From an uncultured Flavobacteriales bacterium (GTDB lineage: Bacteria; Bacteroidota; Bacteroidia; Palsa-965), in NCBI GenBank assembly GCA_903873905.1, contig CAIQQJ010000094.1:1-45804 (forward strand): 45,804 nt of DNA, written 5' to 3'. This document shows positions 1 through 45,804 of the stretch, one piece after another. The stretch's first letter is position 1. The number at the start of each line of letters is the position of its first letter. The notes beneath the pieces were generated by a model, which did no database searches, was not told the DNA's origin, and was given only the letters and a program-made list of their open reading frames with translations. The translations under genes and the position numbers were made by a program.

Positions 1-97
1 CGGAAACATTTGTGGAGGTGTTTTTTTTGCCATTTTTTGCGAAGACGTATGCTGCATGCCTTTACTGTTTTTCTTTCTAATGAATTCAAACTGTTAT

Positions 98-211
98 GGC
101 TTTCTTTTTTGTTTGAAACTGAAGTGTTCTAGAATAGCCCCGATTGCAGCGGAAATCCTCCCAAGCCCAACAGAATTGTTGGGCTTGGGAGACTTGCAGC
201 GGAAAGCGGGA
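98..211 (+). repeat. Dispersed intergenic repeat, copy A, with perfect 15-bp hairpin
   Basis: Two related boxes (AGCCCCGATTGCAGCGGAAA near 136-155 and GACTTGCAGCGGAAAGC near 191-207) flank a perfect 15-bp palindrome (158-172 with 177-191, loop GAAT). The left part, GTTTGAAACTGAAGTGTTC, recurs in copy E at 37101-37180 and more weakly in copy B at 11051-11143. It lies between the unseen upstream gene and lysS. It could be an RNA element such as the Flavo-1 motif, or a miniature mobile repeat; its identity is not established. Confidence 0.7.
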
Positions 212-332
212 GAAGTGTAGCTAGAGAACTACGATTTCCCTGCTCCGAAATAGTCTTACAAATTAAAATTTTCATTGGTAATTGGTCATTTCGTAATCGG
301 TAATTATTTTTCAATTGCTTCCGCTTGTTTTC

Positions 333-340
333 TATCTTTG
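333..340 (+). promoter_or_regulatory. -7 box (TATCTTTG) of lysS
   Basis: Exact match to the Bacteroidota -7 consensus TAnnTTTG. Only 5 nt separate it from the ATG at 346, so transcription should start at or next to the start codon. A TTG at 315-317 is a possible -33 element. Confidence 0.7.
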
Positions 341-345
341 CGCCA

Positions 346-1875
346 ATGGAATCGACACCTACTACCCAGCATCTTTCGGAACAAGAAATTGTCCGAAGAA
401 ACAAACTTGATGAAATTCGCAAACTCGGAATTGATCCGTATCCAGCAGCAGAATTTCCTGTGAATGTTACTGCAAAAGACATTCATGAAAATTACGAACG
501 CGACAAAACCAATTACAAGGACATTTCCATTGCAGGAAGAATCATGACTATTCGCGTTATGGGAAATGCATCATTTGCTTCCTTGCAAGACACAACAGGT
601 AGAATTCAATTATACATTCGCCGTGACGATGTTTGTCCTGGAGAAGACAAAACTTTATACAACACTGTTTTCAAAAAGCTAATTGATATTGGAGATATCA
701 TTGGTGTTTCCGGTTATGTTTTTACAACACAGACAGGAGAAATTTCCATCCATGTTACGTCGTTTAAAATTCTGAGCAAATCATTAAGACCACTTCCTAT
801 TGTGAAAGTGGATGAAAGTGGAACAGCCCATGATGTGGTTACTGATCCGGAATTGCGTTATCGTCAGCGTTATGTTGATTTGATCATCAATCCAACCGTG
901 AAAGAAACATTCATGAAGCGCACGAAAATGATCAATACGATTCGTGAATTTTTAAATGATTCCGGATTGTTGGAAGTGGACACACCGGTGTTGCAGGCCA
1001 TTCCTGGTGGCGCGTTGGCGCGTCCGTTCATTACACATCACAATGCACTTGATGTTCCTTTTTATTTGCGCATTGCGAATGAACTTTATTTGAAACGCTT
1101 GATTGTTGGCGGATTTGATGGCGTGTATGAATTCTCGCGAAATTTCCGCAATGAAGGAATGGATCGCACACATAATCCGGAATTCACTGTTCTTGAATAT
1201 TATGTTGCGTATAAAGATTACGAGTGGATGATGAAGAATTGTGAAACGATGATTGAAAAAATCGCAATGAATCTTCATGAAAAAACTGAATTGACTGTTG
1301 GGGAAAACGTAATTGATTTTTCCGCACCGTTCAAGCGCATCACTATTTTTGATTCGATTAAAGAACATACAGGTGATGATGTGAGTGAAATGAATGAGGA
1401 GGCTTTGCATGCGGTTTGTAAAAAACACAATGTTCCATTTGACAAGACGATGGGACGTGGAAAATTGATTGATCAAATTTTCGGAGAGAAGTGCGAAGGA
1501 AAATATATTCAACCAACTTTCATCACGGATTATCCGATTGAAATGTCACCCTTGACAAAAAAGCATCGCAGCAAAGCTGGATTGGTTGAGCGATTTGAGT
1601 TGATGGTGAATGGAAAAGAAATTGCGAATGCCTACACAGAGTTAAATGATCCTATTGATCAGCGTGAACGTTTTGAAGAGCAAGTGAAATTGATGGAGCG
1701 CGGTGATGATGAAGCGATGTTCATTGATCATGATTTCTTGCGTGCGCTCGAATACGGAATGCCACCAACAGCAGGAATTGGAATTGGAATTGATCGTCTC
1801 GCCATGTTGATGACGAATAACGTTTCCATTCAGGATGTTTTGTTTTTCCCACAAATGCGTCCAGAGAAGTTCTAA
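346..1875 (+). CDS. lysS: Lysine--tRNA ligase, class II
   Basis: This enzyme charges tRNA-Lys with lysine using ATP, in the cytoplasm. The 509-residue product has the class II LysRS layout: an N-terminal OB-fold anticodon-binding domain (about residues 55-180), then the catalytic core with motif 2 (FRNEGMDRTHNPEF, from residue 267) and motif 3 (GIGIGIDRLAML, D483). The length is usual for bacterial LysRS. An upstream in-frame start at 325 exists, but the -7 box at 333-340 lies inside that extension, so the ATG at 346 (MESTPTTQHL) is chosen. The mRNA would then be essentially leaderless. A long AT-rich inverted repeat begins at its stop codon. Identification is secure. Confidence 0.97.
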   Translation: MESTPTTQHLSEQEIVRRNKLDEIRKLGIDPYPAAEFPVNVTAKDIHENYERDKTNYKDISIAGRIMTIRVMGNASFASLQDTTGRIQLYIRRDDVCPGEDKTLYNTVFKKLIDIGDIIGVSGYVFTTQTGEISIHVTSFKILSKSLRPLPIVKVDESGTAHDVVTDPELRYRQRYVDLIINPTVKETFMKRTKMINTIREFLNDSGLLEVDTPVLQAIPGGALARPFITHHNALDVPFYLRIANELYLKRLIVGGFDGVYEFSRNFRNEGMDRTHNPEFTVLEYYVAYKDYEWMMKNCETMIEKIAMNLHEKTELTVGENVIDFSAPFKRITIFDSIKEHTGDDVSEMNEEALHAVCKKHNVPFDKTMGRGKLIDQIFGEKCEGKYIQPTFITDYPIEMSPLTKKHRSKAGLVERFELMVNGKEIANAYTELNDPIDQRERFEEQVKLMERGDDEAMFIDHDFLRALEYGMPPTAGIGIGIDRLAMLMTNNVSIQDVLFFPQMRPEKF

Positions 1876-1932
1876 TTTTTGAGTTCTGAATTTTGAAATC
1901 AAATTATTCTGATTTGAAAAACTCAAAAATTA
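1873..1932 (+). terminator. AT-rich inverted repeat after lysS, possible terminator
   Basis: TAATTTTTGAGTT (1873-1885, including the stop codon) is the exact reverse complement of 1920-1932. A smaller AAATCA/TGATTT pair is nested inside. The stem has few GC pairs, so termination strength is uncertain. Confidence 0.45.
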
Positions 1933-1983
1933 AAATTCAAAATCACTGTGCGTGCTTTCCATGAAAAATAAAAATTGGCTTAA

Positions 1984-4071
1984 ATGAAAAAATCAAGTTT
2001 CGTCTGGTTGCTCATTGTTCCGGCAATTGTAATGACGTTCAATTTTTTCTTTGTCAAGAACCAGGAAAAGTTTTTCATGAACTGGACAGATCCCAGTTAT
2101 GCCTATTTGTTTAATGGAATGAATCTTGCAAATGGCACGATGGAAGTTGGTCACGTTGACCATCCTGGTACAACAATCCAAATGGCCGCTGCGGTTTTCA
2201 TCAAGGCGATTCATGTTGTTTCGGGAAAAAACCCTGATTTGGTTACGGATGTTTTGAGTGACCCAGAAAAGTATTTACATGCGCTCTCTTTTATTTTTGT
2301 GTTGGCTTGTAGCATTGTGTTATTCTATTTGGGATCTGTGATTAAGCGGGTCAGCAACAACCTTGCGCTTGCCGTTTTTATGCAGTCGGGAATTCTTGTT
2401 TCATTTATTTCACTCACTTGCATGGCTGACATTCGAACAGAGCCATTTTTGATTTTGGGTGGTTTTATTCTTGTTGCGCTCCTCTTTTCTTTCATTCATG
2501 AAAAGGAAATTTCAACAAGACGCATGTATGGCTACAGCATTAAATTCGCGGCCATCTGTGGGTTTCTGATTGTTTCAAAAATGACGGCCATTCCACTGAT
2601 CATTCTTCCAATATTCCTATTGAGAAAATGGAGAAGTTGGATACTCTATTCGTCGGGGCTTGTTGCATTCGCCGCTTTATTCATGATTCCTGCATTATCG
2701 AAAATGAATTTTCTGATCAGTTGGATTGTGCGACTCTTTACACATACGGGAATGTATGGTTCGGGTGAAGCAAAAATTGTTGACGTAAATGCTTTCAAAT
2801 GGGATTTGTGGTACATGTTCAGAGATGATCTTCCATTTACAATTTCTTGCCTGCTGATGTTGTCAACTATTTTATTTTTGACTTTCGCCGGAAAATTTAA
2901 ATTTCGATTTTGGAAAGAAAATGCAAGTCTTCGATTATTGATGGGAATTTTTCTTGTTACAGTTGTTTGTATTCTTATTGTCGCCAAACATTTTAAATAT
3001 CACTACCTCATTCCTGCCGACAGCTTGATGATGTTGGGGGCCTATCTGTCGCTTCGGTTAACCTTTCCTTCCACAAGCAAGGGTTTTCATTTACTGAGAA
3101 ACAAAACAATTCAGATTGTTGGTGTTGTTCTGATTATTGGCTTGTGTTCGTTTATCGATATCGACAGGTATGATTTTTATGAAAATTTTAAAAATCCAAA
3201 ATCGGAAACGGCAAGTGTTATGGCAAAATACAAGAATGTGCCACGCCTCTATATGACCTATGAATATTATTTCGCTGAAGTTCCTCCTGCCCTTTATTTT
3301 GGAACATGTTATGCCGGCACCACTCGATTTGAATATTATGCAAAACTCAAAAAACTTTATCCAAAGAGCTATTTCTATTCGATTGTCGACAATGAGTTTC
3401 ACCAATGGGGTTCAACTTTTGAGTTGGGTGATCTGGTCAATAAAAACAAACAAACACTAGTTAGTTTTTATGTTAATGACACTACAATTGTAGAGCAGTC
3501 ACTTGCTGTTTTACGGCAATTGAATCGTGGCAATAAAGTCATAGACTTAAAAAGAGTTTATGTCAACACTACCACTGGAGAGCGCTTGTATGAAATGAAT
3601 CGAATCGGCGAAATGAAAACCATTCCTGATTCCGCTCTTGTAACCATCTGCGACGTTGAAAAAATTCTTGATGGTTCATTGATTTCAAACGATGAGAGTT
3701 TGCATTTTCAGGGAATCGAAGCAAAAACAAATAAGGAAAAACATTCAGGTAGTGCCTCGTTGGAATTGACAAACACAATTCAATTTGGTATGGGGTTTGA
3801 AATAAAAGTAAATGTGGGAGACCATTTTGAAATTTCAGCATGGAGAAAAAGCGCAGAAGGAAGAGGTGTTTTGGTGGTAACTGGAATGAATGGAAAGTTT
3901 TACAAATCCAGTTCATCAGTTGTGGAGCAAGGTGAAAACGGTTGGGAAAAAATCAGAATGAGTGTTGATATCCCTTCAGATTATATCGGCGGTTCGCTGA
4001 AAGGTTATGCGTGGAATGAAGGTGAAAAGTCTTCAATCTATTTCGATGACCTTACCATTGTTCAATATTGA
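1984..4071 (+). CDS. GT-C type membrane glycosyltransferase with C-terminal jelly-roll-like domain
   Basis: The 695-residue protein is predicted to transfer sugars from a polyprenyl-phosphate donor on the outer face of the inner membrane. About ten hydrophobic segments fill residues 5-400. An acidic residue in the first external loop (NWTDPSYAY, D36) followed by HVDHPGT (57-63) is typical of the GT-C/PMT (family 39-like) fold. The last 130 residues or so are soluble, beta-rich and end in YFDDLTIVQY, resembling a carbohydrate-binding jelly roll. Its 3' end faces the convergent gene at 4084 across 12 bp. An 8-codon ORF at 1961-1987 overlaps its ATG. The substrate cannot be read from sequence. 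Confidence 0.8.
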   Translation: MKKSSFVWLLIVPAIVMTFNFFFVKNQEKFFMNWTDPSYAYLFNGMNLANGTMEVGHVDHPGTTIQMAAAVFIKAIHVVSGKNPDLVTDVLSDPEKYLHALSFIFVLACSIVLFYLGSVIKRVSNNLALAVFMQSGILVSFISLTCMADIRTEPFLILGGFILVALLFSFIHEKEISTRRMYGYSIKFAAICGFLIVSKMTAIPLIILPIFLLRKWRSWILYSSGLVAFAALFMIPALSKMNFLISWIVRLFTHTGMYGSGEAKIVDVNAFKWDLWYMFRDDLPFTISCLLMLSTILFLTFAGKFKFRFWKENASLRLLMGIFLVTVVCILIVAKHFKYHYLIPADSLMMLGAYLSLRLTFPSTSKGFHLLRNKTIQIVGVVLIIGLCSFIDIDRYDFYENFKNPKSETASVMAKYKNVPRLYMTYEYYFAEVPPALYFGTCYAGTTRFEYYAKLKKLYPKSYFYSIVDNEFHQWGSTFELGDLVNKNKQTLVSFYVNDTTIVEQSLAVLRQLNRGNKVIDLKRVYVNTTTGERLYEMNRIGEMKTIPDSALVTICDVEKILDGSLISNDESLHFQGIEAKTNKEKHSGSASLELTNTIQFGMGFEIKVNVGDHFEISAWRKSAEGRGVLVVTGMNGKFYKSSSSVVEQGENGWEKIRMSVDIPSDYIGGSLKGYAWNEGEKSSIYFDDLTIVQY

Positions 4072-4083
4072 ACAAGTGAAAAA

Positions 4084-5496
4084 TCAAATGAATTTTATTT
4101 TTCTCAAGGCAAAGAAACTCATTCCAAGAAGTATGAGTCCGTGTCTGAAACGCGAAATGTTTGTTTCCCCATAAGTGCGGTCACGGTATCGAATCGGAAC
4201 TTCAACAATTCTCAGATTGAGTTTGTGCGCTCCAAACAATAAATCGAAATCTCCGAAAGGATCAAAGTCGCCGAAGTATTCCCTGTTCACGACTAATTTA
4301 TCATAGTCCTTCTTGAACAAAACTTTTGTTCCGCAAAGTGTGTCTTTTATTCTTTGTTCCAAGAGCCAGGAAAATACCATACTGAAAAAATGATTTCCCA
4401 AAAGATTTAAAAAACGCATAGCTTCCTTTTCCATTGGATAAACCAAGCGCGTGCCATTGATAAAATCTCCTTTGCCAGAAGCTATTGCATTATAAAATTT
4501 AGGAAGATCTTCTGGCGGCATCGTCAAATCAGCATCAAGAATCATAAGTATATCTCCATCCGCAATATCATATCCCAATCGAACAGCATCTGCTTTTCCT
4601 TTGCCGGGTTGTTTTGCAATTTTTATGTCGTGCGTTGTCGAATATTTTTTCTGGATCTCCTGAATTTTTTCCCAAGTATCATCCGTTGAGTTGCCTTCAA
4701 CGAAAATGAATTGTGTGTGTTTGCCCATTATTGGCGTGCGAAGAATTGCAGCTTCAATATTTCCACTTTCATTTCTTGCAGGAACAATTACGCTCACAGA
4801 AAAATTATTTTCTTCCTGAAAAACCTTGCTTTCTGAAGCAAATTTTGCAAATGTGAATATGTTGATTGACATCCAACGGAAGAGAAAGAAATTGCCAAGA
4901 TATCTATTGACGAGAAAAGACAAGAGTGGAATGTAAACAGGAAAAATCATACGCTTGCTATTCCTGTATACCTCAAGGCCGGCGAGATATAAAAGATTAT
5001 TGATGTCTTTAAGCGTAAGCCAGTTTTGCGTAGGGGTTTTTGTTTTGAGTCCAAAAATCTCAGAAAGCTTCAGAAGCGGCTCCCAAACATAATTGTAATA
5101 GGTAATGATGACTTTGGAATTTCTATGCATCACTTTGGGAAGTTGCTCGAATAACTTCTGAACATCTTCAACATGACCAATGAGATTTGAAATTAGAATT
5201 AAGTCAAATTTTTCATTGAGAGAAATGTCTAAAGCGTCCATCAATTGAAATTCCGTTTCCGGATATTTCTTCTTGGCCACCTCAATCATTGCCGGACTAA
5301 AATCAATTCCAACTTTTCGTTTGCCCTTTATCCTCCCAATGAGATCTCCACCACCAGAACCAATTTCAAGAACACTGATATCCTTATGGGAAAAATAATT
5401 ACAATACTTTTCAATGTCCTTCCAGTAGTAGGCATTAAATCCTCTTTTCGTTTGCTTTGATGCAATGCGATCGAAGTAGCTTACTTTGTTTTCCAT
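4084..5496 (-). CDS. Bifunctional protein: SAM methyltransferase fused to family 2 glycosyltransferase
   Basis: Two enzymes sit in one 470-residue chain. Residues 1-200 form a class I SAM-dependent methyltransferase with the motif I glycine loop VLEIGSGGGD (42-51). From about residue 230 there is a GT-A glycosyltransferase of family 2, resembling dolichyl- or polyprenyl-phosphate mannose synthases: VSVIVPARNESGN start, ILDADLTMP metal-binding DAD motif, and a RDRTYGETNISRFRHG C-terminal signature. The start ATG at 5496 follows the TGA of the upstream methyltransferase gene with no spacer (TGAATG), so the two are probably translationally coupled. A role in making or modifying a lipid-linked sugar used by the GT-C enzymes on either side is inferred from context. 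Confidence 0.88.
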   Translation of the reverse strand: MENKVSYFDRIASKQTKRGFNAYYWKDIEKYCNYFSHKDISVLEIGSGGGDLIGRIKGKRKVGIDFSPAMIEVAKKKYPETEFQLMDALDISLNEKFDLILISNLIGHVEDVQKLFEQLPKVMHRNSKVIITYYNYVWEPLLKLSEIFGLKTKTPTQNWLTLKDINNLLYLAGLEVYRNSKRMIFPVYIPLLSFLVNRYLGNFFLFRWMSINIFTFAKFASESKVFQEENNFSVSVIVPARNESGNIEAAILRTPIMGKHTQFIFVEGNSTDDTWEKIQEIQKKYSTTHDIKIAKQPGKGKADAVRLGYDIADGDILMILDADLTMPPEDLPKFYNAIASGKGDFINGTRLVYPMEKEAMRFLNLLGNHFFSMVFSWLLEQRIKDTLCGTKVLFKKDYDKLVVNREYFGDFDPFGDFDLLFGAHKLNLRIVEVPIRYRDRTYGETNISRFRHGLILLGMSFFALRKIKFI

Positions 5497-6252
5497 TCAG
5501 ATTTTTTCTATTTCTATTGTGACAAACATACCTAATTGAGTTGAAAACGGACTCAGTATTTTTTCAAAGCCGCGGAAAAATGAAAAAGACCAGGTAGGCA
5601 CCAATTGTTTCATTGACAAACCGCCACTGATCAAATAACGAAGTGGCGAGTGATAACGGAACGTTTTCAATTTCAGCGATGGAAATTCCTTCTCGAATTT
5701 TTCTTTGTCTCGTTTAAAAAATATCCAAGGCAAGGCACCATTCGCTCCGGAAAGCGGCCCCGTCGATTCAATTTCCCATCCCCCTTTTGGATTAAAAGGT
5801 TCATGATGAAAATTCTTATAAACGATTCTCGACCAAAATGAATTGGCCGGTTCAATCAGAATAATTTTTCCGCCTTTTTTTAAAGTGCGTTGTGCCTCAT
5901 TGAGAAATGCTGCGGGTTTTGGAATGTGATGAAAAACATTCAGCATGACTATCGCGGAAAGTTCTCCTTCTTTGAACGGAATTTTTTCGGCGGAAAAAAC
6001 CATTTCTACACCTTCCAATTCCAAAATATCGGAGGTGATGACCTTTGGAATTACCTGTTTCAAAAAACCGCCACCGGAACCGATCTCAAGAATTTTTCCT
6101 TCTTTGAATTCATGCGTGTTGTTTTGAAAAACAGAATACCATTCAGAATAAAGTTTTTTTAGAAATGGTTTTGAAAGTATCAGGTCGCGATGGTATAAGG
6201 TCGTACGCGGATCGTCGAGTGAATAAGGAGATTTTGGCAAGTACAAACCCAT
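5497..6252 (-). CDS. Class I SAM-dependent methyltransferase
   Basis: The 251-residue protein has motif I KILEIGSGGGFLKQ (about 53-66) and a helix-loop MLNVFHHIPKPAAF typical of Methyltransf_11-like enzymes, followed by KKGGKIILIEPAN. The C-terminal third is hydrophobic and aromatic, suggesting a bulky or lipid-linked acceptor, but the substrate is unknown. It is the first gene of a two-gene minus-strand operon with the methyltransferase-GT2 fusion, and it diverges from the GT-C gene at 6382. A degenerate -7 box (TAATTTCG, complement of 6305-6312) is present upstream. Confidence 0.85.
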   Translation of the reverse strand: MGLYLPKSPYSLDDPRTTLYHRDLILSKPFLKKLYSEWYSVFQNNTHEFKEGKILEIGSGGGFLKQVIPKVITSDILELEGVEMVFSAEKIPFKEGELSAIVMLNVFHHIPKPAAFLNEAQRTLKKGGKIILIEPANSFWSRIVYKNFHHEPFNPKGGWEIESTGPLSGANGALPWIFFKRDKEKFEKEFPSLKLKTFRYHSPLRYLISGGLSMKQLVPTWSFSFFRGFEKILSPFSTQLGMFVTIEIEKI

Positions 6253-6368
6253 TTCTGAAAGCTATTTCTCCTGTGAAAAATGAAATTCTAATTCTAAAGT
6301 GCTGCGAAATTAAGACTTTTTGAGGGATAGTTATTGCATTTCGGACTTTCAATTACTTCATATGGTTT

Positions 6369-6376
6369 ACCTTTGA
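6369..6376 (+). promoter_or_regulatory. -7 box (TACCTTTG) of the GT-C gene
   Basis: Exact TAnnTTTG match ending 5 nt before the ATG at 6382. It argues that 6382, not the in-frame start at 6334, is the true start. Confidence 0.65.
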
Positions 6377-6381
6377 TAGGC

Positions 6382-8454
6382 ATGCTCAAGCCACACCAAA
6401 ATTCCGACAAAATATTTCTCACTCTTCTCGGAGTTATTACGATTCTTGGATTTGCTCTTCGTCTTCACGGATTGAGTTCAGAATCCATTACCGCTGATGA
6501 AGCAAGTGCACTTTTCCGTTTGAAATTTCCATCCTTTCCGGCAATGATAGAAGGAGGAGTGCGACCGGATGGTCATCCTGCTTTTACACAAGTCTTCCTA
6601 TGGTTCTGGACCAAATGTTTTGGATGGAGCGAGTTTTCAATTCGAATTCCATTCGCCCTCTTCGGAACAGCTAGTATTTGGTTGTCGGGAATTATCGGGA
6701 GAAAATGGTTTTCAAATTCCACAGGACTGGCAACTGCAATTGGAATTGCGTTTTTACAATTTCCATTAATGTATTCGCAGTTGGCTCGCCCCTATGCGCC
6801 GGGATTATTCTTTACATTATTGGCGGTTTATTTTTTGTCGCGGTTTATCAATGAAAACTCAACACACAAAAGAGACATTATTGGATTTGCATTTGCTGCT
6901 GCGTTGGCTGCTTATTCACATTATTTCAGTTTGCTGACTACAACATTAATCGCATTTGTGGGATTGTTTTTTGTCGCGAAAAAAATGCGTCTAAAATATT
7001 TACTGGCCTGCACTCTTGCTGTTTTATTATTCCTTCCACACCTTTCCATTACATTAAGTCAAATTGAAATCGGTGGAATCGGCGGACCGAATGGTTGGCT
7101 GGGAAAACCAACGCCTGCATTTCTTCTTGATCATTTGAGATTTGCATTCGACGGATCTCGAGGCTTGATGTTCATTTCGTTTATCGTTTGTTGTTTGTCG
7201 TTTGTCGTTTTCTATAAACGACCTGATAAATTCCAATTGTTGGTCCTTTTGATTTGGATTTTACCAATGGTAATCGGTTATGTGTATTCCATTGAGAAAA
7301 ACCCTGTTTTACAAAATTCCGTTTTGTTATTCGGATTTCCATTTCTGTTGATGTTTTTGTTTTCAAGATTGCCGGATTTCAATTCAAAAAAGATTGCAAT
7401 CATTTTTCCTGCTGGATTTGCAATTGTGTTTTTCTCCTATGTAACATTTTATAAACCATATCATCTCTCTGATCATTTCGGAAGATTGAAAGAGCTGGTT
7501 TCAATAGCTCTCGATTGGCAAGAAAAAGCTGCTATGGACGGAAAAAATGCAGATGTGTTTTACAATGTGGATGGTCCCTTCATGCTGGAATATAATTGCG
7601 ATCGAATTGGAAAATGTCCGGAAAACATTCTGGGAACAATCAATAATGGGCAAAATGAATTAGTGGGATTCAGAAATATTGTTGAAAATTCAAACACCGA
7701 TTATTTCATTTATGGTTGGAGTACAAAATATTCGCCCTTGGAAATTCTTCCAATTATTCAAGAGAAATTTCCATTCTTGATTAAAAAAAACGAATGGTTT
7801 AATTCCGCTATATATATTTTTTCAACCCATTCTCCAGCTGATAAACTCATTGAGAAGAATAGAATTTTCGAATCAGATAAAATTTTTGAAGATTCTCCTT
7901 TGTCAGAGCTTGAGTTTGATTCAACAAACAAACAGCGCGAAACTTCCAATTGGAGCAAGCCTTGTAAAGTTGAAATGATTGATACTTCACAACAGAATTT
8001 TCCAAGTGATATTGTAAATGGTCATTACACTCCACACATAGATCTTTCCCCTAATTATCAAATTCGCCTCGACAGCACCTGCATTTATTCTCCCTCATTA
8101 AAAAAGAAAGTGGGAGACATTTTAATAAATCCTGATAATGAGATTTTTTTTACTGCCCATGTAAAGTTGTTGGATAGTTTATCGAACATTATTCTTGTTA
8201 TCGAATTTCAGCGCGATGGGAAACAATTGTATTGGAACGGAATGGAATCAACAACACAGATCAATCCAATGAATTGGAATCAACGGCAGCATGTTTATTT
8301 CGGTTTGCGTTTACCTTCAGATCTTCTATTAACAGACACCGTTAATTTTTATTGCTATTCAAAAAATGGCCTTCCCATTTTGATTGATTATTTACAAGTT
8401 AAAACCTTAAAAGGACATCCAAATATTTACGGCCCAAGACCCGGGTTCAAATAA
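6382..8454 (+). CDS. GT-C type membrane glycosyltransferase (PMT/ArnT-like)
   Basis: The 690-residue protein starts at MLKPHQNSDK, chosen because a -7 box sits 5 nt upstream. The N-terminal half has about ten membrane segments and the family 39/PMT_2 signatures: SITADEASALFRL in the first external loop (Asp-Glu pair) and RPDGHPAFTQ shortly after. These fit a polyprenyl-phosphate-sugar-dependent transferase acting on the periplasmic side. From about residue 440 the chain is soluble, ending in a beta-rich domain with the signature ILIDYLQVKTL. The same layout appears in the proteins at 1984 and 34134. Acceptor and donor are unknown. Confidence 0.83.
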   Translation: MLKPHQNSDKIFLTLLGVITILGFALRLHGLSSESITADEASALFRLKFPSFPAMIEGGVRPDGHPAFTQVFLWFWTKCFGWSEFSIRIPFALFGTASIWLSGIIGRKWFSNSTGLATAIGIAFLQFPLMYSQLARPYAPGLFFTLLAVYFLSRFINENSTHKRDIIGFAFAAALAAYSHYFSLLTTTLIAFVGLFFVAKKMRLKYLLACTLAVLLFLPHLSITLSQIEIGGIGGPNGWLGKPTPAFLLDHLRFAFDGSRGLMFISFIVCCLSFVVFYKRPDKFQLLVLLIWILPMVIGYVYSIEKNPVLQNSVLLFGFPFLLMFLFSRLPDFNSKKIAIIFPAGFAIVFFSYVTFYKPYHLSDHFGRLKELVSIALDWQEKAAMDGKNADVFYNVDGPFMLEYNCDRIGKCPENILGTINNGQNELVGFRNIVENSNTDYFIYGWSTKYSPLEILPIIQEKFPFLIKKNEWFNSAIYIFSTHSPADKLIEKNRIFESDKIFEDSPLSELEFDSTNKQRETSNWSKPCKVEMIDTSQQNFPSDIVNGHYTPHIDLSPNYQIRLDSTCIYSPSLKKKVGDILINPDNEIFFTAHVKLLDSLSNIILVIEFQRDGKQLYWNGMESTTQINPMNWNQRQHVYFGLRLPSDLLLTDTVNFYCYSKNGLPILIDYLQVKTLKGHPNIYGPRPGFK

Positions 8455-8518
8455 AAAAATGTTTAACCAAAATCCCCAATAACATTCGGTGACGAAAGAA
8501 AGATTTAAATAATTTCCC

Positions 8519-8546
8519 AAGTCCCGAGTCCCAAGTCCTTAGTCCC
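8519..8546. repeat. Short degenerate tandem AGTCCC repeat
   Basis: Four copies of (A/G)AGTCCC-like units with a roughly 7-9 bp period stand just upstream of the gpsA promoter. No function is evident. Confidence 0.5.
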
Positions 8547-8554
8547 TTTTTTCG

Positions 8555-8562
8555 TAAATTCG
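8555..8562 (+). promoter_or_regulatory. -7 box (TAAATTCG) of gpsA
   Basis: One mismatch to TAnnTTTG, ending 6 nt before the ATG at 8569; same geometry as the lysS promoter. Confidence 0.5.
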
Positions 8563-8568
8563 CCAACC

Positions 8569-9570
8569 ATGAGTCACAAAATAGCAGTTATTGGAGGAGG
8601 AAGCTGGGCAACAGCAATCATCAAAATGCTTTGCAATAATGTAAATGGCAATGAAAAGATCGGTTGGTGGATTCGGCATGAAGAGACTATTGATTACATA
8701 AAAAAGTTTCGGCACAACCCTCGCTACCTGAGTTCAGTTGAATTGCAGTTAGATCACCTTGAACTTTCCACCGACATCGCCGCTACAATTAGAAATCATG
8801 AAATAATCATCATGGCGGTTCCTGCGGCTTTCCTTGAAGATTCACTCAAGGGTTTGACGAAAGATGATTTTAAAAACAAAATTATTTTTTCTGCCATTAA
8901 AGGAATTGTTCCTCGCCCTCTTTTAATTGTTGGGGAATATTTCAATCAAGAATTTTCAGTTCCCTATTCACACATTGGCGTCATCACAGGCCCTTGTCAC
9001 GCGGAAGAAGTTGCTTTGGAAAAACTTTCTTACCTCACGATCGCTTCTCAATCCAATAATTTCGCGCAGTTTGTTGCCGATAAAATTTCCTGTCGCTATA
9101 TCCGTGCCTCTGTTTCAGATGATATTTATGGCACAGAAATTTCTGCCGTTCTCAAAAATGTTTTCGCAATCGCCAGTGGAATTTGTCATGGACTAGGTTA
9201 CGGCGACAATTTTCAAGCCGTATTGATTGCCAATTCCATTCAGGAAATTTCCCGATTTGTAAAAGCGGTGCATCCAATTGATCGCGACATAAAAAGCAGC
9301 GCCTACCTCGGCGATTTATTGGTTACTGCCTATTCCCAATTCTCTCGCAACAGAATGTTTGGCGCAATGATTGGAAAAGGTTATTCCGTGAAAATGGCTC
9401 AACTGGAAATGGAAATGATTGCTGAAGGTTATTATGCGGTGAAATGCATCAAGGAAATTAACTCAAAATATAATGTGAACATGCCCATAACGGATGCGGT
9501 GTATCACATCCTTTACGAAAGAATTTCTCCTGTGATTGAAATAAAATTATTGACAGATAAGCTTTCCTGA
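8569..9570 (+). CDS. gpsA: NAD(P)+-dependent glycerol-3-phosphate dehydrogenase
   Basis: The enzyme reduces dihydroxyacetone phosphate to sn-glycerol 3-phosphate, the backbone for phospholipid synthesis, in the cytoplasm. The 333-residue length is usual. The Rossmann glycine loop IAVIGGGSWATA starts at residue 5, ITGPCHAEEV lies mid-protein, and the EISAVLKNVFAIASGICHGLGYGDN block carries the expected catalytic lysine. A near-consensus -7 box lies 6 nt before the ATG. The gene is flanked by membrane glycosyltransferase-like genes, but its role is probably general lipid synthesis. Confidence 0.95.
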   Translation: MSHKIAVIGGGSWATAIIKMLCNNVNGNEKIGWWIRHEETIDYIKKFRHNPRYLSSVELQLDHLELSTDIAATIRNHEIIIMAVPAAFLEDSLKGLTKDDFKNKIIFSAIKGIVPRPLLIVGEYFNQEFSVPYSHIGVITGPCHAEEVALEKLSYLTIASQSNNFAQFVADKISCRYIRASVSDDIYGTEISAVLKNVFAIASGICHGLGYGDNFQAVLIANSIQEISRFVKAVHPIDRDIKSSAYLGDLLVTAYSQFSRNRMFGAMIGKGYSVKMAQLEMEMIAEGYYAVKCIKEINSKYNVNMPITDAVYHILYERISPVIEIKLLTDKLS

Positions 9571-9604
9571 AAATCAGTAAGCGGTCAGCTGACAGCCAAC
9601 AGAA

Positions 9605-11005
9605 ATGCGCTCAGAAAAAAACTATTTTCCCCTTCTAACCAATCTCTTCTTTCTAACGATGGCCATCTTCGCCATTGTATTCGCGCAGGAAAGATTTCAG
9701 GCAGATGGTGCATACTATCTTTTTAAGGTTGTTAATTCTGGACAGTTTCAAATTGAACACCAGCGTTTCATCCTTGCTGTTTCACAAGTGTTGCCTTTGA
9801 TTGGCGTAAAATTGGGATGGAGTTTGAATACCATTATCGTTCTCAATTCCCTGAACAACGTCGTCGTCTTTTATCTCGTTTTTCTCTATGCAACAAAATA
9901 TCTTCGAGACAACACAGCGGGCGTCGCGATAATTCTATTTATGGTTTTCGGAGTTTTGTACATTCAGTTTATTCCGATGTATGAAATTTGGTATGGAACA
10001 ATCTTATTGGTACTCGTGCGATCGCACATGGTCAATGGAAGAAACTTTTTAATGTGCGATTTGATTCTCTTGGGAATTATCATGATCACCATTTTATTTT
10101 CACATCCATTATTATTTATTCCCCTATTGTTCCTCTTGCTCTTCGATGCCGCTGAACGGTGGGTGATTCAATGGAGAATGTTTTTTCTGGTTGCTGCCAT
10201 ATTTATTTTTTGGTATATCATCAAAAAAATGTTTCTCAGTTCATATGAAGCCGGAAAAATATCACTCCTCGATTTTTCATGGAACAAGGCTTACTTGAAT
10301 CTGACACATCTCGGCTATTATTGGAAATTATTCAAATTCTTTTTCTCGTTTTACACCATTCCAATGTTCGTTTATCTTTTTACAATGGGATTTTATATTG
10401 TCAGAAAAAATCACAGAAAATTAGTTTTGGTTTCCGCATTTTTATTTGGGCAAATCCTGCTCATCAATCTCACAAACGAAATGGATTGGGAATTAACTCC
10501 TTATTTCGAAAGAATGTATATGCCCATCATCCCAATTGTTTTTCTGCCTTTCCTCTATGATTTATTCACACAAATGACTTTGAAAAATAATTATGGTGCA
10601 ATTCTCCTTGTATTAATTGTCGGTTGGCGAATCATGATATTTACCAAATTAGGTTTTCAATTCAAAAAAAATACAGCACAAACAGAAGTGGCAATTACCG
10701 AAGCGCAGAAATTATCGGGAAGTAAATTTGAATTGGATCCCAACGATTACAATTCTTGTATGAAATATGTTGATTGGTCATTCACCATGGAAACCTTATT
10801 GCGATCTGCCGCAATTGATAAAAACAAAACAGTAAGCATTTGCACTTGGGAAGATTTTGCGGAACACGATAATAAAAATCGCTTGAACGAAAATGATTAC
10901 ATGATGCGTCGCTGGGAAGTCATGCCCGATTATTCCATCAATCAGAATTATTTTCACATTCAACAGGGAAAGTATGTTCGCTTGAATCCTCTTTGTGGAA
11001 AATAA
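9605..11005 (+). CDS. Polytopic inner-membrane protein, possibly GT-C like
   Basis: The 466-residue protein has about ten hydrophobic segments between residues 10 and 360 and a soluble tail. An acidic residue in the first external loop (FQADGAYYLFKV, about 32-43) recalls the DGxxYY motif of GT-C glycosyltransferases. No other signature is clear, and it lacks the C-terminal jelly-roll domain seen in the other GT-C proteins here. It follows gpsA by 34 bp and may be cotranscribed. The family is not recognised with confidence. Confidence 0.65.
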   Translation: MRSEKNYFPLLTNLFFLTMAIFAIVFAQERFQADGAYYLFKVVNSGQFQIEHQRFILAVSQVLPLIGVKLGWSLNTIIVLNSLNNVVVFYLVFLYATKYLRDNTAGVAIILFMVFGVLYIQFIPMYEIWYGTILLVLVRSHMVNGRNFLMCDLILLGIIMITILFSHPLLFIPLLFLLLFDAAERWVIQWRMFFLVAAIFIFWYIIKKMFLSSYEAGKISLLDFSWNKAYLNLTHLGYYWKLFKFFFSFYTIPMFVYLFTMGFYIVRKNHRKLVLVSAFLFGQILLINLTNEMDWELTPYFERMYMPIIPIVFLPFLYDLFTQMTLKNNYGAILLVLIVGWRIMIFTKLGFQFKKNTAQTEVAITEAQKLSGSKFELDPNDYNSCMKYVDWSFTMETLLRSAAIDKNKTVSICTWEDFAEHDNKNRLNENDYMMRRWEVMPDYSINQNYFHIQQGKYVRLNPLCGK

Positions 11006-11050
11006 TTTTTACAAGTAGGAGCAGAATCATTTCTGAATTTTAAACCACCT

Positions 11051-11143
11051 CTCCCGCTTTCCGTTGCAAGTCCTCGTTTCACTGCGGGCTTTCCGCTGCA
11101 ATCGGGGCTATTTCACAACATCGCATTTTCAAACAAAAAAGCC
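11051..11143 (-). repeat. Dispersed intergenic repeat, copy B
   Basis: Read on the minus strand it contains ATAGCCCCGATTGCAGCGG, then AAAGCCCG, a short spacer without a strong palindrome, and GGACTTGCAACGGAAAGCGG, matching the two boxes of copy A. Upstream GTTTGAAA and GGCTTTTTTG are also shared. It lies between the convergent ends of the 9605 gene and uvrC. Confidence 0.6.
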
Positions 11144-11163
11144 ACGGAGGCACGGAGACACGG
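11143..11163. repeat. CACGGAGR tandem repeat
   Basis: CACGGAGG, CACGGAGA and CACGG follow one another directly. The rest of 11006-11242 holds AT-rich short repeats (TTTCAAAC units) and no gene that I can see. Confidence 0.55.
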
Positions 11164-11242
11164 GGAAAAATTCAAATTTGCAATCTGCACATTTGCACAT
11201 CAACCTTCAAACATTTCAACTTTCAAACTTTCAAACTCTTCT

Positions 11243-13039
11243 TCAATGAAAATGGCTCCATATTAATACTGCCTTCGCCTTTCCAACAACCTCTGCAATT
11301 TCCATTTCACTTTTTTCCTTTATCTGTTTCACCGATTTAAATACGGTCAATAATTTCTGCGCCGTTGTGTCACTGATTCCTTTTATTTCCGTCAATTCCG
11401 TTTTGATCGTTTCCTTGCTGCGTTTGTTTCGGTGATGTGTAATTCCAAATCGATGTGCCTCATCACGGATTTGCTGAATGATGCGAAGCGTTTCTGATTT
11501 TTTGTCGAGGTAAAGTGGAACGGAATCATCCGGATAATAAATTTCCTCCAATCGTTTTGCAATTCCAATCACGGCAACTTTCCCACGCAGTCCCAATTTT
11601 TCCAAACTCGTCATCGCTGCACTGAGTTGTCCTTTTCCTCCATCAATCACAATCAGTTGTGGCATTTCCAAATTTTCCTCCACCACTCTTTTGTAACGGC
11701 GATAAATCACTTCTTCCATCGTCGCAAAATCATCCGGACCAACAACAGTTTTCACATTGAAGTGACGATATTCTTTTTTCGCTGGACGCGCATCTCTAAA
11801 AACAGTCATGGCTGAAACAGCAAAGTCACCTTGAAAATTCGAGTTGTCGAAACATTCAATGAGTCGCGGCTCTTCTATCAAACGCAAATCTTTCATCATC
11901 GTCGCGAGAATTCTTTTCTTGTGCCGCTCCGGATCAACCAATGATTCTCTACTTGATTTGTCTTTTCTGTAATAACCAACATTGCGTTCCGATAATTCCA
12001 GCAAATGTTTTTTATCACCAATTTTCGGAACCTCAAATTCAACGTCCGGAATTTCTATGGATGGAATGAAAGGAACAATTACTTCAGGAGAAATACTTTG
12101 AAAACGTTCGCGTAATTCCACAATGGCAATTTGCAACAACTCATCATCCGTTTCATCCAAACGTTTTTTCATTTCAATCGTATGCCCTTGCACAATCGCG
12201 CCATCAATAACCTTGAAAAAATTCACGTAAGCGGATTTCTCATCTGATTGAAGTGAAAACACATCCACGTTTGTAATGGTGGCGCTCACAACTGTTGATT
12301 TCGATTTATAATTTTCCAGCGCTTCAATTCTTTCTTTCAACTCCTGCGCTTTTTCAAATTGCATGCTCGAGGAAAATTCCTGCAACATCACTTTCAATTG
12401 TTTCAACACAACAGAAATATTTCCCTTCAAAATTCCACGAATATGACTGATGCCAATGTCGTAATTTTCTTCCGTCTGCAATCCTTCACACGGACCAAGA
12501 CAATTTCCAATATGAAATTCCAAACACACCTTGAATTTTTTCGCTTCAATGCTTTTTTCCGTCAATGCCAATCTGCAATTCCGTAGTGGATACATTTTGT
12601 GAACCAAATCCAAAATTGCATGCATCACTCTTCCGCTTACATAAGGCCCGAAATAGTGTGAGCCATCGCGCACCAATCTGCGTGTGGAATAAATTCTTGG
12701 AAAACGTTCATTGGTAATACAAATCCACGGAAATGTTTTGTCATCCTTCAGCAACACGTTGTATCGTGGCTGATATTTCTTGATCAGGTTATTCTCCAAC
12801 AACAAAGCATCCAACTCCGTATCAACAACCAAATATTTTATGTCAACAATTTTCCGAACAAGAATCGTTGTCTTCGCCTGTTCGTGATTTTCCTTCGTGA
12901 AATAAGAGGAAACGCGCTTCTTCAGATTTTTTGCTTTCCCAACATAAATCAATTTTCCCTCCGCATCATAATACTGATACACACCCGGATTATCAGGAAT
13001 TGATTTTATAATATGAAGTAAATGTTCGGGAGCAGCCAT
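11243..13039 (-). CDS. uvrC: UvrABC system protein C (excinuclease subunit)
   Basis: UvrC makes both incisions around a lesion in nucleotide excision repair after loading by UvrA-UvrB. The 598-residue chain has the N-terminal GIY-YIG nuclease domain (GVYQYYDAEGKLIYVGKAKN, about 19-38), a Cys-containing middle part (CLEFHIGNCLGPCEG), a UVR motif binding UvrB (FEKAQELKERIEALE, about 215), the RNase H-like nuclease half (ECFDNSNFQGD, VIDGGKGQ) and a C-terminal helix-hairpin-helix (IKGISDTTAQKLL). The longer start at 13057 is rejected because the -7 box at 13047-13054 overlaps it; the ATG at 13039 (MAAPEHLL) fits. Confidence 0.95.
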   Translation of the reverse strand: MAAPEHLLHIIKSIPDNPGVYQYYDAEGKLIYVGKAKNLKKRVSSYFTKENHEQAKTTILVRKIVDIKYLVVDTELDALLLENNLIKKYQPRYNVLLKDDKTFPWICITNERFPRIYSTRRLVRDGSHYFGPYVSGRVMHAILDLVHKMYPLRNCRLALTEKSIEAKKFKVCLEFHIGNCLGPCEGLQTEENYDIGISHIRGILKGNISVVLKQLKVMLQEFSSSMQFEKAQELKERIEALENYKSKSTVVSATITNVDVFSLQSDEKSAYVNFFKVIDGAIVQGHTIEMKKRLDETDDELLQIAIVELRERFQSISPEVIVPFIPSIEIPDVEFEVPKIGDKKHLLELSERNVGYYRKDKSSRESLVDPERHKKRILATMMKDLRLIEEPRLIECFDNSNFQGDFAVSAMTVFRDARPAKKEYRHFNVKTVVGPDDFATMEEVIYRRYKRVVEENLEMPQLIVIDGGKGQLSAAMTSLEKLGLRGKVAVIGIAKRLEEIYYPDDSVPLYLDKKSETLRIIQQIRDEAHRFGITHHRNKRSKETIKTELTEIKGISDTTAQKLLTVFKSVKQIKEKSEMEIAEVVGKAKAVLIWSHFH

Positions 13040-13046
13040 TGAAACG

Positions 13047-13054
13047 CAAAGATA
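13047..13054 (-). promoter_or_regulatory. -7 box (TATCTTTG) of uvrC
   Basis: Exact TAnnTTTG match on the minus strand, 7 nt before the ATG at 13039. Confidence 0.65.
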
Positions 13055-13146
13055 CAATGGAACTTAAGAAGCAGTAGAATTTGGCGGAAGGGAGATGTCA
13101 AAATGAAATCCGACTACCGCTACCACTAAACGCTACCACTGTTTTT

Positions 13147-14115
13147 TTACCAACTCGGACAACTGCCAAGACGATATTTTATTGGCGGCTTTTTACAGGA
13201 AAACTGATAGCCCAAAGTAATTTCATGTGATCCCGCAGAAGCATTTGTCAATTTGGAAACCGTCACATCATAACTGTATCCCAAGCGCAAGGAATTTACT
13301 TCCATGCCCAACAAAATAATGAATGAGTCATTTCCACGATACCACATTCCACCAACAATTGTTCCCTTACGAACATAAACGCCCATGTTCAGTTGTTTGA
13401 AATCACCCTGTTGCTGATAAAGTATGTTGGGTGAAATAACAGTTTCATCTGAGTAACTGCTTGCCTTATTCACAGGAATGTTTGCTCCTGCATGAAAAGT
13501 ATATTTTCTTGGTAATGGACTTTGTCCGTCAATGAAAGATTCATTCGGTTCGAGAATATGATGTACCGCTCCACCGGCAAATAAATATTTTGATGAAATC
13601 AACATGCCACATGCGAGATCAAAATTTCCGACCGATTGTTTTCCTGGAGCTTCATTTGTGGTCCAAATAAATCCGCGTTGTGGATCAATCTGATCACCGA
13701 AAGTGAGTTTGCTCCAATTCACTGTTTTCTGCCAATAGCCCGCTTGTATTGCCGCAGTAACAGAAACTTTTCTGGTGATCGGAATTACCGGTGCGTAAAT
13801 AAGTCCAACGCCGGTTGTTTGCAATGTTCCTTTCGCCGCATTGTCATTCACCACCATCAATCCAATGCCGCCTTTCACTTTGTAAGCAAGTTTGTCAATG
13901 GAAACACCAACGGTTGAATACGTGCCATAAATTCCAGGCCATTGCATTCGATAAGAAATATTTACCCGCGGACAAACTCTGTTCCCTGCCAATGCGGGAT
14001 TCAGGTAAAGTGGGTTTGCATAAAATTGTGTGAATTCAGGATCCTGTGCGCGCAGACTTAACACTGCAAGAATTCCGCAAAATCCCAATAGGAAAATTTT
14101 GTAGGATTGTTTCAT
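13147..14115 (-). CDS. PorP/SprF family type IX secretion outer-membrane protein
   Basis: The 322-residue protein has an N-terminal signal peptide (MKQSYKIFLLGFCGILAVL to about LRAQ) followed by the PorP/SprF hallmark QDPEFTQFYANPLYLNPALAG and a barrel of alternating beta strands. Proteins of this family sit in the outer membrane and work with the type IX secretion machinery, often for substrates with type B C-terminal signals. Residues 139-151 (FGDQIDPQRGFIW) form a conserved segment that is nearly duplicated in the putative anti-sigma protein encoded upstream. The start at 14115 gives a standard signal peptide; 14142 is an alternative. It lies downstream of the sigma/anti-sigma pair on the same strand, 388 bp away. 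Confidence 0.9.
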   Translation of the reverse strand: MKQSYKIFLLGFCGILAVLSLRAQDPEFTQFYANPLYLNPALAGNRVCPRVNISYRMQWPGIYGTYSTVGVSIDKLAYKVKGGIGLMVVNDNAAKGTLQTTGVGLIYAPVIPITRKVSVTAAIQAGYWQKTVNWSKLTFGDQIDPQRGFIWTTNEAPGKQSVGNFDLACGMLISSKYLFAGGAVHHILEPNESFIDGQSPLPRKYTFHAGANIPVNKASSYSDETVISPNILYQQQGDFKQLNMGVYVRKGTIVGGMWYRGNDSFIILLGMEVNSLRLGYSYDVTVSKLTNASAGSHEITLGYQFSCKKPPIKYRLGSCPSW

Positions 14116-14287
14116 GATATGTGTTTTAAAAGGTGATGCCAATTAAAAGACGCAAGTCATGATTGGAGGTTGCCTTATATTACAAAGAAAGAGTAAGCAA
14201 AATTTCAGATTTTCACAGAACATTTTTTATCTGCCAACCGAATGCATTTTTCATTGGTAATTGGTAATCGACAAATCCGTAATCATT

Positions 14288-14402
14288 AAGGCGTGTCCTT
14301 CCTGCGTCAGGTCGGGCTATTCGCTGCAAGTCCTCAACCGTAGTGTTGGGTTTGAAAACCCGACACCACGTCTTCCGGGCTTTCCACTTCTATCCCTCAC
14401 GC
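14288..14402 (-). repeat. Dispersed intergenic repeat, copy C, with hairpin
   Basis: On the minus strand it reads GCGTGAGGGATAG, then GTGGAAAGCCCGGAAGACG, an 11-bp palindrome with one G-T pair (14343-14353 with 14356-14366), GAGGACTTGCAGCGAATAGC, and CACGCCTTA. It closely matches copy D at 33858-33999 in opposite orientation. It directly follows the T-tract of the terminator at 14403-14432. The rest of the 14116-14503 gap holds CACCTGTC-type short repeats and presumably the porP promoter; no gene is seen. Confidence 0.75.
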
Positions 14403-14432
14403 AAAAAAAGTTCCCATAAGGAAACTCTTTGC
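14403..14432 (-). terminator. Terminator after the sigma/anti-sigma operon
   Basis: On the minus strand AGTTTCC and GGGAACT pair around a TTAT loop (7 bp, one G-T pair) and are followed by seven T residues. It sits about 70 bp beyond the stop codon at 14504. Confidence 0.6.
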
Positions 14433-14503
14433 ATATTGAAATGATCAAAAAAATTACTGTCTTTTTCACCTGTCACCTGTCCCTTGTCACCGGCCCCTCC
14501 AAC

Positions 14504-15250
14504 TCACCCTCCAATATCAAACCCCTGTTGATCTCCATTTGTTGGTGTTCCTTTCGACGGGGAATTCGTTGGAATGGAATCTGAAGAACGAAGCGGTTTA
14601 ATGGTTGCCTTGATTCCTGTCGAATCTTTTTTGAGAATTATTTTTTTTACATTTCCATTTTCGGAATCATAAAAAACATTTGGATTGGGATCAGTTATGT
14701 TTTGAGAAACCACATTATTATTTTCCTGCGTTTTATAAATAAACCCTTTTCGCGGATCAATCTGATCACCGAATCTCAAGGAAGAATTTTTCTGTTTTTT
14801 TGTTTTCGCACTTCCGTCTGCATTGATTGTTGCAGCAGTTTGTTCACTTGTTGATGTTACCGCAAGTGCATTTTCATTTTGTGCTTGTCGCGTTTCACCA
14901 GAAACTTCCGTTGAATTATTGGAGACTGTTGGAGAAGAATGATTCACCGAAACATTGCTTTGTTCAGGTGCGTTCTTTTGAGTTGCAGAAATCGATCTCG
15001 GAGATTCTGAATTCGCCTTGCCGGAATGCGTTGCCAATGCATAACCTAAAGCTGAAATTCCCAATATTCCAATTGCAACCAAAATCGTGTTCAAGGAAAT
15101 TTTCCAATGAAAGCGAGTGGCCTTGGGCAAAGTATTCAACGAACGGCTCATAGCGTCCCAGTCAGCTCCGTTGGCGGGAGCCTCATAGTCGCTTAGCCGG
15201 TCGTGTACCGCCCGGAAAAGTTTGTCATCGTGTAGTTGTCCGTTCTCCAT
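14504..15250 (-). CDS. Single-pass membrane protein, putative anti-sigma factor carrying a PorP-like peptide
   Basis: The 248-residue product is not a database-recognisable enzyme. Residues 1-45 (DDKLFRAVHDRLSDYEAP, then WDAMSRSLNTLP) match a short helical motif common at the N-terminus of Bacteroidota membrane proteins encoded beside ECF sigma factors. One membrane helix follows (about 51-73), then a Ser/Asn/Thr/Gln-rich linker (74-155), then FGDQIDPRKGFIY at 160-172. This last segment copies the PorP family peptide FGDQIDPQRGFIW encoded at 13147-14115. The gene overlaps the sigma factor gene by 26 bp, indicating coupled translation. The topology would place the PorP-like peptide in the periplasm. 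The anti-sigma role is inferred from layout, not from a classical zinc-binding domain, which is absent. Confidence 0.7.
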   Translation of the reverse strand: MENGQLHDDKLFRAVHDRLSDYEAPANGADWDAMSRSLNTLPKATRFHWKISLNTILVAIGILGISALGYALATHSGKANSESPRSISATQKNAPEQSNVSVNHSSPTVSNNSTEVSGETRQAQNENALAVTSTSEQTAATINADGSAKTKKQKNSSLRFGDQIDPRKGFIYKTQENNNVVSQNITDPNPNVFYDSENGNVKKIILKKDSTGIKATIKPLRSSDSIPTNSPSKGTPTNGDQQGFDIGG

Positions 15251-15806
15251 CTGCTTGTTTAATAAGGTTATTTAAATTTTTCTTGAGCTGGAAGCGGGCC
15301 TTCGCCAAATTCGACTTTGAAGTTCCTTCGCTGATACCAAGTTGGTCTGCAATTTCTTTATGTGGTAGATCTTCCATCACATACAGATTGAAAACAGTCC
15401 GGTAGGCAGGACTCAATTGGCTAACCGCATAAAGAATTTCTTCTTCCGATAGGTTGTTCAACAAGTTGTCCTCTTCTACTTCCTCGGCAGCATCAGGAAT
15501 ATCCCCTTCACGCGCATAAACGGTAGACACAATCATGTATTCATGTTTGTTGCGCCTCAAGTGATCCACTGAAGTATTTACAATTATTCTCCGCACCCAA
15601 CCTTCAAAAGAACCCTTGAAGCCAAAATTGCGAATCGATGTAAATACTTTGATGAAACCTTCTTGTAGCATATCGCTGGCCTCGTCGTGATTCTTGGCAT
15701 AACGCAGGCATACGCCTTTCATTTTACCATAGAACCGCTTATAGAGCGCTTCCTGACAGGCTCTGTCCTGTCGTATGCAACCGGCGATAAGTTCGTTGTC
15801 TGTCAT
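15225..15806 (-). CDS. RNA polymerase ECF sigma factor (SigP-like)
   Basis: The 193-residue protein has both ECF domains. Region 2 contains YAKNHDEASDMLQEGFIKVFTSI and FEGWVRRIIVNTSVDHLRR. Region 4 contains LSPAYRTVFNLYVMEDLPHKEIADQLGISEGTSKSNLAKAR. The central segment (about 95-120) is acidic. It is the first gene of an operon with the overlapping membrane protein and lies upstream of a PorP/SprF gene. In Porphyromonas gingivalis the ECF factor SigP controls type IX secretion genes, so an analogous role is reasonable but not proven. A short inverted repeat (GGTAG/CTACC, about 15812-15829) lies just before the ATG. Confidence 0.92.
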   Translation of the reverse strand: MTDNELIAGCIRQDRACQEALYKRFYGKMKGVCLRYAKNHDEASDMLQEGFIKVFTSIRNFGFKGSFEGWVRRIIVNTSVDHLRRNKHEYMIVSTVYAREGDIPDAAEEVEEDNLLNNLSEEEILYAVSQLSPAYRTVFNLYVMEDLPHKEIADQLGISEGTSKSNLAKARFQLKKNLNNLIKQADGERTTTR

Positions 15807-15906
15807 TTTGCGGTAGGGGGTCCGCTACCTTTTACGCCTATATGACGCCAAAAGGTTCTGGTGGTTGCCCAGAATTTTAGTATTCACTAGAAATTAGGGT
15901 GATTTT

Positions 15907-16635
15907 TTATGAAATTCCCAAAGTGGTAATGCAAATTCCTGCCGCTTCCTGCTCTGCTCTTTTCTTGGATTGGTGCTGGCTACGTGCCCGAGGCTCCCCG
16001 TCAATTGTAATCTCAATGGTAAATATTTTCAATTGACCCGCTCCTGTTTCATCAACCATATTAAATCGCAATTCCTTCCGACTTTTCTGGGCCCACTCAA
16101 TTAATTTGCTCTTAAAATCAAAGTCATTTGCTTCAATTTCGTCAATGTCAAGATGAAATCGAAGAATATTTTGGTTGATGAAGCGAGCTGTGGAATTGTA
16201 TCCTTTGTCAATATAAATTGCACCAATTAGCGCTTCGAAAACATCACCATTAAGTGAATTGCTTCTCCCCGCCAATCCCGATTCCGCAATAATAAAACGA
16301 TCGACTCCGAATTTCACTGCAAGTTTTCCGAGTTGCTGACGACTCACAATCCTTGATCGAATTTTTGTCAGGAAGCCTTCGTCTCTAAATGGAAATTTTT
16401 TGAATAAATAATCCGCGATTACAGAACTTAAAACAGCATCACCAAGAAACTCCAATCGCTCATAACTTTCTTTTGGCGTATCTGTATCGCGACTTTGATT
16501 CGCTGCAGAAGAGTGGGTAAACGCCTTTCGGTAAAGCGAAATATTCCCAGGCCAAAATCCCAGAAGATTTCTTATCGATTTACGAAACGCTTTATCCTGC
16601 CCAGATGAAAAAAGGGCTTGAAGTCTTGCTTTCAC
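15907..16635 (-). CDS. rnc: Ribonuclease III
   Basis: RNase III cleaves double-stranded RNA in rRNA maturation and mRNA turnover. The 242-residue chain has the signature ERLEFLGDAVL (about residues 60-70), the second catalytic region GDVFEALIGAIYIDKGY, and a C-terminal double-stranded RNA-binding domain (from FKSKLIEWAQK to KKRAEQEAAGICITTL). The start codon is GTG at 16635, 9 nt after the fabF stop, so it is the third gene of the acpP-fabF-rnc operon. This order is widespread in Bacteroidota. Confidence 0.95.
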   Translation of the reverse strand: MKARLQALFSSGQDKAFRKSIRNLLGFWPGNISLYRKAFTHSSAANQSRDTDTPKESYERLEFLGDAVLSSVIADYLFKKFPFRDEGFLTKIRSRIVSRQQLGKLAVKFGVDRFIIAESGLAGRSNSLNGDVFEALIGAIYIDKGYNSTARFINQNILRFHLDIDEIEANDFDFKSKLIEWAQKSRKELRFNMVDETGAGQLKIFTIEITIDGEPRARSQHQSKKRAEQEAAGICITTLGIS

Positions 16636-16644
16636 GATTGAAAA

Positions 16645-17898
16645 TTAAGAAGGATATTTTCTAAAGACAACAGCGGCATTGTGACCACCGAAGCCGAAGG
16701 TGTTGCTGATTGCCGCACGAACTTCACGATGTTGAGCTTTATCAAAAGTCAAATTGAAGCGAGGATCAATTTCAGGATCATCGGTAAAATGATTGATTGT
16801 TGGTGGAACAATATCATTCTTCACTGCAAGAATTGTTGCAATAGCCTCAATTGCTCCTGCTGCACCTAACAAATGCCCCGTCATTGATTTGGTAGAACTG
16901 ATATTCATTTTGAATGCCTGTTCCCCAAAAATTTTCTCAATTGCTTTTAATTCTGCAGTATCACCAAGTGGTGTTGATGTTCCGTGTGTATTGATATAAT
17001 CAATTTCATCCACAGCCAAATTTGAATCTTCTAATGCAGCACGCATCACCAATGCGGCACCCAGTCCTTCAGGATGTGGGGCTGTAATGTGATGTGCATC
17101 TGCACTTAATCCACCTCCAACTACTTCTGCGTAAATATGTGCGCCGCGCGCTAGAGCATGCTCTAATTCTTCCAATACAATTGCTCCAGCACCTTCGCCC
17201 AAAACAAATCCATCTCTGTCTTTATCGTAGGGACGTGAGGCCAATTCCGGTGTATCGTTGCGCGTACTCATTGCATGCAAGGCATTGAATCCTCCAATAC
17301 CCGCTTCGCAAATTGCAGCTTCTGATCCACCCGTTACAATTGCATTCGCTTTTCCCAGACGGATATAATTATATGCATCAATACACGCGTTCGTTGAAGA
17401 AGCACATGCGGCAACGCAAGTAAAATTTGGTCCGTTGAAGCCAAAACGAATGGAAATGTGTCCCGAGCAGATATCGGCAATCATTTTTGGAATGAAAAAT
17501 GGATTGAAACGTGGAGTTCCATCGCCTTTTGCAAAACCAAGACATTCATCTTGGAATGTTTGTAAGCCTCCAATGCCACTTCCCCAAATAACTCCTATGC
17601 GTGTTTTGTCAATTGTATCCGCATTTAATCCAGCATCGCGCACAGCTTGATCAGCTGCTGCAATTCCGAATTGGGAAAAAGGATCCAATTTGCGACCCTC
17701 TTTCTTATCGAAATATTCTTCTAGATTAAATCCTTTGACTTCGCAAGCAAATTGCGTTTTGAACTTTGATGGGTCGAAACGAGTAATTCTTGCGGCACCA
17801 GGTTTCCCCGCCACTAGATTATTCCAATAGTCTTGCACAGTGTTACCTAAGGGCGTAATAGCGCCAAGGCCTGTGACAACAACTCGTTTCAGCTGCAT
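16645..17898 (-). CDS. fabF: 3-oxoacyl-[acyl-carrier-protein] synthase II
   Basis: This condensing enzyme elongates acyl-ACP with malonyl-ACP in type II fatty acid synthesis. The 417-residue protein opens with KRVVVTGLGAITPLGN and has the nucleophilic cysteine in VAACASSTNACIDAYNYI, and the catalytic histidines in NTHGTSTPLGD and SMTGHLLGAAGAIEA. The length is standard. It follows acpP by 36 bp and is followed after 9 bp by rnc. Confidence 0.97.
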   Translation of the reverse strand: MQLKRVVVTGLGAITPLGNTVQDYWNNLVAGKPGAARITRFDPSKFKTQFACEVKGFNLEEYFDKKEGRKLDPFSQFGIAAADQAVRDAGLNADTIDKTRIGVIWGSGIGGLQTFQDECLGFAKGDGTPRFNPFFIPKMIADICSGHISIRFGFNGPNFTCVAACASSTNACIDAYNYIRLGKANAIVTGGSEAAICEAGIGGFNALHAMSTRNDTPELASRPYDKDRDGFVLGEGAGAIVLEELEHALARGAHIYAEVVGGGLSADAHHITAPHPEGLGAALVMRAALEDSNLAVDEIDYINTHGTSTPLGDTAELKAIEKIFGEQAFKMNISSTKSMTGHLLGAAGAIEAIATILAVKNDIVPPTINHFTDDPEIDPRFNLTFDKAQHREVRAAISNTFGFGGHNAAVVFRKYPS

Positions 17899-17934
17899 TC
17901 CCAGATGGTTTTAATAAACAAAAAAGTGCGAAGA

Positions 17935-18171
17935 CTACTTCGCGTGCTCTTGAATATACTTAATGGCTTCGCCAACAGTATTGATTTTTTCAGCCTGATC
18001 ATCAGGGATTGCAATGTTGAATTCTTTTTCAAATTCCATGATGAGTTCAACTGTATCAAGAGAATCAGCACCAAGATCATTGGTGAAGCTTGCTGTTTCA
18101 GTAACTTCTTTTTCGTCAACCCCTAATTTGTCAACGATAATGGCTTTTACTTTTCCTGCGATTTCAGACAT
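17935..18171 (-). CDS. acpP: Acyl carrier protein
   Basis: The 78-residue acidic helical protein carries the growing acyl chain on a 4'-phosphopantetheine attached to Ser37 in the motif [10 protein letters not shown]. The start at 18171 (MSEIAGKVK) gives the normal length; an upstream in-frame extension to 18231 crosses the promoter and is rejected. A -7 box at 18203-18210, preceded by TTTTTG about 18 nt upstream, gives a leader of about 25 nt. First gene of the acpP-fabF-rnc cluster. Confidence 0.97.
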
Positions 18172-18202
18172 TGTTAAGCTGGTTTTTTGGTTTAATACGG
18201 CG

Positions 18203-18210
18203 CAAAGATA
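18203..18210 (-). promoter_or_regulatory. -7 box (TATCTTTG) of acpP
   Basis: Exact consensus on the minus strand, with a TTTTTG -33-like element about 18 nt upstream. The best complete promoter in the window. Confidence 0.75.
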
Positions 18211-18438
18211 GATGTAAGCGTAAAATAACAAAAAGTTTGTTATAACTGGTTCGTTTACAGGCCATTAAAACGCGGAGGGGTGAAAATTTCTTGCTAAAAT
18301 CGGGTTTCTGATCCATTCTCGGGGTTTTGAGGGGTGTTTTTGGGGGCGATCTTGAGTAAAATAAAAGGCAAGGAATTGTTTCGAGTTTGGTTCAAATATT
18401 AATTTTCGTCACGCCTCTCTTTTATCATTTCTCAAGTC

Positions 18439-18446
18439 TACTTTTG
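18439..18446 (+). promoter_or_regulatory. -7 box (TACTTTTG) of purN
   Basis: Exact TAnnTTTG match ending 4 nt before the GTG start at 18451. The rest of the 18172-18450 gap is AT-rich with no gene seen. Confidence 0.65.
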
Positions 18447-18450
18447 CAAG

Positions 18451-19014
18451 GTGAAACGAATCGCAATTTTTGCATCTGGAACCGGGTCAAACGCCAAGGT
18501 ACTCATTGAGTATTTTGAGTCGCATCGCAATGCACAAGTAACTTTATTGGTTTGCAATAAAGCGGAAGCTGGTGCAATAAAAATTGCACATGAACATGGC
18601 GTTGAAAGTTTATTGATTTCAAAAGAAGAATTTTTTAGCAATAACTCCATTGTAGAAAAATTACAAGAACGAGGAATTGATTTTATAGTGCTCGCTGGTT
18701 TTCTTTGGTTGATTCCTCCCGCGATCGTTGCTTCATTCCCAAATAGAATCGTTAATATTCATCCTGCCTTACTTCCGAAGTTTGGTGGAAAGGGCATGTA
18801 TGGAAAAAAAGTTCACGAAGCTGTTATATTTGGAAAAGAAAAGGAAAGTGGTATTACCATTCACTTTGTGAATGAGAAATTTGATGAAGGAAATCACATT
18901 GCACAATTTATCTGTCCTGTATTTTCAGATGACACTCCTGAATCGCTTGCGAAACGTGTTTTGGAATTGGAGCATAAACATTTTGCACTAGTGGTGGATG
19001 GTTTGCTGCGGTAA
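18451..19014 (+). CDS. purN: Phosphoribosylglycinamide formyltransferase
   Basis: The enzyme transfers a formyl group from 10-formyltetrahydrofolate to GAR in purine synthesis. The 187-residue chain starts RIAIFASGTGSNAKVLIEYF, the GAR-binding loop, and contains VNIHPALLPKFGGKGMYG, with the catalytic Asn-His pair, and the later SGITIHFVNEKFDEGNHIAQ block, with the catalytic Asp. The start is GTG, fixed by the -7 box 4 nt upstream. Length and motifs match single-domain PurN. Confidence 0.95.
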   Translation: MKRIAIFASGTGSNAKVLIEYFESHRNAQVTLLVCNKAEAGAIKIAHEHGVESLLISKEEFFSNNSIVEKLQERGIDFIVLAGFLWLIPPAIVASFPNRIVNIHPALLPKFGGKGMYGKKVHEAVIFGKEKESGITIHFVNEKFDEGNHIAQFICPVFSDDTPESLAKRVLELEHKHFALVVDGLLR

Positions 19015-19045
19015 AAGAAAAATCAGAAAGTAGCCCCTGAATTCC

Positions 19046-19053
19046 TATTTTTG
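19046..19053 (+). promoter_or_regulatory. -7 box (TATTTTTG) of the tRNA gene
   Basis: Exact TAnnTTTG match about 17 nt before the mature tRNA 5' end at 19071. Confidence 0.65.
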
Positions 19054-19070
19054 CATTCCACTTAAAACCC

Positions 19071-19144
19071 GGGCCTATAGCTCAGCTGGTTAGAGCAACG
19101 GACTCATAATCCGTTGGTCGTAGGTTCAAGTCCTACTGGGCCCA
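19071..19144 (+). tRNA. tRNA with CAU anticodon, probably tRNA-Ile2 (lysidine-modified)
   Basis: A full cloverleaf can be drawn: 7-bp acceptor stem (GGGCCTA with TGGGCCC), D arm AGCTCAGCTGGTTAGAGC, anticodon stem ACGGA/TCCGT around loop CTCATAA, and T arm TAGGTTCAAGTCCTA. CCA is not encoded. A CAU anticodon may mean Met or Ile2. Pairs C4-G69 and C5-G68, and the TTGGTCG...GGTTCAAGTCC part, resemble E. coli tRNA-Ile2, the substrate of TilS, rather than elongator tRNA-Met. The structure is sure; the Ile2 assignment is an inference. Confidence 0.9.
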
Positions 19145-19145
19145 C

Positions 19146-19181
19146 AACGAGAAGAGAAGAAATTCCCTTCTCGTTTTTTTA
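19146..19181 (+). terminator. Rho-independent terminator after the tRNA
   Basis: AACGAGAAG (19146-19154) pairs with CTTCTCGTT (19167-19175), 9 bp, followed by a T tract. Confidence 0.85.
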
Positions 19182-19304
19182 TGTTGTTTTTTTTCAAGAG
19201 CCATCTGTTTCATGATTTTATCACCTTTTTCAAATTTCAAATTCGTTTTTTAAAAAACATTTTCCACTTTAAAATATTTAACCTTCCTCAAACGACTACC
19301 TACC

Positions 19305-19312
19305 TATCTTTG
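19305..19312 (+). promoter_or_regulatory. -7 box (TATCTTTG) of the metallophosphoesterase gene
   Basis: Exact consensus 8 nt before the ATG at 19321. Confidence 0.65.
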
Positions 19313-19320
19313 CCTCCCAT

Positions 19321-20604
19321 ATGAAACGAGCTCCTGGTATTATTTTCATTATTCTTTTTCTCACCTTTCTGGTTTTGGTTGACTATTACGTTTTCACCGG
19401 CGTACGTACGCTCACGGCAGAATTGGAAGCACGCACACGCAAAATTGTGCATTGGATATATTGGGGAATAAGCATTTCATTTTTTGTATGGCTTGGAGGA
19501 CTTTTTCTTTTTGTCCATTCCGACGGAACCATTCCAAAATCGATCTCCATTTTCTTTGCAGCCTGGGCATTGGTTTTTGTTCCAAAATTAATTTTTGCGA
19601 TTTTTCTATTGGGAGAAGATGTTTATCGTTTGCTCCGTTCCTTATTTGCAGTTGGCCATAATGCAATCGTCCAGAATGATCCGATGGCGCTTTCTGTTGG
19701 TCGGAGAAAATTCATCAGCACCATTGCTGCAGCAACGGCGGCCATTCCTTTTTTCGGAATCCTTCATGGAATAACAGTGGGGAAATTCAAATACCGTGTT
19801 CTTCGCGAAACCATTTATTATCCTGATTTGCCAGATGCATTTGATGGTTTTACTATAACACAACTTTCCGATATTCATGCAGGAAGTTTTGATCCGATTA
19901 GCGATCGTGCGGTGGTGCAAAAGGCCATTGCAATGGTAAATGCACAGCAATCAGACCTTTTTGTTTTTACCGGCGACCTTGTGAATAATATGGCGAGAGA
20001 AATGGATCCTTGGTTGGAAGATTTCGAAAAAATACATGCGCCATCGGGCAAGTTTTCCATTCTTGGAAATCATGATTATGGCGATTACGTCAATTGGGCT
20101 TCCGATGAAGCGAAAGAAAAGAATATGCAACACTTATATTCTGTTCATGGAAAAGTTGGTTTCTGTTTGTTGCGTGATGAGAATGCCGTGATTGAAAAAA
20201 ATGGACAAACAATTTCGCTCATTGGAGTTGAAGATTGGGGAACTGGCGGATTTCCAAAAAAAGGTAATTTAAATAAGGCCTTGAAAAATGTTCCAGAAGA
20301 TGCTTTCAAGATTTTGCTTTCACACGACCCTTCGCACTTTGATGAAATTGTAAGCAAACATCCTACACACATTCATCTCACACTTTCTGGTCATACCCAT
20401 GGCGGACAATTCGGTGTTGAAATACCGGGCATAAAATTCAGTCCTGTTGGATTCCGCTATCCACATTGGGCGGGACTATATGCTGTGAATGGAAGAAATA
20501 TTTATGTGAATCGAGGATTTGGATTTTTGGCATTTCCTGGACGTGTGGGAATTTGGCCTGAAGTAACCGTGTTGACTTTGAAAAAAGGATTGCCTGTCTC
20601 CTAG
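19321..20604 (+). CDS. Membrane-anchored calcineurin-like metallophosphoesterase (YkuE/YaeI-like)
   Basis: The 427-residue protein has three or four hydrophobic segments in residues 1-150, then a dinuclear-metal phosphoesterase domain: QLSDIHAGSFD (motif I), FTGDLVNN (II), ILGNHDYGDY (III), ILLSHDPSHFDE (IV) and LSGHTHGGQFG (V). All metal ligands are present. Family members cleave phosphodiester or pyrophosphate bonds of membrane-associated substrates; related YaeI/LpxG-type enzymes act on UDP-2,3-diacylglucosamine, but the substrate here is not determined. A GRRKFISTIAAATAAIPF segment before the catalytic domain looks like an internal Tat-type or stop-transfer sequence. Confidence 0.9.
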   Translation: MKRAPGIIFIILFLTFLVLVDYYVFTGVRTLTAELEARTRKIVHWIYWGISISFFVWLGGLFLFVHSDGTIPKSISIFFAAWALVFVPKLIFAIFLLGEDVYRLLRSLFAVGHNAIVQNDPMALSVGRRKFISTIAAATAAIPFFGILHGITVGKFKYRVLRETIYYPDLPDAFDGFTITQLSDIHAGSFDPISDRAVVQKAIAMVNAQQSDLFVFTGDLVNNMAREMDPWLEDFEKIHAPSGKFSILGNHDYGDYVNWASDEAKEKNMQHLYSVHGKVGFCLLRDENAVIEKNGQTISLIGVEDWGTGGFPKKGNLNKALKNVPEDAFKILLSHDPSHFDEIVSKHPTHIHLTLSGHTHGGQFGVEIPGIKFSPVGFRYPHWAGLYAVNGRNIYVNRGFGFLAFPGRVGIWPEVTVLTLKKGLPVS

Positions 20605-20708
20605 TTAAAAAATTTCTAGTTTCTGCTTTTTTTAATTTTCATTTTTCTATTAATGAAGTCCATTTCTTTCGTTTGAAACCGAAGAAAAAAATAATTTTAA
20701 AACATAAA

Positions 20709-21287
20709 ATGAAAAAAACACTAATCATAAATGGCCACCCCAATAGTGACAGTTTCAATTTGGGACTATTTGAAGCATATAAAAAAGGAGCCTTAGCTGC
20801 AGGGGCGGACATTAGAGAAATTGCCATTAAAGACTTAAAGTTCAATCCTAATTTGCAGTTTGGCTACCAACAAAGAACTGAATTAGAACCCGACTTATTA
20901 GACGCTTGGGAAAAAATTAAATGGGCCGACCATTTAGTTTGGGTTCACCCAGTTTGGTGGGGCGGACTGCCTGCAATCACAAAAGGTTTTATTGACAGAC
21001 TATTCTTGCCGGGGTTTGCATTTCAATATCGAGAAAATTCTGTGTGGTGGGATAAACTATTATCAGGTAAGACTGCACACATTATTACAACCCTCGACCA
21101 GCCAAGTTGGTATTATCGGTTGGCATTCGGACGACCAAGTGTTAACCAATTAAAGAAATCTACTTTAGAATTTTGTGGAGTGAAGCCAGTTAAAGTGACC
21201 TATATCGGACCAATAAAAAACGCGAAACTTTCATTAAGAAAAAAGTGGTTAGACAAGATTGAAAAATTTGGAGAAAATCTTAAATAA
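20709..21287 (+). CDS. NAD(P)H dehydrogenase (quinone)-like flavodoxin-fold oxidoreductase
   Basis: The 192-residue protein has the flavodoxin_2/KefF-MdaB type fold. It begins KKTLIINGHPNSDSFN (FMN/FAD phosphate-binding loop), then WADHLVWVHPVWWGGLPAITKGFIDRLFLPGFAF, the flavin-ring region typical of the family, and an ITTLDQPSWYY strand. It probably reduces quinones or related electrophiles with two electrons. Start at 20709 gives the canonical N-terminus. Aspartate is encoded by GAC in 9 of 10 cases, against a GAT majority in neighbours, and Leu codons are mostly TTA/CTA, suggesting recent acquisition. Confidence 0.88.
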   Translation: MKKTLIINGHPNSDSFNLGLFEAYKKGALAAGADIREIAIKDLKFNPNLQFGYQQRTELEPDLLDAWEKIKWADHLVWVHPVWWGGLPAITKGFIDRLFLPGFAFQYRENSVWWDKLLSGKTAHIITTLDQPSWYYRLAFGRPSVNQLKKSTLEFCGVKPVKVTYIGPIKNAKLSLRKKWLDKIEKFGENLK

Positions 21288-21396
21288 CAACTGTTGTAAA
21301 CGCGAGAGTCAGGTGGGGGTTCTAATAAAAACAATTCACATTGGGCAAGCTTACCCATTATTGGTTTTTGAATTTTATTTTTTAACAACAACACGT

Positions 21397-21431
21397 CGCA
21401 AAGCAATTCAAGCTTTGCTTTGCGCTTTTTA
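21397..21431 (+). terminator. Terminator downstream of the oxidoreductase gene
   Basis: CGCAAAGCAA (21397-21406) pairs perfectly with TTGCTTTGCG (21415-21424), followed by CTTTTT. It separates the oxidoreductase from the HAD gene. Confidence 0.75.
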
Positions 21432-21494
21432 AATACGAGTCAGAACTGTAAAACCCTTTTTTACTTTGCATCTGATTTCCTATAATTTTACGGC

Positions 21495-22115
21495 ATGATT
21501 AGAAACATCATATTTGATTTGGGTGGCGTATTGCTCAACCTTGACATGGAGAAGACGCGAAAATCATTTCATGAACTTGGAATGATAAATTTTGAGGAGC
21601 ATTTTACACAAGCAAAACAATCTGGCATTTTTGATGCTTTCGATTGTGGGAAGATTTCCGAGAATGAATTCCGTTCTGCCTTGAAAAAACATTTACCGGA
21701 AGCTGTTAATGATGTTGAAATTGATTTTGCGTGGAATGCCATGTTACTCGATCTTCCAAAGGAGCGGTTGGAATTGTTACAATCTCTTGGGAAAAAATAC
21801 CGTTTGTTTTTGTTGAGCAACACCAATGAAATTCACGTTGCCGCATTTTCAAAATATTTACAAGCCACATTTGGAATGAGTGACTTCTCCTCCTATTTTG
21901 AAAACTGGTATTATTCATGTCGCATCGGAAAAAGAAAACCAAATGCTGACGCATTTGAACATGTGCTTTCAGAAAATAATTTGATTGCTTCCGAAACCAT
22001 ATTCATTGACGATTCTTTCCAACACGTTGAAGGCGCAAAAAAAATTGGAATCAAGGGAATATTCTTGTCGCCTGGAAAAACAATTCTGGATCTTAAAAAC
22101 GAAAATGTTTTTTAG
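21495..22115 (+). CDS. HAD-superfamily phosphatase (subfamily IA, YihX-like)
   Basis: The 206-residue hydrolase has motif I IIFDLGGVLLNLD (nucleophile Asp8), motif II LFLLSNTNEIH, a conserved lysine in RIGKRKPNADAF, and motif IV TIFIDDSFQHVEGA. The second Asp of the common DxD motif is Gly, as in other DLGGVL/DLGNV-type members such as the glucose-1-phosphatase YihX. A helical cap lies between residues 15 and 95. The substrate is a small phosphorylated metabolite but cannot be specified. Confidence 0.88.
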   Translation: MIRNIIFDLGGVLLNLDMEKTRKSFHELGMINFEEHFTQAKQSGIFDAFDCGKISENEFRSALKKHLPEAVNDVEIDFAWNAMLLDLPKERLELLQSLGKKYRLFLLSNTNEIHVAAFSKYLQATFGMSDFSSYFENWYYSCRIGKRKPNADAFEHVLSENNLIASETIFIDDSFQHVEGAKKIGIKGIFLSPGKTILDLKNENVF

Positions 22116-22142
22116 GATTTATTTACCGGCACAATCCTGCAA

Positions 22143-22544
22143 TCAAATTATTTCCTGACACAATTCCACCAGCACACCATTGGAGCTTTTAGGATGCAGG
22201 AAACAGACTAGTTTATTGTCAGCGCCGCGTTTAGGCTCTTCATTAAGCAAAATAAATCCTTCCGCCTGCAAGCGTTTCATTTCAGCGAGTATGTCATCCA
22301 CTTCAAAAGCGATGTGGTGAATTCCTTCTCCTTTTTTCGAAATGAATTTTGCAATCGGGCTTTCTGGATTGGTGGCTTCCAGCAATTCAATTTTGCTTTC
22401 GCCGGTCTTAAAAAACAATGTGTTTACTCCTTCGCTTTCCACCGCTTCAGATTTGTAAGCGTCGATTCCCAATAATTTGGAAAACAATTCATTTGATTTT
22501 TTTATATCGCTAACAGCAATTCCGATGTGTTCAATTTTTTTCAT
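22143..22544 (-). CDS. mce: Methylmalonyl-CoA epimerase
   Basis: The enzyme interconverts (R)- and (S)-methylmalonyl-CoA between propionyl-CoA or succinyl-CoA steps. The 133-residue protein is a vicinal-oxygen-chelate fold with metal ligands in EHIGIAV (His6), EGIHHIAFEV and GVLVELCQ (C-terminal Glu). The substrate-binding region includes FLHPKSSNGVLVELCQ. Length is standard. It lies 27 nt from the convergent HAD gene and starts just after the terminator of the gene at 22609. Confidence 0.93.
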   Translation of the reverse strand: MKKIEHIGIAVSDIKKSNELFSKLLGIDAYKSEAVESEGVNTLFFKTGESKIELLEATNPESPIAKFISKKGEGIHHIAFEVDDILAEMKRLQAEGFILLNEEPKRGADNKLVCFLHPKSSNGVLVELCQEII

Positions 22545-22552
22545 GGTTTTGT

Positions 22553-22586
22553 ATTAAAAAAATAATCCCGCTTTTGGGCGGGATTA
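22553..22586 (-). terminator. Terminator of the secreted-protein gene at 22609
   Basis: TAATCCCGC and GCGGGATTA (9 bp, loop CCAAAA on the minus strand) are followed by seven T residues on the minus strand, only 8 nt before the mce start. Confidence 0.85.
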
Positions 22587-22608
22587 AATTGTTCAGAATA
22601 TTTTCGAA

Positions 22609-23406
22609 TTAGTTTTTAAAGAATTCGCCTGTAGTATTATCGTAATTGAGGAAATATCCTCCTTTAGCAAGTCCTGTACAATCAATTGAGCTTCCGAATC
22701 CTTTTTTGACAACGTTGCCGTATTGATCGTAAATCTCCCATAATGTTTCGCCGCCTTCAAATGTGATTTTGTCTTTCACTTTAACCGGGAAGAATTTTAT
22801 AATAGGACGAGTAGAAGTAAATTTCGCTACAGGAGATGTGCGTGCTTGTCCAGAATAATCAACTTGTTTAACACGAAACTGATTTTCGCCTGAATGTGAA
22901 ACAACCTTGAAGGAATAGTTGTTTGGTCCTGCAATTCCAAGTCCATCAACTTCACCAACCTTCACCCATTTGTTCCAACGATATTGCTCAACAACATAAG
23001 TGAGTTTTCCTGACTCACCAGTAGTAGTCCATTTCAGCGTTTCGTCCTTATCAACTGAAATTGTAGATGTAACAAATGTTGATTTTGGTTTGAGAACTTC
23101 AGGGTTAAGAACCTTCGGCTTGCAATCGTCTTTATGGAAAATTTTTATTGTTACTGGATCGCCAATTTTGAGATTATAGTTTCTCAAATCAATTTCAAAT
23201 GCGCTGGATCCAACTTCATCTGTAGCTAATTGGTCATTCACTCGAACCTCATAAACACAGAAACCAACACCGCCACTTGCAAATGGATTTTGTACATAAA
23301 CGTTCTTCCCCTGATAAGTGCCTTCCAGCAAAATCATAGATTGACTGTAACCCTTCAGCACAAGCAGAAAGGCAATTGACATCAGTAGGAGTAGTTTCTT
23401 TTTCAT
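22609..23406 (-). CDS. Secreted beta-rich protein with possible C-terminal sorting domain
   Basis: The 265-residue protein has a signal peptide (MKKKLLLLMSIAFLLVLKGYSQ). The middle carries two beta-sandwich-like stretches, one (about 105-195) resembling a fibronectin type III fold. The last 65 residues or so (FFPVKVKDKITFEGGETLWE, then YDQYGNVVKKG, CTGLAKGGYFLNYDN) resemble a type IX secretion type A C-terminal domain: a short basic-hydrophobic strand, a Gly-rich strand and the LAKGGYFL motif. Export by the type IX system is inferred. No enzyme motif is visible. The 23407-23711 gap upstream holds divergent promoters only. Confidence 0.75.
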   Translation of the reverse strand: MKKKLLLLMSIAFLLVLKGYSQSMILLEGTYQGKNVYVQNPFASGGVGFCVYEVRVNDQLATDEVGSSAFEIDLRNYNLKIGDPVTIKIFHKDDCKPKVLNPEVLKPKSTFVTSTISVDKDETLKWTTTGESGKLTYVVEQYRWNKWVKVGEVDGLGIAGPNNYSFKVVSHSGENQFRVKQVDYSGQARTSPVAKFTSTRPIIKFFPVKVKDKITFEGGETLWEIYDQYGNVVKKGFGSSIDCTGLAKGGYFLNYDNTTGEFFKN

Positions 23407-23663
23407 CGATTACGAGTGCTCAGATAGAAGGAGCCCCCCTGAATTTGACGGGCAATATTAAGAATGTTGAAGGACAAATTCAAAATAAAATGATAATATT
23501 TTTCGACAAAGGCCTTGTTGGTGTCGGTGGCACTTGGCCTTTTGTGGACGTAATGGCATGAGAACAGGGGCTTTGGGGCGATCTTAGTTGGTTGTTTTGG
23601 GCCTAAATTATTTTTGGGATTGCCGCCATTCCAAAAAATAGCTTATCCTTCAAGGCGAATTTG

Positions 23664-23671
23664 TATCTTTG
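23664..23671 (+). promoter_or_regulatory. -7 box (TATCTTTG) of the substrate-binding lipoprotein gene
   Basis: Exact consensus 40 nt before the ATG at 23712, giving a leader of roughly 35 nt. No other gene is seen in 23407-23711. Confidence 0.65.
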
Positions 23672-23711
23672 CCCGGTAAAATAGCATTATAACCCGTATC
23701 ACTTCGTCTCT

Positions 23712-25565
23712 ATGAAAAAATTCTTGCTGGTACTGTCTGTAGCCTTTTTGGTAAACGCCTGCAGCAACGAAACAGGCACCGGCACAACGCAAACGAATGG
23801 CAAGGGTGGCCGCATATATGGCGGAACTCTACGTTTCAATGAAACCGATAAGCTCCAGTCTCTTTTCCCAATAACAATTACGGATGCTATTTCATCACAC
23901 GTTGCTACTCAGGTATACGAAGGACTTGTTAAATTCGATCCTCGCACACTTCAAATAATTCCTAGTATTGCAGAGAAATGGGATATAGACACTGCGGGGA
24001 CTAGGTATACCTTTCATTTGCGCAAGGATGTAAAATTTCAGGATGACGCCTGTTTTCCTGATGGAAAAGGTAGGTTTGTTACCGCTGACGATTTTAAATA
24101 TTCCTTTGAAATGCTTTGCCGCAATAGCGCAAATAACGCCAGCTTTATTTCTTCTTTTAAGGGTCGTGTAGTTGGGGCGGATGAGTTTTTTAATGCCGGT
24201 TCAAATGCAAAAGCTGGCTTACTTAAAGGGGTTACAGTTGTCGATGCTCAGACGGTTCAAATAAATCTTATTAAGCCTGGTATTTCTTTCTTGAGCATTC
24301 TTGCCAACCCTTCAGCATCCGTTGTGCCCCATGAAGCTGTTGAGAAATATGGCGATCGAATGCACGTTGGAACAGGGCCATTTATTATTTCCAATATTGC
24401 AAATGACACCAGTACGATTGTCCTAGTTCGCAATGAAAATTATTACGGCACAGATACACTCGGAAATAAACTTCCATTTCTTGACTCCATTAGAATTTCT
24501 TATCTCGACAACAAAACAACAGAACTCGATTTGTTTCAACAAGGGCAATTGGATTTTGTTTGGGGATTGAGTTCTGAAGCGGTAAAGACTTTTGTTCCTC
24601 AAGTAATTGCTGATTTTGAACAAAAACCACCTAAATTTTTATTGGATCATTCTTCAGAATTCGTTACGCAGATGTATATCTTCAACACTACTACTGCGCC
24701 ATTTAATGATGTGAAAGTTCGCCAGGCTTTTAGCTACGCAATAGACAGAAACCATATTGTTGATGATGTTCTTGCGAGAGAAGCTTATGGTCCTGGAATA
24801 AATGGGATTTGTCCTCCTGCCCTACCTGGCTATAAAGCAAGTGACATTAAAGGGTATGAAATGGTTAAAGAATCTGAGGATTCCACCAAATTACAAAAGG
24901 AGTCGGAACGTGCTCTTGCAAGAAAGTTATTTGCTGAAGCGGGTTATGGTCCTGGCAAAAAACCTTTCCCAAATGTAAAACTCATTCTCAATAGTGGGGG
25001 ATCACGCAACACGCAAGTGGCCGAAGAAATACAAAATCAATTGCGCGAAGTGTTGAATGTGAATCTTGAAATTGCAAATGTTTCATTCCAACAAAAACTT
25101 TCTGATGAACGTTATGGCCGAGCAGAAATCTTCCGTTCTGCTTGGGTTGCAGATTATCCTTCGGCGGAATCTTTCCTTTCGCTTTTTTATGGCGCTGATG
25201 TTCCAGACAGCATTTCACAAGCGTCCTGGCCTAATACAAGTCGCTATAAAAACCCGGAGTTCGACAAACTTTACGATGAGGCACGTTCTGCTAAAACACA
25301 ACCTGAAGCAAATAAGTTGTTTTTTCAAGCTGAGCAGTTAATGATGAATGATGCTCCTGCACTTATTCTTTGGTATGATGAGAATTATCGTCTCACTCAA
25401 TATCACGTAAAAAATTTCTACACCAATCCAATGCGATACCTTGACTTCTCTCAAGTTTATTTCAAAGAGGAGCCAGCAAAAAGTGGGGGTAAAGACAGTA
25501 CTTCTGGCGGCAACAAAAAAACAAGTGACGCCAATACAGAAGAGCAAAAAGAAGAAAAACACTAA
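23712..25565 (+). CDS. ABC transporter family 5 substrate-binding lipoprotein (OppA/DppA-like)
   Basis: The 617-residue protein begins with a lipoprotein signal (MKKFLLVLSVAFLVNACSN, lipobox Cys17) and has the SBP_bac_5 fold: YGGTLRFNETDKL near the N-terminus, YTFHLRKDVKFQDDACFPDGKGR, VRQAFSYAIDRNHIV and a C-terminal lobe ending VKNFYTNPMRYLDFSQVYF. Family members bind peptides, nickel or other solutes for ABC import. No permease or ATPase gene lies nearby. The last 35 residues are a charged, low-complexity tail (Lys/Glu/Ser/Gly). Ligand unknown. Confidence 0.9.
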   Translation: MKKFLLVLSVAFLVNACSNETGTGTTQTNGKGGRIYGGTLRFNETDKLQSLFPITITDAISSHVATQVYEGLVKFDPRTLQIIPSIAEKWDIDTAGTRYTFHLRKDVKFQDDACFPDGKGRFVTADDFKYSFEMLCRNSANNASFISSFKGRVVGADEFFNAGSNAKAGLLKGVTVVDAQTVQINLIKPGISFLSILANPSASVVPHEAVEKYGDRMHVGTGPFIISNIANDTSTIVLVRNENYYGTDTLGNKLPFLDSIRISYLDNKTTELDLFQQGQLDFVWGLSSEAVKTFVPQVIADFEQKPPKFLLDHSSEFVTQMYIFNTTTAPFNDVKVRQAFSYAIDRNHIVDDVLAREAYGPGINGICPPALPGYKASDIKGYEMVKESEDSTKLQKESERALARKLFAEAGYGPGKKPFPNVKLILNSGGSRNTQVAEEIQNQLREVLNVNLEIANVSFQQKLSDERYGRAEIFRSAWVADYPSAESFLSLFYGADVPDSISQASWPNTSRYKNPEFDKLYDEARSAKTQPEANKLFFQAEQLMMNDAPALILWYDENYRLTQYHVKNFYTNPMRYLDFSQVYFKEEPAKSGGKDSTSGGNKKTSDANTEEQKEEKH

Positions 25566-25587
25566 TTGCAAATTAGAAAACTTTCAC

Positions 25588-25619
25588 ACCCCTGTCCGCT
25601 CCTGCGAATGGGGGTTTTT
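25588..25619 (+). terminator. Possible terminator after the binding-protein gene
   Basis: ACCCC (25588-25592) can pair with the G run at 25610-25614, which is followed by TTTTT. The stem is short and the loop long, so support is moderate. Confidence 0.4.
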
Positions 25620-25643
25620 GTTCCAAGGTAAAATCTGATTCTC

Positions 25644-27383
25644 ATGAAAACCATTTTCAAAATCTCAACCCTTGCCTTTGTTTTTATTTCTCCTCTCTTT
25701 TTACATGCTGGAGATAATGAACAAAAAATTGAAGCTCCAATAACTTCCGTGGTTGTTTATCTTACTGGCGTAGAAGTTGCACATCAAAAATCCGTAATGC
25801 TTTTGCCTGGGCGAAATGAACTTCACTTTATCGGATTGACTTCAAAATTAATTCCGAAAAGTATTCAGTTCACAGCAACTGGCGACGTTTCTATTTTAGC
25901 AATAAGTAATCGTGTTGATTATTTATTCGGTCAGAAAAAAAATGATGCGCGATTCAATCAATTAACAGATTCGCTTGAAATGCTGGGCGACGCTTTTGCA
26001 ATTACAAGAGGCCAAATTGAAGCGTATGAAAAAGAAAAATTAATGCTTGACGCCAATCGCAGTATTGGTGGAAATGACAAAGGTGTGGCTTCAGCTGAAT
26101 TGAAACTTAATGCTGATTTTTATTTTTCACGCACTACCGAAATTAACACGGAGCTTGTAAAACTTCATCGCAAAGAAAACAAACAGCAAGAAGTTATTAA
26201 TCGACTCAACTATCAAGTTACAGAAGCAAATCAACGCACCAATCCTCCGATGGGAGAAATTATAGTTTTGGTGAATGTTGGAGGAGCAACAAAATTTGAA
26301 TCCAGTTTAAATCTCAATTATGTAGCAAGTGATGCAGGTTGGGCGCCGAGTTATGATTTGATTTGTGAAGATGTTGGAAAAAACATTGATCTGAAATATC
26401 GTGCGAAAGTTTTCAATAACACCAATGTGGATTGGAAAGATGTGAAAATGAAATTATCTACAGCTGATCCGATGAAAAGCGCTGCTGCTCCTACCTTGGA
26501 AAAATGGACACTGAATTTTGACAATGGATATAACTACAACACAAACGACGCTTACCAGCAACAACAAAACAATAACAATCGTGGAGTTGCTCAATCGCTC
26601 GAAAGTCAGAATCTTGCAAACTCTGCTCCTGCACCGGTAACAACAAAAGGTGGAGTTGCTTATGATTGGGATAGCAATGATGATTATTCGAAAACAAAAC
26701 AAGAAACTAAGGTTCCCATTCAATATGAACAAATTCAGATTTCTGAACTCAGTGCAGAATTTGAAATCAAAGCACCTTATGATATTCCTGCTGATGGAAA
26801 ACCTTATATCGTTGATGTAACCTCCTACAATCTTCCTGCAACCTTCCAATATAGTTGCGTTCCTAAAATGGAAAAGGAAGCTTTCCTGATGGCAAGAATT
26901 ACAGGATGGGAAGATCTTGATTTAGTAGAAGGTCAGGCCAATGTTTATTTCGGCGGAACTTATGTTGGGCAATCTTACATCTATACGCGTAGTGTAGATG
27001 ACACGCTTGACCTTTCTTTTGGTCGCGATCAAAAACTTGTTGTTACGCGAACGAAGTTGAAAGAGTTTAACAATGAAAAATCTTCCACAACAACTAAGAA
27101 AGAAACCTATTCCTACGAAATCAATGTAAAGAATACGCGCAAGACAGATGTTGTTGTAGAATTGCAGGATCAGATTCCTGTTTCCCAGGACGCAGAAATT
27201 ATTGTGGAAACTCCTGAAATTTCAAAAGGAAATCTTGATCCCGCAACAGGAATCATCACATGGAACATGACCATCAAGGCAGGAGAAACTCAAAAAGTGG
27301 TTTTGACTTATACGGTGAAGTATCCGAAAAAGAAAACGGTGAACACGCGTAAATACAAAACGGCCGCTCGTGCAAAATTCTGA
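25644..27383 (+). CDS. Secreted DUF4140/DUF4139 (mucoidy inhibitor MuiA-like) protein
   Basis: The 579-residue protein has a signal peptide (to about residue 22, FLHAG), an N-terminal DUF4140-like part (ITSVVVYLTGVEVAHQKSV), a coiled coil (about 95-195) and a long beta-rich DUF4139 region (from INVGG-like VLVNVGGATKFESSLNLNYVASDAGWAPSYDL to the C-terminus). A Gln/Asn-rich insert (about 295-330, including QQQNNNNRG) interrupts it. MuiA-type proteins are widespread but their function is unresolved; the name comes from an effect on Shigella mucoidy. It follows the binding-protein gene by 78 bp. Confidence 0.85.
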   Translation: MKTIFKISTLAFVFISPLFLHAGDNEQKIEAPITSVVVYLTGVEVAHQKSVMLLPGRNELHFIGLTSKLIPKSIQFTATGDVSILAISNRVDYLFGQKKNDARFNQLTDSLEMLGDAFAITRGQIEAYEKEKLMLDANRSIGGNDKGVASAELKLNADFYFSRTTEINTELVKLHRKENKQQEVINRLNYQVTEANQRTNPPMGEIIVLVNVGGATKFESSLNLNYVASDAGWAPSYDLICEDVGKNIDLKYRAKVFNNTNVDWKDVKMKLSTADPMKSAAAPTLEKWTLNFDNGYNYNTNDAYQQQQNNNNRGVAQSLESQNLANSAPAPVTTKGGVAYDWDSNDDYSKTKQETKVPIQYEQIQISELSAEFEIKAPYDIPADGKPYIVDVTSYNLPATFQYSCVPKMEKEAFLMARITGWEDLDLVEGQANVYFGGTYVGQSYIYTRSVDDTLDLSFGRDQKLVVTRTKLKEFNNEKSSTTTKKETYSYEINVKNTRKTDVVVELQDQIPVSQDAEIIVETPEISKGNLDPATGIITWNMTIKAGETQKVVLTYTVKYPKKKTVNTRKYKTAARAKF

Positions 27384-27418
27384 TGCAGCAAAAAAATAAA
27401 TTTCATTTTTAAAATTTC

Positions 27419-27450
27419 AACGGCTCCTGATAATCCGGGAGCCGTTTTTC
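27419..27450 (+). terminator. Rho-independent terminator after the DUF4139 gene
   Basis: AACGGCTCC and GGAGCCGTT form a perfect 9-bp stem followed by TTTTT. It ends only 11 nt before the start codon of the next gene. Confidence 0.9.
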
Positions 27451-27460
27451 GCAATAAAAT

Positions 27461-28429
27461 TTGAAAGATCATTATCAAACACTCGGAGTTCCTGAAAACG
27501 CAAGTGAACAGGAAATTAAAATGGCTTATCGCAAACTTGCGAAACGCTATCATCCTGATGTGAACGCCGGGGCAAAAGGTGCAGAAGATCGGTTCAAAGA
27601 AATTGTTGAAGCTTATACAATTCTTTCCGATTTCAATTTGCGTCGAAACTATGATGCAAAACGAATTGGGAAAAGTTTTTTTGGTGGAAACCCTTCCTTC
27701 TATTCTTACGGTCAAACAAATGAAAAAAAAGATCCCCGACGGAAAGAATATTCTGAAGAAGATTTAGAGCGCGCACGTGCTCGACATAAAAAGAGAGCCT
27801 TGGCGAATATGGCAAGGAGAAAAAACATTCTCAAGGGAATGATCGTCACTTTTATTCTCTTCATGGTCGCTAGTGCTGAATTTGAAAATTACATTGAGCA
27901 GAAAAGAAATAAAGACTCACTGGACCTTTCTTATAAACTTGCATCGATACGGAAGCAATACCAGGAAGTAGAAAAAACAAAAATTGAAAATATGGATTCA
28001 CCATACGACGCTGTTTTTGGTGAAGCTCAGTACGAAAATAATTCCCCCAATCATTTTGTAATCTACATGGCTTTTTCGGATGCGGTAATTTGTGCTGTAC
28101 AAAGCAATCCTCCATATAAAACATTGCGCAATGAATATATTGAAGCGAAGCAAGCGTTTGTAATGAAGGAAATGCCCGGCGGATCCTATTTTATAAAAAT
28201 GTATACGGGCGAAAATTGGGATATGAAGAAGAAAATTCCAGATGGACGCAGACTTGGCGGATTCACAAATAACGAAGCATTTTACAAAGTTCATTTAGGT
28301 CCATTTGCACTACATGACCTTCACAAAAAAAACTCAGATACCAACACCTGTGACACTATTTACATCGATCCTACAAAACTGAAATTGGATATTATTTCGA
28401 GTGCGGAGTTTTTTGATGCTGGGAAATAG
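27461..28429 (+). CDS. Membrane-anchored J-domain protein
   Basis: Residues 1-68 are a J domain with the HPD tripeptide ([13 protein letters not shown]) and a conserved start [26 protein letters not shown], so it should stimulate an Hsp70 (DnaK) ATPase. A basic segment (about 85-128) precedes one membrane helix (about 128-145, [15 protein letters not shown]). The C-terminal 150 residues ([23 protein letters not shown], later [19 protein letters not shown]) resemble a domain of unknown function I recall from other Bacteroidota membrane proteins. The start codon is TTG; no ATG occurs before the J domain is broken. It stands 11 nt after a strong terminator. Confidence 0.85.
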
Positions 28430-28484
28430 GAAAAATGTCTCTTTTTTGATCATTTTCGCCGAAAAAAGTAACTCTTTTTGCAAG

Positions 28485-28505
28485 TATTGATTGTTTTGAT
28501 CAATA
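28485..28505. repeat. Inverted repeat upstream of typA
   Basis: TATTGAT and ATCAATA flank a 7-nt loop. It lies about 85 bp upstream of the typA -7 box and could be an operator or a weak hairpin; nothing decides. Confidence 0.3.
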
Positions 28506-28590
28506 ATCTACAAAAATCGAAATTCTAAAGTATTTTCAATTTACTGCACTCTTCATAGCTTACATCCGAACCAAAACGCGTTTTATGGCG

Positions 28591-28598
28591 TACCTTTG
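28591..28598 (+). promoter_or_regulatory. -7 box (TACCTTTG) of typA
   Basis: Exact TAnnTTTG match, 18 nt before the ATG at 28617, predicting a leader of about 12 nt. Confidence 0.65.
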
Positions 28599-28616
28599 CA
28601 CTTCTTTTTTAAGACC

Positions 28617-30428
28617 ATGCCAGAAATAAGAAATATTGCCATCATTGCCCACGTCGATCACGGGAAAACGACGCTTGTAGACAAAATGCTTCTACAAGGA
28701 AAACTTTTTCGTGACAATCAAGAAACGGGAGAACTGATTCTTGATAATAACGATCTCGAACGGGAACGCGGAATTACAATTCTTGCCAAGAATGTATCCG
28801 TTGTATATAAAGGAATAAAAATTAATATCATCGATACTCCTGGTCACGCGGATTTCGGTGGTGAAGTTGAACGTGTGTTGAACATGGCCGATGGCGTGTT
28901 GATTCTCGTTGATGCTTTCGAAGGACCGATGCCACAAACGCGTTTCGTTTTGACAAAGGCTTTAGAACAAGGAAAAAAAGCAATTCTCGTTGTCAACAAA
29001 GTTGACAAACCAAATTGTCGTCCTGATGAAGTTCACGATGCTGTGTTCGATTTGTTTTTTAATCTCGGAGCAACAGAAGAACAATTAGGTTTCAGAACTG
29101 TTTTTGGTTCATCGAAGCAAGGATGGATGGGACCAGATTGGAAAACACCAACTGATAATATTTCCCATTTGTTGGATGTAATCATTGATTATTTCCCAAA
29201 TGCACCACAGTACGAAGGAACACTTCAGTTTCAAGTTACCTCACTTGATTATTCCAATTTCATTGGAAGAATTGCGGTGGGCCGTATTTATCGCGGTGAA
29301 GTAAAAGAAAATATGCCTGTCTCACTTGTGAAACGCGATGGAAGCATTGTGAAGACACGTGTGAAAGAATTATTTGTGTTTGATGGTCTCGGAAAAAAGA
29401 AAGTTCAATCTGTTGTTGCCGGTGATATCGCCGCTGTAACAGGAATTGATGGATTTGAAATTGGTGATACCATTGCTGATTTTGAAAATCCAGAACCTTT
29501 GCCATTGATTAATATTGATGAGCCGACAATGAGTATGCTCTTCACCATTAATACATCTCCATTTTTTGGTAAGGAAGGAAAATATGTAACCTCGCAACGT
29601 CTGCGTGAACGCTTGTACAAAGAGCTTGAAAAAAATCTTGCAATGCGTTTAGAAGATACCGACTCTCCTGATTCCTATCTTGTATATGGTCGCGGAATTC
29701 TTCACTTGTCCATTCTGATTGAAACGATGCGTCGTGAAGGTTATGAATTACAATTGGGACAACCACAAGTAATCATCAAGGAAATTGATGGTGTGAAACA
29801 TGAGCCGATAGAAATTCTTACAATTGACACTCCTGAAGCAACAACTGGAAAAGTTATTGAATTGGTAAGTCAACGTAAAGGTGAAATGTTGGTGATGGAA
29901 CCGAAAGGTGATTTGATTCACATGGAATTTGAAATTCCCGCTCGTGGAATTATCGGATTAAGAAATAATATTCTTACAGGAACAGCTGGTGAGGCAATCA
30001 TTGCGCATCGCTTCAAAGGATTTGAACCTTGGAAAGGACATATTCCAGGAAGAAACGCTGGTGTGTTGATTGCAAAAGAAAAAGGAACAGCGGTTGCTTA
30101 TTCAATTGACAAACTTCAGGATCGCGGATATTTCTTTGTTGCACCTGGTGATGAAATATACGGTGGCCAAATTTTGGGAGAACATATTCGCCCTGATGAT
30201 TTGGTTGTGAATGTTACGACTGAGAAAAAACTCACGAACATGCGCGCATCTGGAAGTGATGTGAAAACAAGTATTGCTCCTGCAGTTAAGTTCTCTTTGG
30301 AAGAATCAATGGAATATATTCAGAGTGATGAATACGTTGAAGTAACACCTATAAGTATTCGTCTGCGCAAAATTTATCTGGATCCAACAGAACGCGATCG
30401 ATTGAAAAAGAAGGTGGCAGCCCAATAA
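28617..30428 (+). CDS. typA: Translational GTPase TypA/BipA
   Basis: TypA/BipA is a ribosome-binding GTPase needed for growth in cold and stress and for 50S assembly. The 603-residue chain has G1 [10 protein letters not shown] (residues 11-20), the switch I region ERERGITI, G3 [12 protein letters not shown]4 NKVDKP, domain II, an EF-G III/V-like part and the TypA-specific C-terminal domain ([35 protein letters not shown] region). Start at 28617 ([10 protein letters not shown]) is the canonical N-terminus; an upstream in-frame TTG at 28596 overlaps the promoter. Identification is secure. Confidence 0.97.
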
Positions 30429-30439
30429 GCTTCGATACA

Positions 30440-30491
30440 TTTTTGTCAAACAAAAATTTCTGTTTTCGACCAACATGTCATTTGACAAAAA
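30440..30491. repeat. Inverted repeat TTTTTGTCAAA / TTTGACAAAAA after typA
   Basis: An 11-bp perfect inverted repeat (30440-30450 with 30481-30491) begins 11 nt after the typA stop. Confidence 0.55.
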
Positions 30492-30494
30492 CAC

Positions 30495-30582
30495 TCAGCC
30501 TGACAAATAATAAACAAAAAAATCGCTCCAATCAAGAGCGATTTTTTTTATTCAAAAGAGGAACAGTAATTTGTCAGGCTGA
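30495..30582. repeat. 14-bp inverted repeat enclosing the typA terminator
   Basis: TCAGCCTGACAAAT (30495-30508) is the exact reverse complement of 30569-30582. The terminator at 30513-30549 lies between the arms, making a nested structure. Confidence 0.7.
30513..30549 (+). terminator. Terminator downstream of typA (bidirectional)
   Basis: AAAAAATCGCTC and GAGCGATTTTTT form a stem with loop CAATCAA; A and T tracts on both sides allow termination from either strand, serving typA and the convergent lipoprotein gene at 30656. Confidence 0.85.
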
Positions 30583-30655
30583 TTATTTTAGTCACCCGAA
30601 GTTTAAATGAGATCTGCAATCCCTCACTGGCACAAATGTATCGAAGCCTCGAAGC

Positions 30656-31195
30656 TTAAGACTTCGGTGCGTCAACAGGACGAGCGCGGAGTGATTTTGC
30701 AGATTCCATCATTTTATCGATGTCTGCTTTTTTGAATTGGTTTTCAATATTGTTGTTGTTGTCGCGGACGAAATAATTGTCCTTTCCGATTTTCACAATA
30801 TGAATGAAATGCTGGTAGCCTGTGTCGCCAAATTTTGTTTCCCAAACGAGTGAAAAAGAATCTGACGTGAGCACAGTGCTAACACCTGCATCTGTTGCTG
30901 CGAGAAGTCCTTTTTGTTTTTCCAAATCGGCGTCTTCTGGAGTTGCAAAATTTACAAGAATGTCAAAATGTTGGCCAATTCTAATGTTTGCTCCGTTTGC
31001 TGTTGCAGAAGAATCTATTGTCGGAAAATAATTTGAATCCGGCACATTGATTTTTACGGGGTAACCCATTGCTTTGAGATCAAGCGCTTTCATTCCCTTA
31101 GGAATAATATCTTCGGTTGATTCGGTTTTATTTCCGGAACATGCTGTCCAAATCATTGGGACAATAATTGCTGCAAGGATAAAAATTCGTTTCAT
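30656..31195 (-). CDS. Putative lipoprotein of unknown function
   Basis: The 179-residue protein begins with a lipoprotein signal (MKRIFILAAIIVPMIWTACSG; lipobox Cys19). The mature part is alpha/beta with SFSLVWETKFGDTGYQHFIHIVKIGKDNYFVRDN, and a charged helical C-terminus. I do not recognise the family. Start at 31195 fits the signal peptide, and a -7 box at 31226-31233 gives a leader of about 25 nt; the longer start at 31228 overlaps that box. Confidence 0.75.
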   Translation of the reverse strand: MKRIFILAAIIVPMIWTACSGNKTESTEDIIPKGMKALDLKAMGYPVKINVPDSNYFPTIDSSATANGANIRIGQHFDILVNFATPEDADLEKQKGLLAATDAGVSTVLTSDSFSLVWETKFGDTGYQHFIHIVKIGKDNYFVRDNNNNIENQFKKADIDKMMESAKSLRARPVDAPKS

Positions 31196-31225
31196 GTGTT
31201 TTGGTTTTATGGTTATCGCGTAGTT

Positions 31226-31233
31226 CAAAGATA
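31226..31233 (-). promoter_or_regulatory. -7 box (TATCTTTG) of the lipoprotein gene
   Basis: Exact consensus on the minus strand, 30 nt before the ATG at 31195. Confidence 0.6.
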
Positions 31234-31285
31234 CAATTTCAACAATATGTTTGGGAGAAGTGAATTGCTACAAGGTTTTATAAAA

Positions 31286-31310
31286 AGAAAAAGTCCCGGT
31301 AAACCGAGAC
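31286..31310 (-). terminator. Terminator of the Lys/Ala-rich peptide gene
   Basis: On the minus strand AGTCTCGG and CCGGGACT form an 8-bp stem (one G-T pair) with loop TTTA, followed by TTTTTC. It ends about 53 bp upstream of the next minus-strand promoter. Confidence 0.7.
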
Positions 31311-31335
31311 TCTTTCTTCAAAGCTTTGAAAAGAA

Positions 31336-31440
31336 TTACTTCTTTTTAGCTGCTTTTTTAGCTGTTTTTTTTCCAGCTTTTTTAGCTGCTTTCTTTTTAG
31401 GAGCTGCTTTTTTAGCTGCTTTCTTTGCTTTCTTTGCCAT
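31336..31440 (-). CDS. 34-residue Lys/Ala-rich histone H1-like peptide
   Basis: A short ORF encodes MAKKAKKAAKKAAPKKK followed by more AAKK-type units, one Gly and one Thr, ending in KKK and a TAA stop at 31336. It is made almost wholly of Lys and Ala in AAKK repeats, as in the C-terminal tail of histone H1 and the small bacterial Hc1-like or AlgP-like nucleoid proteins. It should bind DNA or RNA by charge and remain unstructured when free. Synonymous codons are mixed (GCA/GCT, AAA/AAG), arguing that the protein is selected rather than the DNA. It has its own terminator downstream. Confidence 0.75.
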   Translation of the reverse strand: MAKKAKKAAKKAAPKKKAAKKAGKKTAKKAAKKK

Positions 31441-31751
31441 GGTTTTTGTTTTTGAAAAATTTATTTGTGACGAAGTAATATAAAATTATGACACAAAAGA
31501 AAATATACATGTCGTATTTTTCAACATCGATTTGTTAATAAACATGGATTGTGTTTTTGTTTTTTCCTTTTTCAATCTTCATTTTCATTTCTCGATTGTG
31601 ATTTAATTTTCTTTTTTTGAAATAACTATTTCATGCAACGCCTTTGTTCATCAATGTATCAGCAATTTTTAAAAAAAACATTTCCGTCCATTTCAAAAAA
31701 TAATTTTTGATTTTTTCTCTCTGATTTTCTAAAAAAGTGATTGAAATTAGA
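31441..31751. other. AT-rich gap without gene
   Basis: Very AT-rich, with T-runs. It should contain the promoter of the Lys/Ala-rich peptide gene (plausible TATTACTTCG around 31470-31480, minus strand) but no clear consensus. No ORF of note. Confidence 0.5.
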
Positions 31752-32981
31752 TCAATTTATTTTTTTCAATCTTGCAAAATAAAATCCATCTCCGTCTTCT
31801 AAAACAGGATTTGTGCGGAATTCTTCTTCCAATTGCCATGAATTTGAATTTGCATCAAGGAAACGTTTCACTTGTTCTTCGCCTTCGCATGGAAAAATAC
31901 TACACGATGCAAATACCAGTTTTCCATCCTTCTTAACCATCGTTGAATAGTCACGGAGAATTTCTTCTTGCTCTTTCATCAGTCGCTTGATGTCTTCTGG
32001 GAATATTCTCCAGCGGATATCTGGATTTCTCCTTAGCACTCCTGTACCTGTACAAGGAACATCAAGCAATACACGATCGAATGTTCCTTCCATATTTTTA
32101 ATTGCATCAGCAGAACCAATAAGTTTTGATTCTACAAGATCAACTCCATTTCTTGTGCAACGAACCCGCAATTCATCCAGTTTATTCTGCATCACATCCA
32201 TCGCAACAATTTTTCCCTTGTTCTGCATCAATGATGCGAGATGAAGTGTTTTGCCGCCATTTCCTGCACACGCATCTGCAACACGCATGCCTGGATGAAC
32301 ATCGCAGAATGCAGAAACACGTTGTGATGCGATATCCTGCACTTCAAAAAGACCATCATGAAATGATTTCAACGCAAAAACATTTGCATACACCTTAACT
32401 ATAATTGCATCTGGTGTGTCGTTGTGTGGAAATACTTCAAGGCCCTCTTCACGAAGTTTTAAAATCAAATTCGCCCTTGTGGTCTTCAAAGTGTTGGTAC
32501 GCAAATAGAGTTTCGGATCCTTGTTCAATGATTTTGCAATGGCTTCCCATTTTTCTTCACCTAATTGTTCCACAGCAAAAACATCCAACCAATCGGGAAT
32601 TGATTCTCTTAATTTCCGAACACGCATGTATTTCATCAATCGTTCCGCAACAGGGCCCACCAGATTTTCCTGACTTTCTCCAGCATAAATTTTCTTCCAA
32701 GCATTCCATGCGCCGATTAATCTTCGCATTTGTTCCACGGTTTCAAACTTGTCTTCACCTAAAGCAGTAACAAGCGGTCGCCAGAAACGAACGATTCCAT
32801 AAAAACGCAAAGCGAGATCTGAGCGCTGCTCTTGATCGCGGATTTTATATTTTCTGAAAGTTTCATTCAGCGCACGATCGGCTGTGTTTCCTTTTTCAAC
32901 AAAATAGGAAAGCGTTTCAAGTAAAAGTACCGGCGTTCCTAAAGCTGGATTTCCTTTCGGAGGATTGTGTTTCTTTGACAT
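31752..32981 (-). CDS. RsmB/NOP-family rRNA (cytosine-5-)-methyltransferase
   Basis: The 409-residue protein is an RNA m5C methyltransferase. An N-terminal helical NusB-like/RsmB-N region (about 1-150) precedes the catalytic domain with SAM loop VADACAGNGGKTLHLASLM, the acidic ribose-binding VAMDVMQNKL, motif IV DVPCTGTGVLRRNPDIRW (PC cysteine) and motif VI VFASCSIFPCEGEEQV (catalytic Cys). RsmB itself modifies C967 of 16S rRNA in E. coli; whether this is the same target is unknown. The ATG at 32981 lies 5 nt after a -7 box; the GTG at 32984 is one codon upstream. Confidence 0.9.
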   Translation of the reverse strand: MSKKHNPPKGNPALGTPVLLLETLSYFVEKGNTADRALNETFRKYKIRDQEQRSDLALRFYGIVRFWRPLVTALGEDKFETVEQMRRLIGAWNAWKKIYAGESQENLVGPVAERLMKYMRVRKLRESIPDWLDVFAVEQLGEEKWEAIAKSLNKDPKLYLRTNTLKTTRANLILKLREEGLEVFPHNDTPDAIIVKVYANVFALKSFHDGLFEVQDIASQRVSAFCDVHPGMRVADACAGNGGKTLHLASLMQNKGKIVAMDVMQNKLDELRVRCTRNGVDLVESKLIGSADAIKNMEGTFDRVLLDVPCTGTGVLRRNPDIRWRIFPEDIKRLMKEQEEILRDYSTMVKKDGKLVFASCSIFPCEGEEQVKRFLDANSNSWQLEEEFRTNPVLEDGDGFYFARLKKIN

Positions 32982-32986
32982 CACAA

Positions 32987-32994
32987 CAAAAGTA
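32987..32994 (-). promoter_or_regulatory. -7 box (TACTTTTG) of the RsmB-like gene
   Basis: Exact TAnnTTTG match on the minus strand, 5 nt before the ATG at 32981; divergent from the promoter at 33062. Confidence 0.65.
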
Positions 32995-33061
32995 GTTCTT
33001 AGTTCGGAGTGTGGGGTTCGGAGAGCAACAGATTTTCAATATTCTTCCTTTTATTTTTCGG

Positions 33062-33069
33062 TACTTTTG
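33062..33069 (+). promoter_or_regulatory. -7 box (TACTTTTG) of the membrane-protein gene
   Basis: Exact TAnnTTTG match 6 nt before the ATG at 33076. The two divergent boxes lie 67 bp apart. Confidence 0.65.
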
Positions 33070-33075
33070 ACATTC

Positions 33076-33777
33076 ATGGTCACAACATTCCCAACTTACG
33101 GATTTCGATTTTTCTTCGAATATGATTTTCTTGGATTGGTTATTCGTGACCCGATCACTTCTCTTGGCAATTTGCTTTTGTTTTTTGTTGGGCTTTGGTG
33201 TTGCAGAAAAATTGCGAAAATCAATAATGATGCTTCTAAAGAAGTTCGCGCCGGTTTGCGCGGATGGCAACTGTTTTTCTTGATCAGTGCTATTGCCTAC
33301 TCTTTTGGAGTTCCTGTTCATGCTTTCTCGTTTTACATTCCAATTGAAATTCATTTCTGGCTTTGGATAACCATGGGCTGGATTCAAATTGTGGGCGTTT
33401 ATTTTATTCAGGTTGGAACTGCAAAAAGGTATTTCGCGGATCACGTGAAGTGGATTCGACCGCTTGCACTGCTTCAAATTCTTTTTTTCTGTGCACTAAT
33501 GGTTTACAAGAGAAAATTCGGCGCGGTGAATATTGATATTGCCGTTGGCCTTGTTCCAATTGCTTTTTGGAATTTCTATTTATATGCGAAGAAGAAAATT
33601 CCTTCTGCACTGATTGGCATTGGAATTCTGTTTGCAGGAATTCCCGGAATTCTTTTCGCTTTCAAAATAATGATTGCTCCGTGGTTTTCTTACAACGATG
33701 CGGCGCATTTGTTGTTGATTGCAAGTTTGCTGATGATTTACAGGGGCGTGGTGAAGAATGAGGAAATTAATAATTAA
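33076..33777 (+). CDS. Seven-helix integral membrane protein of unknown function
   Basis: The 233-residue protein starts at MVTTFPTYGF; the longer ORF from 32965 is rejected because it runs through its own promoter and that of the divergent gene. About seven hydrophobic helices are spaced by short loops, with HAFSF, EIHFW and YNDAAHLLLIASLLMIYRG. The Asp-x-x-His pair near the C-terminus and the helix count recall the CREST superfamily (ceramidase, progestin receptor-like), but this is only a resemblance. No enzyme role is claimed. Followed by repeat copy D. Confidence 0.75.
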   Translation: MVTTFPTYGFRFFFEYDFLGLVIRDPITSLGNLLLFFVGLWCCRKIAKINNDASKEVRAGLRGWQLFFLISAIAYSFGVPVHAFSFYIPIEIHFWLWITMGWIQIVGVYFIQVGTAKRYFADHVKWIRPLALLQILFFCALMVYKRKFGAVNIDIAVGLVPIAFWNFYLYAKKKIPSALIGIGILFAGIPGILFAFKIMIAPWFSYNDAAHLLLIASLLMIYRGVVKNEEINN

Positions 33778-33857
33778 TGATGTGTTGATTAATGATTTTC
33801 GTGAAAGCTATTGTTCCGTGTTTCAAATTGGATGGATTTATTGAACCTGTTTTTTTT

Positions 33858-33999
33858 GCGTGAGGGATAGTAGCGGAAAGCCCGGAAGACGTGGTGTCGG
33901 GTTTTCAAACCCGACACTGCGGCTGAGGACTTGCAGCGAATAGCCCGACCTGAGGCACGAAGGGCACGCCTTGATGATTACCGATTTTCCAATTACCGA
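33858..33999 (+). repeat. Dispersed intergenic repeat, copy D, with perfect 11-bp hairpin
   Basis: It reads GCGTGAGGGATAG, AGCGGAAAGCCCGGAAGACG, palindrome 33894-33904 with 33907-33917, GAGGACTTGCAGCGAATAGC, then CACGCCTTGATGATTACC. It matches copy C over about 120 bp in reverse orientation, including the preceding T run. The remainder of 33778-34133 has GGTAATTGG-like and TCTGCACAT short repeats and no gene. Confidence 0.75.
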
Positions 34000-34133
34000 T
34001 TTAAAAAAGGAGACAGGAAAAAAAGTGGCAGTTTTTAGTGGTAGTCGAAAAAACAGTGATCTGTTAATTTCAATTTTTAATCTGCACATTTGAAATCTGC
34101 ACATCTGCACATTAATTCCTTGTTTTTTGATCA

Positions 34134-36002
34134 ATGTCGATTCTGAAAACAAATTCTGTTCAGCGTTATTCCCTTTTTGCATTTCTGTTTGTTTCCATCA
34201 CTTTTATTTATGTGAAAGTTCGGCAAGTGCGTTCGGTGGAACCTTTCATTCGCGATTCGTATGCCTTGAGTTGGGATAATTATGGATACTATTTGCATTT
34301 GCCCGCTTTTGTAATTCATCACGATATTGGAATTGAAAAGCGAGCGTGGGTGGATTCGCTGAACAATAAGTATCAGAAAGAGCGTCCGTTTTATCAAGTT
34401 TGGCCAGGACAGAAAAACAGGTTGGTCAATGTTTATCCGCTTGGATTTGCGGTTTTCAATTTGCCATTTTTTCTTGCAGGGCATGTTTCTGCAAAACTTT
34501 TCGGATATGATGCAGATGGACTTTCGCCACCATATCAATGCGCAATGATTTTTTCCGCTTTGTTTTTTGGGATAATGGGAATGTGGTTTTTGCGAAAATT
34601 ACTAATCCGTTATTTCAACGATGGCTTAACAGCAATTTTGCTTTTGCTGATTGGACTTGGAACTAACCTTTATTATTACGCCACTTACGAATGTATGCTT
34701 CCGCACATTTACCTTTTTGCGGCCGACACACTTTTGATTTTGCTGACGATTCGATGGCATGAAAGTCCAAATCGGAAAACTGCTCTATATATAGGTATGC
34801 TTTTGGGTTTGGTGACCATTACACGTCCATCAGAAATTGTTTGGATTTTGATTCCATTGTTTTGGAATGTTGCTGGATGGAAATCGCTGAAGGAAAAATT
34901 CCAATTGTTCCGGCAAAACATTTTCCATATTGTGATTTTGGTTTTTGGAATGGTGGCAGTTGGTTCGCTTCAATTGTTCTACTGGAAATACACGAGCGGC
35001 CACTGGTTTTCATTCAATCATACCGAAGGATTTGATTTTTTTCATCCGTTCACGCTAAAAGTTTTGTTCAGTTACAAAAAAGGTTGGCTGTTGTACACAC
35101 CAATGATGTTGCTTGCCATTTTTGGATTTGTTGCGCTATTTAAGAAAGAACGAAAACTTTTTATTCCGTTCCTTTTGTTTTTCATCGCGAACCTTTGGTT
35201 CATTTCAAGTTGGGAATGTTGGTGGTACGCAGGCTCGTTCGGACAAAGACCTTTTGTTTCTTCTTATGGATTGATGGCAATTCCACTTGGATTCTTATTG
35301 TCGGGTCTTCATGCCCGACCGCTACTGCTTAGAATTGCCTTCTACACCACCACCCTGTGTTTTCTTTTACTGAACCAATTTCAAACGTGGCAAATGAATC
35401 ATGATATTCTGAATCGGGAATTGATGACGAAGGAGTATTATTGGAAAATTTTTGGTGCAAGGAGTTTGAATCCAGAATGGAATTCACTCTTGGAGATTGA
35501 CAGGGGAAATATTCCTCCATTTGAACAAGTGGCTGCTCATTATTTCTGTCGCCAGATTCTTTTCTATGATTACGAAAATCCAAAACAAATTCGGACGGAT
35601 GAAATCCTTTGTGACACGATTGGAAAGGATAGCAAGTATTCAGAAATTCTCGACAAGGATCACGTGTACGGAATGGTTTTCAAATGTCAATTTGATTCAT
35701 TGACTCAAAAAGATCATCTGCGAATAAAATTTGAAGCCGATGTTTTTATTCCGAATGAAAACAACAAAGTCGATTTGAATTTCAATTTGGCAATGATCGG
35801 CGACCGCGGTCAAGCTTATGGATATTCCGCATTAGATATTGGAACGGAAGAAACAAAAAAATCGAATTGGGTTCATGTAACAAAATGGCTTATTACACCT
35901 GAAATTCTACATAGGCAAGATCAATTGATTATTACGGTTTTGAATTATGGTGAGAAGGTGTTTGTTGATAATGCCGGTCTGACATTGTGCGAGCCGAAGT
36001 AA
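34134..36002 (+). CDS. GT-C-like membrane protein with soluble C-terminal domain
   Basis: The 622-residue protein has about eleven hydrophobic segments over residues 10-425. The first external loop holds YALSWDNYGYYLHLPAF, an Asp followed by YY as in GT-C glycosyltransferases, and NVYPLGFAVFNLPFF. After residue 440 the chain is soluble, and the last 120 residues form a beta-rich domain ending in VFVDNAGLTLC, like the C-termini of the GT-C proteins at 1984 and 6382. It probably transfers a sugar from a polyprenyl-phosphate donor in the periplasm, but no substrate can be named. Start chosen as the first ATG; no consensus -7 box is obvious. Confidence 0.75.
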   Translation: MSILKTNSVQRYSLFAFLFVSITFIYVKVRQVRSVEPFIRDSYALSWDNYGYYLHLPAFVIHHDIGIEKRAWVDSLNNKYQKERPFYQVWPGQKNRLVNVYPLGFAVFNLPFFLAGHVSAKLFGYDADGLSPPYQCAMIFSALFFGIMGMWFLRKLLIRYFNDGLTAILLLLIGLGTNLYYYATYECMLPHIYLFAADTLLILLTIRWHESPNRKTALYIGMLLGLVTITRPSEIVWILIPLFWNVAGWKSLKEKFQLFRQNIFHIVILVFGMVAVGSLQLFYWKYTSGHWFSFNHTEGFDFFHPFTLKVLFSYKKGWLLYTPMMLLAIFGFVALFKKERKLFIPFLLFFIANLWFISSWECWWYAGSFGQRPFVSSYGLMAIPLGFLLSGLHARPLLLRIAFYTTTLCFLLLNQFQTWQMNHDILNRELMTKEYYWKIFGARSLNPEWNSLLEIDRGNIPPFEQVAAHYFCRQILFYDYENPKQIRTDEILCDTIGKDSKYSEILDKDHVYGMVFKCQFDSLTQKDHLRIKFEADVFIPNENNKVDLNFNLAMIGDRGQAYGYSALDIGTEETKKSNWVHVTKWLITPEILHRQDQLIITVLNYGEKVFVDNAGLTLCEPK

Positions 36003-36060
36003 TTTTAGTGGCCAACAAAAACTTCTACCATCTTCTGGAAAGAAAATCAAACTATAAAAC

Positions 36061-36068
36061 TATATTTG
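36061..36068 (+). promoter_or_regulatory. -7 box (TATATTTG)
   Basis: Exact TAnnTTTG match 18 nt before the ATG at 36087 (3 nt before the alternative ATG at 36072). Confidence 0.5.
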
Positions 36069-36086
36069 AAAATGAAACAATCCGCC

Positions 36087-37031
36087 ATGAAAAACAAAAT
36101 TCTCTTTTTATCCATTTTCACTTTCGCAACTGTCAGCTTTTCTTTTGCGCAAACCGCAAACAAAAAGAAAACGGATTTGGAATCCGATAATGTAAAGGGA
36201 ATCGTGATGCAGATTAACCAAAAATATCTCGAAGCCGGTGAAAAAGATGGAAAGGATACTATTGGAAATCAGTTCGAATCCACCGACAGAAATTTTGAGA
36301 TGCATTACAATGCCAAAGGTTATGTCGCTTGGGCTACATTTTATAAAACAGGAAGAACGCTTGATTACCGCTATACTTTCAAGTACGATGAGGCAGGAAA
36401 TAAAATTGAGGAAACTTGGTTTGATGCCGACAATGCACTCGACAATCGCATCACTCGGAAATTTTCCAACAAGGGCTTTTTAATGGAATTGAAAAAGTAT
36501 ACCGATACCACTGCAGAGGCAACGGAAAAATATGTTTACGAAGTGGATCCCGTTGGCAATCCACTCAAGTCAAGTTTCTACGATGAGAATGGGGTGTTGA
36601 TGGGAACGAATACATATATATACGACACTTACGGAAACAATATTGAAACCGACAATTTTGACGGAAAGGGAAAACCGCTTGGAAAAATTATTTGCACCTA
36701 TGATGGCCGCCGCTTAAAAACTGCAGAAGACGCCTACACTGCGAAAGGTGAAATCATGACCAAGAAAAAATTTCAATATGAATACCGTGGCAACCTTACC
36801 CAACAACAAAACTTTGACAACAATGGGAAATTGGTTGAAAAAAATGTTTTCGTTTTTAATGAGCAAGGCGACGAAAACCTTTGGAATAATTTTGATCGCA
36901 CAGGTTATGCAATTTATAACTACACCTATAAATACGAATACGATTCACACGGAAATTGGATCAAGAAGTGGCAAATGAAAGATGGCAAACCTGTTTTTGT
37001 GAATGTTAGAGAAATTACATACGCTCAGTAA
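36087..37031 (+). CDS. Secreted protein with RHS/YD-like repeats
   Basis: The 314-residue protein has a signal peptide (MKNKILFLSIFTFATVSFSFA, cleaved near AQT) and then about seven tandem units of 35-40 residues with the pattern YxYDxxGNxxExxxFDxxG (for example FKYDEAGNKIEETWFDADN, YIYDTYGNNIETDNFDGKG, YEYDSHGNWIKKWQ). These are the YD/RHS-like repeats that form beta-shells. No toxin domain or lipobox follows, and it is short for an RHS toxin, so a binding or structural role outside the cell is more likely. The ATG at 36072 would add MKQSA; the -7 box position favours 36087. Confidence 0.75.
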   Translation: MKNKILFLSIFTFATVSFSFAQTANKKKTDLESDNVKGIVMQINQKYLEAGEKDGKDTIGNQFESTDRNFEMHYNAKGYVAWATFYKTGRTLDYRYTFKYDEAGNKIEETWFDADNALDNRITRKFSNKGFLMELKKYTDTTAEATEKYVYEVDPVGNPLKSSFYDENGVLMGTNTYIYDTYGNNIETDNFDGKGKPLGKIICTYDGRRLKTAEDAYTAKGEIMTKKKFQYEYRGNLTQQQNFDNNGKLVEKNVFVFNEQGDENLWNNFDRTGYAIYNYTYKYEYDSHGNWIKKWQMKDGKPVFVNVREITYAQ

Positions 37032-37100
37032 GTTTGCTTGATTAAAAATTAATGATTGAAAAGTTTGGAGCAGGAAGTTTGCATTTTTATTTTGCACTCA

Positions 37101-37180
37101 ACCTGCTTTCCGCTTTTACTTCGGTAACCGCTGCAATCAGGGCTATTTTAGGAACACTTCTGTTTCAAACTCAAAAAGGC
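37101..37180 (-). repeat. Dispersed intergenic repeat, copy E (short)
   Basis: On the minus strand GTTTGAAACAGAAGTGTTC, AATAGCCCTGATTGCAGCGG and AAGCGGAAAGCAGG match copy A, but the central palindrome is reduced to a few bases around GTTACCGAAGTAA. It lies in the convergent gap between 37031 and 37295. Confidence 0.6.
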
Positions 37181-37260
37181 CACACTTCGGCAGCTCATTG
37201 AAAAACTCCGAAACGGAAGCACGGAAAAAAATAATGCCGAATCAGTTTCCCAATCCGGCA

Positions 37261-37288
37261 TTATTAATCCTTAATTATTAATCCTTAA
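37261..37288. repeat. 14-bp tandem repeat
   Basis: TTATTAATCCTTAA occurs twice head to tail, just beyond the 3' end of the alpha-2-macroglobulin gene. Confidence 0.7.
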
Positions 37289-37294
37289 TTATTT

Positions 37295-40200
37295 CTATTT
37301 ACTCACCTTCACTCTCGTTCCAGCCGAGTGACAAGAAAATTCTGGTGCGTACATGCATTGCACTTGTGTAATTCCGCAAGAGAAATCACCGGCGTGAATT
37401 ACAGTCAATGGATATTCAAACACATGAACTCCTTTTGGCAAAAAGCTGAAGAAGAAATCGGTTGATGCATCTTTTGTGCTTTCGTAATAACCCAGGCCGT
37501 CTTGGTATTTGTATTGTGATAAAACATTCACAGGTTCAAATCCGGAAGCGCGCATGTCTTTCATATGAATGTATTCCATGTCGCGATCACTTCTTAATTC
37601 AACTCGCACACGGATTTTATCTCCTGGATGCAGAACGGTTTCTGCTGTTACAGGTGTAATAACAGGACCGCTTGCTGTATTTTTCACAAGGAACAATTGT
37701 TTCTCAACTTTCAATGGCGTTTGTGCAGGCGTAATTTTATCGATGTCTTCAAAATATTGCCAGTACATCGCACCCCAAGAAACTCCAGGTCCAGCTTTTG
37801 TTACAGTAACTTTTCCCATTTCAGGTTTGATCGCATCGCCACTCCAAGAAGTTTTGAAATATCCAGTTCCTTCTTCTTCTTTGATATCCATTTTCTTCGG
37901 ATCAATTTGTTGCGTTCCCACAACAATTGTTACATCCGATTCTGTCGCAAGCCAACTTGTGCCGTCGATGAGCAATGCATAACAAGCTTGTGCCGTTGCT
38001 GTCGTTGTTTTCCAATCGTTGGTTTGTTTGTTCTTCAACAACCAAACGCGCATATCATCCACCGACTTTGTATCGTTTTTTACATCCTTGAATGCTTCAA
38101 TTAATAAAGCTTGTGTTTCAATCGGAGCTTGATACCAATAATAACCACCGGTATTTTCTTTCCAATACATTCCCATTTCTTCACTGTTAAGTGAAGTTTC
38201 TTTTAAGGATTTCATCACATCGTTTGCCACGGTTGATTTTGCGGCATCATAACGGAATTGTGCAAGTGCGATCATTCCTTGCATGTAACGTGTTTGGCTT
38301 GTCCAATATTTCTGTTCTTGTCCGTAGAAATAATCAAACGCTTCCTTATCACGCGCTGACATATTTACTTCTTTGAAAAAACTTCTTGCATACAAATATT
38401 GAATCGCCATATATCCAAGATGATTTTCGCTCATGTGTGGTTTATCCCATCTCAAAATCCATTCGTAATCCTCACGAATTCTGTGATCAAGATAATTCAC
38501 ACCGTTCGTCACCATGTTCCAAGTACGACGATCGTCACGAACGGACTTTACTCCGAGATGATCGAGATGCCCCATTCCTGTAATAATGTATTGTGTGATG
38601 TAACGATCATCAGGACATCCATCAAACCAAGGCCATCCGCCATTCGAAACTTGCATCTGTTGCAATTTGCGAAGTGTGCGTTCTTGTTCATCGGCCATGT
38701 GATTGATGTCGAACAATAATCCTACACGGCGTTTGCGATCACTTTCATCTTTTCCTTCGAGCACCCATGGAGTTTCAGTGAGCACCACGTTTTTCAAATC
38801 CTGATTTTTTTCAAGATTGGAAAGGAATGCTTCAGGCGATTTTGATTTCCACGCTTCAAACACTGCACGAATTTTCGGAGAAGAATTCGCAATGTTTGTA
38901 GCAATGCTATTGGAATAAAAACGTGAGAAGGTTTGTTCAGAACATTCATAAGGGTATTCCATCATATAAGGAAGCGCTTGCACCGCATACCAAGCTGGAT
39001 TCGCAGTGAATTCCAAAGTGAGTTTCTGATTGCGAATGGTTGAAGAGCCTCCCGATTGAGAAATTAATTTTTCGAAACGGAATTCTTTTGTTTGTCCTCC
39101 ACGAATAGGAAGTGGCATTGTTTCGGTAACAAGCATTCTGTTACTTAACACAGGAAGGTCAGACTGTTCTCCGTCAGTGAAATTTCCTGATTGTGCAACA
39201 ACTTTATATTGTACAGCATCAATTCCATCTGGAACAACAAGATCCCATGATAGAGGTGCGCTCTGTCCTTTTTTCGCTGTGAACGGAATTTGCGCAGCAG
39301 TGGTCAACATTTGCGCATCGATTGGTTTCATTGTCAATGCGTCGTACAACATGATTTGTGCTGTACCGGTCATTTCCTTGTCGGTAAGATTTGAAACTTT
39401 CGCTGTGAATGTAATGCGATCGCCTTGACGTAAAAATCTTGGGGCATTCGGCATGATCATCAAATCTTTTTGTGTCACCACCATTTTTTCCGTTTGCGCA
39501 TATTTTAAATCTTTTGTGTGCGCGAATGCCATGAACTTCCATTTCGTGAGCGCTTCATTCATTGTGAATTTGATGATCACACTTCCGGAAGAATCCGTTT
39601 CAAGTTGTGGAAAAAAGAAAACCGTTTCATTTAAATTGCTTCGAGCTTTTATTTGCGAGAGGTCTTTTCCGCCACCACCTCCTCGAAAATCTCCACCAGT
39701 AGCGGGTGAATTTCCATCTTGGTTTTTCTTATCGCTTTCGGTGAGGCCGACCGTTGACGCGGCGCCAGTTGCATATTCTTCTTTTTGTTCCGCTCCTTTT
39801 TTGGGTGAAGATTGTGCTGGCGAAGGTGGCGCTGCATCATATGCCATCACAACCTCGTCTGGTTTCGCTCCTGCTCGCCCACTGTCCATTCTAGAAACCG
39901 ATTTTTCGCTCACCTCATCATCATAATAACCGTAATAATTTCTGTAACCATAATAATATCCAAACCAATTTAATTGATCATACGTTCTGGTACTGAAGTA
40001 AGGTCCATATGGATTCCAGCTGTCTTCAAAAGTTGAAGAACTTGAAATTCCCTCAACACCTTTTTGCCAATAGAGTTGTCCATAATAGGATTTGTAAATA
40101 GAAAAATCCCAATTGTGTCCAACGAATTCATCGAGTGATGCGTCGTACATCGCGGCCACCATTTCTGCCATTACCTTTTCTCCTTTTGGACCTTTGATTT

Positions 40201-43200
40201 TTAATTTCCATTGCTCCTGTTGTCCTGGTAATAATTTATCTCTGAATGTTTCATAAGAAATATCCAATTGTTGATTTTCCCAAGGAACCGAAACCTGTTG
40301 ATCGGAAGTGAAGGATCGGTTGTGATAAACAAATGCAAAATGCACGGAGAAATTTCCACGATCTTTTTCTGTAACCGGAATTTCAATGTACTTCTGTTCA
40401 TTACTCAGATTCAACCATTTTGTTTCAACAATTTTATCCGCCTTTTCAATTTCATATAATACCGTCACATTTTTTACGGAAGAGCCAACGAGAAATACAG
40501 CTTTGTCGCCAGGTTGACAATAGGATTTGATGGCTTGAAAAGACCAAGCTTCTTTTTGTGCAGGCTCTTTGTCTTTGATATCATACATCGTAAAGTATCG
40601 CACGTCTTTTACTTCAACACCATATTTGTCTTTTGTTGTTGCTTCAATGATGTAACTTCCGGGCTTCCATGAATTTTTGTTCATGTACATTTTTTTTGCC
40701 TTTTCCGTATTTATGGTTCCAGCATAAACAGCGTCGCCCTTCGCCCAAGTGGTCATGTCGCTTTCATTCGCATAAGGATCATCTGGGAACCATGATTTCC
40801 AATCTTCTTTTTTGTAAAGGAATTTATCCGGTTCTCCCCATTGACGATCGCGCACCCATTGACTAGGTCCAACCAATTTTTTTATGGTCAATGAAACAAC
40901 CGATTTTTCAGGTTCGCCAGAAAGATTTACAAGATTAATCGGAACCCCACTGGTGTCGCTTTTTTCAACATAGGCTGGAACATCTACACTTAATTCAAGT
41001 GAAGTGTAACCAACACTAACGTAAGCGGAAGTGCTGTGCGTTTCTCCTGTGATGTCGGTGACGTCAATATAAAGTTGATACGTAAAAATAGGTTTGCTTT
41101 CTGCGGGAACAGAACGATCTGGCAAGGCAATGAAAGGAATTACAAATCCACCTGTGTCATTTGACAGCACACTTCCATTGGTAATTTCAGTTGATTCGCT
41201 CGAAGGATAATATCCGCGCCAGCAATACCACCACCAAGGAAATCTTGCAGAACGCACCACGCGATATTTTACACTTGCTCCATCTACAACAGATCCTGCG
41301 AAAGTTTTTGCTGTTCCTTTCACTTCAATTTTATCAAACATGCGATAAGCTCCTTTTACAGGATCGGTATTGACTTCGAATTTTGGACGTTTGTATTCTT
41401 CTACGCTAAACCAAACCGATCCGCTTTCATTCGAAATTCGCATTTGTCCTGTCAAACCGCTGCTGGGTGCAATGAATGATCCCGTGAATGATCCGTATTC
41501 GTTTGTACTTAATGCCAATGTTTTTACAACTTGATAATTCACATCGTAGAACGTTACGGAAGTCAAATGATTTGTCATGATCTCATTTGAATTACCATCT
41601 GTGTTTATGGTAATTCCCTTGAAGAAAACAGTTTGTCCTGGACGATAAATTGAGCGGTCGGTGAAGAAAAATGTTTTCGGTGTTTTTGTTGTTGCATATT
41701 TATACGGCCTGTATTGATAAATTTCTCCGGAGTACAAATGATTGTTCTTCCAATTAAATTCCAACAATACGCTTCTGTAATCTGCTGATGGGGGCACAAG
41801 AATGTGGCCGTCTTTATCGGAAGTATATCGATCTCCTTTGCGATAATGATAACCACGATCGGAATAATCATAACGATCAATCCACACTTGGGAAGCAACG
41901 CCGACAAGTGGAGCACCTGTTTCACGATCAAATAAATAATAATCGTAACTGCCGTCTTTCAATTGACGATTCAAAAAACTGATGGACGAACTCCACGTTG
42001 TTCCATAAGCAATTCCGTTTGGAGAGAGCTGAAAACTTTTTTCTGCAGAAGCAAGTATTACGTAATTCCCTTGTGGTAATGCTGGAATTTTGAATTCAGC
42101 ACTGTGCATTTGAAAATCTCCTTCGTCCGATAATGTTTCTTCCCAACTTGTGACAGGTGTGAGTCTCAAATAAACTTTCATCTGCTCCTCTTCCGATTTG
42201 TAATCGTCGTGCTGGCCCAACTCTTCGCTCATTTTTACAACCCTGAAATAAAGTTTGTCAAGATTTTTCCAAGTCAACAAACCACGTGAAGGTTGGTTTG
42301 GAATAACCGTCACTTCATTGGTGAAAGAAATCGATTTTGAAATAATTCCATTTTTCAATGTCTGACATTCGGACTGACCAAGTGTACTCGGATATTTTTT
42401 GATAACTGCGTCGCAAATTTCTACTGCCCGCTTTTTCTCGAGATGATTGCGTTCGTCTTTTCCTGGTACATAAGAATTTCCTAGATTGTTGTGATAGTCG
42501 GCGAGTTTATATAAAACTTCTCCGGTATAAATATTGTCAGGATAATTTGCCGCAAGTTGACGAAGACCCAATTCGTACAAACTGTCTTTTTCAGGAAGAA
42601 CAGAATTCGCGCGCATAAAAATCAAACGATCGAGATCGGCGTCAATAAGTGCATCTGGTTTGGAATCTTGCAAATGAAATGCAATCAAATCCTGTATAAT
42701 TTTTGCCGCATAAAATTTCAACGACATGGTATCGGCACTGGAAATATTCAGCGTGGAAAATTTTGTGTTAGTGGAGAAATGTTCTGGTTTATCAAGAACA
42801 AATTTGTCGACTGGTCGATTGATGGAAGCTTCTTCACCTTTATAAAATGTATACGCTTTCCATGCTAGAAAATCATAAAGTGTCGGACGAAGTTCTTGGG
42901 GGGCTGTTCCCTTTGCAATTACCGCTTGATAAATATCGGGAGATGTGTGTTTCAAACTGTCGGATTGAATAAGCGACAATTGATAATGCTTTACGGTTTG
43001 GTCAATGAGATGATTAATGTCCCAAGTATTAATGGAATCATTTTTGAAACCTACCGTTTGACTGCGCTGATTGAATTGATAACGATTGCGTTGGTAATAC
43101 TCCCAATACAAATCTGCGAGCATGGAATGAAGAACGGGAGCGAGTGGGTATTTTGCGCTTTTCAATTCATCTTGCAAATTATAAATAGCAAAATCCTCAC

Positions 43201-43522
43201 TGTTCTCTTGAAACATTTGTGAGAACTTGAAACGGTGAATCAAGCCTTTTACAATTTGTGCGTTGTTACTTTCCGCTTTTGCACGAACAATAATCTGATT
43301 ACTCAAATTAAGTGCCGATTGATAAAGTCCTAATGAGGAAAGCGAATCAACTCGTTTCCATTCCTTTTCATAAGTACTTCCTTTTCCTATAATAATAGTC
43401 GGCTCGGCACTTGCGGTGCGTTGGGAAAACGACCAAAACAAAAAAGTACTGATAACAATAACAGAGGCAAGAATTAGCCTTGGTAGTCGACTGCTGGAGG
43501 GGGAGTTTTCAGTGGTAATCAT
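37295..43522 (-). CDS. Alpha-2-macroglobulin family protein (bacterial, thioester-containing)
   Basis: Bacterial alpha-2-macroglobulins are thought to trap foreign proteases in the periplasm. The 2075-residue protein has an N-terminal signal anchor (LPRLILASVIVISTFLFWSF). MG-type beta domains follow, with the MG2 region at DRSIYRPGQTVFFKG (Tyr626). A low-complexity Tyr/Gly then Ser/Gly/Lys-rich stretch (about 1195-1290, with GGGGG) precedes the A2M core (NETVFFFPQLETDSSG, about 1298). The thioester motif is intact: CSEQ at 1527-1530, within YPYECSEQTF, followed by the helical thioester domain. No lipobox is present, unlike E. coli YfhM, and no pbpC partner gene is adjacent. Confidence 0.93.
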   Translation of the reverse strand: MITTENSPSSSRLPRLILASVIVISTFLFWSFSQRTASAEPTIIIGKGSTYEKEWKRVDSLSSLGLYQSALNLSNQIIVRAKAESNNAQIVKGLIHRFKFSQMFQENSEDFAIYNLQDELKSAKYPLAPVLHSMLADLYWEYYQRNRYQFNQRSQTVGFKNDSINTWDINHLIDQTVKHYQLSLIQSDSLKHTSPDIYQAVIAKGTAPQELRPTLYDFLAWKAYTFYKGEEASINRPVDKFVLDKPEHFSTNTKFSTLNISSADTMSLKFYAAKIIQDLIAFHLQDSKPDALIDADLDRLIFMRANSVLPEKDSLYELGLRQLAANYPDNIYTGEVLYKLADYHNNLGNSYVPGKDERNHLEKKRAVEICDAVIKKYPSTLGQSECQTLKNGIISKSISFTNEVTVIPNQPSRGLLTWKNLDKLYFRVVKMSEELGQHDDYKSEEEQMKVYLRLTPVTSWEETLSDEGDFQMHSAEFKIPALPQGNYVILASAEKSFQLSPNGIAYGTTWSSSISFLNRQLKDGSYDYYLFDRETGAPLVGVASQVWIDRYDYSDRGYHYRKGDRYTSDKDGHILVPPSADYRSVLLEFNWKNNHLYSGEIYQYRPYKYATTKTPKTFFFTDRSIYRPGQTVFFKGITINTDGNSNEIMTNHLTSVTFYDVNYQVVKTLALSTNEYGSFTGSFIAPSSGLTGQMRISNESGSVWFSVEEYKRPKFEVNTDPVKGAYRMFDKIEVKGTAKTFAGSVVDGASVKYRVVRSARFPWWWYCWRGYYPSSESTEITNGSVLSNDTGGFVIPFIALPDRSVPAESKPIFTYQLYIDVTDITGETHSTSAYVSVGYTSLELSVDVPAYVEKSDTSGVPINLVNLSGEPEKSVVSLTIKKLVGPSQWVRDRQWGEPDKFLYKKEDWKSWFPDDPYANESDMTTWAKGDAVYAGTINTEKAKKMYMNKNSWKPGSYIIEATTKDKYGVEVKDVRYFTMYDIKDKEPAQKEAWSFQAIKSYCQPGDKAVFLVGSSVKNVTVLYEIEKADKIVETKWLNLSNEQKYIEIPVTEKDRGNFSVHFAFVYHNRSFTSDQQVSVPWENQQLDISYETFRDKLLPGQQEQWKLKIKGPKGEKVMAEMVAAMYDASLDEFVGHNWDFSIYKSYYGQLYWQKGVEGISSSSTFEDSWNPYGPYFSTRTYDQLNWFGYYYGYRNYYGYYDDEVSEKSVSRMDSGRAGAKPDEVVMAYDAAPPSPAQSSPKKGAEQKEEYATGAASTVGLTESDKKNQDGNSPATGGDFRGGGGGKDLSQIKARSNLNETVFFFPQLETDSSGSVIIKFTMNEALTKWKFMAFAHTKDLKYAQTEKMVVTQKDLMIMPNAPRFLRQGDRITFTAKVSNLTDKEMTGTAQIMLYDALTMKPIDAQMLTTAAQIPFTAKKGQSAPLSWDLVVPDGIDAVQYKVVAQSGNFTDGEQSDLPVLSNRMLVTETMPLPIRGGQTKEFRFEKLISQSGGSSTIRNQKLTLEFTANPAWYAVQALPYMMEYPYECSEQTFSRFYSNSIATNIANSSPKIRAVFEAWKSKSPEAFLSNLEKNQDLKNVVLTETPWVLEGKDESDRKRRVGLLFDINHMADEQERTLRKLQQMQVSNGGWPWFDGCPDDRYITQYIITGMGHLDHLGVKSVRDDRRTWNMVTNGVNYLDHRIREDYEWILRWDKPHMSENHLGYMAIQYLYARSFFKEVNMSARDKEAFDYFYGQEQKYWTSQTRYMQGMIALAQFRYDAAKSTVANDVMKSLKETSLNSEEMGMYWKENTGGYYWYQAPIETQALLIEAFKDVKNDTKSVDDMRVWLLKNKQTNDWKTTTATAQACYALLIDGTSWLATESDVTIVVGTQQIDPKKMDIKEEEGTGYFKTSWSGDAIKPEMGKVTVTKAGPGVSWGAMYWQYFEDIDKITPAQTPLKVEKQLFLVKNTASGPVITPVTAETVLHPGDKIRVRVELRSDRDMEYIHMKDMRASGFEPVNVLSQYKYQDGLGYYESTKDASTDFFFSFLPKGVHVFEYPLTVIHAGDFSCGITQVQCMYAPEFSCHSAGTRVKVSK

Positions 43523-44139
43523 AAATTTAGGTATCGAGTTTGACTATTGATGCAATTTAGGATGAAATTCCATAATGGAAAATGACATTTCTTAATTGCT
43601 GGGATTCAAGAAGGAGTGGCGTTAGTGAAATGCGGTTGTTTATTGAATTATTTTCCTCGTTTTTTATTCATTTTACTTGGGAATTTCCATCATGTCCTAC
43701 TTAAGACAAATCATACTGAACAAACCAAAACAGAATGAAGAAATAAACAGTAATCGCTGAAAATTGAAAATTTGGGTTTGTTCCATTTTGTCTAAAATTG
43801 CTTAAACAGAATTTTCGATGAAAAAATCTTGGAAAAAAACAACTCTTGAACATAAAAGGCTTTTAAATTTTGTAGTAAATAAAACCTGTTTGGTCGTAGA
43901 AAAAAGCCATCTTATTGCAGTTTGGTGGGGTTTTCATTCACAAAGCCCAATCATAGGCGATAAGAACATAATAGAAAAGTGTTGTGTAATCAATGAATTA
44001 TTATAACTTCATCATTGAAATAGATGATCGGCAAAATCATCATTTCCAATTCTTTACCGCTAAGTCTAAAATCAACTTTTATATGGGTCTGCTGAAACTA
44101 TTTTCAGCACTTCTCGTTTATAAAAACAAATCAATTAGA
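43523..44139. other. 617-bp gap upstream of the A2M and SprB-repeat genes
   Basis: It separates two divergent genes and should hold both promoters. A near-palindrome TTCCATAATGGAA lies near 43573-43585. A 62-codon ORF at 43818-44006 has no recognisable features. No repeat of the A-E family is present. Confidence 0.5.
44090..44109. promoter_or_regulatory. Hairpin in the leader of the SprB-repeat gene
   Basis: TGCTGAAA and TTTCAGCA pair perfectly (8 bp, loop CTAT), 30 bp before the ATG at 44140. It may be a leader structure or an operator. Confidence 0.5.
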
Positions 44140-45804
44140 ATGAAACTAAAATTTACCTTTTTCTTCCTTTTTGCATTCATCATATCTGTTTCTTCCCAGC
44201 AACTTAGTCTTGGTAATTCATACATTACAGATAGTGGAGATACAGTAAGTGTTCCTGCTAATCAACGTTCTATTTCCCCGCCTCCATCACCTCAATCTTG
44301 CGCAACTTCAAATAATATTGTTTTGCCTTACAACCAAAACAATGGGCAGCGAGGTGCAATGTTTGATGTTACTGCATTAACAAATATCACTATCAGTTGT
44401 TTCGATGTTAATATGGCAACGGGCACAACTGGAGTTTCTATTTATTATAAAATAGGAACACATGTTGGATTCACTGTTACACCAGGAGCGTGGACATTAA
44501 TCGGAACTGCGAACGTAGCGGGGAATGGCGTAAATATTCCAACTTATATTCCTGTCAATTGTAACGTTTCGGTTTCTGCAGGTTGTACTGTTGCATTCTA
44601 CATAACCAGAACTACCGCTAATGGGGCGATCATCAATTATACCAATGGAACTGCCGTCGGTTTTGTTTTTGCCTCGAATGCAAACCTTCAAGTAAAAGAT
44701 GGTACTGGAAAAGACTATCCATTCGGTGCGGATTTTACTCCAAGAAGATTTAATGGTACAATTTATTACAACCTCAATTCTAATAACGCCGGAGTTGTAA
44801 CTGGGCCTTTAACCATGTGTGCTGGGTCAACACAAACCTATACGTTCACAGGAAATGGCTGGACAAATTATGTTTGGACTGTTCCTCCTGGAACAATAAT
44901 AACTTCTGGTCAGGGTACCAATACAATTACAATTCTTGCAGGAAGTAACCCGGGTCAAATTTGTGTAACTCCTTCAAACGTCTGCGGAAACGGTCCTGTA
45001 GCTTGCCTTGCTGTGAATATTGCTCCATCACCAACTTCAACTTCAACAAGTGTAAATGTTTCGTGTTTTGGTGGAAACAACGGAAGCGCTACAATAAATC
45101 CAAATCCTGTCGGAACATACACCTATGCGTGGAGTCCATCAGGCGGAAATCTTCAAACAGCAACAGGTTTGGCTGCTGGCATTTATACCGTTACTGCAAC
45201 AAACAGCGGGGGTTGTTCGACAACACAAACAATTACCATCACCCAACCCACAGCAATAACAATAGTGTCATCACAAGTAAACATCACTTGTAATGGAGGA
45301 AACACTGGTTCTGCAACTGTGAGTCCTTCAGGAGGCTCTCCAACATATACATATGCTTGGCTTCCTTCTGGCGGAAACACCGCAACAGCCTCTAATCTCA
45401 CCGCTGGTAACTACACTTGTACAATTACCGATTCCCATAGTTGTACTATAACACAATCTTTCACAATTACACAACCGCCCGCAATTACTTCAACTCCTTC
45501 ACAATTGAATGTGACTTGTTTTGCAAGTTGTAACGGCAGCGCAACAGTCGTTGCAACAGGTGGTACTGGGACCTACTCTTATGCATGGGCACCTTCAGGG
45601 GGAAATGCGGCTACAGCTTCAGCGCTTTGTGCTGGAAACTATACTTGCACAATCAGTTCACCAGTGGGTTGTACTATAACACAATCTTTCACAATTACGC
45701 AGCCGCCTGTGATTACTGCAATTCCCGCACAGGTAAACGTTACTTGTTTTGCCAGTTGCAATGGTAGTGCAACAGTCGTTGCTGCAGGTGGAACGGGAAC
45801 CTAC
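44140..45804 (+). CDS. Large secreted SprB-repeat surface protein, truncated by window end
   Basis: An uninterrupted frame of 555 codons runs to the last base without a stop. It begins with a signal peptide (MKLKFTFFFLFAFIISVSSQ). Residues 20-220 form an N-terminal beta-rich domain. A PKD/Ig-like unit (about 220-300; CAGSTQTYTFTGNGW, VPPGTIITSG) follows. From about residue 305 there are SprB repeats of 75-76 residues with the pattern VNVxCFxxxNGSATV, YxYAWxPSGGNxxTA, AGNYTCTI, CTITQSFTITQPP. Three complete repeats and the start of a fourth are seen. SprB is the gliding adhesin of Flavobacterium johnsoniae, exported by the type IX system; this protein is probably a type IX substrate whose sorting domain lies beyond the window. 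Confidence 0.9.
   Translation, partial: MKLKFTFFFLFAFIISVSSQQLSLGNSYITDSGDTVSVPANQRSISPPPSPQSCATSNNIVLPYNQNNGQRGAMFDVTALTNITISCFDVNMATGTTGVSIYYKIGTHVGFTVTPGAWTLIGTANVAGNGVNIPTYIPVNCNVSVSAGCTVAFYITRTTANGAIINYTNGTAVGFVFASNANLQVKDGTGKDYPFGADFTPRRFNGTIYYNLNSNNAGVVTGPLTMCAGSTQTYTFTGNGWTNYVWTVPPGTIITSGQGTNTITILAGSNPGQICVTPSNVCGNGPVACLAVNIAPSPTSTSTSVNVSCFGGNNGSATINPNPVGTYTYAWSPSGGNLQTATGLAAGIYTVTATNSGGCSTTQTITITQPTAITIVSSQVNITCNGGNTGSATVSPSGGSPTYTYAWLPSGGNTATASNLTAGNYTCTITDSHSCTITQSFTITQPPAITSTPSQLNVTCFASCNGSATVVATGGTGTYSYAWAPSGGNAATASALCAGNYTCTISSPVGCTITQSFTITQPPVITAIPAQVNVTCFASCNGSATVVAAGGTGTY

Follow-up and report, generated by a model that had tools for sequence, protein, structure and literature searches.

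Why would a membrane protein encoded beside a sigma factor gene carry a peptide resembling part of an outer-membrane carrier? The question is raised by three genes at 13147-15806 of the window, the whole stretch of 45,804 nucleotides analysed here. The answer that we consider somewhat probable is that the sigma/anti-sigma pair would sense the balance between type-B cargo and carrier of the type IX secretion system (T9SS), through a carrier-loop decoy on the anti-sigma protein.

The gene set and its conservation

The three genes were assigned as follows.

15225-15806, minus strand: ECF sigma factor gene, 193 aa (Pfam Sigma70_r2, 5.6e-16, and r4_2, 6.1e-16; TIGR02937, 5.6e-30; sigma tree)
14504-15250, minus strand: predicted anti-sigma factor gene, 248 aa (open reading frame; homology of the N-terminus; sigma gene adjacent in 24 genomes)
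13147-14115, minus strand: PorP/SprF-family outer-membrane carrier gene, 322 aa (PF11751, 2.3e-63; TIGR03519, 3e-72; 14-strand AF2 model)

A preliminary description of this DNA had named an ECF sigma, anti-sigma and PorP set. Its coordinates and its 26-bp overlap between the sigma and anti-sigma genes were borne out by the open reading frame list, and the set itself is supported by Pfam, NCBIfam, homology and the conserved neighbourhood. The sigma factor consists of regions 2 and 4 only and has the anti-sigma gene next door, as in the ECF group (Pfam, NCBIfam, tree), and the PorP protein scored above the cut-offs of TIGR03519/PF11751 and was modelled as a 14-strand outer-membrane barrel. The membrane protein at 14504-15250 matched no Pfam or NCBIfam family; the gene overlap, the N-terminal homology and the architecture suggest an anti-sigma factor that would bind and inhibit the sigma factor. 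Two parts of this protein are placed as listed.

15125-15223, minus strand: predicted cytoplasmic sigma-binding region, residues 10-42, two helices with E-x-P-x5-W-x2-M (AF2; conservation)
15029-15094, minus strand: single membrane helix, residues 53-74 (hydropathy; AF2 helix 53-74; basic residues on the N-side)

AF2 placed the N-terminal helices at residues 10-20 and 28-39 with modest confidence, and W31 and L38 were invariant in an alignment of 24 anti-sigma sequences. The hydropathy profile had one peak of 2.14 at residues 55-73, the next best value being 0.14. The tail appears disordered, with pLDDT below 50 for residues 79-147 and the tail end (from a shallow alignment), and model confidence was low outside the helices. 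Hydropathy and AF2 thus agree with the architecture described earlier, one membrane helix followed by a long outer linker.

Relatives were sought in 395 sampled genomes of the class, with the membrane protein as query and then with its profile. In 24 of these genomes, which come from five families and include every near-complete genome of the window's order (7/7), the anti-sigma gene adjoined an ECF sigma gene. Loss of the PorP-like motif from orthologous anti-sigma proteins had been named beforehand as the result that would count against the claim; the peptide was kept in 24/26 related anti-sigma proteins across five families, and the claim stands. All 24 peptide-type proteins have one membrane helix and, in the distal part of the tail, the pattern F-[GP]-D-[QM]-[IL]-D-x3-G-x4-[TS]-x-[ED] or something very near it. 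A motif-bearing porP directly follows in 19/24 loci, and five loci are without a neighbouring porP. At two related loci, whose sigma is 61-68% identical to that of a family member, the motif, a neighbouring porP and a GGCAAC-type promoter were all missing; peptide, porP and promoter go together.

Some neighbours of these loci were noted in their own right. In genome G006 (L212:1-3959) the place of the linked porP is taken by two large, near-identical tandem genes of unassigned function. In three families (L064:1-858, L061:2-715 and L078:1-747) the gene before sigma specifies a protein whose C-terminal domain (CTD), FSPDNDGY.D.L.I.Y, is unusual; it has a CHU_C score near the cut-off and matched neither CTD class well, and one of these proteins also carries a lamin-tail domain.

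The PorP-like peptide and its place in the carrier

The peptide and its counterpart in the carrier lie at the following positions.

14723-14773, minus strand: PorP loop-3 mimic peptide of the anti-sigma protein, residues 160-176, FGDQIDPRKGFIYKTQE (conservation; shuffle test)
13651-13701, minus strand: matching motif in PorP, residues 139-155, predicted extracellular loop L3 between strands 5 and 6 (AF2 strands 118-132 and 161-174)
13150-13203, minus strand: predicted periplasmic C-tail of PorP with conserved Cys (SCKK...SCPSW), candidate track-attachment cysteine (alignment)

A recount of the sequences confirmed the peptide positions and the 14/21 identical residues given earlier: FGDQIDPRKGFIY begins at anti-sigma residue 160, the pattern continuing ..T.E, and FGDQIDPQRGFIW begins at PorP residue 139. 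The 20-bp stretch GGATCAATCTGATCACCGAA is likewise exact in both genes (0.01 expected by chance), at 13682-13701 and at 14754-14773, the second copy having been placed one position too low, at 14753-14772, in the preliminary description. It is the longest exact match among 19 anti-sigma/porP pairs, the others spanning 5-15 bp, and is therefore an accident of shared codons. A recent origin of the peptide by copying of PorP DNA was rejected, as the 20-bp run was unrepeated in other genomes. Conservation resides in the protein and the DNA identity is incidental.

At the protein level, a profile built from PorPs unlinked to a sigma gene scored each of the 24 anti-sigma tails above all of its 2,000 shuffles (z 6.0-18.5). 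The motif is the most conserved segment of the anti-sigma proteins, at 2.86 bits per column against 2.34 in the sigma-binding region and 0.92 in the linker. No co-variation with the partner-PorP peptide was visible in the 19 pairs compared. A second, weaker conserved stretch follows the peptide at residues 190-211 (Y194, D209). These figures make it very improbable that the resemblance is chance, or a structural short hairpin functionally unrelated to PorP. The motif is short and the linker of low complexity, as such a reading would have it, and the 24/24 shuffle result, the conservation peak, the adjacent porP in 19/24 loci and the shared promoter described below speak strongly against it.

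Where the motif lies in the carrier bears on what the peptide might copy. The window PorP was modelled with a pLDDT of 78 and a pTM of 0.73, loop L3 itself at lower confidence (pLDDT about 56-66). Residues G140, D141, I143, D144 and G148 were invariant in 24 PorPs, which had been gathered by the motif. In Flavobacterium johnsoniae the periplasmic C-tail Cys of SprF and of PorG is bound to GldK (PMC12635249); both barrel ends would accordingly be periplasmic, which would make the motif loop the extracellular L3. A PDB sequence search returned no solved PorP relative, and a fold search with the PorP model returned FadL, OmpG and PorV-type barrels only. In the T9SS translocon structure, solved for PorV and type-A cargo, the cargo CTD is held within the pore by extracellular loops of the carrier (PMC10994853), and for type-B cargo the carrier role falls to PorP/SprF proteins (PMC12618676, PMC9143113). 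Because carrier loops grip CTDs and PorP carries type-B cargo, the anti-sigma protein probably presents to the periplasm a copy of the loop by which the carrier binds cargo. The earlier claim of PorP mimicry thus holds as to the resemblance and its conservation in orthologues; the PorP site lies in the modelled extracellular L3 and not in a periplasmic part, and competition for a periplasmic partner (PorK/N/E) is therefore not the leading idea.

Cargo, sister anti-sigma factors and a shared promoter

We then ask which cargo such a loop might read. The source genome holds 21 PorPs and 44 type-B CTD family matches. By coordinate comparison, a cargo gene immediately precedes 16/21 PorP genes; the remainder comprise a tandem pair before gldKLMN, one partial match, a PorP before gldJ and the window PorP, where the anti-sigma gene stands in the usual place of the cargo gene. 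That the motif is common to all PorPs was rejected, as it was found in only 2/21 (rows L013 and L016 of that alignment, both read in a wrong frame, were left out). Its two carriers are the gldJ-linked PorP and the window PorP, neither of which has an adjacent cargo gene. The gldJ-linked gene lies at L004 (G000:C43) 791-8829, with porV and porU divergent to porP and gldJ, and a motif-bearing gldJ-linked PorP is widespread in the class. At L208:2688-10001 the gldKLMN operon is preceded by two tandem PorP genes, both without the loop motif.

CTDs of orphan cargo, encoded without their own PorP, were found to form a class, with a mean identity of 41.3% among themselves vs 30.2% to others (0/5,000 shuffles as high). 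In F. johnsoniae one orphan carrier serves three orphan CTDs (PMC12618676). From this class and this precedent, the motif-bearing PorPs are strong candidates for a general carrier role towards orphan cargo.

The anti-sigma lineage itself leads to the same cargo class. The N-terminus and membrane helix of the window protein are homologous to those of sister anti-sigmas of 400-450 aa that have PKD domains and end in a type-B CTD (TIGR04131/CHU_C; hhalign probability 98.8, E 6.6e-17). L103 and L104 score above the TIGR04131 cut-off and L079/L085 above the Pfam CHU_C cut-off, the other sister CTDs falling below; the window protein had no TIGR04131/CHU_C match and is not itself type-B cargo by this measure. 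In the sigma tree, peptide-type and sister sigmas form one clade (99/99), with the peptide-type sigmas as one group inside it (98/91). No genome had both anti-sigma types among the matches listed, the whole-genome search with the CTD-type profile being dominated by cargo proteins. All 14 sister CTDs scored better with an orphan-class than with a dedicated-class model (mean +11.6 bits); in a leave-one-out control, 0/11 dedicated and 17/19 orphan CTDs scored as orphan. One anti-sigma form therefore imitates a carrier, and its sister form imitates the class of cargo which this carrier would serve. The proposition that one ECF sigma lineage would monitor the T9SS by two complementary mimicries, carrier loop in the window and cargo sorting domain in the sisters, is one we regard as evenly balanced; both would read the carrier-cargo interface, so that the cell would measure the type-B cargo/carrier balance.

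The PKD and type-B CTD anti-sigmas are widespread (L085-L104, e.g. L104:2525-3793, minus strand, and L103:3640-4986, minus strand), and their adjoining ECF sigma genes have a GGCAACC-N15-CGTC-type promoter. Two same-lineage anti-sigmas, L098:3309-5147 (plus strand) and L093:5792-6817 (minus strand), have an N-terminus resembling tandem sigma-binding units (E-x-P..W..M repeated), and the former ends in a barrel-like domain.

The promoter motif occurs in the window at two places.

15844-15869, minus strand: predicted promoter of the sigma operon, GGCAACC-N15-CGTC (motif scan of the window)
14149-14174, minus strand: predicted promoter before porP, GGCAACC-N15-CGTC (motif scan of the window)

These were the only matches in the window, where 0.08 would be expected. 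The motif was present before 23/23 peptide-type sigma genes, 18/19 linked porP genes and 12/13 sister sigma genes, the last scanned with a slightly looser pattern. Intergenic copies in the source genome precede porW/sprE (E 1e-126), bamD and nadK-porG-uppS-bamA-skp; two other families have copies before porP-gldJ, and G092 has one before porP-gldKLMN. Genome-wide, GGCAAC-N-CGTC had 17 matches vs 6 in a reversed control, many of them inside genes; about one third of the matches would be expected by chance, and individual predicted targets therefore remain candidates. At L199:223-6696 a nadK-porG-uppS-bamA-skp-skp operon lies behind a GGCAACC-N-CGTC site, placing an NAD kinase within a T9SS/BAM operon. 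The earlier tie of the locus to T9SS control is thereby supported also through promoters, those of sigma, porP and other T9SS genes.

Readings of the locus and known systems

The cargo-sensing reading builds on the gene set, the conserved peptide, the modelled loop position, the shared promoter and the sister anti-sigmas with a cargo CTD, all obtained by computation. An ECF sigma factor controlling T9SS genes would be kept at the inner membrane by the anti-sigma protein, whose disordered periplasmic tail would show a copy of the PorP/SprF loop that grips the type-B cargo CTD. When export lags, waiting periplasmic cargo would bind the decoy loop, and the bound anti-sigma would release sigma by conformational change or proteolysis. 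Once free, sigma would turn up expression of its operon, of the carrier porP and of further genes for the T9SS and for outer-membrane assembly, until no backlog is left. What we infer here is that the anti-sigma protein binds sigma, that the peptide binds the CTD, in which direction the switch works and how sigma is released. Several points count against this reading: the five loci without an adjacent porP, the lack of visible peptide co-variation, and the many promoter matches inside genes. An 18-residue loop outside its barrel might also bind weakly, and the solved contact between carrier and CTD involves PorV and type-A cargo, whereas the reading concerns PorP and type-B cargo (PMC10994853).

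Other partners for the peptide were weighed against the same evidence. The preliminary description had the peptide mimic a periplasmic PorP contact and compete for GldK/PorK, PorN, GldJ or PorE, so that sigma would read machine assembly and not cargo. Its link to T9SS control stands, and a motif-bearing PorP is encoded beside gldJ in the source genome and in others, the linked PorPs keeping a C-tail Cys like the GldK-binding one (PMC12635249). We nevertheless hold competition for a periplasmic partner to be unlikely: the model puts the motif in extracellular loop 3, across the outer membrane from the periplasmic ring, the PorPs of the gldKLMN operon are without it, and the cargo CTD of the sister anti-sigmas points to the carrier-cargo interface.

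It is similarly doubtful that PorP itself receives the tail, with the peptide filling the site that binds L3, inside or on a barrel that is empty or unfolded, so that sigma would read free carrier supply. The anti-sigma gene does occupy the usual place of PorP's partner gene, and porP as a predicted sigma target would give a simple feedback loop; however, L3 is out of reach from the periplasm in the folded barrel as modelled, five loci have no adjacent porP, and the CTD of the sister form is unexplained unless the two forms work by different logic. Engagement of the peptide by the SprA translocon lumen, like a protruding carrier loop, would let sigma read idle translocons, and we regard it as improbable. 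The loops of carriers reach into the SprA pore, CTDs touch loop and SprA alike (PMC10994853), and porW/sprE is a predicted target, but carrier loops come in from outside via the lateral gate, and a contact of SprA with this motif is conjectural.

If the cargo-sensing reading is true, direct tests can start from a defined sensor, ligand pair, promoter sequence and set of targets, and secretion-part mimicry would join the ways in which anti-sigma factors sense the envelope. It would bear on how bacteria other than Porphyromonas gingivalis adjust T9SS expression to the need for export, and draws attention to a PorP loop as a possible reader of type-B CTDs. Searches of a set of open-access papers, aimed in part at anti-sigma factors and the T9SS, yielded no anti-sigma factor with a carrier loop or T9SS sorting domain, in line with the earlier impression that such a PorP mimic was undescribed.

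Backed-up outer-membrane traffic is reported by a membrane anti-sigma in Escherichia coli, where RseA is cut by DegS, a protease sensing OMP C-termini; here, unlike there, the proposed ligand site would be on the anti-sigma tail itself, as a carrier mimic. In P. gingivalis an ECF sigma, SigP, also controls T9SS genes, and PorA, a CTD protein, is able to feed into the control signal (PMC4800418, PMC7712824). The likeness is functional, as the input there comes via the PorXY two-component system and PorA is a secreted protein, not an anti-sigma. The SM6 promoters of F. psychrophilum share CGT in the -10 box, and their set includes a PorG homologue, GldN, PorU and a sigma/anti-sigma operon (THC0290_1774/1773; PMC9723704), a likeness of gene content and CGT box only. 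The orphan carrier Fjoh_1677 (PMC12618676) belongs to the same PorP/SprF family as the window PorP and likewise does not lie behind a cargo gene, whereas the window PorP is linked to an anti-sigma gene.

The likeness in architecture is to the Dma dual membrane-spanning anti-sigmas, found in Bacteroidota only (PMC13088901), which have an N-terminal sigma-binding region, one membrane helix, a long disordered periplasmic tether and an adjoining sigma gene. The window protein has the predicted N-terminal region followed by one membrane helix and a long disordered tether, and two N-terminal profile matches (L084/L090 and L098) show Dma-like architecture. The C-terminal outer-membrane beta-barrel of Dma proteins is absent from the AF2 model of the window protein, which has only 248 aa and no family match in Pfam or NCBIfam. 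In place of the barrel it has a short copy of a carrier loop, together with predicted targets in the T9SS.
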